From Bacteroidota bacterium (GTDB taxonomy: Bacteria; Bacteroidota; Bacteroidia; Bacteroidales; Lentimicrobiaceae): a DNA stretch of 64,000 nucleotides. A program made the position numbers and the translations under genes. The DNA lies in contig WSXX01000007.1 in the NCBI GenBank assembly GCA_009773515.1, forward strand, positions 1 to 64,000, read 5' to 3'. The notes below the pieces were generated by a model. That model did not search any database, was not told where the DNA came from, and worked only from the letters and a program-made list of their open reading frames with translations. Below are positions 1-64,000 of the stretch, piece by piece; the stretch's first letter is position 1; each line of letters begins with the position of its first letter.

Positions 1-148
1 TAGTCAATTCAAATCAAAAAATCAAAGAACGCCATTATTGTATTCTATGTCAAAGACTTACATAGAATTCTAAAAAGTTAACGCATCACTAGTAATTTCC
101 AATTTCTAATTTCTAATTTCCAATCCCGGAAGCAATTGGTATCGGAAT

Positions 149-365
149 GACCTGACAAGTCTTCTTTTTTCGACTTGTGAGGTCTTCTTTTATAATTTCG
201 ATCCCGATTGCAATTGGTTTTGGATTGACCTGAAAACCTTCGCTTTTTCGACTTGTTAGGTCTTCTTTCATATTTCGGATCTCAATGCCGAATCTTCCAT
301 TTTCGCCATCAGACAAGCAGGCATTTTAAGAAGACCTCACAAGTTGGAAGAAAACTTGTTAGGTC
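149..365. repeat. Cluster of three imperfect hairpins of the GACCTnACAAGTT...AACTTGTnAGGTC type (149-184, 227-262, 333-365)
   Basis: Arms such as GACCTCACAAGTT / AACTTGTTAGGTC read directly; the same hairpin recurs at 32497-32530. Confidence 0.75.
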
Positions 366-498
366 ACCTCAATCCGGACAGAGCTTTTCCATCCGACATC
401 TGACTCCTGACCTCATTTTTCAGGGATGGAAATTAGAAATTAGAAATCAATGTCGTTTAGATAAGGCTTCGGACTTTTAGAAAAGTGAATCAAATATC

Positions 499-543
499 CT
501 TCGACTCCGCTCAGGATGACTGTCAGTCTGAGCGGAGTCGAAG
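499..543. repeat. Perfect 16-bp-stem hairpin CTTCGACTCCGCTCAG...CTGAGCGGAGTCGAAG (dispersed repeat family)
   Basis: Direct inverted repeat; related copies at 30259-30366, 35616-35725 and 39815-39970. Confidence 0.85.
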
Positions 544-601
544 ACGATATTCCTTAACTAAACGACATTGAATTAGAAATTAGAAATTAGAAATTAGAAA
601 T

Positions 602-1678
602 TTACTTCAAAGCCTTCACCTTCCTCTTATTCATTTTCCAATAAACCTTCAGGAAGATTCCCAGAAACTGAATTACTGAATTTCGCATTTTGTAAGGCAG
701 ATAATCACCAAGCAAAAGCATGCGGTACATCAGCCAACCATAAACAAGGGTGGGAAGTATCCATAAATAAAGAAAAGGGTTGAAAGCAGTAAATTCGCGC
801 TGATAACCCGCTTTTTCAGCTGATTTTCCGGCAACAAGATCGGCAATGCGAATATCTCTGCGGCTCATCTGCGTTTTCCAGAGATTCATCCGCTGCGTGG
901 AAATCGGGTTCATCAGGCTTTTATGAATTACCCCGATTTCAGCCGAGCCGGTATAGGCTTTTTCAACTTCCGATTTCTTTTCGTGGAACGACATCACCGA
1001 AGGATCATATTCAATCTCCATAAAGGTGCAAAGTTCCCTGAAATGTTTCTCCGGCTCTGCAGCAAGGTCTTCGTATTTAATTGAATACACCAGTCCGGGA
1101 TGTTTCTTTTTCAGTTTCCAGGCTTGATGCAAAGCAAATTTCCATCGGTAAATTACCAGTGGTACAATGGGAACCTCAAAATTTACATTGATCAGCGACA
1201 GGTAATTGTCGCGGTAATCGCGGGTGATGTGGATAATTTTAGCTTCCGGAAATATTTTATGTATCCGGCTGATATATAAGGAGTATCCGGGATTTTTATC
1301 GCCAATCAGCCTGATTTCCTGCTTATTGTAAACAGATTTATGGGCAAGGCAGGTTTTCTTTACCATATTGTGATAGGTATTCCCGCCTTCCTCTTCCAGA
1401 AGATGCTTCAGGAGATCATCTTTTTTAATCAGCCATTTTTCAAAATAACGCTGTTTAAAAACATCGTCGCAGTATTCCTTAATGGTGGTTTTATCCCACA
1501 AAGTGACCTTGCCATACTTTTTGTAAAGGCTCAGTATAAACGGACTTTCAGGCGGAATGGTAACATTGGGGTGCGCCTCGAAAAGCAACCGAAGCATGGT
1601 AGTGCCCGAACGCGGACGACCGATGATAAAGAACATGGGAATATCGTGCAACGGCTGGCCTGACGCAGAATTATTCAT
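602..1678 (-). CDS. Sulfotransferase family protein
   Basis: 358 aa; N-terminal 5'-PSB-like motif FFIIGRPRSGTTMLRLLFEAHPNV, later HITRDYRDNYLS; homologous to the 19265-20311 ORF in this window. Confidence 0.88.
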   Translation of the reverse strand: MNNSASGQPLHDIPMFFIIGRPRSGTTMLRLLFEAHPNVTIPPESPFILSLYKKYGKVTLWDKTTIKEYCDDVFKQRYFEKWLIKKDDLLKHLLEEEGGNTYHNMVKKTCLAHKSVYNKQEIRLIGDKNPGYSLYISRIHKIFPEAKIIHITRDYRDNYLSLINVNFEVPIVPLVIYRWKFALHQAWKLKKKHPGLVYSIKYEDLAAEPEKHFRELCTFMEIEYDPSVMSFHEKKSEVEKAYTGSAEIGVIHKSLMNPISTQRMNLWKTQMSRRDIRIADLVAGKSAEKAGYQREFTAFNPFLYLWILPTLVYGWLMYRMLLLGDYLPYKMRNSVIQFLGIFLKVYWKMNKRKVKALK

Positions 1679-1904
1679 AACACATCATTAAAATAAGTGA
1701 AGTCAGCAAATTTAGGAATAATCCGGGAGGGATGCTGGTAAAGTATGTTATCATGCTAAACGAGGTGACTAGGCATTTATATGTCCGACTCAAACTGAAA
1801 TACTATGTGTTTATGAATGGGACTATTCTGAATGTAAAAGCATACTTCAATAATGAACCAAAGATCCGTAATTTTGATGTAACCATAAAACTCCCTTTTC
1901 CTAT

Positions 1905-2129
1905 TTGTCAGATATTACAATGACAATAAAAATATTGACAGATCCGTTATACGTTTTTTTATATTCCGGCAACAGAGCAGATCAATCCAGTATTTTAATG
2001 ACAGCGCAGAAAATCAGATCAGATATAGCCTATTTAATTGATAGGCAGGCACAGCAGCATGAATCAGATGGGATTATTCCCACAGAATTGCATAAAAGAG
2101 TTTCTGAAAAAATCGACATTATTGCATGA
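1905..2129 (+). CDS. Hypothetical small protein (uncertain)
   Basis: 74-aa ORF overlapping the next CDS start; no recognised domain. Confidence 0.3.
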   Translation: MSDITMTIKILTDPLYVFLYSGNRADQSSILMTAQKIRSDIAYLIDRQAQQHESDGIIPTELHKRVSEKIDIIA

Positions 2130-3820
2130 TACAGATGAATGTAAACAAACAGTCAGTCATATTTCACTTCATCAACAGAATTGATCATTTATTTATCAGT
2201 ATCGTTTTGCTTTTTATATTGGGTTTCACCAACGGTACAATTTCTCAGAACCTGGTTAAGAATCCTTCATTTGAAGAATTTACTGATAATTGCACAAGTC
2301 AATCTTTTGGTGCAATGGGAATAAATATTTCAGTAGTTGACGACTGGTTTACACTGAGTCAATCAAATTGTTATATGCACACATGTTACTCTTTTCCAAG
2401 TAATGCAAATTCTTTACCAAATAATAGAGCAGGATTTCAATATCCTCGGACGGGGGAAGCAGTTATTCTAATTACTGCGTATTATTTTGAAGGTGCAGGT
2501 GATGTTAGAGTCTATCCTGTAGGAGAATTGACAAACCCTTTAGCGGTGGATTCGGTTTATTGCGTTGAATATTTTGTTTGCCTTTCAGAATTAACATCCA
2601 ATGGTGCCATTATGAATGTTGATGCCTTTATAAGTGATACAATTCCAAGATATCCTACGTGGGTACAAGAAGGTTTTTTACTAGAATTGCCTGCACAGAT
2701 CAAGTCAAAACAAATATTAAACGATAGCATTAACTGGATGAAGGTAAGTGATCTATATAGAGCTAAGGGGGGAGAGCTATATATTACCGTTGGCAATTTT
2801 ATGTCAAGAGAGAAAACCACAAAAGAAAGCTGGAGCCAAATGCCAGATCAAGGTACAGTTGTATATTATTTTCTCGATGATGTAAGCGTAGCCCCTGCCG
2901 GAGTTAAAGCCCCCGCGCTTGGGGCCGATACCATAATTTGTCGCAGTGAAATGCCTTACAGACTTAATGCACCCGATGGTTATGATTCTTACCTATGGAG
3001 TACCGGACAAACAAGCCAAAGTATTGATGTTTACAATCAGGGGAAATACGCACTTACCTGTTCTCTTGGCGATTGTGGTAGTCTGAGCGATGAAATTGTT
3101 ATAACATTTGATACTCCGCTGCTCAGTCTTGCCAATGAGAAAACTATCTGCAGGGGTGATACGGCAACTATTTCTGCCCCACCGGGCTTTGCGCAATACC
3201 GCTGGAGCAATGGCGATACATCACAAATATTGCGCACAACACTTGGCGGAACCTACTACCTTGTTACCACGGACCGCTGCGGCAAACAGCTTGACTCTGT
3301 TAAAGTTTTGATTGATACCATCCCAACCGGTATATTTAAACTTGGTAACGACACCACTCTTTGCCATAACGGAAAAGACTACCCCATTGTACTTTCAGCC
3401 AATACCGAATTACCCAATTACTTTTGGAGCAACGGTGATACCACTATGCACACCACAGTTGACCGCAGAGGGATTTATAAATTAAGCAGCAATTTCAGGT
3501 GTGGAGAAGTAAGCGATGAAATTTTTGTAGATGTGTGCCCACCTGTTATTGATTTCCCGAATGCATTTACCCCAAACGGCGACGGCCTTAACGATACCTT
3601 TGGTCCGGTGCAAACCAATATGTTCATTCAAAGTCTCCTGATTTACAACCGCTGGGGAGAGCGGGTTTTTGAAGGCAGAACACCCGGCTATCATTGGGAT
3701 GGTAATTATCTTTCCAAACCTGCACCTGCCGGCATATACGCTTACAGAATTTTGTATTCACCCTATGATGCCAGTGGAAAACTCTTTACACAAAAGGGGT
3801 GTGTTGTGTTGATCAGATGA
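2126..3820 (+). CDS. T9SS type B sorting domain (gliding motility-associated C-terminal) protein
   Basis: 564 aa; signal peptide-like N-terminus, YLWSTGQTSQSI / YRWSNGDTSQIL repeats, C-terminal FPNAFTPNGDGLNDTF...IYNRWGERVFEG...YAYRI typical of the CHU_C family. Confidence 0.9.
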   Translation: MIQMNVNKQSVIFHFINRIDHLFISIVLLFILGFTNGTISQNLVKNPSFEEFTDNCTSQSFGAMGINISVVDDWFTLSQSNCYMHTCYSFPSNANSLPNNRAGFQYPRTGEAVILITAYYFEGAGDVRVYPVGELTNPLAVDSVYCVEYFVCLSELTSNGAIMNVDAFISDTIPRYPTWVQEGFLLELPAQIKSKQILNDSINWMKVSDLYRAKGGELYITVGNFMSREKTTKESWSQMPDQGTVVYYFLDDVSVAPAGVKAPALGADTIICRSEMPYRLNAPDGYDSYLWSTGQTSQSIDVYNQGKYALTCSLGDCGSLSDEIVITFDTPLLSLANEKTICRGDTATISAPPGFAQYRWSNGDTSQILRTTLGGTYYLVTTDRCGKQLDSVKVLIDTIPTGIFKLGNDTTLCHNGKDYPIVLSANTELPNYFWSNGDTTMHTTVDRRGIYKLSSNFRCGEVSDEIFVDVCPPVIDFPNAFTPNGDGLNDTFGPVQTNMFIQSLLIYNRWGERVFEGRTPGYHWDGNYLSKPAPAGIYAYRILYSPYDASGKLFTQKGCVVLIR

Positions 3821-3965
3821 GATAGTTAAAGAGGTCGGGTGGTATCGTAACATTCGGGTGCGCCTCAAAAAGCAACCGCAGCATGGTAGTGCCCGAACGC
3901 GGACAACCGATGATAAAAAACATGGGAATATCGTGCAACGGCTGGCCTGACGCAGAATTATTCAT
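3813..3965 (-). pseudogene. Truncated duplicate of the sulfotransferase 5' end
   Basis: Encodes MNNSASGQPLHDIPMFFIIGCPRSGTTMLRLLFEAHPNVTIPPDLFNYLI*, near-identical to the first ~43 aa of the 602-1678 protein. Confidence 0.9.
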
Positions 3966-4147
3966 AACACATCATTAAGAAAGTGAAGTCAGCAAATTTA
4001 GGAATATTCCGGCAGGGATCGGTCGGGATACTTATTTCATGAATGAAGCAAGACCTCAATGGGAAATTTAAGTGCAAATAAGATCAATTAATGCCTGTTG
4101 GTAAAATTCCCACGCTTACTACTAATACTTTATAAATGTAATCATTT

Positions 4148-5104
4148 ATGATATACATTTACCGCCTCAATTATACACTTCCAAAATCCTCTCATATGCT
4201 ATACACATGCAGAGTGAAAAATTGCCTGATAATCAGTTTATTCTTTTTCACAGGCTTTTACTTCTCAGGCTGCCGTAAACTTGTTGAAACCGAAAATCAA
4301 AACTTTACTCCCGCTCCGGTAATAAATAGTATGATAAAAGCCGGAGAACCATTAACCGTTCACGTATCTATTGCTACCAAATTTAATGAAAAGGAAATAA
4401 CAGGCATTGACAATGCATTGGTAGATCTTTATGCTGATGATGAGTTTATTGAACAACTAGCGTTCTCAGGAAATGGCATCTATGTTTCAGAAACAACCGC
4501 TGAACCGTTAAAAAAATATGAATACAGGGTTAGTATTCCTGGTTTTTCAGAGGCAGTGTGCAATGCCATAATTCCTGCGGAAACTTCAATCTCTGAAATT
4601 GAACATATTACTGTAGCAGGGAAGGACACTGAGGGAACAACCTATCCAGCATTAAAATTCACTTTTCATTCCATACCATCGAAAGAACAATACTTTGAAG
4701 CACGCATCCGGCTTTTTCAGTACGAATCTGAATACAACGCCGAAATAATCAATATTGTTGATCCTGTTTTGTTGAATGAAGGACTTCCGCTTACCGTATT
4801 CAGCAATGATCTGATTACTGATACAACTTATACGATGACAATTAATTACATAACTGGTTCATCAAGCAGTTCAGGAGGAAGTTATTATACCAACCTGTAC
4901 CCTTTTATTCTTGAAATCCGATCTGTAAGTAAGGATTACTACCTTTTTGTAAGGCAAAAATACTTATATGACACTGGTAGGTTTCCCGAATTTGGGTTGA
5001 GCACAAATACTGCTTTCCCACTGTATTCGAATGTTGAAAATGGGTATGGAATTTTCATGGGATATTCCGCTGTTGTTTCTGATACGATTTACCCAAGCTA
5101 CTGA
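4148..5104 (+). CDS. DUF4249 family lipoprotein
   Basis: Lipobox-like GFYFSGC; DUF4249-like architecture; directly upstream of a TonB-dependent receptor. Confidence 0.8.
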   Translation: MIYIYRLNYTLPKSSHMLYTCRVKNCLIISLFFFTGFYFSGCRKLVETENQNFTPAPVINSMIKAGEPLTVHVSIATKFNEKEITGIDNALVDLYADDEFIEQLAFSGNGIYVSETTAEPLKKYEYRVSIPGFSEAVCNAIIPAETSISEIEHITVAGKDTEGTTYPALKFTFHSIPSKEQYFEARIRLFQYESEYNAEIINIVDPVLLNEGLPLTVFSNDLITDTTYTMTINYITGSSSSSGGSYYTNLYPFILEIRSVSKDYYLFVRQKYLYDTGRFPEFGLSTNTAFPLYSNVENGYGIFMGYSAVVSDTIYPSY

Positions 5105-5108
5105 AATT

Positions 5109-7529
5109 ATGAGAATTATAAGACACCTCACTTTTCTGGCAGCGTTAATGTTAGTTACCTTAAACGGGTTTTCTCAAACTCAGATATCCGGATTTGTAAA
5201 AGATGCATCCTCTGGAGAAAGGCTTATCGGCGCGAATATAGTTGCCAAAGGAACTTTAAAAGGAACTGTTACCGACAATAATGGTTATTTCAATATTTTG
5301 ATAAGCCCACCTGCTGAGTTGAGAATATCCTATACCGGCTACAATTTTTCGGATTTATTGATCGTATCGGCGAAGGATTCATTGATAGAAATATTGTTGA
5401 CCCCGGGAAAGGAGCTTTCAGAAATTGTAATTCAAGCCAAAGACATTATAAAGCCCAATGTCACAAAAATGAGCATAAATGAATTGCTTTCCATCCCTTC
5501 GCTAAGCGGGAAGCCTGATGTGATAAAAGCATTGCAGTTGCATCCTGGAATAAAATCGCAGAGCGAGGGTTCAAGTTTGTTGCTGGTCCGTGGAGGCAAC
5601 CCGGGAGAAAATCTTTATCTGTTTGATAATGTCCCTGTTATATATGTCAATCATCTGGGCGGTTTTATGTCGGTCTTTAATCCTGATATAATAAATAGCA
5701 TAGCACTTTATAAAGGAGGATTTCCGGCGCGTTATGGCGGAAAACTTTCATCTGTTGTGGATATCACACAAAAAGAAGGAAGTTCATCAGGCCCCAAAGG
5801 CTCCTACAGTATTGGAATAACTGATTTTTCGCTTTTGCTCGAAGGACCGATCAAAAAGAATGCAAGCTATATATTCACTGGCCGCAAAACATTGTTCGAT
5901 ATTCTAACCATCGCGGGTTCATCGCTTGGCAAAGGAAATTCTTATATTTTGGGTTATGGCTTTCACGATTTGAATGGCAAAATCTCATGGAGACCAAATG
6001 CAAAAAACAGCATCCATTTTAATATTTATCAGGGTGATGATTATCTCAATTACTGGTCGAAGAAGGACAAACAAAATTCGGATAATAAAAACCGAATGGT
6101 AACTATATGGGGCAACTGGCTGGCTTCCCTCAACTGGAAGCATGTGGTTTCAAAGAATTTGTTCGCGGAACAGACCATCTCATACACACGTTACAGACTT
6201 GGCGAAAGACAAAACTTTACCAATAAATCAGAAAAAGACATCACCACATACAAAAGCCGGTATCTTTCTTCGCTTCAGGACTTTTCTTTTCAGTCGGGTT
6301 GGAAATATCAGCCGGTGAAGAACTGGGCTGTTAACTTCGGCTTGAAAACATCATTGATGATTCACTTACCAAATTATGAATTTAATTCAGGTCAGTTACT
6401 GCAAGTTGAGAAAGAAAGAACCGAAACAATAGAATCGGCGCTTTATCTCGATAATTCCTTTGATTTAGGAAATGACTTTAAAATAGACGCAGGCCTGCGT
6501 TTTGTAAAATTCTTTGCTTCGGGGTTTAAGCCATCTGTGTTGGAGCCTCGACTGATTATATCAAAAGATCTTAATAAAAACCACCAGCTCAACCTGAGCT
6601 ATATGAGGATAAATCAATTTACTCACCTGCTTTATACAGCAGGCAATATAATGGGGAATGAAATTTGGATACCTTCTGATGAAATTATAAAGCCAGCCAT
6701 GTCAGATCAATACACAATCGGTTGGACAGGAATCTTTGCTGATGGCAGTTATCAGGCAGAGATGAATCTGTATTATAAAACACTGGAAAATCTAACCACT
6801 TACAAGGAGGGTTACATAAGTCTGAAAGGGGTAAACAACTGGCAATCCAAAGTAGTTTCAGGTGGCAAAGGTGAAGCCTATGGCGTTGAATTACTTATGA
6901 GAAAAACCAAAGGTAAATGGACAGGATTTTTAGGCTACGGATGGAGCAATGCCACAAGGCAGTTCCCTGCCATAAATCAGGGCAATAGATTTCTTTTCGA
7001 TTATGACAGGCCTCATTCAGCATCGATATTTGTGCAACACAAGTTTTCGGAAAAACTAACGCTCAATGCTACCTGGGTGTTTCAAAGCGGGTTGCCTTAT
7101 ACTCCGGTAAGCGGTAAACAACTCACCATTTCACTTGAACCAGGCGAAGACGGAGGACCTGTTTACTATGAAACCTTTATCTATGGCGAACGAAATAGCG
7201 CGCGCATGAAAGCATACCACCGCCTTGACCTTGGCCTTACACTCAATAAAATTGGAGCAAATAACAAAGTTAAATCCAGTTGGACATTTTCGGTTTACAA
7301 CGCTTATAACCGTAAAAACCCGGTTTATTATTATTACAATACAACTGCTTCAGGCGAAATTATTAATCCTGAAACAAACGTTGGCGATTACAAACCGAAT
7401 AACATGTATCAGTTAAGTCTGTTCCCTCTGATTCCAGTTGTTTCCTATAAACGATATTTCGACTCAAAAAATGAAAACAAAAGAACCTTTAAAAAGAAAC
7501 TTAACAAATGGTTGTATCATGAAAACTAA
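5109..7529 (+). CDS. TonB-dependent receptor with carboxypeptidase-like regulatory domain
   Basis: Start at MRIIRHLTFLAALMLVTLNGFSQ; QISGFVKDASSGERLIGANI..., plug LLLVRGGNPGENLYLFDNVPV, beta-barrel C-terminus. Confidence 0.92.
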   Translation: MRIIRHLTFLAALMLVTLNGFSQTQISGFVKDASSGERLIGANIVAKGTLKGTVTDNNGYFNILISPPAELRISYTGYNFSDLLIVSAKDSLIEILLTPGKELSEIVIQAKDIIKPNVTKMSINELLSIPSLSGKPDVIKALQLHPGIKSQSEGSSLLLVRGGNPGENLYLFDNVPVIYVNHLGGFMSVFNPDIINSIALYKGGFPARYGGKLSSVVDITQKEGSSSGPKGSYSIGITDFSLLLEGPIKKNASYIFTGRKTLFDILTIAGSSLGKGNSYILGYGFHDLNGKISWRPNAKNSIHFNIYQGDDYLNYWSKKDKQNSDNKNRMVTIWGNWLASLNWKHVVSKNLFAEQTISYTRYRLGERQNFTNKSEKDITTYKSRYLSSLQDFSFQSGWKYQPVKNWAVNFGLKTSLMIHLPNYEFNSGQLLQVEKERTETIESALYLDNSFDLGNDFKIDAGLRFVKFFASGFKPSVLEPRLIISKDLNKNHQLNLSYMRINQFTHLLYTAGNIMGNEIWIPSDEIIKPAMSDQYTIGWTGIFADGSYQAEMNLYYKTLENLTTYKEGYISLKGVNNWQSKVVSGGKGEAYGVELLMRKTKGKWTGFLGYGWSNATRQFPAINQGNRFLFDYDRPHSASIFVQHKFSEKLTLNATWVFQSGLPYTPVSGKQLTISLEPGEDGGPVYYETFIYGERNSARMKAYHRLDLGLTLNKIGANNKVKSSWTFSVYNAYNRKNPVYYYYNTTASGEIINPETNVGDYKPNNMYQLSLFPLIPVVSYKRYFDSKNENKRTFKKKLNKWLYHEN

Positions 7530-8091
7530 AAAAAATGCTTTACTAATAATAGTTGTTTTTGGATTATTGCTGGTTCAGCAATTTGCATTTTCACAGACAT
7601 CCTACATTAAAAACAGATGGAATTTTCAGGCCGGATATATTCCTGATTCGCGAAAAGACGTATCGCCAAAAGCCAATCAGTTCCGCGCTTCTGCCAACTA
7701 TGGTATTTTAAACTTTTTGGAAATTGGTGCATATTTGGGAGGCAGCAATTACCTTCAGTTTTCGCGGCCTCCACAAACTGGTATAAGAGATGCTTATGCA
7801 CCGGTTTATGGAATTAATGTGAATGCACATCTTCTTCCCTTTCTGGTGAAAAAGGAAGATTTCCGGTTTGATTTGTATTTAGCCACTAAATTTGGTGGAT
7901 ATTATTGTTCAGGTAAAGAAACAGAATATTTTCAAGGAGCCTACTGGCAATACTTTATTGGAGGTGGTGTAGCTTTTTATCCGTTTGATCATTTAGGTTT
8001 GTTTGCAGAATATGGGTATGAGAACAAAGCAATTTATAATGGCATAAGTCACAATATTTTGCAGGTTGGAGTTTCATTAAAATTCAAATAA
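7519..8091 (+). CDS. Hypothetical outer-membrane beta-barrel-like protein
   Basis: Start MKTKKNALLIIVVFGLLLVQQFAFSQ; alternating Gly/aromatic strands; overlaps the TBDR end by 11 nt. Confidence 0.65.
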   Translation: MKTKKNALLIIVVFGLLLVQQFAFSQTSYIKNRWNFQAGYIPDSRKDVSPKANQFRASANYGILNFLEIGAYLGGSNYLQFSRPPQTGIRDAYAPVYGINVNAHLLPFLVKKEDFRFDLYLATKFGGYYCSGKETEYFQGAYWQYFIGGGVAFYPFDHLGLFAEYGYENKAIYNGISHNILQVGVSLKFK

Positions 8092-8132
8092 CTGATTTTC
8101 TAACTGTAAATTAACCAATAATACATACAACC

Positions 8133-9029
8133 ATGAAGCAACTATTCTCATTATCGTTTTTCTTTATGTTTTCTGCAGGTTTACTAAATGCACAAACATA
8201 TAGTCTTATCACAACCACAGAAACCTATTCCAATTTAGCCAATCCTGTATCGCTCAATAACGGCCAGGTATGGGAGATGCCCGATTATATAATTCCAATA
8301 GGTTTTGATTTCTGGTATTTTCATTCTACCGTTGATACCTTGTTTTTTTTCGAAACTGCACCGGCAATGCTATCGACATCCGATGAAGAAGGCGGTTTTC
8401 ATAAAATCATTATTCCTTTTGGCGCTTCACTTGTTGACCGGGGTTATGGTACAGCTCATTCACTTTCTCCGCTTTCATACGAACTTACCGGCGATATTGG
8501 CAACAGAATATTCAAAATGGAATGGAAAAACGTTGGCTTTCTATTTGAGTTCCTTGTAAATAATACATTGAACGATTATGTAAATTTCCAATTATGGCTT
8601 TATGAAGCAAGCGGTAATATTGAGATACATTACGGACCTTCTCAAATATTAAATCCCGACTATGCATATGCCGACGAATCAGGCCCATCTGTTACCCTGA
8701 TTCCTGATTACGATTATGATATGGATACAATTTCCACAAAATCGCTTTGGTTGCAGGGTAATCCTTTATATCCTTCAATGGTTGAATCAGACGATTTCTT
8801 TTATCTGAATGGATCAATCCTACCAAATACAGTATATCAATTCAATAACCTGACGGTAGAAAATGCTGGTTTTAATTTAGAAGTGCCTGTTGTATATCCA
8901 AATCCGGTTGTGGACATATTAAATATCCGGTTGAAAAATGTCATTAATCCGGCAACTGTTATTATTTGCGATATGACAGGTCGGACCTGTTTCAGATTTA
9001 ACAGATGGCATTTACCAGCTCATTATTAA
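8133..9029 (+). CDS. T9SS type A sorting-domain protein, frameshifted C-terminus (paralog 1)
   Basis: Signal peptide; VVYPNPVVDILNIRLKNVINPATVIICDMTGR starts a Por-secretion domain; the expected remainder (PVSDLTDGIYQLIIKQGNETYTSRFVKL*) is in another frame up to 9072. Confidence 0.8.
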   Translation: MKQLFSLSFFFMFSAGLLNAQTYSLITTTETYSNLANPVSLNNGQVWEMPDYIIPIGFDFWYFHSTVDTLFFFETAPAMLSTSDEEGGFHKIIIPFGASLVDRGYGTAHSLSPLSYELTGDIGNRIFKMEWKNVGFLFEFLVNNTLNDYVNFQLWLYEASGNIEIHYGPSQILNPDYAYADESGPSVTLIPDYDYDMDTISTKSLWLQGNPLYPSMVESDDFFYLNGSILPNTVYQFNNLTVENAGFNLEVPVVYPNPVVDILNIRLKNVINPATVIICDMTGRTCFRFNRWHLPAHY

Positions 9030-9126
9030 GCAAGGAAATGAAACCTATACTTCCCGGTTTGTCAAGTTATAGTCAGGAAATTTAGGAATATTCCGGCAGG
9101 GATGCTGGTAAAGTATGTTATATACA

Positions 9127-9189
9127 TCCCAGAGCAATCCCCGCCGGAAAGGCAATTTCATGTGGCAATGATTTTGTATAAGCCAAAGG
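9127..9189 (-). pseudogene. Relic of the AbiE-type antitoxin 5' end
   Basis: catcccagagcaatccccgccggaaaggcaatttcatgtg is nearly identical to 16562-16601, which encodes MKLPFRRGLFWDV. Confidence 0.8.
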
Positions 9190-9420
9190 TTCTAAGAATA
9201 ATAATTTATCCAATCCAATTAAATGCAATAATTACGATTAAGGTGAGTTAAAGTATAAGAAGGCAACATAAAAAACTTTCTGAATTACAAAAACATTGAA
9301 ATATAAACAAAAACAAACACAAAACTACTTTTATATATTTTTTGAATCCGCTGCAATTGGACCAATTATAGTACTCCAAATTCAAAAAAATGCAAATAAA
9401 GCAAAATTTTAAGCTTCAAC

Positions 9421-9551
9421 CAGATGGTGTGTACAACAGGCAAAATCCATATTACTATTTTTATGAATCGAAAAATAATGGTTCAGTAAGCTTAAAGCAA
9501 CTTTGTCTTTTCCCAATCATGCCCTCCTTCAGCTATGGGTTCTCGTTCTAA
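9421..9551 (+). pseudogene. Relic of a TonB-dependent receptor C-terminus
   Basis: Reads DGVYNRQNPYYYFYESKNNGSVSLKQLCLFPIMPSFSYGFSF*, matching YNRKNPVYYYYNT...MYQLSLFPLIPVVSYKRYF of the 5109-7529 receptor; no ORF start or upstream barrel. Confidence 0.8.
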
Positions 9552-9578
9552 TCAATCATTAATTCTCTTCAATCCCAA

Positions 9579-10505
9579 ATGATTAATAATAAATCCAACC
9601 TTATGAGATCAATAATTTTGATTATTTCAATAATCATCCTTTTTCCTAATTTTCTATTCAGCCAGTACTATTCATTCTCGTTTAGCAACGGAGCGTACAC
9701 CGAACTTGATAATCCTGTTTCGCTTAATAATGGTCAGGTGTGGAATGTGCTTGAACTTGGATTCCCAATAGGTTTTAATTTTCCGTATTTCAATTCTGTA
9801 GTTGACTCATTGTTCTTCTTTCAAGACGGATCGAGTTCAACACTTTCATCATCAAGAGAAGATGGAGGCATTCATCAATTGTTCATCCCATTTGGTGCTG
9901 CCCTGGTTGATCGTGGATATGGTACATCTGTTTCACAATCACCACTTTCATACAAACTTATTGGGTTGCCTGGGAATCGTGTGCTTAAAATAGAATGGAA
10001 AAATGCAGGATTATACGGTGAATTACAATTTAATGGTACCACTTCTGATTTTATAAATTTTCAAATGTGGCTTTACGAAATCTCTGGTAATATAGAGATT
10101 CATTATGGACCTTCCTTGTTCAACTATCCTCAATTTGATTTCACATTTGAAAGTGGTCCGGCCATCAGCTTAATTCCTTCATATGATTGGGATCAAGACA
10201 TTTTTTCACCAAATTCGCTATGGTTGGTAGGTAATCCTTCGAACCCGGAAATGATTTCCTCTGAAAATATTTATTTTCTTGGAGGTACCATTGACCCAAA
10301 TACAATTTATCACTTTCATAACCTGCTGGTAGATGTTGATAATAAAGAATTTCCTGCTACTGTTGTATATCCAAATCCGGTTGTGGACATATTAAATATC
10401 CGGTTGAAAAATGTCATTAATCCGGCAACTGTTATTATTTGCGATATGACAGGTCGGACAACCTTGATCAGGTGGGTGACATGCAGATTCCTGTTTCAGA
10501 TTTAA
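9579..10505 (+). CDS. T9SS type A sorting-domain protein, frameshifted C-terminus (paralog 2)
   Basis: Paralog of 8133-9029 (NPVSLNNGQVW, PFGAxLVDRGYGT); sorting domain continues out of frame to the TAG at 10567 (QVGDMQIPVSDLTNGIYQLIIKQGKETYTSRFVKL*). Confidence 0.8.
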   Translation: MINNKSNLMRSIILIISIIILFPNFLFSQYYSFSFSNGAYTELDNPVSLNNGQVWNVLELGFPIGFNFPYFNSVVDSLFFFQDGSSSTLSSSREDGGIHQLFIPFGAALVDRGYGTSVSQSPLSYKLIGLPGNRVLKIEWKNAGLYGELQFNGTTSDFINFQMWLYEISGNIEIHYGPSLFNYPQFDFTFESGPAISLIPSYDWDQDIFSPNSLWLVGNPSNPEMISSENIYFLGGTIDPNTIYHFHNLLVDVDNKEFPATVVYPNPVVDILNIRLKNVINPATVIICDMTGRTTLIRWVTCRFLFQI

Positions 10506-10717
10506 CAAATGGCATATACCAGCTCATCATTAAGCAAGGAAAGGAAACCTATACTTCCCGGTTTGTCAAGTTATAGTCAGGAAATTCAGGAATAATCCGG
10601 GTGGGATGCTGAGTGACTATTAAACTCCTTTTCAGGGCAAATTGGTCATATTATGAAAACATCTTTAAGCCCTTATTTAGAATCAAAATAAATTTGCGTT
10701 AATTGAAATATTTCTTA

Positions 10718-10759
10718 CCCCCCCCCCCTGTTAATATAAAATATTTAGCCATACATTTG
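10718..10759 (+). promoter_or_regulatory. Candidate promoter: C(11) homopolymer followed by a TACATTTG -7-like element
   Basis: Eleven consecutive C at 10718-10728; TACATTTG at 10752-10759 matches the Bacteroidota TAnnTTTG consensus. Confidence 0.45.
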
Positions 10760-11147
10760 CTGCAAAGTTTTAATAGGGAGTAGGGTGTAATGTTTATAGT
10801 GCAACTGATTAGATTAAGGGATAACAAAAACATTGGATAACAAAAAAAAGAAAAAACAAAAACTCAAAAACATAAATAAACGAAAAAAGACGAAACAAAC
10901 ATTTCGTATAATAAACCAGGCTAAAAATCTGAGCTAAGAATTAAGAAAGGATGTTTAACAAAGCCAGGGAATCTGTATGCCCTCGAACCAGGGTATGGAA
11001 ATGAAATCAATAAAAATTAAGAACAACTAACCCAATCATTTAAACCGGCTTATTACCGGCCACGGGGAGTTGGCTGCCTTTGCCCTAGGAAGTCAATAAG
11101 CAACCACTCCCCTGCCAACCGGTAACGAGCGCAAAATTACAAAAACA

Positions 11148-12110
11148 ATGAACACATTAAAAAACATTATTTTTGCACTATTTGTGCTAACAGTTACACT
11201 CGCTGGCTGTAAGAAAGACAGCGAAATGACCCAGAACGAACCAGAAAACACCGGAATCCAATTAAAAAACGGAATTCTGGTTTTTAAAGATTCAGCAACC
11301 TTTAATGAACATCTCGATTGGTTAGAACAAAATCGATATTCTCCAGAAGCTATTGAAAACTTCAACGATAATATTGGTTTTACGTCATTTAGACAAATCT
11401 ACAATCATGGTACTTCAATTATCAGCATGGGTGATTTTGATAATTACAAATCAAAATACGTTGAGTGCTTCAAAAAAATAGTATTAGAGGATAATACTAC
11501 TTTTTGGGAAATGCCAATGGAATTCATTTCAAGTTTCTATGTTAATCACAAAGGCGTATACCAAATTGGAGAAACCATTTATCGAACCACGCCGGAATAC
11601 TTTTTTTCAACGAAAAACCAAGGAAAAGTTACTGATCTATCCAATACATCACGAGCATTGCTTGATGACGAAATTCAAAAAATAGCAAATGTTGGGAAAT
11701 ATGTAAAAGCTGGTGAATATAGTTATCGAACTGCCTATTTTCCGGGGTGGTCAGATAGAAGAATAGTTGTAAGACTTTTTGAGTACATTAAGCTTGGGAA
11801 AGTCACTTTTGAGAACCGAACAACTTCACAACAAAGACACTGGTCTGGGGTTTGGGTAAAGGCCAAAATAGACGAAATTAGACATTTTAACTACGAAGGT
11901 CAATATGTAGTGAAGCAGAATGGGTATTCGTGGCCTCCAGTAACCGTGCCAACTCAAAACATTCCAGTATATTCTGATGAACTATCAGTTGAAGTTGTTA
12001 GAGCTGATGGACCTGTTGACTTCAGTGTCAGTTCAGTGATATGTAACAATTCTGGCACACGCTATGGCGTTGTTGCATCTGTAAACAATAATGACATGTT
12101 TCCAAACTAA
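11148..12110 (+). CDS. Hypothetical lipoprotein
   Basis: MNTLKNIIFALFVLTVTLAGCKKD: signal peptide with lipobox; no other domain recognised. Confidence 0.7.
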   Translation: MNTLKNIIFALFVLTVTLAGCKKDSEMTQNEPENTGIQLKNGILVFKDSATFNEHLDWLEQNRYSPEAIENFNDNIGFTSFRQIYNHGTSIISMGDFDNYKSKYVECFKKIVLEDNTTFWEMPMEFISSFYVNHKGVYQIGETIYRTTPEYFFSTKNQGKVTDLSNTSRALLDDEIQKIANVGKYVKAGEYSYRTAYFPGWSDRRIVVRLFEYIKLGKVTFENRTTSQQRHWSGVWVKAKIDEIRHFNYEGQYVVKQNGYSWPPVTVPTQNIPVYSDELSVEVVRADGPVDFSVSSVICNNSGTRYGVVASVNNNDMFPN

Positions 12111-12315
12111 TTGTCTTTCAATGTAAAGGTTCAGTCTAAAAAGAAAGAAGCAAATAAATTTGAACAAGAAATCTATTGCATGCTAACTGGCATAGTTTGG
12201 GTTAAATGCTTCAGCATTGCATCTATACTCTAACTGGCAGTTAATTAATTTTATTTTTAATTCATACTTTTTAGACTGGACTTTCAATTTAACTTTTTCG
12301 AACAAAATTTGGACT

Positions 12316-12858
12316 ATGAGAACATCTGTTGCTTTAATAATCATTATAATCATTTTTAATAATTTGACTACTGCTCAAGTTATCGTCACTAATAATATAT
12401 TTAAAAACAGGCAATTTGTGGGGGTGCAATCAAATCCCTATTATACAAAGCATAAATCGACATGCCAGATTATTACATTACGATATGGCATAGAAGCCTA
12501 CAAGAATATTTATGTTGGGCCCGAAGTCTCCGGATTCTTTTACAAAGACAAAGAAGGCAACACCGGAAGTGAAATAAATGCAGGATTATATGCGAAATTT
12601 ATATTCCTTAATTCCATGAAAATCAAAGTACTGCTTGAACCTGGAATTAATTACAAATATGGGAAATATCAGATTTATCATTATGAGAATCCCGATATCA
12701 GCAGAAAAAAATTGGATTGGTATGGTTCTGCCGGAATAATGGTAAACCTTTATCGTGAAAAAATTTCGCTGGATCTAATGGTAAAATATTCTCACGATAA
12801 TTTATTCTTAAGATCAAGAAGAGTGGTACCAACCTACAAACTGAACTTCCATTTTTAA
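12316..12858 (+). CDS. Hypothetical outer-membrane protein
   Basis: Likely start MRTSVALIIIIIIFNNLTTAQ; short beta-barrel-like sequence ending ...YKLNFHF. Confidence 0.55.
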   Translation: MRTSVALIIIIIIFNNLTTAQVIVTNNIFKNRQFVGVQSNPYYTKHKSTCQIITLRYGIEAYKNIYVGPEVSGFFYKDKEGNTGSEINAGLYAKFIFLNSMKIKVLLEPGINYKYGKYQIYHYENPDISRKKLDWYGSAGIMVNLYREKISLDLMVKYSHDNLFLRSRRVVPTYKLNFHF

Positions 12859-12915
12859 ATAGGTTGTTGAACCATCACGCTGGAATTCAAGTGCGAAGTA
12901 CATTAATTATTGTTT

Positions 12916-13812
12916 ATGCAAAAAGCCAGATTAGTATTGTTTTTAATTGTTGCAGTGCTGCTTAATGCCTGCGAAGAGCCGGTTGATATGGATATTCCCC
13001 AGGCGGAAACAACTACCGTTGCCCATGTCAGCCAAGCGTATGATGATACCCTTCAGGTATTTATCGCACGTACACGGCATATTTACGACACCAGCCGATA
13101 CAGCGGCTGCGATTCTACCGCCGAAGCTTTTGTTATTCATAACGGGAACCAAACCCCGCTGAGGTATAACGGAAAAAGATTTATTGCAGATGGTTTATCA
13201 GCTCAACCCGGCGACACCATTTCGCTTCGGGTAACCGGCACAGACAATAAACACACCTTAGCACAAACATTAATACCCAAAAGCATCATTGCTCACAGCA
13301 TTGAAATTACACCATCGGCCCTACTTATTGATGATGTTTATTTTTCGAGGGTTCAATTGAGTTTCGACGACCCTTCCGACGAAACCAATTATTACGAATT
13401 TAGTCTTACTGTCACACAAATTGTGGATGATTCATCCAGCAGCTTTGGGTATCATTATTTCAGGTCGTTCGATCCCATTATGGTAAGTGAGGACATTATG
13501 CAGTACGAGCCCATAACCATGCTTTTCAGCGATGCCATGTTCAATGGATCGCGGGTAAGCATACCGATGTACTATTTTCTCTATTTCTTTACTGAATCCC
13601 TGCAAAAGGTGATTGTGGTTTCAGAGCTTAGAAACGTCACCTCTGAGCATTATCACTACTACAAAACACTTTATAAATTCATGTATAATCAAGGTGGTAT
13701 CTGGCAGGGAATGACTTTGCCGGTTTCCGTAAATGGCAACATTGAAAATGGTGCCGGATTATTCTCACTTTTTACTTCCACCCGCGATACTGTAGTTTAT
13801 GATTTCAGATAA
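12916..13812 (+). CDS. DUF4249 family lipoprotein
   Basis: MQKARLVLFLIVAVLLNACEEP lipobox; same position relative to a TBDR as 4148-5104. Confidence 0.8.
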   Translation: MQKARLVLFLIVAVLLNACEEPVDMDIPQAETTTVAHVSQAYDDTLQVFIARTRHIYDTSRYSGCDSTAEAFVIHNGNQTPLRYNGKRFIADGLSAQPGDTISLRVTGTDNKHTLAQTLIPKSIIAHSIEITPSALLIDDVYFSRVQLSFDDPSDETNYYEFSLTVTQIVDDSSSSFGYHYFRSFDPIMVSEDIMQYEPITMLFSDAMFNGSRVSIPMYYFLYFFTESLQKVIVVSELRNVTSEHYHYYKTLYKFMYNQGGIWQGMTLPVSVNGNIENGAGLFSLFTSTRDTVVYDFR

Positions 13813-13813
13813 A

Positions 13814-16195
13814 ATGCACCGATATTCAGTTTCCCGCAACATCGTTTTGCTGGGTCTCATAATGGTATTGCTGATGCAAAAAGGAGTCATGGGGCAAACC
13901 ATCAGCGGATTTGTCTCAGATTCAAAAAGTGGGGAGAGGTTATTGTATGCCGGTATTTACGAGGCAAAAACAGCCAAAGGCACAAGCAGCAATGGTTATG
14001 GTTTTTTCAGCATTACCCCGGGGTTGCCACAAGGCGAACCTGTGGTGCTTGTAATAACTTATGTTGGTTACCTCAGCGACACTTTGCTGTTGAATAATCT
14101 GACAAAAGATACTTTGGTGAATATCCGGTTAAAGGCCGGCGTAGAGCTTAAGCAGGTTGAAATCATTTCGGGAAATAATGCAGGAATTACTTCGTCGCCT
14201 GGCATGCACCGGCTAACTTCACAGGTAATTAAATCTCTTCCCGCGCTGGGGGGTGAAACCGACCTGATAAAGGTTTACCAGCTTACACCCGGTGTGCAGC
14301 AAGGCCACGAAGGCACTACGGGGCTTCATGTGCGGGGCGGTTCACCCGATCAGAACCTGGTTATGCTTGATGATGTTCCACTATATAACATTAATCATCT
14401 CGGAGGATTTATTTCAGCCTTTAACACCGATGCCATCAAAAGTTCAACGCTTATAAAAGGTGGATTTCCTTCAAAATACGGGGGCAGGCTTTCGTCGGTG
14501 CTTGATGTGAATATGGCCGACGGAAATCTTTCGAAAACCGGTGGTAATGTAAGTCTGGGATTGGTTTCTGCCAGATTTACCGTTAATGGTCCGATTCAAA
14601 AAAACAAAGCTTCTTACCTGATCAGCTTCAGGCGGTTTTATTTCGACCTGATCGCGAGACCGTTGGCCCAAAAAGTCAATCCCGGCTCAACGGTGGGGTA
14701 TAATTTTTATGATCTTAACATTAAACTGAACAAAATTATTGATACTAAAAACAAAATCCATCTGAGCTTTTACACAGGAGACGATAAAACACTTGCGGGC
14801 TTCAAAGAAAAAAAAGACGACGGAACAGATTATTACATGCAAACAAACCAATGGGGCAATACAATGGCTGCCCTTCGCTGGAACCATCTCTTCAACAGCC
14901 GGGTATTCAGCAATACCACCCTGCATTTTTCGCGATACCGGGTTAAGAACAATTTAATTTCGGAAAATACGAGTAATGAAGATAAATACATTGCAAAAAA
15001 CACCCTGCTTTCGACAATCGGTGAATATAGTCTGAAATCAGAAATGGAATATTACATAACACCTGCAACCAGCATATTTGGCGGAACACAGCTCACCTAC
15101 AGGTATTTTAAGCCAAATGATTATACCTACGAGGCATCGGGCGGCAATAACGACTTGCAATCTGGTCACAACCACACAATGTTGTTGCAGGCATTTGAAG
15201 GCATAATTTATGCTGGTGGAAAAATTACCCGACCGGCTGGTCACACGCTTGAATTGGGCGGGCGACTCAACACTTTTGCCATTGACAACCGGTTCTACAT
15301 TATACCGGAACCCAGGTTAAAAGCAAGTTTTCATCACAACAAAAACCTGAATAGTTTTCTATCATTTGATGTGATGAGCCAGAATATGCACATCACCGGC
15401 AACAACAGCATAGGAATGCCGGTTGAATACCTGTTGCCTGCTACCGGCAAGCTGCCTCCATCAATAATGAAACAGGTTTCGACCGGGATAGAATATGTTT
15501 CACCGCGTAAGATTGTGTATAGCAGCGAATTGTATTACAAGCACTTTAGTCGTCTGGCCATGCTTCAGGACGGGGCTTCGCTTTGGGAAGGCCGTGAGAA
15601 TTGGGAGAATCTCTTTGCCATAAACGGAACCGGAAGAGCTTATGGTGCGGAATTTATGGCAGCAAAAAATCAGGGTAAGCTCACAGGATGGATAAGTTAT
15701 ACCCATGCCCGAAGCGACAGAAAATTTGAAGATATAAATCAAGGAAAATTATTCCCTGATCAGTTCGACATAAGGCACACCATAAATCTCGCGCTTATGG
15801 TCAAAATTGACGAAAATATAGATCTTTCGTGTGCATGGGTTTTTAACTCCGGATATCGGCTTACCCTGCCGGTTTCAAAATACTATGTGCCCGTCACAGC
15901 CGGAGATTACACCCATATGAATGAATTGTACATTTACTCTGAACGTAATGCTTTCAAAACCAAACCTTACCACAGGCTCGACATAAGTTTCAACTTTCAC
16001 AAACAGAAGAAAAGATATCACCGGACATTTTCATTGGGTGTGATCAACCTTTACAATCAGCGCAATCCGAATTCCTATTATTTTTCTACGATATCGGTAT
16101 TTGGGCCGGATAATACCAGTTATGAGCGTGTTGTGCTGATGCAGAGATCATTCTTCCCGTTTATGCCGAATGTGGGGTGGAACTGGAAGTTTTAG
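13814..16195 (+). CDS. TonB-dependent receptor with carboxypeptidase-like regulatory domain
   Basis: QTISGFVSDSKSGERLLYAGIYEA..., LHVRGGSPDQNLVMLDDVPLYNINHLGGF plug motif; paralog of 5109-7529. Confidence 0.92.
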   Translation: MHRYSVSRNIVLLGLIMVLLMQKGVMGQTISGFVSDSKSGERLLYAGIYEAKTAKGTSSNGYGFFSITPGLPQGEPVVLVITYVGYLSDTLLLNNLTKDTLVNIRLKAGVELKQVEIISGNNAGITSSPGMHRLTSQVIKSLPALGGETDLIKVYQLTPGVQQGHEGTTGLHVRGGSPDQNLVMLDDVPLYNINHLGGFISAFNTDAIKSSTLIKGGFPSKYGGRLSSVLDVNMADGNLSKTGGNVSLGLVSARFTVNGPIQKNKASYLISFRRFYFDLIARPLAQKVNPGSTVGYNFYDLNIKLNKIIDTKNKIHLSFYTGDDKTLAGFKEKKDDGTDYYMQTNQWGNTMAALRWNHLFNSRVFSNTTLHFSRYRVKNNLISENTSNEDKYIAKNTLLSTIGEYSLKSEMEYYITPATSIFGGTQLTYRYFKPNDYTYEASGGNNDLQSGHNHTMLLQAFEGIIYAGGKITRPAGHTLELGGRLNTFAIDNRFYIIPEPRLKASFHHNKNLNSFLSFDVMSQNMHITGNNSIGMPVEYLLPATGKLPPSIMKQVSTGIEYVSPRKIVYSSELYYKHFSRLAMLQDGASLWEGRENWENLFAINGTGRAYGAEFMAAKNQGKLTGWISYTHARSDRKFEDINQGKLFPDQFDIRHTINLALMVKIDENIDLSCAWVFNSGYRLTLPVSKYYVPVTAGDYTHMNELYIYSERNAFKTKPYHRLDISFNFHKQKKRYHRTFSLGVINLYNQRNPNSYYFSTISVFGPDNTSYERVVLMQRSFFPFMPNVGWNWKF

Positions 16196-16352
16196 GCAGC
16201 TTAATATTCCGGCAGGGAATTGAAATGGCATGCCAAATCATAAATGCCAGTGCAGTCCCACCCGCCATCTGGAACCCTTTGAGTTCGGGATCAGCCTGAA
16301 GTTTCTTAATCAGATCCAGTGTGGCTGGTTCAACCGTTTCTTTGTGTAGCAT
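16161..16352 (-). pseudogene. Truncated AbiEii/AbiGii-type nucleotidyltransferase toxin
   Basis: MLHKETVEPATLDLIKKLQADPELKGFQMAGGTALAFMIWHAISI resembles the AbiEii N-terminus; homology stops where AATATTCCGGCAGGGA begins. Confidence 0.7.
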
Positions 16353-16597
16353 TGCATTTCTTCTTTGTCAATATCAAAAAAACCGATAATAAATGAGAAT
16401 GTCTTAGGGTCAAAATAACCGGCAACTTTTACCGATTCCCTTACCTGATCAAAACCGTAATAATCAAGAAGCAGCTTGAACTCCTCAATAGTACCTAAGT
16501 TGAGAACCTGCTGAACTATATAGGTTTTATGCTTTTGTTCGTTAAGCAGATCAAAATCTACATCCCAGAACAATCCCCGCCGGAAAGGCAATTTCAT
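16310..16597 (-). CDS. AbiE-type antitoxin-like protein (DUF6922-like)
   Basis: MKLPFRRGLFWDVDFDLLNEQKHKTYIVQQVLNLGTIEEFKLLLDYYG..., directly upstream of and overlapping the AbiEii-like fragment. Confidence 0.65.
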   Translation of the reverse strand: MKLPFRRGLFWDVDFDLLNEQKHKTYIVQQVLNLGTIEEFKLLLDYYGFDQVRESVKVAGYFDPKTFSFIIGFFDIDKEEMQCYTKKRLNQPHWI

Positions 16598-16859
16598 GTG
16601 ACAATAATTTTGTTAAAGCCAAAGGTACGAAAAAGCGGGTTAAGAATGAGGCTAATACCTGATTTTTGGATTATATTCCAAAATATACGCCTGATTTTTG
16701 GATTATAATCCAAATATTCGGCCTGAATTTCAGAATTGACTGCTCAATGGTCTGTCAGGTTTAAAGGGAAGCACCATGATTATGGGCTTATTATCAGATT
16801 AAAAACGAAATCCGTAACCCAAAAATGCTTTATTTTGCAGCCTCGATTTACGGTTGCCC

Positions 16860-18311
16860 ATGTTGTTTAATTCTTTCGAATACCTGCTATTTCTTCCGGT
16901 TGTGGTTGCGCTTTATTTTACCATTCCGGTAAAATGGAGATGGTTACTGCTGCTTATTGCCAGCTATTTTTTCTACATGTCGTGGAAAGCAGAATATGCC
17001 ATTCTGATTCTTTTTACCACATCGGTGGATTATTCAGTAGCAATTAAAATAGGAAAAGAGCTTTCGAAGCGTAAGAAGAAAATCTGGCTGCTACTGAGTA
17101 TCATTGTCAACCTGGGAATGCTTGCCGGGTTTAAATACCTGAACTTTTTTGCGGAAAGTGCCAATGTTCTGCTTGAAGCAGGCAACAGCGGATATTCATT
17201 CCCATTGTACCATATTCTGCTGCCGGTTGGTATTTCGTTTTTTATTTTCCAGTCGCTGAGTTACACCGTTGATGTTTACAGGGGCATCAGAAAACCCGAA
17301 AAACATTTTGGGAAATACGCGCTGTATGTTTCGTTCTTTCCGCAATTGGTGGCCGGCCCCATCGAGCGGTCAACCAGTCTGTTGCCACAGTTCAACAATC
17401 CCCGTGCATTCAGTGAACAAAATCTGATCAGCGGACTAAAGCTAATGCTATGGGGGTTCTTCAAAAAGCTGGTGATCGCTGACCGTTTGGGGATGTTTGT
17501 CGCGTTGGTTTACGAAAATCCCGCCGAACACAATGGCATACCGGTTCTTCTGGCAACGCTGCTTTTTGCGGTTCAGCTTTATTGTGATTTTTCAGGTTAT
17601 ACCGACATTGCGCGCGGTTCAGCCCGAATACTTGGGTATGAACTAATGATCAACTTTAACCGGCCGCTGATCGCCACTTCGCTGCGCGATTTCTGGAACC
17701 GCTGGCACATCTCACTCACCACCTGGTTCCGCGATTATTTGTTGTATTCGTTGCCTTATATCAAAGAGAAAAAGATTGTTCAGACGAAAATCTATCGCAA
17801 TCTTGTCATTACTTTTTTGCTGATGGGTTTGTGGCATGGTGCGGCATGGACGTTTGTGCTTTTCGGACTTTTTCACGGAATTATGCTGGTGCTTGAAACC
17901 ATCACCGAAAAACCTGTGGACGCATTTTACCAGCGGACGGGAATTAACAAATATCCTGTTTTAAAAAAGGCGCTTGGCATCATTTATATGCTCAGTCTGG
18001 TGGTGTTTTCTCTTTTCTTTTTTCGGGCAAACAGCCTGAGTGACAGTTTGCTTTTGTTGTCAAATGCATTTGATTTCAGCAATACAGCCGAAGCATTAAA
18101 AGCCATTTTAAAGAACCTTGAAGTTGTTTTCGGAATAATGATGATTATAGTTTTGCTGTGGGCCGAACATTTTCATGCAAAACACAATCTGGTAAAGGTA
18201 ATTGCCTCAAAACCCATAATCATCCGCTGGACAGCATACATTGGCTTTATCTTCTTTGTGTTGCTGTTTGGTGTGCTGCATCAGGAAAAATTCATTTATT
18301 TTCAGTTTTGA
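16860..18311 (+). CDS. MBOAT family O-acyltransferase (AlgI-like)
   Basis: MLFNSFEYLLFLPVVVALYF, SFFPQLVAGPIERS, LRDFWNRWHISLTTWFRDYL, LLMGLWHGAAWTFVLFGLFHG. Confidence 0.93.
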   Translation: MLFNSFEYLLFLPVVVALYFTIPVKWRWLLLLIASYFFYMSWKAEYAILILFTTSVDYSVAIKIGKELSKRKKKIWLLLSIIVNLGMLAGFKYLNFFAESANVLLEAGNSGYSFPLYHILLPVGISFFIFQSLSYTVDVYRGIRKPEKHFGKYALYVSFFPQLVAGPIERSTSLLPQFNNPRAFSEQNLISGLKLMLWGFFKKLVIADRLGMFVALVYENPAEHNGIPVLLATLLFAVQLYCDFSGYTDIARGSARILGYELMINFNRPLIATSLRDFWNRWHISLTTWFRDYLLYSLPYIKEKKIVQTKIYRNLVITFLLMGLWHGAAWTFVLFGLFHGIMLVLETITEKPVDAFYQRTGINKYPVLKKALGIIYMLSLVVFSLFFFRANSLSDSLLLLSNAFDFSNTAEALKAILKNLEVVFGIMMIIVLLWAEHFHAKHNLVKVIASKPIIIRWTAYIGFIFFVLLFGVLHQEKFIYFQF

Positions 18312-18313
18312 CA

Positions 18314-19285
18314 ATGACAAATAAAACTGCAAAACGTTTCATACTGTTTGCTGCCCTGCTCGTGGCGGTTAACTTTGTATTGGATCAGTCATTCAAGGCG
18401 TTTTCGGTTCACAACATCCTTAACCGGAAAATGGACGAGCAGTTTGCAGCTTATAACGATACCCTGAAATACCTCGCGCTGGGCAATTCGCACAACTGCA
18501 TCAACACCCATATTCTTGACAAAAGTTTCAACTATGGTTCGCCAAGCGAAAACTACATTCAATCTTATTACAAACTGAAACACATCATTGAAAAGAGCGG
18601 TAAAAAGCCTGAATATGTGATATTACAGGCTGATATTTCCACCTATGGGCCAAAAATTGCCGATCGTTACGAATACAATTCCTATTGGATAGATTACATT
18701 GATTACCCTGAACTGGCCAGGGTAAAAGGTGACCGCAGCATACTTACAAAATGGCTTGAAGGCAGGTTTTTCTCTTATGCAGGAAATTACAAGGATGTGC
18801 AGCTTTCTATCCTTTACCGGATAAAAATGAAAACGCTGGAGATGCACAACGGGTATCGTCCGCACAGAGATTATAAAAATTTTGCTGACGAAACCAACAA
18901 ACGGAAACTGGCCTGGGACAAAGCCAATCTGTTTCTGTCGAAGGACGCTTACTTCGACCCATCCATAAAAGCATATTTTGAGAAAATACTTCAGTTGTGC
19001 CAGGCAAACGATGTGAAGGTAATTATGGTGCGTTACCCCATGACCAGGGAGTTTCACGAGGAAGAAATCAAAATAGTGCCTGAAGCAAAGCTATTCGCCG
19101 AAATTGAGGCCATAACTTCACGTTATTCTGTTTTTAAGGGCATGTTGAATTACCACGATATGTTCTTCGATCACCCCGAATACTTTTTCGATCCCGATCA
19201 TTTGAATGTGAAAGGTTCTGATTTGTTCACGCTTCAGTTTGCCAAAGACATGAAGGAACTGGAATCAGCCGCGCTTGCCGAATAA
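18314..19285 (+). CDS. SGNH-like / DUF membrane-anchored partner of the MBOAT acyltransferase
   Basis: TM anchor then YLALGNSHNCINTHIL (GNSH) ... DHLNVKGSDLF (DxxH-like); immediately downstream of the MBOAT gene. Confidence 0.65.
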   Translation: MTNKTAKRFILFAALLVAVNFVLDQSFKAFSVHNILNRKMDEQFAAYNDTLKYLALGNSHNCINTHILDKSFNYGSPSENYIQSYYKLKHIIEKSGKKPEYVILQADISTYGPKIADRYEYNSYWIDYIDYPELARVKGDRSILTKWLEGRFFSYAGNYKDVQLSILYRIKMKTLEMHNGYRPHRDYKNFADETNKRKLAWDKANLFLSKDAYFDPSIKAYFEKILQLCQANDVKVIMVRYPMTREFHEEEIKIVPEAKLFAEIEAITSRYSVFKGMLNYHDMFFDHPEYFFDPDHLNVKGSDLFTLQFAKDMKELESAALAE

Positions 19286-20311
19286 TCCTGAAAACAGTTT
19301 TGCGAGCAACAACGGACCTTTGCTCAGGATTTTTTCGCGAAGACGATAAGGAAAGCGATCCACAATATTGGTGAGAAAGTAAATGAACTTTGCGTATAAA
19401 ACTCCCGGCAGGGAAAGCAAGGCAATCCAAAGGCTAAATCCGGTGTATTTCCGGCTATAACCGGCAAGTCCCGCATAATCTCCTGCCACCTGATCGGCAA
19501 TATGCACCTGGGTTTCGCTCATCGACTTTTTCCAAAGGCCAAGCCGGCTGGTATTGATGGGATTAAACAGGCTTTTATGATGTTTTTCAAGCACTTCCGT
19601 GGGATAGGTTTCCTCCGCCTTGCTTTTCATTTTATAGAAATCGAAAACTTCGGAAAGGTAAGGAATGCCAAGGAAATCAGAAACTTTCTGAAAATAGAGT
19701 TCCGGCTCAGTTGCCAGGTCTTCATACCGAAGAAAAAAGAAAGAATCAGGATTTTTTTTACTCGCTTCCAGGGCTTTTTTGTAAAAGTATTTCCATTTAT
19801 AAACCACCAGAGAAACAATGGGAACTTCAAAATCAACCCTTTTCACAGAGTCGAAATTATCGCGGTAATCGCGCAGTATGTAAATGAACTTTGCTTCCGG
19901 ATATATTTTCAGCAATCGGTCGGTATAAATGGTATATCCGTGGTTTTTATCTCCGATCAGGCTCACCTTTTCTTTGGGATAAAAAGAGATAAAGTTCAGG
20001 TAAACCACCTGGCAAATATCGCGGTATGATCGCTCACCCGTGCAGGCCAGCAGTCCGGATTTCAATTTCAGCAGGTCGATGTTCCATGCGCTGAACTGCC
20101 ATTGTTTGAGCAGGTCGTTATAAAAGTCTTCAAGATGATCGCTGGTCCAATGGGTAATTTTTCCGTAAGCCGGGTAGAGGTTCAGCACAAACTGGCACTC
20201 CCAGGGAATAACGACATTGGGATGTGCATCTAACAAAGACTGAAGTAAGGTAGTGCCGGTGCGGGGTCTGCCAATAATAAAGAAAACAGGGATCTGCGAA
20301 TTTTGCTCCAT
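19265..20311 (-). CDS. Sulfotransferase family protein
   Basis: FFIIGRPRTGTTLLQSLLDAHPNVVIPWE, FIYILRDYRDNFDS; paralog of 602-1678; converges with and overlaps the SGNH-like gene by 21 nt. Confidence 0.88.
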   Translation of the reverse strand: MEQNSQIPVFFIIGRPRTGTTLLQSLLDAHPNVVIPWECQFVLNLYPAYGKITHWTSDHLEDFYNDLLKQWQFSAWNIDLLKLKSGLLACTGERSYRDICQVVYLNFISFYPKEKVSLIGDKNHGYTIYTDRLLKIYPEAKFIYILRDYRDNFDSVKRVDFEVPIVSLVVYKWKYFYKKALEASKKNPDSFFFLRYEDLATEPELYFQKVSDFLGIPYLSEVFDFYKMKSKAEETYPTEVLEKHHKSLFNPINTSRLGLWKKSMSETQVHIADQVAGDYAGLAGYSRKYTGFSLWIALLSLPGVLYAKFIYFLTNIVDRFPYRLREKILSKGPLLLAKLFSGLFGKRG

Positions 20312-20399
20312 TGAAAAAACTAAAGAACGGCAAATATAATTCTTTTCTTTTTCTTAGTCGGTAGCCTCTAAATCAGATCATTTTTCCATTGCAAATGAA

Positions 20400-20432
20400 A
20401 ACCTTCCAGGTTGAAAGAAAACCTGGAAGGTT
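20400..20432. repeat. AACCTTCCAGGTT...AACCTGGAAGGTT intergenic hairpin
   Basis: Inverted repeat read directly; second copy at 59206-59238. Confidence 0.8.
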
Positions 20433-20609
20433 ATTTCGTTGCCGGATCGACAGCGAATCGTCGGTGAAGCTAAATTCCGCAGTGCGAGCCGGATATTCCC
20501 AAAATCAAAAAACCATTAGTCGCTTAATAAAAAAAAGTATTTTTGTGGTGAACGAATGATCTTCAGATCTAAGCTGAATATCAGGCAATCACATACCCAA
20601 AATCGAATT

Positions 20610-21704
20610 ATGGCTCTTTTTTCAATTCCCGATATACGTATAGCAGGGCTTTCGGCCTGTGTTCCGCAAAAAACACTTTCGAACCACGACTACAAATGGA
20701 TCAAACTGAAGGAGAGGGAACAGGTAATTAAAACCATCGGCGTTGAAAACCGCCATGTGGCTGAGCCCGGGCAAACCACTTCTGATCTTTGTTTTCAGGC
20801 AGCGGAGCAATTGCTTGCTGAACTTAAGTGGGAAAAAAGCGAAATCAATCTGCTGATCTTTGTTTCTCAAAGCCGCGATTATATTATTCCTTCAACATCT
20901 ACAATTCTTCAGGATCGTTTGAATCTTCCCAAATCATGCCTGGCGATTGATATAAATCTGGGTTGCTCAGGATATGTTTACGGCCTGTCGGTAATTGCCA
21001 GCATGATGAAAGCAACAGGAATTCAAAAAGGGTTGCTGCTGGTTGGCGATTTATCGAATGTTACCTCAGCTTACCGCGACAAAAGTACTTATCCCCTTTT
21101 CGGTGATGCCGGCACTGCAACAGCGCTTGAACTGAAACCCGGATTCGCACCCATGCAGTTTAACCTGCAAACCGACGGCAGCGGCTATGAAGCCATAATT
21201 ATTTACGACGGTGGAGTTCGGAATCTTGCCAGCAAAAAATCATTTGCCACAAAAAAAATCGGCGAAGGAATTTACCGTAACCGTCTTCAGATTGCGTTAA
21301 ATGGCATAGAAGTGTTTAACTTCTCACTTCGCGAAGTAGTGCCCAACATTAAAACCACGCTGAAACATTTTGGTCGGGAGCTTGGCGAATTCGATCATCT
21401 GCTCTTTCATCAGGCCAACCGGCTGATCAATGAAACACTGAGAAAAATGCTGAAAGTTGATCCGGAGAAAGTTCCTTATTCTTTGCGCGATTTCGGAAAT
21501 ACAAGTTGCGCTTCCATTCCTTTGACAATGGTTACCCAGATAAGGGAAAAGCTGGCGGACACTCCGAAAAAACTGCTGCTCTCGGCCTTTGGTATCGGAC
21601 TTTCGTGGGGAACAGTGCTGATTGAAACTGACGGAATTGTGGTTCCGCCACTCACAGAACTTGAAACATCGGCAAGCGAGCATACACAAGCGGAAAGTCA
21701 CTAA
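20610..21704 (+). CDS. 3-oxoacyl-ACP synthase III family protein (KAS III/FabH-like)
   Basis: IGVENRHVAEPGQTTSDLCFQAAEQLL; AIDINLGCSGYVYGLSV; FHQANRLINETL; FGNTSCASIPLTM. Confidence 0.9.
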   Translation: MALFSIPDIRIAGLSACVPQKTLSNHDYKWIKLKEREQVIKTIGVENRHVAEPGQTTSDLCFQAAEQLLAELKWEKSEINLLIFVSQSRDYIIPSTSTILQDRLNLPKSCLAIDINLGCSGYVYGLSVIASMMKATGIQKGLLLVGDLSNVTSAYRDKSTYPLFGDAGTATALELKPGFAPMQFNLQTDGSGYEAIIIYDGGVRNLASKKSFATKKIGEGIYRNRLQIALNGIEVFNFSLREVVPNIKTTLKHFGRELGEFDHLLFHQANRLINETLRKMLKVDPEKVPYSLRDFGNTSCASIPLTMVTQIREKLADTPKKLLLSAFGIGLSWGTVLIETDGIVVPPLTELETSASEHTQAESH

Positions 21705-21765
21705 ATCAGGGACTTCAACAAATATTAACAATGAATACTAGCCTTTACATCACACTTTTTTCTTT

Positions 21766-22500
21766 ATGAATGCTTTCGACCTTTCGGGAAAAACCATACT
21801 TATCACCGGCGCCTCCTCGGGTTTGGGTCGCCAAACAGCGATCACGGCAAGTGAATTTGGCGCCAGCGTTATAATTACGGGTCGTGATGCAGACCGACTT
21901 GATCAAACCTTTCAATCGCTTAAAGGTGAAGGGCATCTTCAGTTTCTGGCCGACCTGACCATACAATCAGATATTGATAAACTGGTTGCTCAGCTTCCAG
22001 CACTTAACGGCGTTGTGCACAGCACCGGAATATCAGATCTGGCTCCGGCCCGTTTTATCACAGCTGAAACCATTGCCAAAACTTTCCGCATCAGTTTTGA
22101 TGCATCGGTGTTGCTGACTGCCGGTTTGCTCGGAAAGAAAAAACTGGTTAAAAACAGCTGCTCAATCGTATTTATTTCATCCATTTCAACCCGTTATCCT
22201 TTTGTTGGCGGGGCGATGTACATAAGTGCCAAAGCAGCCCTCGAAGCTTATGCCCGTGTGCTGGCTCTGGAACTTGCACCCAAAGGAATCCGCGTAAACT
22301 GTGTGGCTCCGGCATTTGTACGTACGCCAATGCTCGACGAAACTGCGGCCAATTATTCGCAGGAAGCGGTGAATATGATAGAAGCACGACAGATACTCGG
22401 GCTCGGCGATCCTGAAGATGTTGCCAACTCAATTATTTACTATCTTGCCGATGCTTCAAAATGGGTAAGTGCAACGAGTTTGGTGCTGGGAGGTGGGTGA
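21766..22500 (+). CDS. SDR family oxidoreductase
   Basis: ITGASSGLGRQTAI nucleotide-binding motif; YISAKAALEAYARVLALELAPKGIRVN. Confidence 0.92.
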   Translation: MNAFDLSGKTILITGASSGLGRQTAITASEFGASVIITGRDADRLDQTFQSLKGEGHLQFLADLTIQSDIDKLVAQLPALNGVVHSTGISDLAPARFITAETIAKTFRISFDASVLLTAGLLGKKKLVKNSCSIVFISSISTRYPFVGGAMYISAKAALEAYARVLALELAPKGIRVNCVAPAFVRTPMLDETAANYSQEAVNMIEARQILGLGDPEDVANSIIYYLADASKWVSATSLVLGGG

Positions 22501-22691
22501 AAGGTTTGAGAGAGTTTGAGCGTTTTTGAGCGTTTTTGAGAAGAACAAGGTAATTTCCAATATCCAATTTCTAATTTCTAAAGGTTGAAATGATTTTTAT
22601 AAATTATTTTTCAATGGAATTGAAATTGGTCCCGATATCTATCGGGATTGGAAATTAGAAATTAGAAATTAGAAATTAGAAATTTCACTCC

Positions 22692-23609
22692 ATGCCTGAT
22701 TATTCCATCATCATCCCGGTCTTCAACAGCAGTGAATCGCTGGAAGAGTTGTTTCGCCGGATAGACCGTACTTTGAGCGCTTTAAATAAGTCGTTCAGGG
22801 TAATTTTTGTGGATGACAGCAGCCGCGACAACAGCTGGGAAATAATTACACAAATCCGGAATGCAAATCCCGAAAAGGTTACAGCCATATGCCTTGCGCG
22901 GAATTTCGGGCAGCACAATGCCACGCTTTGCGGAATTGCACAATCTGAAGGCGAATTTATCATCACACTTGATGATGACCTTCAAAACCCACCCGAAGAA
23001 ATTGGGAAGTTGATTACATCAATGGCAGAAACCAATGCCGATCTGGTTTATGGTATTGCCCGTGAAAAACAGCACTCTGCGACCCGTAATATGGGCAGTG
23101 TGGTCTTAAAAAAAGGTTCGGAAAAAATCTTCAGGACAAAAGGAGAAGGTTCTTCATTCAGACTGATAAAATCATCGCTGGCCAAAAATCTGCTCAACCA
23201 TCAGGTTAACTTTATTTATCTGGATGAAATATTCAACTGGTACACCAACCACATCGCATTTGTTGAGGTAGAGCACCACAAACGGCGGTTTCAGCAATCG
23301 GGCTATTCATCACGTTCGCTATTTTCTCTGCTTACCAATCTGGTAATCTACTACACGGCAATACCGCTGAAAATGATGGTTTATGGCGGGTTGATTTCTT
23401 CGGTGCTGAGTTTTATCTTCGGCATCGGGTTTATTTACCGCAAACTGGCATCAGATGTGCCTCTGGGATTTACTGCACTAATTGTCGCCATTCTTTTTTC
23501 AACCAGCATCATTCTTCTTTCGCTTGGCGTGATAGGTGAATACCTGAGCCGTATCTACATGGTTCAGAACCGTAAACCTCCTTTTGCCATAAGAGAGATA
23601 ATGAAATAA
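22692..23609 (+). CDS. Glycosyltransferase family 2 (undecaprenyl-phosphate/dolichol-phosphate sugar transferase-like)
   Basis: DYSIIIPVFNSSESLEELFRRI, VDDSSRDNSWE, LDDDLQNPPEEI, two C-terminal TM segments. Confidence 0.9.
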   Translation: MPDYSIIIPVFNSSESLEELFRRIDRTLSALNKSFRVIFVDDSSRDNSWEIITQIRNANPEKVTAICLARNFGQHNATLCGIAQSEGEFIITLDDDLQNPPEEIGKLITSMAETNADLVYGIAREKQHSATRNMGSVVLKKGSEKIFRTKGEGSSFRLIKSSLAKNLLNHQVNFIYLDEIFNWYTNHIAFVEVEHHKRRFQQSGYSSRSLFSLLTNLVIYYTAIPLKMMVYGGLISSVLSFIFGIGFIYRKLASDVPLGFTALIVAILFSTSIILLSLGVIGEYLSRIYMVQNRKPPFAIREIMK

Positions 23610-23640
23610 GTGGTTACGCAGTTTTCTGAATAATTGTGAA

Positions 23641-23751
23641 ATGAGCATCTGGACCCAACTGATACTTTTACTGATTGTACTTCACCTTGTGGCTGGTTTC
23701 GGATGGCTGGTTTATAAGCTTATGCCGCGAAAGAAGCGCGACAAAAATTAA
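23641..23751 (+). CDS. 36-aa single-pass membrane micropeptide (absent from the ORF track)
   Basis: ATG...TAA encodes MSIWTQLILLLIVLHLVAGFGWLVYKLMPRKKRDKN, one TM helix with a basic tail, 31 nt after the GT2 stop. Confidence 0.55.
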   Translation: MSIWTQLILLLIVLHLVAGFGWLVYKLMPRKKRDKN

Positions 23752-23792
23752 AACTTCAAATCCAGGCTATCTTCACCATCCGTAAAAATAAA

Positions 23793-23823
23793 AAGTGTGC
23801 ATCAGAACAACAGATGCACACTT
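23793..23823. terminator. Bidirectional hairpin terminator candidate
   Basis: AAGTGTGCATC-agaacaaca-GATGCACACTT between convergent genes. Confidence 0.65.
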
Positions 23824-23849
23824 GAAAAATTTATAAGATCAACCACTTA

Positions 23850-24740
23850 TCAATAAGATTCTATGGTCGCCAGTTTGTCAGTGTAGTTTGCAACCTGCAT
23901 TTTCTGCTTATTGATTTTCACACCTAACTCTTCCTGATTTGTTTCGTTGAGCGCAATAGCAGCAGTATTCTCTTCAATTACGGTATTTGATTTTGTAATT
24001 CTGGATTCAGAGGTAACATTGGATTTTTGAAGGTCCTTCACCTTTTTCTCCAGTGACTTAAGTTCAGACTCAGCCGATTTTTTTTCTTTACCGTCGGGCA
24101 TTTGGTTTACTTCGCTGGTGCGGCTTTCGAGAGTAGAAGTGGTGGTTGAAATTTCTTTCTCTGCTGTTGCAATTTTATAGGTTTCCTGCGAAATGCTTGT
24201 GTTTGCATTCTGAATTTCTTTCTCCAGCTTTTCTTTTTCTTTGCGCAATGAAGCCAGATCTTTCTCCATATTTTTAAGCGTTGCTTCCTGAGCTGAAAGC
24301 TGGTCTTTGGCCACTTTAACGTACTGGTCTTTGGCAAATTGCTTTAATGTTTTCTTTAACTGATCATGCTCAGCGCTGCCGGTTTTGGTAAATACATCCC
24401 TGCTTAACTCAACCGAAGCAAATAACCTGACGATTGAATCTTTATCGGCAACTGAACTGAAAATATTCACAGGCAATTCAGTTACATCCTTGTAAATTGC
24501 CCCGAAGATGGTGATTTCGTTGCCTGTTACCAGTGCTTTTGATTTTGAACCTTTTTCAATTGCTTTTTTCCAGTTCGATTTAACTACCTCAGAGGAAACT
24601 TCTGGTATTTCAACCCAAACCCCCGGACACATGGTGTTTCCGAATTTAACTTCATCGTCGGTGAGAACGATTGGTTTCTGGGCAATTGCTGTGGCATGAC
24701 CGAACATCAGCAAAAGGAAAATGTAAAAAATTGTCTTCAT
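23850..24740 (-). CDS. Hypothetical secreted coiled-coil protein
   Basis: Signal peptide MKTIFYIFLLLMFGHATAIA; long E/K/Q-rich heptad region. Confidence 0.7.
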   Translation of the reverse strand: MKTIFYIFLLLMFGHATAIAQKPIVLTDDEVKFGNTMCPGVWVEIPEVSSEVVKSNWKKAIEKGSKSKALVTGNEITIFGAIYKDVTELPVNIFSSVADKDSIVRLFASVELSRDVFTKTGSAEHDQLKKTLKQFAKDQYVKVAKDQLSAQEATLKNMEKDLASLRKEKEKLEKEIQNANTSISQETYKIATAEKEISTTTSTLESRTSEVNQMPDGKEKKSAESELKSLEKKVKDLQKSNVTSESRITKSNTVIEENTAAIALNETNQEELGVKINKQKMQVANYTDKLATIESY

Positions 24741-24984
24741 ATAAATGGGTTTAAAAAAGTTCTTAATATTGCTTCAAAACATATAAAACCGTGAAATGTT
24801 CAGGCTTGTCGGATGGTTGTCAGATTTCAAACTTTGCCACAACCGAAGTGCTAAAATACCACTTTTAAATTAAACCTGATATTTTAAAATTGGTTAATTC
24901 ATCATATTTTTTACGACCTTTGACACAAATGCCGGACAAAGTCCAATGATCCGTAATCGCAAATATAACCAGCAAGAATAAAGA

Positions 24985-26094
24985 ATGACCCCCATTTCAA
25001 TTCCGGCTTCTCCCCGCCTGATCTCACTTGATGCCCTGCGTGGCTTCACCATTGCAGCCATGATTATGGTAAATTCACCCGGCAGTTGGAGCCATATTTA
25101 CGCACCGCTCGCGCACAAAGCCTGGAATGGAATAACACCCACCGACCTGATTTTCCCGTTTTTCATCTTTGTTGTTGGAGTTTCTATTGCACTTGCTTAC
25201 GGTAAAAAACTGAAAGAAGGAAAACCTGCAGCCGATGTTTACCGGAAAATCATTATTCGTTCTCTTAAGATTTTCGCAGTCGGGGTTTTTCTGAATCTTT
25301 ACCCTACTTTTGATTTTGCAGATGTTCGTATTGCCGGGGTTTTGCAGCGGATTGCCATTGTTTTTATGGTTTGTGCGGTGCTTTTTCTTACCACCGGAAT
25401 CAGAACGCAGGTCATTGCCGGTGCTCTGATTCTGATTGCCTACTGGCTTTTAATGACCTTAATACCTGCACCCGGATACGGACAACCCATGCTTGAACCA
25501 GGTATAAATCTGGCTGCACGCATTGATGCTTTGCTGCTTCCCGGCCGTATGTGGCAACAAACCTGGGATCCTGAAGGTCTTTTCTCAACCCTGCCGGCCA
25601 TTGCTTCAGGTATAACCGGATTGCTTGCGGGTGCATTGCTCAACAGCCCGAAAACCATTGAGAAAAAAATCAGCTTCCTGCTCATTGGAGGCATCTTATC
25701 CTTAATTGCCGGCTATTTTTGGAGCATACATTTCCCACTGAACAAAAACCTCTGGACCAGTTCTTACGTATTGGTTTCCAGCGGATTTGCAGCCATTACA
25801 CTGGCTGTATTCATGTATCTGATTGACAAACAGGGAAATCTAAAAGTTGCTAAACCTTTCGTAATCTTCGGGTCAAATGCCATTACAGTTTATGTACTTG
25901 CCTGGCTTGCTGATTATCTGTTTTCCGGAATAAACTTTGGCGGCTCAAACTTCAAGGATCATTTCATGATTTCCTTTACGGGATTGGGTTTTGAACCAAA
26001 ACTTGCCAGCATGATGTATGCATTGTTCTACACAGCACTGATGTTTATACCTGCATGGATGCTCTTCCGGAAAAAGATATTTATCAAACTTTAG
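24985..26094 (+). CDS. Heparan-alpha-glucosaminide N-acetyltransferase-like / DUF5009 family membrane protein
   Basis: RLISLDALRGFTIAAMIMVNSPGSW, LIFPFFIFVVGVSIALAYG, GVLQRIAIVF, multi-TM. Confidence 0.88.
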   Translation: MTPISIPASPRLISLDALRGFTIAAMIMVNSPGSWSHIYAPLAHKAWNGITPTDLIFPFFIFVVGVSIALAYGKKLKEGKPAADVYRKIIIRSLKIFAVGVFLNLYPTFDFADVRIAGVLQRIAIVFMVCAVLFLTTGIRTQVIAGALILIAYWLLMTLIPAPGYGQPMLEPGINLAARIDALLLPGRMWQQTWDPEGLFSTLPAIASGITGLLAGALLNSPKTIEKKISFLLIGGILSLIAGYFWSIHFPLNKNLWTSSYVLVSSGFAAITLAVFMYLIDKQGNLKVAKPFVIFGSNAITVYVLAWLADYLFSGINFGGSNFKDHFMISFTGLGFEPKLASMMYALFYTALMFIPAWMLFRKKIFIKL

Positions 26095-26131
26095 ATTCAA
26101 TCTGAGATCAACCCCGATTTAAGAACATCTG

Positions 26132-26581
26132 TTATGGCTCTTTCTTTGACAGAAAGTTGATCAGAACATACAACTGCTCCTTAAGGTCAGAAAGTTTTTC
26201 CATATCAATATCACTTTCAACAAGCCCCGAAACCAGTTTTGCAGGAATGGAAGCCGCCTCAATCCGCAACTGTCTCCCCTTTTCGGTAAGCGTAACAAAC
26301 ACTTTTCTCTCATCGTTGCCCGAGCGTTGCCGGTCGATAAGTCCCTGAGATTCCAGCCTTTTTAAAAGGGGAGTTACTGTATTGGTGTTAAGAATCAGCT
26401 TTCCGGCAATTTCGTTAACCGAAATGCCATCGGTTTCCCACAACACCATCAGCACCAGATACTGCGGGTAAGTGATGCCAAGTTGATCAAGGTAAGGCTG
26501 ATATTCCCTTGTAATTAGCCGCGATGCAGCATACATCGGAAAACAAATCTGATTGCTGAGTTTTAATTGCTCGTATGACAT
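26132..26581 (-). CDS. MarR family transcriptional regulator (OhrR-like)
   Basis: LSNQICFPMYAASRLITREY, ISVNEIAGKLILNTNTVTPLLKRLESQGLIDRQRSGNDERKVFVTLTEKG; N-terminal Cys as in OhrR. Confidence 0.9.
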   Translation of the reverse strand: MSYEQLKLSNQICFPMYAASRLITREYQPYLDQLGITYPQYLVLMVLWETDGISVNEIAGKLILNTNTVTPLLKRLESQGLIDRQRSGNDERKVFVTLTEKGRQLRIEAASIPAKLVSGLVESDIDMEKLSDLKEQLYVLINFLSKKEP

Positions 26582-26670
26582 TTGCTCAAATGTTTTAAAA
26601 ACAAACCAATGATCCAGGATTTTGTTAAGCCTGACAAACGAAAGCTATTGCTAAGCTTCATTACAGGAAA

Positions 26671-27153
26671 TCAGTTTAAAAGCTTACTGAGATAATCGTC
26701 AATTGCCTTTGGCGAGGTGGTTGGCGCGAAACGCTTTACAGGCTTTCCGCTGGAATCGACAAGGAACTTAGTGAAATTCCATTTGATTTTACTGCCGAAC
26801 AAACCGCCCAGCTCACTTTTCAGGTGTTTATAGATGGGATGAGCATTTTCTCCATTGACATCAATTTTTGCAAACATCGGGAATGTGACTCCGTAATTGA
26901 TCATGCAACCTTCAGAAATTGATTTTTCGTCGCCGGGCTCCTGATTGGCAAATTGATTGCAAGGGAAACCCAGAATTACCAGACCTTTATCCTTGTATTT
27001 CCGGTAAACCTCCTCCAATCCTTCGAACTGCGGTGTCAAACCACATTTGCTGGCGGTGTTTACAACCAGAACTGTTTTTCCTTTAAAGGTCTCCATACTT
27101 ACTTCTTTGCCCTGAAGACTTTGGGCTGAAAATTGATAAAATGTTGTTTTCAT
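26671..27153 (-). CDS. Glutathione peroxidase
   Basis: [59 protein letters not shown]. Confidence 0.95.
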
Positions 27154-27199
27154 TATTTTTTTGAATGTTTGATTTCAAGTAAATTTATATTTCTGTCGC

Positions 27200-27643
27200 T
27201 TAAGCTGATTTGCTGATCTGCCAGGCTTTATAGGCACCAGTTGACCACAAAGCCCAGACCACCAGCACAGGCTGAAAAAGCAATCGGATGCCGCGGGCAA
27301 GATCTGTGTTTAAACCAAAAGCATCTGTTCCTGTTACATACTGTGATATGTTCCCGGGAAAAATGAGCACAAAAAACAAAGCAGCTGCACAGCCAACCAG
27401 AACACGATATCTGGACAGCAGAACCAGAGAACTTCCGAGTAAAATTTCAGCAATTCCTGACAGCACAACAACCATATCTGCTTCAACAGGAACCCAGGCA
27501 GGTACCTGAGCAAGAAATTCAACCCTCGACCAGCTCAGATGGCCAATGCCTGCCATAAGCAGAAATAAGCCAAGAAATATTCGAAATGCATTTTGTGCTT
27601 TGTTGGTTTTTACGACAATGGTTAATCTTTCCTTAATATTCAT
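27200..27643 (-). CDS. DoxX family / DoxX-like membrane protein
   Basis: MNIKERL... four TM helices, FRIFLGLFLLMAGIGHLSW, LSGIAEILLGSSLVL; likely start at 27643. Confidence 0.75.
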   Translation of the reverse strand: MNIKERLTIVVKTNKAQNAFRIFLGLFLLMAGIGHLSWSRVEFLAQVPAWVPVEADMVVVLSGIAEILLGSSLVLLSRYRVLVGCAAALFFVLIFPGNISQYVTGTDAFGLNTDLARGIRLLFQPVLVVWALWSTGAYKAWQISKSA

Positions 27644-27688
27644 GGCGCGCTGTTTATGCTTTAATGTGAATTCAAAATGGTCTCTGAT

Positions 27689-27753
27689 ATATATCGCGCA
27701 CGATTTTATCTTTGACGATGCAAATATACACATTTTTATATCGCGCGCGATAT
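27689..27753. promoter_or_regulatory. Two operator-like sites: ATATCGCGCGCGATAT (27738-27753) and ATATCGCGCACGATTT (about 27690-27706)
   Basis: 16-nt perfect palindrome plus a near copy ~49 bp away in an AT-rich region upstream of DoxX-GPx-MarR. Confidence 0.65.
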
Positions 27754-27905
27754 TTATTCGAATATTTTTATAATAATAGTAAGGACCTTATAAATACGCA
27801 GGGTGTGATTTTTTATTATTAAGCCCGTTGAATCATAAACTTCATTAGATACACCACTGATTCATAGCGACTTAAAGCGAATAGAAATAATTTGATCCGG
27901 TGAAA

Positions 27906-30215
27906 TTACCTCCCCGGTATATCCTGTTCACCAAATTTTTTTAAAACGGGTTTTTTACTCATCTCAAACACCATCTCTCCGCCGGCCATAATATCTTCAT
28001 GCCTGATAAAGAGTTTGTTATATGGCGCTCCATTTAGAAGAATGCGTTTCACATAAATATTCTGTTTGCTCAGTCCGGGAGCCTTTATGGTGAAGGTTTT
28101 ACCGTTTTCAAGGATCAGTTGAGCTTCAGAAACAGAAGGACTTCCCAGCACATACTCATTATTTCCGGGACAAACCGGATAAAAACCAAGTGCACTGAAA
28201 ATATACCATGCCGACATTTGTCCACAATCGTCGTTTCCGGGTAAACCTCCGGGCTCAGGCTGGTAAAGATTATCCATAATCTGATGCACCCTTTCCTGGG
28301 TTTTCCATGGGGCACCGGCATAATTGTAAAGATAGGGCACATGGTGGCTGGGCTCATTGCCATGAACATAATTGCCGATGATGCCGCGTTTATCAATATC
28401 TTCAGATTCCTCAATGTGTTTTTCGTCGAGGTGCATGGTGAAAAGTGTATCGAGATGCGCGATAAACTTTTCATTACCTCCGGCCCATTCAATCAGTTTT
28501 GAAGGATCATGCGGCACATAAAGCGAATAATTCCAGGCATTGCCTTCAATAAAACCCTGTCCTTCGGTTTTCAGCGGATCGAAGTTCTGTTGCCATGAAC
28601 CATCAGACAGGCGTGGGCGCATAAATCCCGATGATTTATCCCAGATGTTTTCAAACGAGCGGGCTCTTCGATCGTAAATTCCGGCCAAACCTTTGTTTCC
28701 TGACTTTTCGGCCATACGGGCAATGCACCAGTCGTCGTAAGCGTATTCAAGTGTTTTTGAAGCTGAATTGATGTTTCGGTCAGACGGAACATAGCCATAT
28801 TTCATGTAATCACCAATGCCATCGTAAATGGCATAGGTGGCACTGGCATCCATGGCTTCGAGCGCTTCATCCTTGTCGAAACCTGTAATTCCTTTCATAA
28901 AAGCATCCGCAATTACAGGCACTGCATGGTAACCGATCATACACCAGTTTTCATTGGCGTGGTGCGACCAAACCGGCAGAATGCCATGCACACTTTGACG
29001 GCGATGGGCCAGCATTGAGTTTACCATATCGGAAGTTCTCTTTTGCTGAACAAGCGTAAGAAACGGGTGCAGGGCGCGGTAGGTATCCCAAAGCGAAAAA
29101 GTAGAATAATTGGTAAAACCTTCAGCCTGATGAATGTTCTGATCCAGTCCGCGGTAACGGCCATCCACATCCATGTAAATGGTTGGCGAGAGAAAAGCAT
29201 GATAAAGGCTGGTGTAGAAATTCTGCTTAACCACGTCAGTTCCACTGATCTGAATTTTGCCAAGTTCACGGTTCCAGTGGTCAGCAGCTTCCTGTCGTGT
29301 GCGGTCGAAATCAAAATGCGGGATTTCTGCTTTCAGGTTGTTGAGTGCTCCTTCTGTGCTAACCGATGAAAGGGCAAACTTAACTTTAAGCTGCTCATTT
29401 TCTTCCATATCAAACCTGAACCAGGCGGTAATGTCAGTCCCGGCTATTTCCGGGAAATTCTCCTTTTCGTTGAATTTCCTGTAAAAGCCGCGATAAATAA
29501 TTTCTTCATTGTTCTGGTGACCATAACTGCTGATAGGTTTAGATAATACCATTGCGAAATAAATGGTGCGGGTTCGGGCCCAGCCGCGCGTTTGGCGGTA
29601 ACCGGTGATCAGGGTATCGTTCTCCACGCGAATAAACTGCCAGATATTTTTCCCGGGGTAGTTGTAAATACCAGCCGTCATATCGAGAATCAGATTGGTT
29701 TCTCCGGCAGAATCAAAAGTATATCTGTGAAAACCAACCCTTTCGGTGGCGGTTAATTCGGCAAGGATTCCGTAATCGTCAAGCACAACCGAATAATAAC
29801 CGGGTGAAGCTGATTCGCGCTCATGCGAAAAACGGCTGCGGTAACCTGATTCAGGATTATCGCGTGTGCCGGGATTCAGCCGTAATTTTCCGGTTGTCGG
29901 CATCAGCAAAAAATCGCCAAGATCGCTGTGGCCGGTTCCTGAAAAATGGGTATGACTGAATCCGCAAATGGTTTTATCATTGTACTGATAACCTGCACAA
30001 TAGGCATAAACATCTTTATTGTAACCTGCACCTGACGAATAAGGCACAGTATCGGTATCAGGGCTGAGCTGCACCATCCCGAAAGGAACCGTGGCACCGG
30101 GAAAAGTATGTCCCATATGGTCGGTGCCGATAAAGGGGTTGACATAAGTGGATGGCTGCTGGGCAAAAGCCAGACCTGAGGCCAGACTTATCATCAGAAT
30201 CAGGATGTTTTTCAT
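27906..30215 (-). CDS. GH92 family alpha-1,2-mannosidase
   Basis: YVNPFIGTDHMGHTFPGATVPFGMVQLSPDT; GNDDCGQMSAWYIFSALGFYPVCPG; likely start MKNILILMISLASGLAFAQ at 30215. Confidence 0.93.
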   Translation of the reverse strand: MKNILILMISLASGLAFAQQPSTYVNPFIGTDHMGHTFPGATVPFGMVQLSPDTDTVPYSSGAGYNKDVYAYCAGYQYNDKTICGFSHTHFSGTGHSDLGDFLLMPTTGKLRLNPGTRDNPESGYRSRFSHERESASPGYYSVVLDDYGILAELTATERVGFHRYTFDSAGETNLILDMTAGIYNYPGKNIWQFIRVENDTLITGYRQTRGWARTRTIYFAMVLSKPISSYGHQNNEEIIYRGFYRKFNEKENFPEIAGTDITAWFRFDMEENEQLKVKFALSSVSTEGALNNLKAEIPHFDFDRTRQEAADHWNRELGKIQISGTDVVKQNFYTSLYHAFLSPTIYMDVDGRYRGLDQNIHQAEGFTNYSTFSLWDTYRALHPFLTLVQQKRTSDMVNSMLAHRRQSVHGILPVWSHHANENWCMIGYHAVPVIADAFMKGITGFDKDEALEAMDASATYAIYDGIGDYMKYGYVPSDRNINSASKTLEYAYDDWCIARMAEKSGNKGLAGIYDRRARSFENIWDKSSGFMRPRLSDGSWQQNFDPLKTEGQGFIEGNAWNYSLYVPHDPSKLIEWAGGNEKFIAHLDTLFTMHLDEKHIEESEDIDKRGIIGNYVHGNEPSHHVPYLYNYAGAPWKTQERVHQIMDNLYQPEPGGLPGNDDCGQMSAWYIFSALGFYPVCPGNNEYVLGSPSVSEAQLILENGKTFTIKAPGLSKQNIYVKRILLNGAPYNKLFIRHEDIMAGGEMVFEMSKKPVLKKFGEQDIPGR

Positions 30216-30258
30216 GTGCAGAAAATTTAAAAAGCTATTATCTTGTTGATCGTTTTGT

Positions 30259-30366
30259 CCTTCGACTCCGCTCAGGAGGACATCGTATTGGACTGAAAAG
30301 GTGTGCATTAAAGAGAATAAATGCCGACTTAACACGAATGTCACACTGAGCGGAGTCGAAGTGTTT
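30259..30366. repeat. CTTCGACTCCGCTCAG...CACTGAGCGGAGTCGAAGTG element
   Basis: Inverted terminal arms with ~65-nt internal sequence; same family as 499-543 and 35616-35725. Confidence 0.8.
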
Positions 30367-30646
30367 TAGACTTCTAATCAACAAACAATGATAAAATATC
30401 GCTGTTATTGGCAGGTTTAGTGAAAAATTGAATACTCCTAACCTGACAATAATGTTTCACAAAACAAACATACACATTTTTCTCAGAGGGGAAATTACAA
30501 CTTCCGGATAAAAACGCCGGATCAAAGTCAACTATTTTAATGTGCAGTTTCAATCAATTATAAATAGATGTAGATGTAAAAATCATATATTTGTATATCG
30601 ATGTTTACCCATTAATTTTTATGGTTAAAAACCTAAACTTTTCCCT

Positions 30647-32104
30647 ATGGCTAAAATAGTTGTATTGGGCGCGGGCATAGCAGGGCATACCGCTGCTGCA
30701 TTCCTTCGCAAGAAACTGAGCAAAAAGCACGAAGTAATAGTGGTTGCACCAGGGTCTTATTATCAATGGATTCCTTCCAATATCTGGGTTGGAGTCGGGC
30801 GAATGACCATTGATCAGGTGCGGTTTAAACTTGCGCCGCTTTATAAAAGATGGGGAATTGATTTCAGACAGGCAAAAGCTGTCAGCATTCATCCTGAAGG
30901 CGAAGGCGAAGCAGGCAGACCTTTTGTAACCATAGAATACACGCTGGAAGAAAAAAAAGGAACGAGCGAGCGGGTAGAATACGATTATCTGGTAAATGCA
31001 ACCGGACCCCGCCTGAACTTTGAGGCCACCGAAGGTCTGGGACCGGGTAAAAATACTGTATCGGTGTGCTCATACGATCATGCTGATCATGCCTGGAAAA
31101 AACTTCAGGAATCGCTGGCTAAGATGGAAAAAGGAGAAAAACAACGCTTTGTCATCGGAACAGGCCATCCTACGGCTACTTGCCAGGGTGCTGCTTTTGA
31201 ATACATTCTGAATGTTGCTTTCGAAATACGCAAAAGAAAACTGAATCATCTGGCCGATATAACATGGCTGACCAATGAGTATGAACTGGGCGACTTCGGC
31301 ATGGGAGGTGCTCATATCAAACGCGGAGGATACATTACTTCAACCCGTGTCTTTGCCGAATCTTTTCTTGGAGAAAACGACATCAAATGGATAAAAAGAG
31401 CTGGCGTTAAGAAGGTTGAACCTGGCATAATTCACTACGAAACTTTAGATGGCGAAGAAAAAAGCATTGAATTTGATTTTTCAATGCTGATTCCCGGGTT
31501 TGCAGGTGCCGGGCTAAAGGCTTTTGATAAATCGGGAGAAGATATTACATCTCAATTATTTGCCCCCAGCGGATTTATGAAAGTTGATGCCGATTACACC
31601 CCCAAACCTTTTGAAGAATGGAAAGCTGCTGACTGGCCGGAAACATATCAGAGTCCGGTGTACCCGAACATTTACGCGCCCGGCATTGCATTTGCTCCGC
31701 CGCATCCCATTTCAAAACCCATGAGCAGTAAAAACGGAACAGCCATTTTTCCATCTCCACCGCGAACCGGAATGCCTTCAGGTGTCATGGGGAAGATTGT
31801 TGCTTTAAATCTGATCAACGAAATTAAAACCGGAAAACAGGAATTTAAACACAAAGCCAGCATGGGAAAAATGGGTGCTGCATGCATTGTTTCGGCCGGT
31901 TACGGAATGCGGCATGGTGCTGCTGCCACCATGACTGTTCACCCGGTGGTTCCCGATTGGGAAAAATATCCTGAATTCGGAAGAAGCATCAAATACACCA
32001 TGGGGGAAGCTGGTCTTGCAGGCCATTGGATGAAATGGATGATGCATTATATGTTCCTGCACAAAGCCAAAGGATATCCTTTCTGGTGGCTGTTGCCGGA
32101 ATAA
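30647..32104 (+). CDS. NAD(P)/FAD-dependent oxidoreductase, sulfide:quinone oxidoreductase-like
   Basis: KIVVLGAGIAGHTAAAFLRKKL, VIVVAPGSYYQWIPSNIWVGVG, SMLIPGFAGAGLKAF. Confidence 0.87.
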   Translation: MAKIVVLGAGIAGHTAAAFLRKKLSKKHEVIVVAPGSYYQWIPSNIWVGVGRMTIDQVRFKLAPLYKRWGIDFRQAKAVSIHPEGEGEAGRPFVTIEYTLEEKKGTSERVEYDYLVNATGPRLNFEATEGLGPGKNTVSVCSYDHADHAWKKLQESLAKMEKGEKQRFVIGTGHPTATCQGAAFEYILNVAFEIRKRKLNHLADITWLTNEYELGDFGMGGAHIKRGGYITSTRVFAESFLGENDIKWIKRAGVKKVEPGIIHYETLDGEEKSIEFDFSMLIPGFAGAGLKAFDKSGEDITSQLFAPSGFMKVDADYTPKPFEEWKAADWPETYQSPVYPNIYAPGIAFAPPHPISKPMSSKNGTAIFPSPPRTGMPSGVMGKIVALNLINEIKTGKQEFKHKASMGKMGAACIVSAGYGMRHGAAATMTVHPVVPDWEKYPEFGRSIKYTMGEAGLAGHWMKWMMHYMFLHKAKGYPFWWLLPE

Positions 32105-32165
32105 GAAAGAGGATTAAATATTGAAGAAATCCCAGTGAAGTTCAACATCAAAAAATCTTAAACCC

Positions 32166-32324
32166 ATGAAAAACAAAAATATACAGGCTTACACTGACGA
32201 GTCATACCCACCATTTCCAACCAGATCAACTTTGTTCTGGAGACGATTTATGCCGTGGCAATTTTTCAGATTCATCGTACTCAACCTGAAAATTATCAGA
32301 ATTGTGGTAGGCGGGCACTCCTGA
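32166..32324 (+). CDS. 52-aa small protein downstream of SQR-like gene (absent from ORF track)
   Basis: ATG...TGA encodes MKNKNIQAYTDESYPPFPTRSTLFWRRFMPWQFFRFIVLNLKIIRIVVGGHS; amphipathic/basic C-terminal helix. Confidence 0.55.
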   Translation: MKNKNIQAYTDESYPPFPTRSTLFWRRFMPWQFFRFIVLNLKIIRIVVGGHS

Positions 32325-32496
32325 ATCACCTCATTTCCCGCCATCACTATGGTGTGAAGGGGCAAGCTGCCCTTCGGCACCTTATCCTCAAGGAGAAGGA
32401 CGTTCCAATTTCGCTTTTGTTAAATCACTGAACATTCTTATTCACTTTTCATTTTTCTCTTTTCACTTATTTCGTTTCCCTTTTTTATAACAAGAA

Positions 32497-32530
32497 GACC
32501 TAACAAGTTAAAAAGAAAACTTGTTAGGTC
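32497..32530. repeat. GACCTAACAAGTT...AACTTGTTAGGTC hairpin
   Basis: Perfect inverted repeat; same family as 333-365. Confidence 0.8.
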
Positions 32531-32652
32531 AGATTCACTTTTCTCTCTTCACTTTTCACTTTTCTTTCTCCCCTTGTCCCCATTTCTCCTTGTCTCCATG
32601 TCCTGAATACCGTCCCTCGTCCCTGAATCCGTCCCTCGTACCCCAACAAAAA

Positions 32653-35433
32653 TCAATGCGCTTCCAGCCAATTACTACCCGTGCTCATTTCCACTTCCAC
32701 CGGAATGCTGAGCTCAATGGCGGTTTTCATTAGTCGTTCAATGATGGGTTTTACGGTTTCAACTTCTTCCAAATGAACATCAAAAACAAGTTCATCGTGC
32801 ACCTGCATAATCATTCGTGATCGCAGTTTCATGCGTTCAAACTCACGGTGAATATTGATCATTGCGATTTTGATCATATCGGCCGAAGAGCCCTGAATGG
32901 GTGCATTGATAGCGTTTCGCTCAGCAAATCCCCGCACAATTGCATTTCCTGAATTGATATCACGAAGGTAGCGACGGCGCTTTTTGATGGTTTCAACATA
33001 TCCGTGTTCACGCGCAAATAAAATAATAGTATCCATATATTTTTTTACGCCGGCAAATCTTTCGAAGTATTGCGATATGATATCAGCAGCTTCACGACGG
33101 GGAATGTTCAGCCGCTCCGATAATCCGAAGGCCGAAATACCATAAATAATCCCGAAGTTTACTGTTTTCGCATTGCGCCGCATTTCTTTGGTTACCTGCT
33201 CAATCTCAACATTATAAATGCGCGATGCAGTGGCGGTATGGATGTCAATTCCTTTGCGGAATGCTTCCTGCATGGCTTCATCGCCGCTGATGTGGGCAAT
33301 AAGCCTGAGTTCAATCTGCGAATAATCGACCGAAAGCAGGATGTATTTCTCGTTTCGGGGTACAAATGCTTTTCTTATTTCACGGCCACGCTCGGTGCGG
33401 ATGGGAATATTCTGCAGGTTCGGATTGTTGGAGCTGAGCCTTCCGGTTGAAGCCACTGCCTGATTGTATGAAGTGTGGATTCGTCCGGTGCGCGGATTTA
33501 CCAGCAGCGGAAGTGAATCCACATAAGTGGATTTTAACTTGGTCAGGCCGCGATAATCCAGAATCTGCTGAACAATCGGGTGCTTGTTGATAAGCTTTTG
33601 AAGAATCTCTTCACCAGTAGAATGCTGTTTCGTTTTTGTTTGTTTCGGATTTTCAGAAAGGTGCATTTTATCGAACAAAATTTCGCCGAGCTGCTTTGGT
33701 GAAGCAATGTTAAATCGCTCTCCGGCAAGCCTGTATATTTCCTGTTCAACTTCGGCAACTTCTTTCTCCAGTTGATTAGAGAACTGATTCAGATTTTCAC
33801 TATCGATTTTCACCCCTTCGGCTTCCATGGATGCAAGCACTTTTACGAGGGGCATTTCTATTTCGTCGAACAATTCACGGGTGCCGGTTTTTGCAAGTTG
33901 AGGTTCAAGAATATTCCTGAGCTGAAGTGTAATATCGGCATCCTCACAGGCATATTCTTTCAGTTTCTCCATCTCAACCGAGCGCATGCTCAACTGATTC
34001 TTTCCCTTTTTCCCGATCAGCGTTTCAATGGAAACCGGTTCATAATTCAGATAGGTTTTTGAAAGCAGATCCATATTGTGCCGCATATCGGGTTCAATCA
34101 GGTAATGAGCGATCATGGTATCGAAAAGCGGACCATTTACACTAATTTCATACCACTTCAGCACCGAAATGTCATACTTCATATTCTGACCGGTTTTGCC
34201 GATTTTTTTATCTGCAAAAACCCCCGCAAACTCCGAAACTATCTCCAGTGCATCGGCATACACTTCTGGTACCGGCACAAACCATGCTTCGCCCGGATCG
34301 GTAGCAAACGACATCCCTACCAGCTCAACATTGTTGGCATCAAGTCCTGTGGTTTCGGTATCGAAGCAGAACATGCTGCACTTCTGAAGGTGCTCAATGA
34401 GTTGTTTACGTTTCTCAGGGGTATCGGCAAGATGATATTTGTGAGGCGTGTGCTCAATGTCGGTTAGTGTAGAAGTGCTTTCAACCGGCTCTCCGGCCGC
34501 GGCAAAAAGATCGGGTTGTTGTGGTGCTGCGGCACGGTTGGTTTTCTCCATATCCGCAAAGATCCGTTTGCCGAAAGTGGTGAACTCAATCTCGTCGAAC
34601 AATGTTTTTAAGGCCGGAACATCGGGTGCTGAAAGTTTCAGTTTTTCTTCATCAAAAGCAACAGGCACATCCAGAATAATGGTTGCCAGTTGTTTCGACA
34701 TCAGCGCTTGCTGAGCATGCTCCTTAACTTTATCGCGCAATGATGCCTTTTCAATTTTATCGGCATTGGCCACCAGATTTTCAACCGAATCAAAGTCCTG
34801 AATCAGCTTCCGGGCTGTCACTTCCCCTACTCCTGGTATTCCGGGGATATTGTCTGATGCATCACCCCAAAGTCCAAGCATATCAATCACCTGATCAGGA
34901 CGGCTGACTCCAAATTTCTCACACACTTCCTTGACTCCCATAATTACAGGTTGTTCGCCGGGTTTTCCAGGCTTGTATTGAAGGATATTTCCTGAAACCA
35001 ATTGCCCGAAATCCTTGTCGGGAGTCATCATATATACCTGAAAGCCTGCACTGTCAGCTTGTTTTGCCAGCGTTCCTATTACGTCATCGGCTTCATAGCC
35101 ATCCACAAAAAGTATGGGAATGTTAAACCCATTTAAAAGCTGCATGATGTAAGGAATGGCCTTTGAAATATCTTCAGGCATGGACTCCCGGTTGGCTTTA
35201 TAAGCTGCAAAATCATCATGCCTTACGGTGGGTGCGTGGGTGTCGAAAGCCACACCGATATGGGTTGGTTTTTCGTTTTTGATGACATCGTAAAGCGAAT
35301 TGGCAAACCCAAGAATTGCAGAAGTGTTAAGCCCTTTTGATGTGATGCGCGGATTGCGGTTCAACGCGTAATAGGCTCTGTAAATCAGCGCCATAGCGTC
35401 CAATAAAAAGAGTTTTTTGCCGGTATGTGACAT
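32653..35433 (-). CDS. polA: DNA polymerase I
   Basis: 5'-3' exo domain (LLDAMALIYRAYYALN), 3'-5' exo (FCFDTETTGLDANNVELVG), polymerase motifs (SVDYSQIELRLIAHISGD, MQVHDELVFDV). Confidence 0.98.
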   Translation of the reverse strand: MSHTGKKLFLLDAMALIYRAYYALNRNPRITSKGLNTSAILGFANSLYDVIKNEKPTHIGVAFDTHAPTVRHDDFAAYKANRESMPEDISKAIPYIMQLLNGFNIPILFVDGYEADDVIGTLAKQADSAGFQVYMMTPDKDFGQLVSGNILQYKPGKPGEQPVIMGVKEVCEKFGVSRPDQVIDMLGLWGDASDNIPGIPGVGEVTARKLIQDFDSVENLVANADKIEKASLRDKVKEHAQQALMSKQLATIILDVPVAFDEEKLKLSAPDVPALKTLFDEIEFTTFGKRIFADMEKTNRAAAPQQPDLFAAAGEPVESTSTLTDIEHTPHKYHLADTPEKRKQLIEHLQKCSMFCFDTETTGLDANNVELVGMSFATDPGEAWFVPVPEVYADALEIVSEFAGVFADKKIGKTGQNMKYDISVLKWYEISVNGPLFDTMIAHYLIEPDMRHNMDLLSKTYLNYEPVSIETLIGKKGKNQLSMRSVEMEKLKEYACEDADITLQLRNILEPQLAKTGTRELFDEIEMPLVKVLASMEAEGVKIDSENLNQFSNQLEKEVAEVEQEIYRLAGERFNIASPKQLGEILFDKMHLSENPKQTKTKQHSTGEEILQKLINKHPIVQQILDYRGLTKLKSTYVDSLPLLVNPRTGRIHTSYNQAVASTGRLSSNNPNLQNIPIRTERGREIRKAFVPRNEKYILLSVDYSQIELRLIAHISGDEAMQEAFRKGIDIHTATASRIYNVEIEQVTKEMRRNAKTVNFGIIYGISAFGLSERLNIPRREAADIISQYFERFAGVKKYMDTIILFAREHGYVETIKKRRRYLRDINSGNAIVRGFAERNAINAPIQGSSADMIKIAMINIHREFERMKLRSRMIMQVHDELVFDVHLEEVETVKPIIERLMKTAIELSIPVEVEMSTGSNWLEAH

Positions 35434-35615
35434 GTGTGTTATTGTTAGAAAGATAAATCAGGAATTGAAAAAGAGGCAAACTTAATCAGCAAAGATAAGA
35501 AACGATGGTGAAGATGAAGATGAAGATTGCATAAATGGGCGATCCACAACCAATGACTGATTCATTCATTCATTGCGGCATTCAGGATTATCTGGCGGAA
35601 ATTTGATCGTTTTTT

Positions 35616-35725
35616 CCTTCGACTCCGCTCAGGAGGACATCGTAGAGGACTGAACATGTGTTTTTTAAAAAGAAGTAATGCTAAACTAACAAGGATGTCA
35701 CACTGAGCGAAGTCGAAGTGTTTTT
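35616..35725. repeat. CTTCGACTCCGCTCAG...CACTGAGCGAAGTCGAAGTG element
   Basis: Same family and length as 30259-30366. Confidence 0.8.
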
Positions 35726-35835
35726 GAGGTTTATAGGTTAACTGTCAGTATGAATGAAGTCTAAGACAATTTTTCTTAACTAAACGGCATTGATTCATAA
35801 TTCCTTATATTTGCGAATCACCAATATTCCCTGAT

Positions 35836-36993
35836 ATGGAAAATTATACCGGCTCAATTGTTTCTAAGCTTCCGTTTACAGGAACCAGTATTTTCGCGGT
35901 TATGTCGGCGCTTGCCAGAGAACACAATGCCCTTAATCTTTCGCAGGGTTTCCCTGATTTTCCGGTTTCGGAAGAGCTGATTAAACTGGTGAACAGCAAT
36001 ATGAAAAAGGGGCACAATCAATACGCTCCCATGCCAGGAATTTTACCTTTGCGTGAAGGCATTTCTGAAATGTTTGAGAAAAAGTACGGTGCAAAATACC
36101 ATCCTGAAACCGAGATAACCATTACCGCCGGAGCCACTCAGGGCTTGTTCAGCATTATTGCTGCATTTATTCGCCCCGGCGACGAAGTTATTATTCTCGA
36201 ACCTGCTTACGATAGCTATGGCCCGGCAATTATGCTTCAGGGAGGAATGGTGAAATATGCACGGCTTCAGGCGCCGGACTATTCCATCAACTGGGAAACC
36301 TTCCCATCGCTGATCACCGGCTCCACCAGAATGATTATCATCAATTCACCGCACAATCCAACGGGAACGGTAATCAGATCAAAAGACCTTAAAAAACTTG
36401 AAACCCTGTTGAAAAACCGGGATATACTTTTGCTGAGCGATGAAGTTTACGAACATCTGATTTTTGACGGACTTACCCACGAAAGCGTTTGTAAATATCC
36501 TGCACTTGCTTCCAAAACGCTGATTACCGGTTCTTTCGGAAAAACATTCCATGCCACCGGATGGAAATGCGGATTTGTTTTGGCTCCGCCGCAACTTACA
36601 GCCGAGTTCAGGAAAGTACATCAGTTTGTTGTTTTTGCAGTGAACACTCCTGTGCAGCATGCCATTGCAGAATACCTCAAAAACCCTGAGAATTACATAA
36701 ATCTGGGTAGTTTTTATCAGGAAAAAAGAGATTTGTTCCTCGGTATGATTAAAGGATCGCGGTTTAAAGCATCACCGGCTTCCGGCACATATTTTCAATT
36801 GCTGAATTATAGCAATATCAGCGAGGAAAAAGAGATGGCATTTGCTGAGCGCATAACCCGTGAATATAAAATTGCATCGGTTCCGGTTTCTCCATTTTAT
36901 CACAATCAGGAAGACAATAAAATGCTCCGTTTCTGTTTTGCCAAAACTACTGAAACACTTGAGAAAGCAGCTGAAATTCTCTGCCGGATTTAA
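35836..36993 (+). CDS. PLP-dependent aminotransferase (methionine aminotransferase-like)
   Basis: LNLSQGFPDFPVSEELI, INSPHNPTGTVI, LLSDEVYEHLIFDG, SFGKTFHATGWKCGF. Confidence 0.9.
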   Translation: MENYTGSIVSKLPFTGTSIFAVMSALAREHNALNLSQGFPDFPVSEELIKLVNSNMKKGHNQYAPMPGILPLREGISEMFEKKYGAKYHPETEITITAGATQGLFSIIAAFIRPGDEVIILEPAYDSYGPAIMLQGGMVKYARLQAPDYSINWETFPSLITGSTRMIIINSPHNPTGTVIRSKDLKKLETLLKNRDILLLSDEVYEHLIFDGLTHESVCKYPALASKTLITGSFGKTFHATGWKCGFVLAPPQLTAEFRKVHQFVVFAVNTPVQHAIAEYLKNPENYINLGSFYQEKRDLFLGMIKGSRFKASPASGTYFQLLNYSNISEEKEMAFAERITREYKIASVPVSPFYHNQEDNKMLRFCFAKTTETLEKAAEILCRI

Positions 36994-37032
36994 ACTGAGC
37001 AAATTGATTACGACCACCATAACCACAAACAT

Positions 37033-37836
37033 ATGACACCAATAGAACCATTACGTGTATCCATCATCCAGGCTCCGCTGGAATGGGCGGACAAGCCAAA
37101 AAACCTTGCGTATTTCACCCACGAACTGGAAGTTTTAAACGGCACACCTGATCTGATTATTCTGCCCGAAATGTTTGCTACAGGATTTGTGATGAATCCG
37201 GCAGAGATTTCAGAACCTATGAATGGTGTTATTATGCAGTGGATGGCAAACAATGCTGCAAAATATGACTGCGTTATTGCCGGCAGCATTGCCATTGAGG
37301 AAGAAGGGAAATACTTCAACCGCTTAATCTGGATGAAAGCCGACGGCACTTTTGTCACCACCGACAAACGACACCTTTTCAGGATGGGAAATGAACATCA
37401 GCTCTTCAGCGCAGGTGATAAGCCACTGGTTGTTGAGCTCAATGGCTGGAGAATCCGTCCGTTGATTTGTTATGATCTTCGTTTCCCTGTATGGAGCAAA
37501 AACCGGATTATCGACGGCAAATATGAGTACGACCTGATGTTTTATGTTGCCAACTGGCCAGCCAGCCGCAATTATGTCTGGAAAACGCTGCTCACCGCCA
37601 GAGCCATTGAAAATCAGGCTTATTGTGTTGGTGTAAACCGTATTGGTGAAGACGGGAAAGGCATTCCCCACAGCGGAAATTCAATGGTACTCGATTTTAA
37701 AGGCCGGTCATTGATTTGCGGTCCGGCAAATAAACCTTTTTCCGACACTGCCGTACTTGACCATCAGGAGCTTTCCGCTTTCCGCGAAAGGTTTGCTGTT
37801 GGGCTTGACTGGGACGATTTTACGATTAATACTTAA
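37033..37836 (+). CDS. Nitrilase-superfamily amidohydrolase (omega-amidase/YafV-like)
   Basis: LIILPEMFATGFVMNP (Glu), DKRHLF (Lys), LICYDLRFPVWSKN (Cys): nitrilase triad. Confidence 0.92.
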   Translation: MTPIEPLRVSIIQAPLEWADKPKNLAYFTHELEVLNGTPDLIILPEMFATGFVMNPAEISEPMNGVIMQWMANNAAKYDCVIAGSIAIEEEGKYFNRLIWMKADGTFVTTDKRHLFRMGNEHQLFSAGDKPLVVELNGWRIRPLICYDLRFPVWSKNRIIDGKYEYDLMFYVANWPASRNYVWKTLLTARAIENQAYCVGVNRIGEDGKGIPHSGNSMVLDFKGRSLICGPANKPFSDTAVLDHQELSAFRERFAVGLDWDDFTINT

Positions 37837-37878
37837 CGATGGAGCGAGGCTTTCAGCTATGCTGTTCCGTTTACCCAA

Positions 37879-38390
37879 TGTCGCCCAGTTCAACCCTTTC
37901 AGGGCTGCAGTTACCTATATCATTCGTTGCCGTGGGTTCCGCGAAGAGCTTCACCCACGGTTATTATTATTGAGCACCTTCGGCGCTCTGAACCGTACTT
38001 CCCTTTGGGGCTGCAGTTGCCTATATCCTTCCTTCCCTTAACGTGGGTTCTATGAAATGCTCCACCCACGGTTATTTATTGAGCACCTTCGGCGCTCTGA
38101 ACCGTCCCCGAAGGGGGCGAATTTCAAATAACCGTGGGTGCAACGCAGTGAAACCCACGGTTGGCGGATGAAACAAGGAAACGGCGTCCCCGAAGGGGGC
38201 GAATAAATTTCCTTTCTCACCGTGAATTCCGCAAAAAGTTCAACAATTGTCGCCCAGTTCAACCCTTTCAGGGCTGCAGTTACCTATATCATTCGTTGCC
38301 GTGGGTTCCGCGAAGAGCTCCACCCACGGTTATTGTTATTGAGCACCTTCAGCGCTCTGCACCGTCCCCGAAGGGGGCGAATAAACGATG
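37879..38390. repeat. REP-like hairpin cluster with a 117-bp direct repeat (37879-37995 and 38248-38364)
   Basis: tgtcgcccagttcaaccctttcagggctgcag...gagcaccttc[g/a]gcgctctg[a/c]accgt twice; CCGTGGGTTCCGCGAAGAGCT[T/C]CACCCACGG stem-loops; CCCCGAAGGGGGCGAA three times. Confidence 0.88.
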
Positions 38391-38520
38391 CTCAATTTAC
38401 CAACATAACATATCAGGTTATACCCAAATAAACCGCCCTGTCGAAGCGAAGTCGAAGTGCCGTAACTTTGCAGCCGGGTAACAATCCCTGGTATGCCCCC
38501 TTTTTCAATTCAGATATTCC

Positions 38521-39756
38521 ATGAAATTCGCAGACTCCGACTTTGAAGCAGTCATAAAAAACAACCTGGCAGCTGCAGGCTTTACCCGTCCGACTGACAT
38601 TCAGTTTAAGGCCATACCGCCTGTTCTCAGAGGTGAAGATGTGCTGGCCATTGCTCAAACCGGCACCGGAAAAACAGCCGCTTTTGTGATTCCCATCCTT
38701 AACCTGCTGATGAAAAACAAGCGTCGTGAAGATGGAATCCGCTGCATGGTTATGGTTCCTACCCGTGAACTTGCCATGCAGATTACCTCTGTATTCAACA
38801 CGCTTGGCAAAGGAACTGGTGTAAAAACCCTTTGTGTACATGGTGGTGTGGAGCAGGAACCACAGATTGAAAGACTTGAAAAGGGAATAGATATTCTTGT
38901 GGCAACACCCGGAAGAATGTTCGATTTAACCAGTCAGCGATATATCAATCTCAATGCCCTTCAGATTCTTGTGCTTGACGAAGCCGATCATATGCTTGAT
39001 CTGGGTTTTATCAACGACATAAGATTTCTGGTAAAAAAACTGCCCGAACGAAGACAAACCCTGTTTTTCTCAGCAACCATCAATGCGGAGATTAAAAAAC
39101 TGGCTTATTCGCTGGTGAAAAATGCCATTCGTATTCAGGTATCACCCAAAGATCCCGTTTCAAAAAATGTGGATCACAGCGTTGCTTTTATTGAAATGGA
39201 TGACAAACGTTTCTTTCTGGAAAAGCTGATCAACGATCATCCTGAAGTTAAAATCCTTGTTTTTGTGCGTACCAAGATCAGGGCCGAAAGGGTACGTGCT
39301 GCGCTTGAAAGGGTTGGTATTCAAAGCAGAACCATGCACGGAGACATTGAACAGAAAGTCCGTTTCCACACGCTGAACGATTTCAGAGACGGGAAATTTA
39401 TGATTCTGATTGCCACCGATGTAAGTGCCAGAGGCATTGATATTGCAAATGTGGAATACGTTGTCAATTACGATATGCCCGAAAAGGCAGAAAATTACGT
39501 TCACCGTGTAGGACGAACGGGTCGTGGCACAAAACGCGGCATCGCCATATCGTTCTGCAGCACCGAAGAAATTCCTGTTCTTAAAGAAATTGAGGAATTT
39601 ATGGACAAAGATGTTGCTGTACTGAAAATCAACAAACAGGATTACGAAGCCATTGTTGACACCGCCACCGAAGGCCCTTCCGACTGGAAATCGCTGGTAA
39701 AGCAAGCTGAAAAAGACGAGGAAAAGTACCGAAAGGGAAAGAAGAAGAAATTATAG
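38521..39756 (+). CDS. DEAD/DEAH box RNA helicase
   Basis: AIAQTGTGKTAAFVIP, VMVPTRELAMQI, VLDEADHMLD, FFSATI, HRVGRTGRG. Confidence 0.97.
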   Translation: MKFADSDFEAVIKNNLAAAGFTRPTDIQFKAIPPVLRGEDVLAIAQTGTGKTAAFVIPILNLLMKNKRREDGIRCMVMVPTRELAMQITSVFNTLGKGTGVKTLCVHGGVEQEPQIERLEKGIDILVATPGRMFDLTSQRYINLNALQILVLDEADHMLDLGFINDIRFLVKKLPERRQTLFFSATINAEIKKLAYSLVKNAIRIQVSPKDPVSKNVDHSVAFIEMDDKRFFLEKLINDHPEVKILVFVRTKIRAERVRAALERVGIQSRTMHGDIEQKVRFHTLNDFRDGKFMILIATDVSARGIDIANVEYVVNYDMPEKAENYVHRVGRTGRGTKRGIAISFCSTEEIPVLKEIEEFMDKDVAVLKINKQDYEAIVDTATEGPSDWKSLVKQAEKDEEKYRKGKKKKL

Positions 39757-39814
39757 ATCGGCGTTATAAGAATCACGCAAAGACGCGAAGACGCAAAATT
39801 AAAATTGCGGTTTT

Positions 39815-39970
39815 GTCCTTTGACTCCGCTACCAATGACAGATTGTTCGGCTTATCCTTTCCCGCACGTGCGGGACTCAGGATGACTTCGTATAAAATTG
39901 ATAATTAGTACATTAAGATGAAATAGTGCCCACTCTAAACGAATGTCACACTGAGCGTCGAAGTGTTTTA
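39815..39970. repeat. Degenerate/expanded member of the TTCGACTCCGCT...CACTGAGCGTCGAAGTG family
   Basis: tcctttgactccgct ... aatgtcacactgagcgtcgaagtgtttt. Confidence 0.65.
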
Positions 39971-40078
39971 TTGATTGAGATCACTTAATAAAGTAAAAAA
40001 CTAACCACTAAAACCGGCCCCCTCCCTCATCACAAAATCCATTATCTTTGCCCCCTTGTTTACTAAATCAGGCAAGCC

Positions 40079-43000
40079 GTGAAAGCTTCCCAACTCATTG
40101 ATCATTACCGCAAGAGCGAGGCTGTTGCGGCTATTGCTGCTTTATGCAATTCAAAAGACCATTTCAGACTGCAACTGAAAGGCCTCACAGGATCAGCGCC
40201 TGCCGTTACTGCTGCCTCTGTTTTCGCCAACTCAGGGCCTTTGCACCTGATTATCCTTCCTGAAAAAGAAGCAGCTGCCTACTTTTTTAATGACCTCGAA
40301 AATTTGCTGGAAGAGCAGGAAACACCCTTTCACAAAAAAAAGGTGCTTTTCTTTCCGACCACTTACCGCAGACCTTACGAAATAGAGAAAACCGACAACA
40401 CCAATGTACTTTCTCGCACCGAAGTAATGAAGCGCATCGGCACCCGTGAAGGGGGAAGCCTGGTGGTTACCTATCCCGAAGCCCTTGCCGAAAAAGTGGT
40501 GAGCAAGGCTTATCTGAAAAGAAATACCCTGCGGCTCGGCGTGGGCGAAAGTCTGTCGATTGATTTTGTGATCGATTTGCTCACCGAATACAATTTTGAA
40601 CGTGTTGATTTTGTCGTGGAACCCGGACAGTTCTCCATCCGCGGAGGAATTGCAGATGTTTTTTCGTACACAAACGACCGCCCCTTCCGCATTGAATTTT
40701 TTGGTGATGATGTGGAGTCAATCCGAACCTTCGATCCTTCAAATCAGCTTTCTATCGATCGCCTCGATCACATCACCATCACGCCAAACGTTCAGGACAG
40801 GGCTTTGAAGGAAAAAAGGGAAACATTTCTGAACTATGTCGGGCGCAACGCGGTAATCTGGGTCAATGATCTGGCTTATTGCATCGACAAAACCGGCAAG
40901 GAGTTTGACAAAGCTGAGAAGGCTTTTGCACTGCTTTCGCCGGACATCAAACACCTGGAACCCCCTGAACTTTTCAGCACCGCCGATGCATTTAAAAGCG
41001 ATATTCTCTCGCATGCGCTGATTGAGTTTGGAAGTCACTTCCTGATGAAAGAGGGACAAACCATTGATTTTCAGATGCAGCCACAGCCATCTTTCAATAA
41101 AAACTTCGACCTGCTGCTGCAAAACCTCGATGAAAATACCAGTGTTGGAATTAAAAACCTCATTCTTGCCGATAACCCAAAGCAGACTGAACGCATCAAT
41201 ACCATTTTCAACGATCTGAAAGCCAACCGCGGCATGGCCGATGATGCGCTGAATTTTGAGCTTCTCAACCTTGCACTTCATGAGGGTTTTGTTGATCGCG
41301 GAAACCAGCTTGCCTGCTATACCGATCACCAGATTTTTGAGCGTTATCACAAATATCGCATACGTGACGGTTACGCCGGAAAGCAGGCCATCACCATGAA
41401 AGAGATTTACGATCTTCAGCCCGGCGATTATGTTACCCATATCGATCACGGAATCGGGCGCTTTGACGGACTTGAGAAAATTGAGAACAATGGCCGTCAA
41501 CAGGAAGCCATTCGACTGATCTACCAGAACAGCGACATTCTGTACATCAGCATTCACTCGCTTCACCGCATCTCAAAATATGTGGGTAAGGAAGGAACGG
41601 TTCCTTCGCTCAATAAACTTGGTTCCAACGCATGGAATAAGCTGAAAACCAAGACCAAACAGCGCGTTAAAGACATTGCCAAAGACCTTATTAAACTTTA
41701 TGCCGAACGCAAAGCTGCCGATGGATTTACCTTTAATCCGGACACATACATGCAGCACGAACTCGAAGCTTCGTTTATCTATGAAGATACGCCCGATCAG
41801 GTAAAATCAACCGCCGATGTTAAACGCGATATGGAGAAATCATACCCCATGGATCGTTTGGTTTGTGGGGATGTGGGTTTCGGGAAAACGGAAATTGCCA
41901 TTCGTGCCGCATTTAAAGCGGTGGCCGACAGCAAGCAGGTTGCCGTTTTGGTTCCTACCACCATTCTGGCTCTTCAGCACAACAAAACCTTCAGTGAGCG
42001 GCTAAAAGAATTCCCTTGCCGGGTGGATTATATCAACCGTTTTAAAAGTGCAAAAGAGCAGACCCGTACGCTGAAAGATCTGGCCGACGGAAAAATTGAT
42101 ATCCTTATCGGAACACACCGCATTGTCAGTCAGGATGTTAAATTCAAAGACTTGGGCCTGATGATTATTGATGAAGAGCAGAAATTCGGTGTTGCAACCA
42201 AGGAGAAGCTCAAAAAAATGAAAGTGAATGTTGATACACTCACGCTTACGGCAACGCCCATTCCGCGTACACTGCAGTTTTCGCTTATGGGTGCACGTGA
42301 TCTCAGCGTAATCAATACACCGCCGCCAAACCGTTATCCGGTGCAAACCGAGTTGCATGTTTTTGGCGAAGAAACCATCAGAGATGCCATACACTTTGAG
42401 CTTTCGCGTGGTGGACAGGTATTTTTTGTGCACAACCGCGTCAATAACATTATGGAAGTTGCCGGCATGATTCAACGCCTGGTGCCGGACGCTAAAATTG
42501 CCATTGGTCACGGGCAGCTTGATGGGCATAAACTTGAAAAAATCATGCTCGACTTTGTTGAAGGGTATTACGATGTGCTGATTGCAACCACCATTATCGA
42601 ATCGGGGCTTGATATTCCGAATGTGAATACAATTCTGATCAACGAAGCTCAGAATTACGGGCTCAGCGATCTTCATCAGCTTCGCGGGCGGGTTGGCCGG
42701 ACCAATAAAAAGGCATTCTGCTATCTTCTGGCTCCTCCGCTTTCGGTGCTTACCGATGAAGCCCGAAAACGACTCAAAGCCATCGAAGAATTTTCAGATC
42801 TGGGCAGCGGTTTCAACATTGCCATGCGCGACCTCGATATCCGTGGTGCCGGAAATATTCTGGGTGCCGAACAAAGCGGATTTATCTCCGAAATTGGGTT
42901 TGAAATGTATCAGCGGATTCTCGACGAAGCCATTATTGAACTGAAAGAATCCGATTTTAAAGGCTTGTATGAAGATCAGGAACCTGTCAATAAAGCGTAT

Positions 43001-43477
43001 GTTAAAGAGTGTCTGATAGAAACTGACCTTGAAATTATGCTTCCTGACAGCTACATCTCCAACATCACCGAAAGGTTGAGTCTGTACAAGGAACTTGATG
43101 GGCTGGAAGCTGAGGAAGACCTGCTGAAATTCCAGGAAAAGCTGATTGACCGTTTTGGTCAGGTGCCACCTGAAACGCAGGAGCTCCTCAACACCATACG
43201 ATTGCGGAGAATGGCCCGAAGCCTTGGTTTTGAAAAAATCAGTCTCCGCAATGGAATTATGTCTGCAACCTTTATCACCAATAAAGAATCGCCGTTTTAT
43301 CAGAGCAATATCTTTTCGGTGGTGTTGCAGTTTATTCAGATTTACCACAAAACCTGCCGGATGAAAGAGGTAAATGAAAAACTCAGCCTTTCGTTCAGAG
43401 ATGTTGATACTGTTTCAAAGGCAATTTTGGCGCTTTTGCCATTGGAAGAGATGGTGGGAGGAGTGAAAGGGGAGTAA
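40079..43477 (+). CDS. mfd: Transcription-repair coupling factor
   Basis: 1132 aa; GDYVTHIDHGIGRFDGL (CarD-like RID), DRLVCGDVGFGKTEIAIRAAF, DEEQKFGV, TATPIPRTLQFSLMGARDLSVI; GTG start. Confidence 0.97.
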   Translation: MKASQLIDHYRKSEAVAAIAALCNSKDHFRLQLKGLTGSAPAVTAASVFANSGPLHLIILPEKEAAAYFFNDLENLLEEQETPFHKKKVLFFPTTYRRPYEIEKTDNTNVLSRTEVMKRIGTREGGSLVVTYPEALAEKVVSKAYLKRNTLRLGVGESLSIDFVIDLLTEYNFERVDFVVEPGQFSIRGGIADVFSYTNDRPFRIEFFGDDVESIRTFDPSNQLSIDRLDHITITPNVQDRALKEKRETFLNYVGRNAVIWVNDLAYCIDKTGKEFDKAEKAFALLSPDIKHLEPPELFSTADAFKSDILSHALIEFGSHFLMKEGQTIDFQMQPQPSFNKNFDLLLQNLDENTSVGIKNLILADNPKQTERINTIFNDLKANRGMADDALNFELLNLALHEGFVDRGNQLACYTDHQIFERYHKYRIRDGYAGKQAITMKEIYDLQPGDYVTHIDHGIGRFDGLEKIENNGRQQEAIRLIYQNSDILYISIHSLHRISKYVGKEGTVPSLNKLGSNAWNKLKTKTKQRVKDIAKDLIKLYAERKAADGFTFNPDTYMQHELEASFIYEDTPDQVKSTADVKRDMEKSYPMDRLVCGDVGFGKTEIAIRAAFKAVADSKQVAVLVPTTILALQHNKTFSERLKEFPCRVDYINRFKSAKEQTRTLKDLADGKIDILIGTHRIVSQDVKFKDLGLMIIDEEQKFGVATKEKLKKMKVNVDTLTLTATPIPRTLQFSLMGARDLSVINTPPPNRYPVQTELHVFGEETIRDAIHFELSRGGQVFFVHNRVNNIMEVAGMIQRLVPDAKIAIGHGQLDGHKLEKIMLDFVEGYYDVLIATTIIESGLDIPNVNTILINEAQNYGLSDLHQLRGRVGRTNKKAFCYLLAPPLSVLTDEARKRLKAIEEFSDLGSGFNIAMRDLDIRGAGNILGAEQSGFISEIGFEMYQRILDEAIIELKESDFKGLYEDQEPVNKAYVKECLIETDLEIMLPDSYISNITERLSLYKELDGLEAEEDLLKFQEKLIDRFGQVPPETQELLNTIRLRRMARSLGFEKISLRNGIMSATFITNKESPFYQSNIFSVVLQFIQIYHKTCRMKEVNEKLSLSFRDVDTVSKAILALLPLEEMVGGVKGE

Positions 43478-43521
43478 AGCTGTTGGTTAATATAGAGGAT
43501 GAAGGCGGAATTAAAAATAGA

Positions 43522-44118
43522 TTACCATTCACTTTTTTTCTTTGAATTTTTCATGTGTTTCTTTAAATCCTCAATAATTATTTGGAATTCTGTATCTGCT
43601 TGTCTTTGAAAACTTTGCCATTCTCTTCTTGTTTGTTTATTATTACCTATAAAACCGGTCCAATTATGCGGAAATGTTTCAGCTAAGTCGGCACCAGGAG
43701 TTAAAACCATTTCTCCTTTATTATAGGTTATGTTGTCAATAACATACTTGTATTTATTGTCTTTGCAATAAATTGAAATTGTATAAGAAAAATATCCTCC
43801 ATCTTTCTTTATTCCCATGTTATTATATACAAGTGTATGAGTAACTGCTTTCCCAATAATGATTCCACCTTCTTTGTCTGTTGTTTGAATAACACTTTTC
43901 CCCGATTTATATTTTTTTGATACCCATTCAAGACCAAAAAGATATAAATCACTATTCGAAACGCTGTCAATTGGAATTATTTCGGAATATTCAGCAAGTC
44001 CATCAGCACTTTTAGGTATTATGAGTGAGTCCTTTTCTTGCGCAATCAAATTAGTCGTGATTGTTGCGAAAACAAACAAGAGGTAAATTGTTTTTTTTAA
44101 ATGATCGTTTTTATTCAT
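43522..44118 (-). CDS. Secreted DUF4468-like protein
   Basis: Signal peptide; YSEIIPIDSVSNSDLYLFGLEWVSKKYKSGKSVIQTTDKEGGIIIGKA resembles the DUF4468 TBP-like fold. Confidence 0.6.
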   Translation of the reverse strand: MNKNDHLKKTIYLLFVFATITTNLIAQEKDSLIIPKSADGLAEYSEIIPIDSVSNSDLYLFGLEWVSKKYKSGKSVIQTTDKEGGIIIGKAVTHTLVYNNMGIKKDGGYFSYTISIYCKDNKYKYVIDNITYNKGEMVLTPGADLAETFPHNWTGFIGNNKQTRREWQSFQRQADTEFQIIIEDLKKHMKNSKKKSEW

Positions 44119-44228
44119 TATTCTTAATTTTTTAGTGGATGTTTCTGGTCTACGTGAATATGTGACGAGAAATACTGTCCATGTCCTTTGTGTTGTATCT
44201 TTCTTTGCATTAGCTAAACCAAGAAAAT

Positions 44229-44325
44229 TTACTCAACACTCCGCAAATTCTTCTATTCGCCATAATAACCCATAGTACAAATCAAATCATCGCATCAAAT
44301 ATAACCACTTTTTAAATATGCAAGC
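44229..44325 (-). promoter_or_regulatory. Shared promoter/leader element, copy A
   Basis: Minus strand: ATATTTAAAAAGTGGTTATATTTGATGCGATGATTTGATTTGT...GCGGAGTGTTGAGTAAATTT; TATATTTG at 44296-44303. Confidence 0.6.
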
Positions 44326-44623
44326 CATTTCATCTGCCTTTCAATTCACTCGTAAGATTTAATACCCTTTAAAAGCCATTTAAAAACCAATTAAACACAG
44401 TCCCGGCGATTGTAATTTTACATTCAATCCGGCGAAACCATACCAAAATATACATACAGCATTTTTATACGTTTGAGGCTTAGCGCGGGCGGGCAGTTTT
44501 GAAAGCATCTCTTTTCGGCCAGCACAGTTTTCAATAAATGTTCAATCTTTCTCCTTATAACAATCTGTCTATTAGCGATTTGATTTTACTAGCAGCTGGA
44601 TTTTTTTATTAATTTTTGTTCAT

Positions 44624-45469
44624 TCATTCAGGCAGTTCTTTTATAGATTCAACCTGAGTATTGAGAACTCTAAGCATCATCACAATAGCAAATTTAACAC
44701 CTTCTTCTTCAAGAATAATGTCCTTCAAGAATATTTTTTCAGTACCATATTTTGCAGGAAAGCTTATTGTCACAAAAGTAAATTCTGATTTTGCCCTCTC
44801 TTTGAATCTGTATTGTACTAGAGGCATTCCAGAATACTTCCTTAGAAATTTATCAATACTTTGATCAGGTTGTCGCCAATTGACCAAGTCGATGTTAATC
44901 CATATTTCATTCCATGTATCGAAAAAAGGAAAATGTGCAAATATGTTACGAATAAACTTTATAAGTGGTCCTGAAATGTCAGATTCCATTGGAGGTCGAT
45001 GCTTTTCAATCCAGTTCAGAACACCTTTCATGGGTTCGTGATTTAATATTTCACCGTATATTAAAAACGCTTGTGAAATTCTACCGAGCCTATAATTTGG
45101 TTCCTGATTCCAAAAATTTTCCGAGAACACCTCAGATTTAATGTCATAGAATTTATTATAACTAAGATTGAGAAACAACTCTTCAGCTTCTGTCACGGGG
45201 ACATTGCCCTTTTCAAAAGCTTGCTTCACTTTAGTTGTGTGGTCAATCACCTGAGTTCTTAATTCTTCAGAATCAGAATTAAAAATATACATTGATAAAT
45301 TTTCTGCATTTAAAGTCTCCAAAATGATATTGAGACCAATTAAATCATGCGAATTGAGGCAATTGCAAGCAAATGTTAGAGAATTGGATAGCTCAGTCAA
45401 ATTCATTGTCTTCAAGCTACTATTTAGCTTTTGAACAAGAGAAATCAGTGAGTCTACCCTTTCTTGCAT
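44624..45469 (-). CDS. HEPN-like protein (candidate RNase) paired with TIR protein
   Basis: 281 aa, mostly helical; GPLIKFIRNIFAHFPFFDTWNEIW contains an R-N-x-x-A-H (Rx4H) motif as in HEPN domains; starts 60 nt after the TIR stop, same strand. Confidence 0.5.
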   Translation of the reverse strand: MQERVDSLISLVQKLNSSLKTMNLTELSNSLTFACNCLNSHDLIGLNIILETLNAENLSMYIFNSDSEELRTQVIDHTTKVKQAFEKGNVPVTEAEELFLNLSYNKFYDIKSEVFSENFWNQEPNYRLGRISQAFLIYGEILNHEPMKGVLNWIEKHRPPMESDISGPLIKFIRNIFAHFPFFDTWNEIWINIDLVNWRQPDQSIDKFLRKYSGMPLVQYRFKERAKSEFTFVTISFPAKYGTEKIFLKDIILEEEGVKFAIVMMLRVLNTQVESIKELPE

Positions 45470-45529
45470 AAATTCTATTTGTGGCTTTTGTTTATTAATC
45501 TTGCTGTTGACGGTCGTGGTGATAGTTTT

Positions 45530-46306
45530 TCATTTTCCCAATATTCTTTTTGTCTGTCTGATTAAATTAACTAATAACTCTTCCTTTTCATTCATATCCA
45601 TTTTAGATACAGGTTTATCAGGTGAATTCATAGCCTGAAACTTATTTAATGCTCCAAAACTCTCAAATAAACATGGCTTCAATATTAATGTTAAAATAAC
45701 GGCTCCTTCTTCTTCAGCGGCCGTTAATAGCGGTGGAAGCTCATTTGTTGCAATAAAATCAGAACCTAAGAAATCAGTGCTAACTAAAAGAATTGCAATT
45801 TTAGTTTCATCAATGGCTTTTTTTATTTCTTCTTTCCATTTTTGTCCTGGAAAAATCATAGTATCATCCCAATAGTCAATATCTTTCAAAAAGGGTTTAA
45901 AATGTCTTTGGATGTCCGTAAGAAACTCTTTGTCAAAATGGCTATAGCTTATAAATACTTTAATCCTTGGTTTATTATTTTTGGGGTGAAACTTCTGTCG
46001 TGCAACAGTAGGAAGTGTTTCAAGTTCTTGGTTTATATAAAAAAGTATCTTTTCAGCGTTAATCTCAAAAATACACGTAGGACTTTGTTCTCCACCATGA
46101 GATTTGTTTCGATGTACTTGTAGGTTTTCTCTTAAATTAAGTTCAATTTCGTCAAGGAAAATTGCCTTGCTTTCAGATGTATAAAAATCCCTGAGCCTAT
46201 CCTTTATTATATGAAAATCATCAATTGCATTCCTTCTATTAGAGCGATTAATATAATGTTCAGTAAATTCTTTTGCTTCATTTCTAATTAAAGGTTCATT
46301 ATCCAT
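45530..46306 (-). CDS. TIR domain protein
   Basis: RIKVFISYSHFDKEFLTDIQRHFKPFLKDIDYWDDTMIFPGQKWKEEIKKAIDETKIAILLVSTDFLGSDFIATNELPPLLTAAEEEGAVILTLILKPC: TIR_2-type; likely start MDNEPL at 46306. Confidence 0.85.
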   Translation of the reverse strand: MDNEPLIRNEAKEFTEHYINRSNRRNAIDDFHIIKDRLRDFYTSESKAIFLDEIELNLRENLQVHRNKSHGGEQSPTCIFEINAEKILFYINQELETLPTVARQKFHPKNNKPRIKVFISYSHFDKEFLTDIQRHFKPFLKDIDYWDDTMIFPGQKWKEEIKKAIDETKIAILLVSTDFLGSDFIATNELPPLLTAAEEEGAVILTLILKPCLFESFGALNKFQAMNSPDKPVSKMDMNEKEELLVNLIRQTKRILGK

Positions 46307-46340
46307 GGTTCTAAGGTTTTGTTCGATTCTTAAAATTATC

Positions 46341-46460
46341 ACCAACGAGTATTTATATGCAACACTGCGCGCATATCTGACTTGTCTTCACACTAAAACC
46401 AATAAACAAATCAGATTATCGCACCAAATATAACAACTTTTTAAATATCCAGGTTATCCA
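46341..46460 (-). promoter_or_regulatory. Shared promoter/leader element, copy B
   Basis: Minus strand: TATATTTGGTGCGATAATCTGATTTGT...ACAAGTCAGATATGCGCGCAGTGTTGCATATAAATACTCGTTGG. Confidence 0.7.
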
Positions 46461-46640
46461 CACCGGCCTATCAATTCACCCATTGGATTAAAAAACCGGC
46501 AAAACACAATGCATAGATAACCGACAGAACATAGTGAATTGCAAATTCAATAATGTTGAAAGCGGAATTGCAACCGACCGAAGGGAGCCCTCCAAAGGCG
46601 GGCAGGCTCAGCGAAGCTAAATTCCGCTTAGCCGGGATTT

Positions 46641-46988
46641 TTAATAGTTTTCTATTGTTAAAACTTTCGAAAGTGCATCTTTTATTTCTTCAAGATTGTT
46701 GGAGGAAATTCTTCCAATTTTTTTTATGAATCTTTCCTCAGATATTGACCTGATTTGGAAACAATCAACTGCTGATTCTTTTGATAAGTTGTTATGGTTG
46801 TCAGGTTTTATATAAACCATCCAGGGAGCTATTTCAAATTTTTCTTTCCAATCAGTGACAGGAACTATGATTTTTAATGGCAGTTTTCCAAGAGAATTAT
46901 CATTAACAATAACAGCAGGTCTTATTTTCTTAATTTCAGCTCCTAAAGTAGGGTCGAGATTGATTAACCAGATTTCACTTTGTTTCAT
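46641..46988 (-). CDS. mazF: MazF/PemK family toxin
   Basis: MKQSEIWLINLDPTLGAEIKKIRPAVIVNDNSLGKLPLKIIVPVTDW; likely start 46988. Confidence 0.9.
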   Translation of the reverse strand: MKQSEIWLINLDPTLGAEIKKIRPAVIVNDNSLGKLPLKIIVPVTDWKEKFEIAPWMVYIKPDNHNNLSKESAVDCFQIRSISEERFIKKIGRISSNNLEEIKDALSKVLTIENY

Positions 46989-47187
46989 AAAATTCTTCAT
47001 AATCAAGTTGAGTAAAAGCAATTAATTCCTCGTCATTCTTGTAGTCCTCAAAAAGAGATTCGGCTGCTTTTACCATCCTATTTCTTGTTTCGCTTTCTAT
47101 AATTGTTTTCAAAGTTCTTTCAACTATAAGCATTCTTTTGCTTACAGGAAGTTTTCTGATTGCTCTGATAATGTCTCTTGTTTCCAT
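46975..47187 (-). CDS. Cognate antitoxin of the MazF-like toxin
   Basis: METRDIIRAIRKLPVSKRMLIVERTLKTIIE..., small acidic-tailed protein overlapping the toxin start by 14 nt. Confidence 0.75.
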   Translation of the reverse strand: METRDIIRAIRKLPVSKRMLIVERTLKTIIESETRNRMVKAAESLFEDYKNDEELIAFTQLDYEEFYETK

Positions 47188-47224
47188 AATTCGAACTATT
47201 CCTTTCTGCAAAGATAAAGTTTTT

Positions 47225-47632
47225 TCAGGTCGTAATCAAAGCTCCACTATTCGGCATTTCTCTTATCCAACTGGCTCTGCGGGTTTGTACTGCAAAATAG
47301 TTTTGAGCAAAGGCAATTTCTTCTTTTCGGCTATCGCCATTTTGAGCAATGAGATAACAGGCATAACGTGTCAAAAGTATGTCATCTATTTCTTTTTCAG
47401 CACCTTTTGGCATGGGTATCGTTTTCCTGACGTCAGGAAAATGATAAACCACTTCCTCTCCTGCATTGTTACATGAGTCTTTAGCTTTTTGGATTACCTT
47501 TTCAAAGTTCTCCCATTTGCTGTAACCTAATAAAGATTGTAATTCACGTGCACTCCAACATTCAACACCTTCTAACTCAGAGGCAGCGGCTTCAAATTGG
47601 GAAAATAAATTATTAATTTCGTCAGACTTCAT
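47225..47632 (-). pseudogene. DinD-like (DNA-damage-inducible protein D) gene, C-terminally truncated
   Basis: WSARELQSLLGYSKWENFEKVIQKAKDSC...LLTRYACYLIAQNGDSRKEEIAFAQNYFAVQTRRA matches the DinD N-terminal half, then ends after 15 more residues. Confidence 0.75.
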
Positions 47633-47881
47633 TAGCTTGATTTTATGGTATAAATTATCAGTATTTGTTCAAGTGTCAAATATAAAACAATTCAAGGATA
47701 GACACAAAGTCATTCTCGAACAATGGAGACCAAATAATTTGCTTAGGCATGATAAATTTCCTGAGAATTTCGGACATAACTTTTTCGTTGGTAACAAAAT
47801 AGTGTTTAAAGCGGAATTGCAAAATCCCGCTTAGCACGGGCTGAACACCAAATATTTTATATTGTGCGATAACGGTTGTTC

Positions 47882-48481
47882 TTATTCAAACTTGTAATTC
47901 TTGTAATAATACTGTCTATCGTCATCTGTTATTTCTCTTAATACTTTACAAGGGTTTCCTACTGCAATTACATTATATGGAATGTCTTTTGTAACCACAC
48001 TTCCAGAACCTATTACTGAATTCATTCCTATTGTAACACCTGGATTTATCACAACATTTCCACCAATCCAAACATTGTTTCCAATATTTATTGGAAAAGC
48101 ATACTCATATTCCTGGTTTCTCATTTCATGATGCAGTGGATGTCCCGCTGTATATAACCCAACATTTGGACCTATATAAACGTTATCACCAATCGAGACT
48201 TTCGCACAATCAAGGATAATCAAATTGTAATTTGAATAGAAATTCTCCCCAATTTCTATATTATATCCATAATCACAGCGGAAAGGTGGTTCAATAAAAA
48301 ATTTATTTGTCGTTTTGCCTAAGAGGTTTACTAATATTTTATTTCGTTTCTTAATTTGATTTGGTCGCAAAGAATTAAACTCAAAAATCATTTCTTTTGC
48401 ATGTTGCCTTTCTGTTAATAACTCATCGCTAAAAGCATTATATGGCATTCCAGAAATCATTTTTTCCTTTTCACTTATCAT
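47882..48481 (-). CDS. Maltose/galactoside O-acetyltransferase-like hexapeptide transferase
   Basis: MISGMPYNAFSDELLTERQHAKEMIFEFNSL, FIEPPFRCDYGYNIEIGENFYSNYNLIILD, GGNVVINPGVTIGMNSVIGSGSVVTKDIP. Confidence 0.93.
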   Translation of the reverse strand: MISEKEKMISGMPYNAFSDELLTERQHAKEMIFEFNSLRPNQIKKRNKILVNLLGKTTNKFFIEPPFRCDYGYNIEIGENFYSNYNLIILDCAKVSIGDNVYIGPNVGLYTAGHPLHHEMRNQEYEYAFPINIGNNVWIGGNVVINPGVTIGMNSVIGSGSVVTKDIPYNVIAVGNPCKVLREITDDDRQYYYKNYKFE

Positions 48482-48529
48482 AATAAATCCCGTTTTTTGT
48501 TATGCTATTCAATTTCTCAAGAATAACCT

Positions 48530-48640
48530 CTAACGAGTAAATATTCTCAACACTGCGTAGATCTGACTCGCCTTCAATCGGAAACCAATGCTACAAATCA
48601 GATCACCGCATCAAATATAACAACATTTTAATATCCAGGC
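48530..48640 (-). promoter_or_regulatory. Shared promoter/leader element, copy C
   Basis: Minus strand: TATATTTGATGCGGTGATCTGATTTGT...GAGTCAGATCTACGCAGTGTTGAGAATATTTACTCGTTAG. Confidence 0.7.
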
Positions 48641-48792
48641 TGTCCTATTGGCCTTTCATTTCATCCATTGGATTAAAAAACCGGCAGAATACATTGAACT
48701 GCAAATTCAATGGTATTTAAAGTGGAATTGCAAATTCTGCTTAGCCAGGCAGAAATATCTGCAAGGTTATTCCGAAACGCCGGCCACCCCAT

Positions 48793-48824
48793 AAAAAAAA
48801 GGCCACCATCAGGTGACCTTTTTT
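48793..48824 (-). terminator. Rho-independent terminator of the DUF5689 gene
   Basis: Minus strand: AAAAAAGGTCACC-TGAT-GGTGGCCTTTTTTTT. Confidence 0.8.
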
Positions 48825-48841
48825 GCATATTTAAAAGACGT

Positions 48842-50545
48842 TTAATTTGATGCGCTAACCACTACCCTGCTGATTTCCCAGGTGCCGGCTTTGGCAGTAG
48901 TGCTTACGTATTTGAATGCAATGCGGATATCAGATCCTTCAAATGCAGCAAGACTTATCTGGCTGGTATTTACAAATGTCCAGGCACTGCCGGTTGAACG
49001 GGTAAAGCCTGTAAGCTGTGTCCAGGTTGCGTCATTCGGATTGTCTGTTCCGTTGTAATTGGTTGAAACAAATACCTTGGTATCTTCAAGATTGTTCACA
49101 AAATTTACGGCTTCGCGGAACATAAGTTCAACTCCGGTTTTACCCGCCAGTGAAATTACCGGTGAAATAAGCCAGTCTTCGTTTACAAAGTAATTCGGAG
49201 CCACATAACCTGTCATGGTTACACAACCACCATCGTAAGTATCGCCGAACCATTTCTGATCACCTAGTACACTATATTCAGTAAATGAGCCCAGAGTCTG
49301 GTTAAACTCCTCGGTAAAGAATCCTGTGGCCGGAACTACACCACTGCCATCAAGCCAGTAACCGGTAAGGTTTTTAACGCCGGGTTGTGAAAAGTAGGTT
49401 TCAAGAGTACCGAGTACTTTTACCTGTTTGCCTTTATTGCCAGGTTTTGATACCAGATTTAGTGCATCACGGATAGTACCTGAAGGCAGCTGAACCGGCA
49501 TGCAGTTGGCAAGGTTGGCTTCATCGGCTGATGCAGCAATCAAAAGGTTGGTATTGGTTATAAATGGCCCTGAAAAATTAGGTACATTCTGATCGCCAAC
49601 ATCAATGGTTCCAACAATATAACCCTGCACCCAGGCAGGATCTGAACCCGAAGATGCCATAGCCCTTACAATATCATATGGATCTGCAAAAGTACCGGTG
49701 CCGCTTCCCGGAGGAGGAGGTGCAACGCCGCCAAACTCTTTCACATCGTCTTTGCTGCGGAGGGTAAACTGCCAGGTAGTGCCGAAAGCAGTAAGAATGC
49801 CTTCAACTGTTCCGTATCCACCAGGTAGTGTGTCGCTGGCGAAATTGCAATATTTGCTGGTACGAACGGTGATACTCTTTCCGCTCTGATCTATCAGTGT
49901 GCGATTGGTGTTGTCAACATTTTGCGGAGCAAACATTTCACCTACTTCCACAAAGCGGACATTTTCAAGCTTCACAAGTGTGCTCATGCGGGGCTCTTTT
50001 ACGATATCAGCAGAAGCTGTTGGTAATGACGCCAGATTCAAGGGAGTGGCAACTGGAGGAGTTCCGGGAATGCTATCGCGAAACAAATGAGCCGAAATGA
50101 ATGTTTCCGGCAATCGGCCGATATTGCCACCAAAGATATAACCAAGCTGAACAAGATTGTTGTAGTCGCCGATGTACATGCCCTTGGTCTTAATAAAAAG
50201 CCGCTGACCGAGTTTGTACTCATTGTACAAGGAATTTTTATCAAGCGCCAGTTCAATGGCACCGGTTGCATCCTGAATCACCATTTTTTTGTAAAGGTTA
50301 CCACTTTCATCATTCGCTACAACAATACCGCTGATAATGATGTCTTTGTCAATCAGGGTAAGGGCACGGCTCAGGGTATCGAGGTAATAATTTTTAAGCT
50401 GAAGAATGGTCCGGTTGGCTTCAAAGTCAACTTTTGGGATAATAATAGGCGGTTGTTCAAATTCGCCATCCACACATGAAGTGAAAGGAGTTGAGGCTAG
50501 TACAATAAATACGCCTGCGAGAATTAATTGCCAGATCTTTTTCAT
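48842..50545 (-). CDS. DUF5689 / OB-fold-containing lipoprotein with choice-of-anchor-like C-terminal domain
   Basis: Lipobox STPFTSC; VDFEANRTILQLKNYYLDTLSRALTLIDKDIIISGIVVANDESGNLYKKMVIQDATGAIELALD. Confidence 0.8.
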   Translation of the reverse strand: MKKIWQLILAGVFIVLASTPFTSCVDGEFEQPPIIIPKVDFEANRTILQLKNYYLDTLSRALTLIDKDIIISGIVVANDESGNLYKKMVIQDATGAIELALDKNSLYNEYKLGQRLFIKTKGMYIGDYNNLVQLGYIFGGNIGRLPETFISAHLFRDSIPGTPPVATPLNLASLPTASADIVKEPRMSTLVKLENVRFVEVGEMFAPQNVDNTNRTLIDQSGKSITVRTSKYCNFASDTLPGGYGTVEGILTAFGTTWQFTLRSKDDVKEFGGVAPPPPGSGTGTFADPYDIVRAMASSGSDPAWVQGYIVGTIDVGDQNVPNFSGPFITNTNLLIAASADEANLANCMPVQLPSGTIRDALNLVSKPGNKGKQVKVLGTLETYFSQPGVKNLTGYWLDGSGVVPATGFFTEEFNQTLGSFTEYSVLGDQKWFGDTYDGGCVTMTGYVAPNYFVNEDWLISPVISLAGKTGVELMFREAVNFVNNLEDTKVFVSTNYNGTDNPNDATWTQLTGFTRSTGSAWTFVNTSQISLAAFEGSDIRIAFKYVSTTAKAGTWEISRVVVSASN

Positions 50546-50573
50546 ATTGTTGTTTTATTTTTTTTGTTGCTGA

Positions 50574-53309
50574 TTAAAAACGGAAACCGATGTTAAGGAA
50601 GAAAGTCCTGCCATAATAATAGAAGTATTTTGACGGGAATTTATCAACATTCTTCTTCTCAAAGTCAAAACGCATCTGTTCATATCCTCCGGTAATAATT
50701 TCCTGATTATCGAGAATATTGCTTACGCTGAAATTCAGATTAAGGTAATACTTATCCATTATGCGGAATGATTTGCCAATTGAAGCATCAAGGGTCATTC
50801 CGCTGGGCAGTTTCTCCTGATTGATAATTTCTGATATTACTTCATCATCAGCGCTGGTTAATCCGGAAAGGGCAGATGAAGTTCTGCGTTCAGGATTAGA
50901 ATCGAGGTAAATGTTGTCGTAATAATTTACATTCACATCAACAAAAAGAAAACCGGGTCCCATATATTTTAATCCAACAGAAGCTGCCGTTTGCGGTGTT
51001 CCGGAGACATAAAAATATTTATTGTAGATTTTTTTTGTGATGTCAGGCACCGAGCCGTTTTCAACAGTTATGGCAGCAGTGGCATGGTTTGTATAACGGT
51101 AATTGCCAAAATTCGCGGCAGCAACAGCCGAAAAAGCTGAGGTCAGTTTTACTTCAGCACCTGCTTCAATTCCCTGATGTACCTTGCTGATGTTGTACAT
51201 GGCATGGTTTACGAAGGTGCGGAGCGAATCGTGGTAAAAGCTGTTGATTTCGTTGGTGTTGATGAAATATGTGTGATAAACAGTAAAACGTGCTTTTACC
51301 GATGGGGTGCGCATGTGATAACTTAATTCACCACTCACAATTTCTTCGCTGGACAGGTAGGGAATAACTGCATCGCGCACACGGCTTGAAAGGTAAGAGT
51401 TCCTGATATTCGGAGCTCTGGTAATAAAGGCTGCATTTAATTCAAGGTAATGCCTTCCGCTGATTTTGTAAGTAGCTCCGCCTTTTAGCGAGTAATTAAT
51501 GAAATTGTACTTTTTCCCTTCTCCAAACGAAGCCTCAGGATAACGTCCATTGCGCATCAATCCTTCGCGCCAGAAGGTTGTGTATGACAACTGAAGTCCA
51601 CCATACATATCAACTTTCTGTGATGAAGCTTTTACTATCCCCCACAGGGTTCCGCTGTTTTGGTGAAGTTTATAGTCGTATCCGAACTTGTCGCCAACAC
51701 CGATGATTCTGTTTGGATTGTTCAGGTCATTCTGGGCTATGGTATCATTTCCTGAAAAGTCTCTTTCGGCAAACTGATCAATATCCAGCCAAAAGTTGCC
51801 TCCCAGCAAATCATGAAGTGTTTTGTAAAAACTTCCGGTGTTTCGTGAATATTCAACGCCTCCTGAAAATGAGATGCTGTCGCTGATTTCATGATTCAGA
51901 ACCGAAGTAAAGTTAAATTGCTGCTGATCGTTATGGCGGTTCTCAATGGAATAACGCGCCTGTTTGCCTTCAAGGTTTGAAAGATAGTTGATCTGATACA
52001 ATTTATCCCAGTTGACCTGTCGTGTATTGTCATCGTTCAGCCAGTTGTTTGTTATGTTCTGCGCGATTTCCGGGCTATAGTAGGTTACATCAGGATCATT
52101 GCCTTCTGTCGGGAAATAACTTGGCAGATAGCGGTAATAGTCAGGTCTTGGATCTGCAGCATTGTACCAGTTCAACGCGGTTGTTCCGGTTTCCCCGAAA
52201 AGGTAGGAGGCTGAGCTGATCAATTCGGTTTTGTCGGAAGGTGTCCAGTAATGGTTCAAAATTATAATCGGCTGATTCATGATGCGTTGCCGTGCATTTC
52301 TTATTTCTCCATTCTGGTAACCCCAGTTTGGATTGTAGTAATTGCTTCCGGTGAGATCATAAACTTCCTGGGTTGAACCACCTTGCATTCCACGTTTTAC
52401 CGGAGCTACAAAAGCAGTTAATGCCAGGCTGTGCTTATCGCTGAGCTTGCGTTCAATTCCAAGAAATCCGGCCCATGCATCGTAATAAGTACCTTCAACA
52501 AAACCTCCGTTTCCCCAACGCCTCGACCCACTTGCAGTAACGGCCCATCCGTTGTCCATCATTCCGGTAGAATGTGTGAACATAAGGCGGTTGGTGTAGG
52601 TGCGGTTGGTCATGCTGTATGTTAACTTGGTCTGAGCCCTGTGTTGCGAAGCACGTGTAATTATGTTGGTTACACCGCCTATACCTCCGAAAGAGAAGTT
52701 TGAAGGTGCCAGTCCGTTTACCGAAACTTTGTTACGGGTGGCATCGTTCAGTCCGCCCCATAAGGCCCATGTTGTGCGTCCGGTTTCTACATCACTTATG
52801 GAGGTGTTGCCAATGTAGGTACCACCCAGATCATTGTCGTAGCCACGCATTCTGAAATAGGCAGGACCGAATGTAAAAGAAGCTATTCGGGCAAACACAT
52901 CATTTGACGAACTCAGCAGACCTGATATGTTCTGCCCTTTCGAGTCATCGTCTGAATCGGATGAAATGCTTATTTCAGATAATCCTCCGCTTGAAAGATC
53001 ACTTGCATAAGTCGGAGTCATTTTTATTGTTCCCAGGTTTGTTGATTCGCCAACATTAACAAACTGGCTAATGTTTTCGTAACCTGAAAGAATAAATTCA
53101 ACAACCACATCACCACTTGCTACGCCGGTAATGCTAAATAGTCCTTCGCCATCGGTAAATGTTTGCTGAGTAGCAACCTTAACCGTAACAGAGGGCAATG
53201 GCCTGTCGGTTTCTGCATCAGCCACTCTGCCCATAATGTTGCCGGTTTGAGCATACAAACCAAGCAGCGGGCTGAAGGCCAGCAGTAAAATCAGTAACTT
53301 TTTGTTCAT
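50574..53309 (-). CDS. TonB-dependent receptor with carboxypeptidase-like regulatory domain
   Basis: MNKKLLILLLAFSPLLGLYAQTGNIMGRVADAETDRPLPSVTVKV...; plug and barrel; C-terminus FFLNIGFRF. Confidence 0.92.
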   Translation of the reverse strand: MNKKLLILLLAFSPLLGLYAQTGNIMGRVADAETDRPLPSVTVKVATQQTFTDGEGLFSITGVASGDVVVEFILSGYENISQFVNVGESTNLGTIKMTPTYASDLSSGGLSEISISSDSDDDSKGQNISGLLSSSNDVFARIASFTFGPAYFRMRGYDNDLGGTYIGNTSISDVETGRTTWALWGGLNDATRNKVSVNGLAPSNFSFGGIGGVTNIITRASQHRAQTKLTYSMTNRTYTNRLMFTHSTGMMDNGWAVTASGSRRWGNGGFVEGTYYDAWAGFLGIERKLSDKHSLALTAFVAPVKRGMQGGSTQEVYDLTGSNYYNPNWGYQNGEIRNARQRIMNQPIIILNHYWTPSDKTELISSASYLFGETGTTALNWYNAADPRPDYYRYLPSYFPTEGNDPDVTYYSPEIAQNITNNWLNDDNTRQVNWDKLYQINYLSNLEGKQARYSIENRHNDQQQFNFTSVLNHEISDSISFSGGVEYSRNTGSFYKTLHDLLGGNFWLDIDQFAERDFSGNDTIAQNDLNNPNRIIGVGDKFGYDYKLHQNSGTLWGIVKASSQKVDMYGGLQLSYTTFWREGLMRNGRYPEASFGEGKKYNFINYSLKGGATYKISGRHYLELNAAFITRAPNIRNSYLSSRVRDAVIPYLSSEEIVSGELSYHMRTPSVKARFTVYHTYFINTNEINSFYHDSLRTFVNHAMYNISKVHQGIEAGAEVKLTSAFSAVAAANFGNYRYTNHATAAITVENGSVPDITKKIYNKYFYVSGTPQTAASVGLKYMGPGFLFVDVNVNYYDNIYLDSNPERRTSSALSGLTSADDEVISEIINQEKLPSGMTLDASIGKSFRIMDKYYLNLNFSVSNILDNQEIITGGYEQMRFDFEKKNVDKFPSKYFYYYGRTFFLNIGFRF

Positions 53310-53522
53310 CTGGATTATTTTAGAAAAGATATTTTCGGATCTGTTAGAGAAAAGGGTACAATATCCCAATCTATAATTAGGTGCAAAAGAACAAAATTTT
53401 ATGGTTGAAAATCCGTTTAGTTGTAAATTTTAGGTTAAGTCGGCTTTTTGAATGACGATGTTTGGTTTATCCAGCATGAATATCAATATCTTTGCAGGCT
53501 ATAAAACACTGATTCAACCCCA

Positions 53523-54563
53523 ATGAAATTACAAACAATTAATCTACCTGCTGGCATTATCGTCTTGATAATGAGCTTTTTATTTGCTTTTCAGGCATGT
53601 GCTCAGGAGAAGAAATACCTTGCTACCACCATCGCATTTTACAATGTTGAAAACCTGTTTGATACCATTGACGATCCCAATACCAATGATGCTGAGTTCT
53701 TACCCGGTGGAGCTAACCGCTGGACTCCGCAACGTTACGAAGAAAAACTGGCGAATATGGCAAAAGTAATTGCCGGCATCGGTGATGAGCTTGTAAAAGG
53801 TGGACCGGCAATTATTGGACTATCAGAAATTGAAAACCGTGGTGTGCTCGAAGATCTGATAAACACACCTCCATTAAAAAATCTTGGTTATGCCATAGTT
53901 CATTACGATTCGCCTGACAAACGCGGCGTCGATGTGGGACTTCTTTACAAACCCTCCGTTTTTAAGGTGATTAATTCAACTTCAAACACGCTTTATATGC
54001 CTGGTCGTACCAACTTTTACAGCCGCGATCAACTGGTAGTAACCGGCGAATTAAATGGAGATCTGATCAGCGTGATTGTAAATCACTGGCCATCGCGCCG
54101 CAGCGGACCGGAATACCGCGAAGAAGCAGCAAAACTCAGCCGGGTTTTAAGCGATTCGCTAATGAAAGAACACAAAAATGCCAAAATCTTTATCATGGGC
54201 GACCTGAACGATGACCCCACTGATCGCAGCGTAGCCAAAGTGCTCGGAGCAAAAGGCAAGGTAAATGAAGTTAAAAAGGATGACCTTTATAACCCTTTCT
54301 GGCAGCTTCACCGCGAAGGAATCGGCTCATTGGCTTACCGCGATGCCTGGAATCTGTTTGATCAGATTATTATTTCAGAACCACTACTCAATCCCAAAAA
54401 AGGTTGGAAATTTCACAAAGCCAAAGTTTACAACGAAAAATTCCTGATTCAGAAAGATGGCCCTTACGCGGGATACCCTCTGCGTACTTTTGCCGGAGGT
54501 GCTTATCTGGGAGGATACAGCGATCACTTCCCGGTTTACCTTTTCCTGATAAAGGAAAAATAA
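53523..54563 (+). CDS. Endonuclease/exonuclease/phosphatase family protein
   Basis: IAFYNVENLFDT, IGLSEIENRGVLEDL, VIVNHWPSRRSGPEYR, IFIMGDLNDDPTD, YSDHFPVYLFL. Confidence 0.93.
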   Translation: MKLQTINLPAGIIVLIMSFLFAFQACAQEKKYLATTIAFYNVENLFDTIDDPNTNDAEFLPGGANRWTPQRYEEKLANMAKVIAGIGDELVKGGPAIIGLSEIENRGVLEDLINTPPLKNLGYAIVHYDSPDKRGVDVGLLYKPSVFKVINSTSNTLYMPGRTNFYSRDQLVVTGELNGDLISVIVNHWPSRRSGPEYREEAAKLSRVLSDSLMKEHKNAKIFIMGDLNDDPTDRSVAKVLGAKGKVNEVKKDDLYNPFWQLHREGIGSLAYRDAWNLFDQIIISEPLLNPKKGWKFHKAKVYNEKFLIQKDGPYAGYPLRTFAGGAYLGGYSDHFPVYLFLIKEK

Positions 54564-54639
54564 CCGCCACTTGATTAACATATTTTGTTTTTTTATTTGT
54601 GTTTTTTTAAAGTAATTTCGCCCGATAAAAATCAGCCCC

Positions 54640-55371
54640 GTGAAAGATAGCCTCGTCGTTATTCCAACCTACAACGAAAAAGAAAATATTGAACGGATTA
54701 TCCGTAAAGTATTTTCATTGAAAAAGGAGTTTGATGTACTCATTGTTGAAGACAATTCACCTGATGGAACTGCCGCAATTGTGCGCAGGTTAATGCCTGA
54801 ATTCCCCGACAGACTTCATATGGAGGAACGCAAGGGAAAACTTGGACTTGGCACTGCTTACATTCACGGTTTTAAATGGGCTTTAAGCAGAGATTACAGT
54901 TTTATCTTCGAAATGGATGCCGATTTCTCGCACAACCCCGATGATTTGCTGAAACTCTACGATGCCTGCTCCAATCAGGGTGCTGATCTGGCAATCGGTT
55001 CGCGTTATATCAAAGGTGTGAATGTGGTTAACTGGCCGATGGGTCGGGTATTGATGTCGTATTTCGCCTCTTACTATGTGCGGATGATTACCCGAATGAA
55101 AATAATGGACACCACAGCCGGTTTTAAATGTTATGGCCGCAAATTGCTCGAATCCATTGACTTCAGCAAGATTAAATTTACCGGTTATGCTTTTCAGATA
55201 GAAATGAAATATACCGCCTGGAAACTGGGTTTCAAAATTATTGAAGTACCCATCATTTTTACCGACCGCACCGAAGGACAGTCAAAAATGAGCAGCGGAA
55301 TTTTCAAAGAAGCCATTCTTGGTGTTATACAATTGAGATTCAAGCGCATCCGTGCAAAAAAAGCTGCCTGA
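54640..55371 (+). CDS. Polyprenol monophosphomannose synthase-like GT2
   Basis: SLVVIPTYNEKENIERII, VEDNSPDGTAAIV, MDADFSHNPDDLLKLY, GSRYIKGVNVVNWPMGR; GTG start. Confidence 0.93.
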   Translation: MKDSLVVIPTYNEKENIERIIRKVFSLKKEFDVLIVEDNSPDGTAAIVRRLMPEFPDRLHMEERKGKLGLGTAYIHGFKWALSRDYSFIFEMDADFSHNPDDLLKLYDACSNQGADLAIGSRYIKGVNVVNWPMGRVLMSYFASYYVRMITRMKIMDTTAGFKCYGRKLLESIDFSKIKFTGYAFQIEMKYTAWKLGFKIIEVPIIFTDRTEGQSKMSSGIFKEAILGVIQLRFKRIRAKKAA

Positions 55372-55452
55372 TCTCTGTAACAAAACCCTTCCTTTATTTG
55401 TACCTTTGCACTCCGGGATGTATGCCGCATCCTGAAAAGGCATTGAGATTCC

Positions 55453-56808
55453 ATGAAAAAAAAATACCTCATCACCGGAGCAACCCTTATAAATGAAGGA
55501 CGCTCATATAAAGCCAGTGTGCTGATTTCCGATGGTTTAATCAGCCGGATTTTTGAAGGAGAAACTTTCGCCCATTCACCCGAAACAGCTGATACAGAAA
55601 TTATTGATGGCGCAGGCAAATGGCTGATTCCCGGGGTAATTGACGATCAGGTGCATTTCCGCGATCCGGGGCTTACCCATAAGGGTGATCTTTACACCGA
55701 AAGCCGGGCTGCTGTTGCCGGTGGGGTAACTTCATTTATGGAAATGCCCAACACCGTTCCCAATGCCCTCACACAGGAATTGCTTGAGGAAAAATACACC
55801 ATGGCTGCAGAAAAATCGTTGGCCAATTTCTCATTTTATATGGGAGCTTCAAACGACAACCTTGCTGAGATCGTTAAAACCGATCCGCGAAATGTATGCG
55901 GAATCAAGGTTTTTATGGGTGCCTCAACCGGAAATATGCTGGTAGATAAAGCGGAAACACTGGAAGGAATTTTCAGGGATGCCCCTACCCTTGTTGCGGT
56001 ACATTGCGAAGATGAAGATATCATCCGTAAAAATACGGCTGCAATGCGCGAAAAATATGGCGAAGACATTCCGCTCGAAGCACACCCGCTTATCCGCAGC
56101 CGCGAAGCCTGTCTTAAATCAAGCACATTCGCAATAAGTCTTGCCAAAAAATACAATACCCGTCTGCATGTGCTTCACCTCTCCACCGCCGATGAACTTG
56201 CTTTGCTTTCAGATGCCCCTTCAGATGAAAGCAAAAGAATCACTGCCGAAGTCTGCGTGCATCACCTGTGGTTTTCTGAGCAGGATTACCCTAAGCTGGG
56301 ATCGCGCATCAAATGGAATCCTGCGATTAAATCAGTTTCTGATCGCGATGCATTGATGCAGGCGCTGCTTGATGGCCGCCTGGATGTGGTGGCAACCGAT
56401 CATGCCCCGCACACCGCTCAGGAAAAAGCAAACCCTTATTTCTCCTGCCCTTCCGGCGGACCGCTCGTGCAACATTCGCTGGTTGCCATGCTTGAAATGA
56501 GCCGACAGGGGAAAATTTCAGCAGAAATGGTGGTGGAAAAAATGTGCCATGCCCCTGCCCGGATTTTTGGTGTGGATAAACGTGGCTATATCCGCGAAGG
56601 CTATCACGCTGATCTGGTGCTTATTGATCCTGAGCAAAGCTGGGAAGTTCAACCGGATAATATTCTTTATAAATGTGGCTGGTCTCCGATGGAAGGCGTC
56701 ACTTTCCATTCAAAAATTACCCATACCTTTGTGGGCGGTCATCTGGCCTGGCATAACAATCGTTTCGACAACAGCCAGCCTGGCAACAGATTGATTTTCA
56801 ACCGATAA
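55453..56808 (+). CDS. pyrC: Dihydroorotase
   Basis: WLIPGVIDDQVHFRDPGLTHKGDLYTESRAAVAGGVTSFMEMPNT; DVVATDHAPHTAQEK. Confidence 0.92.
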   Translation: MKKKYLITGATLINEGRSYKASVLISDGLISRIFEGETFAHSPETADTEIIDGAGKWLIPGVIDDQVHFRDPGLTHKGDLYTESRAAVAGGVTSFMEMPNTVPNALTQELLEEKYTMAAEKSLANFSFYMGASNDNLAEIVKTDPRNVCGIKVFMGASTGNMLVDKAETLEGIFRDAPTLVAVHCEDEDIIRKNTAAMREKYGEDIPLEAHPLIRSREACLKSSTFAISLAKKYNTRLHVLHLSTADELALLSDAPSDESKRITAEVCVHHLWFSEQDYPKLGSRIKWNPAIKSVSDRDALMQALLDGRLDVVATDHAPHTAQEKANPYFSCPSGGPLVQHSLVAMLEMSRQGKISAEMVVEKMCHAPARIFGVDKRGYIREGYHADLVLIDPEQSWEVQPDNILYKCGWSPMEGVTFHSKITHTFVGGHLAWHNNRFDNSQPGNRLIFNR

Positions 56809-56838
56809 AACAAATAACCTTTTACTTCCTGAAACACT

Positions 56839-57276
56839 ATGAAACGCCTGCTTTTTCTCCTTCTGAGTACTTCGATACTCGTATCATGCAACAACCAAAC
56901 TGTAAAAAAAGAGCTTTTTGAAGATGGCTCGGTTAAAACTGAAAAGACTTTTGAAGAAATTGACGGAGAAGAAAAACTTGTAAAAGAAGTTGTTTATCAT
57001 TCAAACGGCAAAAAGTACATCGAAGGAAATTACAAGAATAATCTGCGTGAAGGTTACTGGGCTTCGTGGTTCGAAAATGGCAACCTATGGAGCGAAGGGG
57101 AATTCAAGGAAGGTGAAAGTCATGGTAAACGTACCGTTTATCATTCAAACGGAAAACTTTATTACGAAGGTAATTTCAATATGGGAAAAAGAGTCGGAAT
57201 CTGGACTTTTTATGACGAAGCCGGCAATAAAAAGAATGAAATAGATTACGACAAAGCGCCTGAGATGAAGGAATGA
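56839..57276 (+). CDS. YwqK/MORN-repeat lipoprotein
   Basis: Lipobox STSILVSC; repeated YHSNGKKYIEGNYKNNLREGYW / YHSNGKLYYEGNFNMGKRVGIW units. Confidence 0.85.
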   Translation: MKRLLFLLLSTSILVSCNNQTVKKELFEDGSVKTEKTFEEIDGEEKLVKEVVYHSNGKKYIEGNYKNNLREGYWASWFENGNLWSEGEFKEGESHGKRTVYHSNGKLYYEGNFNMGKRVGIWTFYDEAGNKKNEIDYDKAPEMKE

Positions 57277-57311
57277 GAGCCATTGTCTGGTTCTGTATGT
57301 TTAAGACTCAT

Positions 57312-57470
57312 GCAAAGACGAATAGTTTGTTGATGTTCTTTCGGGACTCACGCAAAGACGCAAGGGCGCAAAGGTATTTGATGTTCTTTCGGGTTTCGCG
57401 CAAAGACGAATAGGTTGTTGATTTTCTTTCGGGACTCACGCAAAGACGCAAGGGCGCAAAGGTTTGTTAA
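57312..57470. repeat. Direct repeats of TTCTTTCGGGACTCACGCAAAGACGCAAGGGCGCAAAGG
   Basis: Two near-complete copies plus two CGCAAAGACGAATAGxTTGTTGAT variants. Confidence 0.85.
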
Positions 57471-57567
57471 TGTTTGAGAGGTGTGTGTCTGAGTGTGTAA
57501 CCTTATCCCGGGAAATGCGTCTTTATTTTCATCCAAGGGGAATTTAATCTTATACACAAACCGAACC

Positions 57568-58044
57568 ATGAAAACAGCCGTTATTTATCGTTCACATCAC
57601 GGAACTACCGAAAAAGTAGCCACCATGATTCAGCAGGCACTGGGCAGCGAAAACTGCATGCTCTTTAACCTGAAAACATCCAAAAACATTGATCTAAGCG
57701 CATTTGACCGGATAATAATCGGGGGTTCAATACATGCCGGAAATATTCAGAACAAGATCAAGGAATTCTGCAAAAACAATCAGGACCTACTGCTCGAAAA
57801 ACCGCTGGGACTATTCCTGAGTTGCATGGAAGAAGATAAGGCGCAGGAACAATTTGACAATGCATATCCTGAACCGCTTCGTAAACATGCATTGAGTTGC
57901 AAACTTACCGGTGGTGAGTTTAACTTTGACAGGATGAACTTTATTGAAAAAATGCTGATACGGAAAATTTCGGGGATCAACGATTCCGTTTCTAAAATCA
58001 ATAATGACAAAATTCAGGAACTGGTTGCAGAAATGTCTGATTAG
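57568..58044 (+). CDS. Flavodoxin domain protein (HemG-like)
   Basis: MKTAVIYRSHHGTTEKVATMI; DRIIIGGSIHAGNIQNKIKEF; start at 57568. Confidence 0.85.
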   Translation: MKTAVIYRSHHGTTEKVATMIQQALGSENCMLFNLKTSKNIDLSAFDRIIIGGSIHAGNIQNKIKEFCKNNQDLLLEKPLGLFLSCMEEDKAQEQFDNAYPEPLRKHALSCKLTGGEFNFDRMNFIEKMLIRKISGINDSVSKINNDKIQELVAEMSD

Positions 58045-58108
58045 AATCCCTTTGAGCTTCTTGGTTTTTAAGCAATTCGAAGCTCGGAATAATGACTCAT
58101 AAAATGCA

Positions 58109-58136
58109 AAAGCCGGAGGATTTCCCCGGCTTTTTA
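58109..58136. terminator. Bidirectional terminator
   Basis: AAAGCCGG-aggattt-CCCCGGCTTTTT between convergent genes. Confidence 0.8.
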
Positions 58137-58157
58137 ATTAATCTGAATTTGGTAAAA

Positions 58158-59015
58158 TTAATCAATCACAATCACCAGATACTTTGATGCTGACCAGAAC
58201 TCTTTCTGGTTGCTGATAACGATGCTATCCACTGATTTCTCTCCAAAAATCTTATAAGATTGTGAAGGATGGGTGGTGATGATGTCGGCTTTTTTGCGAA
58301 GTACAGGAATTGATTTGAGTTTGGTGATATCAACCCTTGTAAAATACTCCTGATTGAAATCTTCTTTTACTTTTTTGTTTCGTCCGATTCCAACAAATCC
58401 GCCTTCCATGGTGATAATATTCTGTTCGCGCAATTCCTTTTTGGTGCCGATAACATAATATGCAGTATTCAAGGCTTCTGTCTGTTCGCTGATGGTCTGT
58501 GATTTGGCACTTCCCTCTGCCTCAAGGTTTTGAACACTGCTGCTGAGAATTTCAATCTGAATGTTCATTCTTTCCAGCTGATCGCGCAATTGGGCAATTT
58601 CAACATCTTTTTCTTCAATCTGACGGGTCATACGGTCAATCATCTCTTCAAGTACAGTAACTTTTGAATTTGATTTTCTCATTTTTGCACGCAGATCGGC
58701 AATGGTTTTTTTGTTTTCCTGAAGCTTCTCAAAAATCATGTTGATGTCGCGGTTGATCTGCTCTTTCTGATCAGTTTGCAATTCAGCGCCATTTTGAGTG
58801 TTTTGGGTAATGATCATCTCGGCCATCTTGATGGAATCGAGATTGGCCTGAATGGTATTGAATGACTCAAGGTAGCCAATAATGGCAGTATCCTTTGTAA
58901 AGCCAATGCTTAGCAGGCTGTCGTAACGTGTTCTCAGGGCTTCGTATTCTTTATTCTTGTTGTCGCAGCCAAACAACACAGGTATCAGTAATGCAATGAG
59001 AATCAGATTTTTCAT
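58158..59015 (-). CDS. Hypothetical coiled-coil lipoprotein
   Basis: MKNLILIALLIPVLFGCDNKNKEYEAL lipobox; long coiled-coil; Cbp1-like layout. Confidence 0.75.
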   Translation of the reverse strand: MKNLILIALLIPVLFGCDNKNKEYEALRTRYDSLLSIGFTKDTAIIGYLESFNTIQANLDSIKMAEMIITQNTQNGAELQTDQKEQINRDINMIFEKLQENKKTIADLRAKMRKSNSKVTVLEEMIDRMTRQIEEKDVEIAQLRDQLERMNIQIEILSSSVQNLEAEGSAKSQTISEQTEALNTAYYVIGTKKELREQNIITMEGGFVGIGRNKKVKEDFNQEYFTRVDITKLKSIPVLRKKADIITTHPSQSYKIFGEKSVDSIVISNQKEFWSASKYLVIVID

Positions 59016-59205
59016 AGGTTTGATGTTTTAAAAATTTAACGTGCAAATGTACATCAAAATGATAATTAATCACTATTAAATTGGTGGGATTAAAAGCTCT
59101 GTCTTCATGCTTTTCAAGGCAAATAAAATCCGAACGTTAAAGTGAAGACCTAAAAAGTTGAAAAGCCTGTCCACCTCGTGCGGAGAAATCTTACATCCTA
59201 AAGAA

Positions 59206-59238
59206 AACCTTCCAGGTTGGAAGAAAACCTGGAAGGTT
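59206..59238. repeat. AACCTTCCAGGTT...AACCTGGAAGGTT hairpin, copy 2
   Basis: Same arms as 20400-20432. Confidence 0.8.
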
Positions 59239-59329
59239 AAAAAGAAGAAAAAAGACCTGACAAGTTGAAAGCCTGTTCACCTCGGGCGGAAAAAATTGTC
59301 AGGTCAATCCGAAATCGAAAATCCTACAT

Positions 59330-59490
59330 CCGGGATCCGAAATCCGAACCGAACCGAAGCGAAGCTCACCGATGGTAAATCCGAAGCGAAGCGGAGCTCA
59401 CCGAAGGTAAATCCGAAATCCGAACCGAAGCGAAGCGGAGCTCACCGAAGGTAAATCCGAAACCCGCAATCCGAAACCCGCAATCCGAAA
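59330..59490. repeat. Repeats of CCGAAGCGAAGCGGAGCTCACCGAAGGTAAATCCGAAATCCGAA
   Basis: Three consecutive diverged units; reverse complement found at 63351-63452. Confidence 0.85.
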
Positions 59491-59499
59491 TGGAAAATC

Positions 59500-61920
59500 C
59501 TAATACAGATTCTTCACAATCTCAACCTTTACCTCGCTGCCTGAACAAATTATATCCACACGCAGAAGCCTTTCAGCTCCAGACCATCTCCACTTTGAAG
59601 CAGAGAGATAAGAACCGTTTACTTTTATGCCTGCAGGCTTGTCTTTCAGATTATGAACAACCAGATTAACTTCGTTTTTGGTTTTTGCAAAACTCCCCGC
59701 TGCTTTACTTTTTATAGTAGAAATAATCAATGAATTCTCTCTTTCCTCAGCAGAAAAATCAATTAGTTCAAAATTTCCCTTTTCGAAGGCAAACGGTGTT
59801 TCTCCATCGTCGTTGTAGAGACTGTAGTTGCTTTGCTTTATATTCTCATCGGCATAATAATGCAAATCAAAAACATCGAGTGAGTAGCTTTTTGTACTTT
59901 CAGCATTGTGCATCATGGGAACAAATGAACCTCCTTTTACAAAAACAGGTATGTTTTCGATGTTTAAGGGAGCAGTAATCCGTGATCCGCCCTGACGAAC
60001 ATCACCGGTATAAAAATCAGTCCACGAAGTGCCTTTGGGCAGATAAATGGTCTGCTGTTTCAATCCCGGACTTTTCACCGGAGAAACCAGAAAAGCACTT
60101 CCCCACATGTACGCACTATCATAGGTGAGTAATGAAAGATTGTCGGGCTCATTGAAAAAGAGCGGTATCATCAGCGGTTTCCCTGATGTTTTGTTTTCAA
60201 AAGCCATATTATAAATATAGGGCATTAAGCGATATCTGAGTTCAATGGACTTTTTTGCGCGGGCTTTGGTCGTTGCATTCTGAAATACCGGTTCCGCCGG
60301 AATATGCTCCTGAGCGTGAGGCCGGTAAATTGGCTGAAATACCCCATACTGAAGCCATCGGGTATATAGCTCATTATCAATGGTATCTCCACCGGCAAAA
60401 CCACCCAGATCGGAATGCATATAAGCAAGGCCCTGCATTCCCATCTGCAGCGAAAGCTCGGGTTGAGGAACCAGTCCGCCCCAGCTTCGGTTCACATCTC
60501 CGGTCCAGGGAATCATTCCATATCGCTGCGAACCGGCATATCCGGAGCGCATCAGAATAAACGGACGCTGATCAGGAAAATCCTTGCGATAACCCTCATA
60601 AATCATTTTTGCCCATTCATGGCCATAGGAATTGTGCAATTCATCGGCTGATCCGCTTACATGCTGCAGAGCTGAAGGATGTACCTCAGGCTCTCCAAGA
60701 TCGCCCCACCATCCGTCAACACCTTGTTTGGTGAAATCCTTGTAAATGTTCCAGAACCATTCCCGGGCTTCAGGTTTGTAAATATCAATCAAACCGGTGT
60801 TACCAAAGTAAAAGTCATAGGTATAAGGATTCCCAAGACTATCGGTTCCAAGCACCTGCTTGTCAACAGCATCCTGCCAGCGCTTGGAGGTGGTAAGTAT
60901 AAAAGGTTCTGTCACCAGCACGGTTTTAACGCCCATTTTTTTGAAACGCTTCATCATCCTTTCGGGATTGGGGAAGCTGTCGCGGTACCACTCCAGATTA
61001 CCCATAGTTCCCGTTATCTCTTTCCCGAACCAGTAAATATCTATAATAACGGCATCGAGCGGAATTCCATCCTTAAAGAACTTTTTGACTGTGGCTTCTG
61101 TTTCGGCCTGCGAATGGTAACCAAACCGACTGCTGAAATTGCCGAAAGCCCAGCGCGGCGGCAATGGCTGCCTGCCGGTGAGCAATGTGTATTGTTTTAC
61201 AAGATCGTACCAGTTGGCGCCGGCAATTATATAATAATTTGGCGTGCCGCCTATGGTTTCGTAAGTTATTTCATTGTTGGCTTTGCTGTCGAGGTCAAGA
61301 TAACCCAGGCTGGCATTGTCGAATAACACGGCATATTGTTTCGATGAAATAAACAGCGGAAGTGTATAATTCATCAGTTCAGAGCGGGTTTCGTAACCAT
61401 AATGAGCCCGGTTATACATCATAAGCCGGTTGCCGCGGCGGTTCATGCCAAGTACCCGTGCACCTCCGCCGAAAAGTACTTCCTCAGGCTCAATGGCGAA
61501 ATTCAAAAGCTGAAGCGAGTCAGTGGAAATAAATCCTCTCTTTTCGCTTATCAGAAGTTTGTCATTGAAATAGTATGCCAGCGTAAACGGAACTTTTGTC
61601 ATGCGGATATTGATGCCTTTCGACCTGATCGTAACATTGTTGCCTTCGTCAGTAACTGTAAACTCAACTTTCTGAGGTTTGAGATCGGCAGCAAAGGAGA
61701 AGTTTTTCAGCGATTTCCCTTGTGGATAAAAGGTGGTGTGATAAATATAGTCGTTGAGTGGAGCTATTTCGTACCTGCCATCGCTGACTTTAATTTCAAT
61801 TTTGTCTTCAACTACTTTGATGCTTTGAAAGGCTCTGTTGGTTTGCTGTGCGGAAATGCTTAAAATAAACAGACTGAAAACAGCTGTGAACAGAATACCG
61901 AAATAATTTTTGAATTTCAT
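59500..61920 (-). CDS. GH31 family alpha-glucosidase/xylosidase
   Basis: PPRWAFGNFSSRFGYHSQAE, GIPLDAVIIDIYWFGKEITGTMGNLEW, VDGWWGDLGEPEVHP, WTGDVNRSW; likely start 61920. Confidence 0.94.
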   Translation of the reverse strand: MKFKNYFGILFTAVFSLFILSISAQQTNRAFQSIKVVEDKIEIKVSDGRYEIAPLNDYIYHTTFYPQGKSLKNFSFAADLKPQKVEFTVTDEGNNVTIRSKGINIRMTKVPFTLAYYFNDKLLISEKRGFISTDSLQLLNFAIEPEEVLFGGGARVLGMNRRGNRLMMYNRAHYGYETRSELMNYTLPLFISSKQYAVLFDNASLGYLDLDSKANNEITYETIGGTPNYYIIAGANWYDLVKQYTLLTGRQPLPPRWAFGNFSSRFGYHSQAETEATVKKFFKDGIPLDAVIIDIYWFGKEITGTMGNLEWYRDSFPNPERMMKRFKKMGVKTVLVTEPFILTTSKRWQDAVDKQVLGTDSLGNPYTYDFYFGNTGLIDIYKPEAREWFWNIYKDFTKQGVDGWWGDLGEPEVHPSALQHVSGSADELHNSYGHEWAKMIYEGYRKDFPDQRPFILMRSGYAGSQRYGMIPWTGDVNRSWGGLVPQPELSLQMGMQGLAYMHSDLGGFAGGDTIDNELYTRWLQYGVFQPIYRPHAQEHIPAEPVFQNATTKARAKKSIELRYRLMPYIYNMAFENKTSGKPLMIPLFFNEPDNLSLLTYDSAYMWGSAFLVSPVKSPGLKQQTIYLPKGTSWTDFYTGDVRQGGSRITAPLNIENIPVFVKGGSFVPMMHNAESTKSYSLDVFDLHYYADENIKQSNYSLYNDDGETPFAFEKGNFELIDFSAEERENSLIISTIKSKAAGSFAKTKNEVNLVVHNLKDKPAGIKVNGSYLSASKWRWSGAERLLRVDIICSGSEVKVEIVKNLY

Positions 61921-62038
61921 AACGTCATAAAATGTTAAAAGGGGTATAAAATTACGAAATTCCGGTGTCAGTTTATAAAAACCATTAAGTTCGGGACTGC
62001 CATCGTCAAAGTTTCTACATTTGCAGAAAAACAGCATC

Positions 62039-63226
62039 ATGCAGGTTTCCGCCAGAATCATCCTCAGTAAAGACCGCGACGAAGCGGTACGCCGTTTCCA
62101 TCCCTGGGTATTTTCAGGAGCTATTCACAAAGTGGAAGGCACTCCCGAAGATGGCGATATTGTTGAAGTTCATGACATCAAAGGCAATTATCTGGCAACC
62201 GGTCATGCCTGCACAGGTTCCATCGCTGTGAAGATATTTCATTTCGGACCTGAAAAACCTGCTGAAAATTTCTGGAAAGAAAAACTCAAACAAAGTCTTC
62301 AATTAAGAAAAGAACTTGGTTTTACCTCCAACCCTGAAAGCAATGCCTACCGCCTTGTTTTCAGCGAAGGTGACGGATTGCCCGGACTGGTGATTGACTT
62401 TTACAATGGAGTTGCAGTAATTCAGGCGCACAGTACAGGCATGTATTTGCTTCGCGAAGAACTAACCGAAGCCCTAAAACATATTTACGGAGCCGATTTA
62501 AAAGCGGTGTATGATAAAAGTTCAGAAGCGCTGAGCAAATCGGGAATACATTCAGATGGGGATGGGTTTCTTTTTGGAAAGGCGGAGACTGTGGAAATTC
62601 TCGAAAATACACACCGGTTCGCCATTGATTTTGTGCAAGGGCAAAAAACCGGATTTTTCCTTGATCAGCGCGACAACCGTGCTTTGCTCGGGAAGTATGC
62701 AAAAGGCAAAAAAGTGCTGAATGCTTTCTGTTACACCGGCGGATTTTCGGTTTATGCGCTGGCAGCCGGAGCAAGCCATGTAACTTCTCTCGACAGTTCG
62801 CGAAAAGCCATGGACAGCCTTGAATCCAATCTTCACCTCAATGGGTTCGACAGCACAAACCATGAAAGCATAGTGGCCGATTTTAAACCATATGTCAGCA
62901 ATATGCCCGATGATTTCGACATCATCGTACTTGATCCGCCGGCTTTTGCAAAGCGCCATGCCGACCGGCACAAAGCTTTGCAGGGATATCGTTTTATCAA
63001 TGCTGCGGCTATGAAAAAGATAAGACCCGGTGGGTTGCTGTTCACTTTTTCGTGTTCGCAGGCAATGGATCGCGAAATGTTTGTTTCAATGGCAATGTCA
63101 GCCGCATTGGAAGCCGGACGCAATGTCCGAATTCTTCATCATATGGGCCATACAGCCGATCATCCGGTGAGTATTTTTCATCCGGAAGGAGAATATTTAA
63201 AAGGACTGGTGCTGAGGGTGGAGTAG
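62039..63226 (+). CDS. Class I SAM-dependent rRNA methyltransferase (RlmI-like, PUA domain)
   Basis: VRRFHPWVFSGAIHKVEG, TGFFLDQRDNR, VLNAFCYTGGFSVYALAAGA, DIIVLDPPAFAK. Confidence 0.92.
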   Translation: MQVSARIILSKDRDEAVRRFHPWVFSGAIHKVEGTPEDGDIVEVHDIKGNYLATGHACTGSIAVKIFHFGPEKPAENFWKEKLKQSLQLRKELGFTSNPESNAYRLVFSEGDGLPGLVIDFYNGVAVIQAHSTGMYLLREELTEALKHIYGADLKAVYDKSSEALSKSGIHSDGDGFLFGKAETVEILENTHRFAIDFVQGQKTGFFLDQRDNRALLGKYAKGKKVLNAFCYTGGFSVYALAAGASHVTSLDSSRKAMDSLESNLHLNGFDSTNHESIVADFKPYVSNMPDDFDIIVLDPPAFAKRHADRHKALQGYRFINAAAMKKIRPGGLLFTFSCSQAMDREMFVSMAMSAALEAGRNVRILHHMGHTADHPVSIFHPEGEYLKGLVLRVE

Positions 63227-63248
63227 GATTTCGGATTTCGGATTTCGG

Positions 63249-63352
63249 AGGTCGCTTGTCTCGGGAGCGCGAAGCGATAACGAGAGAGGTCGGAGGTCAG
63301 AGGTCGCTTGTCTCGGGAGCGCAAAGCGATAACGAGAGATGTCGGAGGTCAG
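63249..63352. repeat. Tandem 52-nt repeat (63249-63300, 63301-63352)
   Basis: aggtcgcttgtctcgggagcgc[g/a]aagcgataacgagaga[g/t]gtcggaggtcag twice. Confidence 0.9.
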
Positions 63353-63452
63353 ATTTACCTTCGGTGAGCTCCGCTTCGCTTCGGTTCGGATTTCGGATGG
63401 AGGATTTTGGATTTACCTTCGGTGAGCTCCGCTTCGCTTCGTATTTGTTTGA
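63351..63452. repeat. Two copies of TTTACCTTCGGTGAGCTCCGCTTCGCTTCG, inverted relative to 59330-59490
   Basis: Direct reading; reverse complement of the 59.4 kb repeat unit. Confidence 0.85.
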
Positions 63453-63489
63453 TTTGATTGATTTACCTCCTAATGAATTGATTAATCAT

Positions 63490-63605
63490 TTATAAATTTA
63501 AATTTTTTCTATATTTGAGGCGAAAATCTGAGCTATTGAGGAAGACAGATTTCTTGTTAACAAGTCAGATATATACGCAATATTGCGAATATCCACTCGC
63601 TATTA
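63490..63605 (+). promoter_or_regulatory. Shared promoter/leader element, copy D
   Basis: TATATTTGAGGCGAAAATCTGA...ACAAGTCAGATATATACGCAATATTGCGAATATCCACTCGCTAT. Confidence 0.65.
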
Positions 63606-63630
63606 CACATTTTAAAAGAGAGATAATAAC

Positions 63631-64000
63631 ATGGCAGAAAAGAGAAACCCTATTAAGATAGAGTTAATTAACAAAGATGAATACAAATTGACAATTAAAC
63701 TTGACAATTGGGAACTTTCAAGAAATGTTTCAGAAACTGCACTTAAAGAATTACAAGAAGAAATTAATAATGCTACTGGTCTGACAAAGATTTCGGAAAC
63801 TTTTAATTGCACAGGAGAAGAATCAAGGAAAATTAAAGATTTTTGGGATTCTCGAAGTAATTGGCAATTATGTAAAGCATGTAAATTCAAATGGAAAGAA
63901 TGCTATAATTGTATAATTAAGTGTGAAAGTCCATTGGAAAGAGATTTATTGCTTGAATTGCGTAAAAATAACATTGAACCAATCTTACAGCGAAGGTTTA
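63631..64000 (+). CDS. Partial CDS: Cys-rich (zinc-ribbon-like) protein with possible PD-(D/E)XK/Vsr-like nuclease start; runs off the window
   Basis: ATG then 123 uninterrupted codons: ...NWQLCKACKFKWKECYNCIIKCESPLERDLLLELRKNNIEPILQRRF; not in ORF track. Confidence 0.55.
   Translation, partial: MAEKRNPIKIELINKDEYKLTIKLDNWELSRNVSETALKELQEEINNATGLTKISETFNCTGEESRKIKDFWDSRSNWQLCKACKFKWKECYNCIIKCESPLERDLLLELRKNNIEPILQRRF

Follow-up and report, generated by a model that had tools for sequence, protein, structure and literature searches.

The window, a stretch of 64,000 nucleotides from a Bacteroidota bacterium of the Lentimicrobiaceae (contig WSXX01000007.1), contains two adjoining genes on the reverse strand. 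The gene for a TIR-domain protein comes first and is followed, on the same strand and after a gap of 60 nt, by the gene for a 281-aa protein. The coordinates (Table 1) confirm the arrangement described in a sequence-only reading of this DNA. An alternative TTG start at position 46345 would give a TIR protein of 271 aa. G+C content is 33% across the gene pair, as against 42-48% in the flanks on both sides, a value consistent with acquired DNA. A search for relatives of the 281-aa protein returned none among 18 other genomes of the genus and, together with the low G+C content, this suggests that the block was probably acquired. No known RNA element was matched in an Rfam search of the window.

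Table 1. Positions in the window of the two genes, their conserved elements and the copies of the ~130-bp repeat.
Feature	Position	Strand	Remarks
TIR-domain protein gene	45530..46306	(-)	258 aa counted from ATG
TIR domain (Pfam TIR_2, residues 117-212)	45671..45958	(-)	46.4 bits, cut-off 28
Glu189 codon (NELPPLL)	45740..45742	(-)	candidate NADase catalytic residue, role suggested by known TIR NADases
HEPN-like protein gene	44624..45469	(-)	281 aa, intact frame
N-terminal helical extension of HEPN-like protein, residues 1-93	45191..45469	(-)	
Conserved core of HEPN-like family, residues 94-281	44627..45190	(-)	
Invariant Glu140 codon	45050..45052	(-)	second predicted core helix
R174-N-I-F-A-H179 motif	44933..44950	(-)	end of third main predicted core helix
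Repeat copy 1	44215..44337	(+)	downstream of HEPN-like gene, upstream of DUF4468 protein gene (start 44118)
Repeat copy 2	46339..46459	(+)	upstream of TIR gene, 33 nt from ATG
Repeat copy 3	48527..48652	(+)	bounds PemK/MazF - Bro-N - acetyltransferase block
Further repeat copy in the window	63496-63605	(-)	

The TIR_2 match lies well above its cut-off, in agreement with the TIR effector proposed from the sequence, and the catalytic-type glutamate expected in NELPPLL is residue 189. Like ThsB and other prokaryotic TIR effectors, the protein has this glutamate, and its TIR half matches the PADLOC ThsB profile at 7e-15. Unlike ThsB, it has no recognised ThsA-type partner adjoining it, and its N-terminal ~113 residues match no known family; a search of 396 phylum genomes gave no credible homologue of this part. 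Relatives of the TIR protein differ from it in their N-terminal parts and in their neighbours, and none was found in viral contigs.

The 281-aa protein carries FIRNIFAHFPFF, which includes R174 and H179 in an Rx4H arrangement. The R-N-x-x-A-H motif noticed in the sequence-only reading is thus present as R174-N-I-F-A-H179, and it is conserved in homologues. Alignment of 33 homologues, down to 21% identity, revealed that R174 and H179 are invariant and that N175 is kept in at least 90% of sequences, with a single replacement by aspartate. E140, F180, P181 and W186 are also invariant. Since the R-N-x3-H motif is kept across homologues this divergent, it is not a chance occurrence. The protein therefore has the motif that characterizes the HEPN superfamily, Rx4-6H with a polar residue directly after the arginine. 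The N-terminal extension is found only in L085 and, in part, in L086, both from Bacteroidota. Between L085 and the 281-aa protein, identity is 36% in the extension and 68% in the core, so that the extension is the faster-evolving part. Another family member, L110, has an N-terminal extension of a different kind.

AlphaFold produced confident models of both the full-length protein (pLDDT 90.3, pTM 0.77) and the core alone (pLDDT 88.1, pTM 0.83). In the core model, helices span residues 2-21, 31-49 (where E47 is E140), an insert at 52-64, 73-86 (where R81 and H86 are R174 and H179) and 161-185. The modelled order is thus helix 1, helix 2 with E140, a helical insert, helix 3 ending in R174...H179, a beta hairpin and helix 4. 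The published description of the HEPN domain covers helix order, placement of the motif and an acidic residue in helix 2, with Csx1 having a beta hairpin after the motif (PMC3710099). The models agree with this description, the comparison being one of secondary-structure order only. Foldseek searches of PDB and BFVD with either model, run without a divergent-HEPN positive control, returned no HEPN at E <= 10. Two HEPN families were also compared by profile; the matches were not significant, although the RN-xxx-H motifs were in register, and the positive control was weak too. Assignment of the protein to pEK499_p136 or MAE_28990 was rejected on this basis, the in-register motif notwithstanding. 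Because Foldseek yielded no HEPN structure and the profile comparisons were uninformative, we use only the name "HEPN-like". The earlier proposal that this is a HEPN protein is thus upheld in its invariant R-N-x3-H, upstream glutamate and helix order, and is left without a structural match. We infer from the models and the conserved residues that the protein is HEPN-like and may act as an RNase.

No family model for the 281-aa protein exists in Pfam, NCBIfam or PADLOC. Matches to NARF, Cas13a and ACT were weak, those to NARF and ACT falling under the curated cut-offs, and were rejected. The family search was started with three members, to which a Pseudoalteromonas plasmid copy was then added. 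Genome contigs yielded 38 loci and viral contigs a further 6; as the same locus was sometimes met twice, about 43 HEPN-like loci are distinct. Members occur in Proteobacteria, Firmicutes, Bacteroidota, Chloroflexi, CPR (candidate phyla) and archaea, with Vibrio, Marinomonas, Shewanella, Psychromonas, Sphingobacterium, Mucilaginibacter, Kurthia, Bacillus, Clostridium, Chloroflexi and Methanosarcina among the named hosts. A typical member is ~190 aa long and corresponds to residues 94-281, most members being without the extension. The HEPN-like frame seems broken or shortened in L107 (Shewanella), L117 (Facklamia) and L119 (Thiomicrorhabdus). Closer examination of the weak matches G153, G577 and G488 suggested that they are due to chance. 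No relatives of the 281-aa protein were found in phage records.

Most family loci consist of a single gene, and no partner gene recurs from locus to locus. L085 and L086, the closest two relatives (68 and 66% identity), are solitary between housekeeping genes; the former adjoins a glycosyltransferase gene and the latter is flanked by valyl-tRNA synthetase and rlmH genes. Elsewhere, the immediate neighbours of family genes include GajA (6.7e-161), a GajB-type helicase, SduA (1.5e-123), PDC-M62A, SoFic/Fic and R.HinP1I restriction genes, a list to be read without a background rate. The HEPN-like gene of L090 is two genes away from that of an integron integrase (TIGR02249, 407 bits, cut-off 265), and those of L088 and L092 have repeat arrays downstream. 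Six loci are on contigs catalogued as viral, and some are in predicted proviruses. The integron, provirus, Gabija, Shedu, Fic and restriction settings, together with the absence of a constant partner, indicate that the family genes are likely mobile modules of one gene each, acting in defence or as toxins. Another cassette array is suggested by L081, from a Bacteroidetes MAG (contig shared with L102): small genes surround the HEPN-like gene, and the intergenic stretches between them are repeated, their spurious ORFs having sequence in common.

The closest described counterpart is the "Integron cassette HEPN" family (Vpc_cass2, PDB 3JRT), which belongs to the HEPN superfamily and whose cassettes are predicted to encode dormancy-inducing RNases (PMC3710099, Anantharaman et al. 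2013). The two families share Rx4-6H, the polar residue after the arginine, the acidic residue in helix 2, a predicted RNase function and occurrence as a single gene on gammaproteobacterial integron cassettes. An integron-cassette location was found for the present family in some loci (L090, L088 and L092) and not in the window. Unlike the Integron cassette HEPN family, the 281-aa family has FP and W following its Rx4H motif, a beta hairpin between the motif and the last helix and a far broader host range, and the window protein has an N-terminal extension. In phmmer and hmmsearch searches of PDB chains, 3JRT was not listed up to E = 10 and no PDB HEPN chain was matched. The pEK499_p136 HEPN family (PF18736) has an RNxxAH-type motif in register with that of the 281-aa family, but the match is not significant, a single family member being matched at E = 0.037.

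The gene pair is enclosed by two copies of a diverged ~130-bp repeat. At least 31 copies are present in the genome, in 14 regions (L026-L039), mostly the same way round and spaced so as to delimit cassette-like gene blocks. Read on the gene strand, the repeat has an invariant-rich stretch, ATATTTAAAAAGTTGTTATATTTG, in which the Bacteroidetes -7 box is matched; a palindrome close to ATATACGCAATATTGCGTATAT is also often present. In copy 2, TATATTTG (46425-46432, gene strand) matches the promoter box TAnnTTTG. At 25 of 30 testable copies, the start of an ORF of 80 aa or longer lies from -20 to 120 nt downstream on the same strand; at random places the figure is 7.5%. Accessory genes behind the repeat include those for a second TIR protein, a DncV-like cyclic-nucleotide synthase and a DndB-like protein, among others. 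The second TIR protein (L037:518-1429 (+), contig C60) is enclosed by two repeat copies. At L032:2544-5362 (+), on contig C38 and downstream of a repeat copy, we read a type I restriction methylase-like gene; the DncV-like synthase (SMODS) there is likely a CBASS gene. The repeat-bounded block adjoining the gene pair in the window (46641-48481, reverse strand) encodes a PemK/MazF-type toxin, a Bro-N protein and a maltose-acetyltransferase-like protein, and a small gene upstream in it likely encodes an antitoxin. Of the 19 genomes of the genus, 8 hold a match to the repeat; one of these is the present genome, and the others have 1-6 matches each.

Identification of the repeat as an integron attC site was rejected. 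RNAalifold, with RNA energy parameters, gave no consensus pair for 30 copies, and all TIGR02249 matches in the genome fell below the cut-off, as they did in 14 control genomes. With neither a conserved fold nor an integron integrase, the repeat is not a standard attC. Its simplest reading is a portable promoter-leader, the promoter role being suggested by the -7 box match. An account of the locus as a whole in which the repeat, as such a leader or as a non-integron recombination site, brings together accessory and defence genes in this Bacteroidota genus and drives their expression as cassettes, with the TIR and HEPN-like genes as cargo of one such cassette, strikes us as unlikely.

The sequence-only reading had proposed that the two genes form a two-component abortive-infection system, and neighbourhood conservation had been set beforehand as the test that could refute it. 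Homologues of the two genes were not co-located elsewhere. A tblastn search with the TIR protein gave no match in 47 HEPN-like family loci (483 kb, ~43 distinct). A search of these 483 kb with a TIR profile likewise gave none, although the profile recovers both of this genome's TIRs; a TIR gene was thus found at 0 of 47 HEPN-like loci. Conversely, the HEPN-like profile matched at 0 of 29 loci of TIR relatives, each extending 1.5 kb per side. Even L085 and L086, which share the N-terminal extension, are without a TIR gene. The proposal therefore fails this test and is not supported by the other genomes examined. A narrower version, in which a TIR sensor or signal maker and a HEPN-like RNase are expressed from one transcript and abort infection in this lineage only, could draw on the 60-nt spacing on one strand, on the presence of one repeat, with its promoter-like box, upstream of the TIR gene and the absence of any between the two genes, on the enclosure of both genes by two repeat copies and on the one recorded fusion of a DUF4145-type HEPN with a TIR (PMC3710099). 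The lack of co-location in either direction, the solitary nearest HEPN-like relatives and the differing N-terminal parts and neighbours of the TIR relatives nonetheless make it improbable. Gene adjacency and the faster evolution of the extension than of the core could also be taken to mean that the TIR protein or the extension restrains a HEPN-like toxin, as in a toxin-antitoxin pair, but the family has no constant partner and most relatives lack the extension, and we give this reading very little credence.

A more serious doubt concerns the fold. The conserved R-N-x3-H-F-P could belong to another helical-plus-beta-hairpin fold, for example one that binds nucleic acid or protein. The missing fold match in PDB and BFVD and the missing family in Pfam, NCBIfam and PADLOC would fit such a protein, as would the conserved W186, the hairpin after the motif and the unusual H-F-P tail. 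The order of the helices and the positions of the motif and acidic residue are nevertheless those of the published HEPN description, including the Csx1 hairpin, and conservation is centred on R, N, H and E. We therefore consider a non-HEPN fold doubtful, though the likeliest of these alternatives. The explanation we favour, and hold to be somewhat probable, is that the locus contains two independent defence-type effectors in one acquired block, probably with a common promoter. In this explanation the 281-aa protein would be a self-contained, horizontally mobile HEPN-like ribonuclease, in which the R174/H179 pair and E140 would together make up an RNase site, independent of metal and located at a homodimer interface; phage or stress would trigger the RNase and growth would stop. 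The fast-evolving N-terminal helical domain would have been gained in this lineage and may serve as a trigger or a brake. The TIR protein, with an N-terminal domain of its own, would act separately as an effector that consumes NAD or signals through it. Many HEPN toxins come with an antitoxin partner, whereas the HEPN-like gene is single in most loci, a difference that counts against this explanation.

What appears to be new here is the unnamed HEPN-like family and, less certainly, the repeat. The locus cautions that two adjoining defence-type genes do not necessarily form one joint system, and the repeat ahead of accessory genes in this genome is a candidate gene-gathering device. The HEPN-like family has been missed by current defence catalogues even though its genes lie beside Gabija, Shedu and restriction genes and in integrons. 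If the RNase activity is confirmed, a HEPN-like family that is unnamed, encoded by single genes and spread over a very wide range of hosts would be added to those known.
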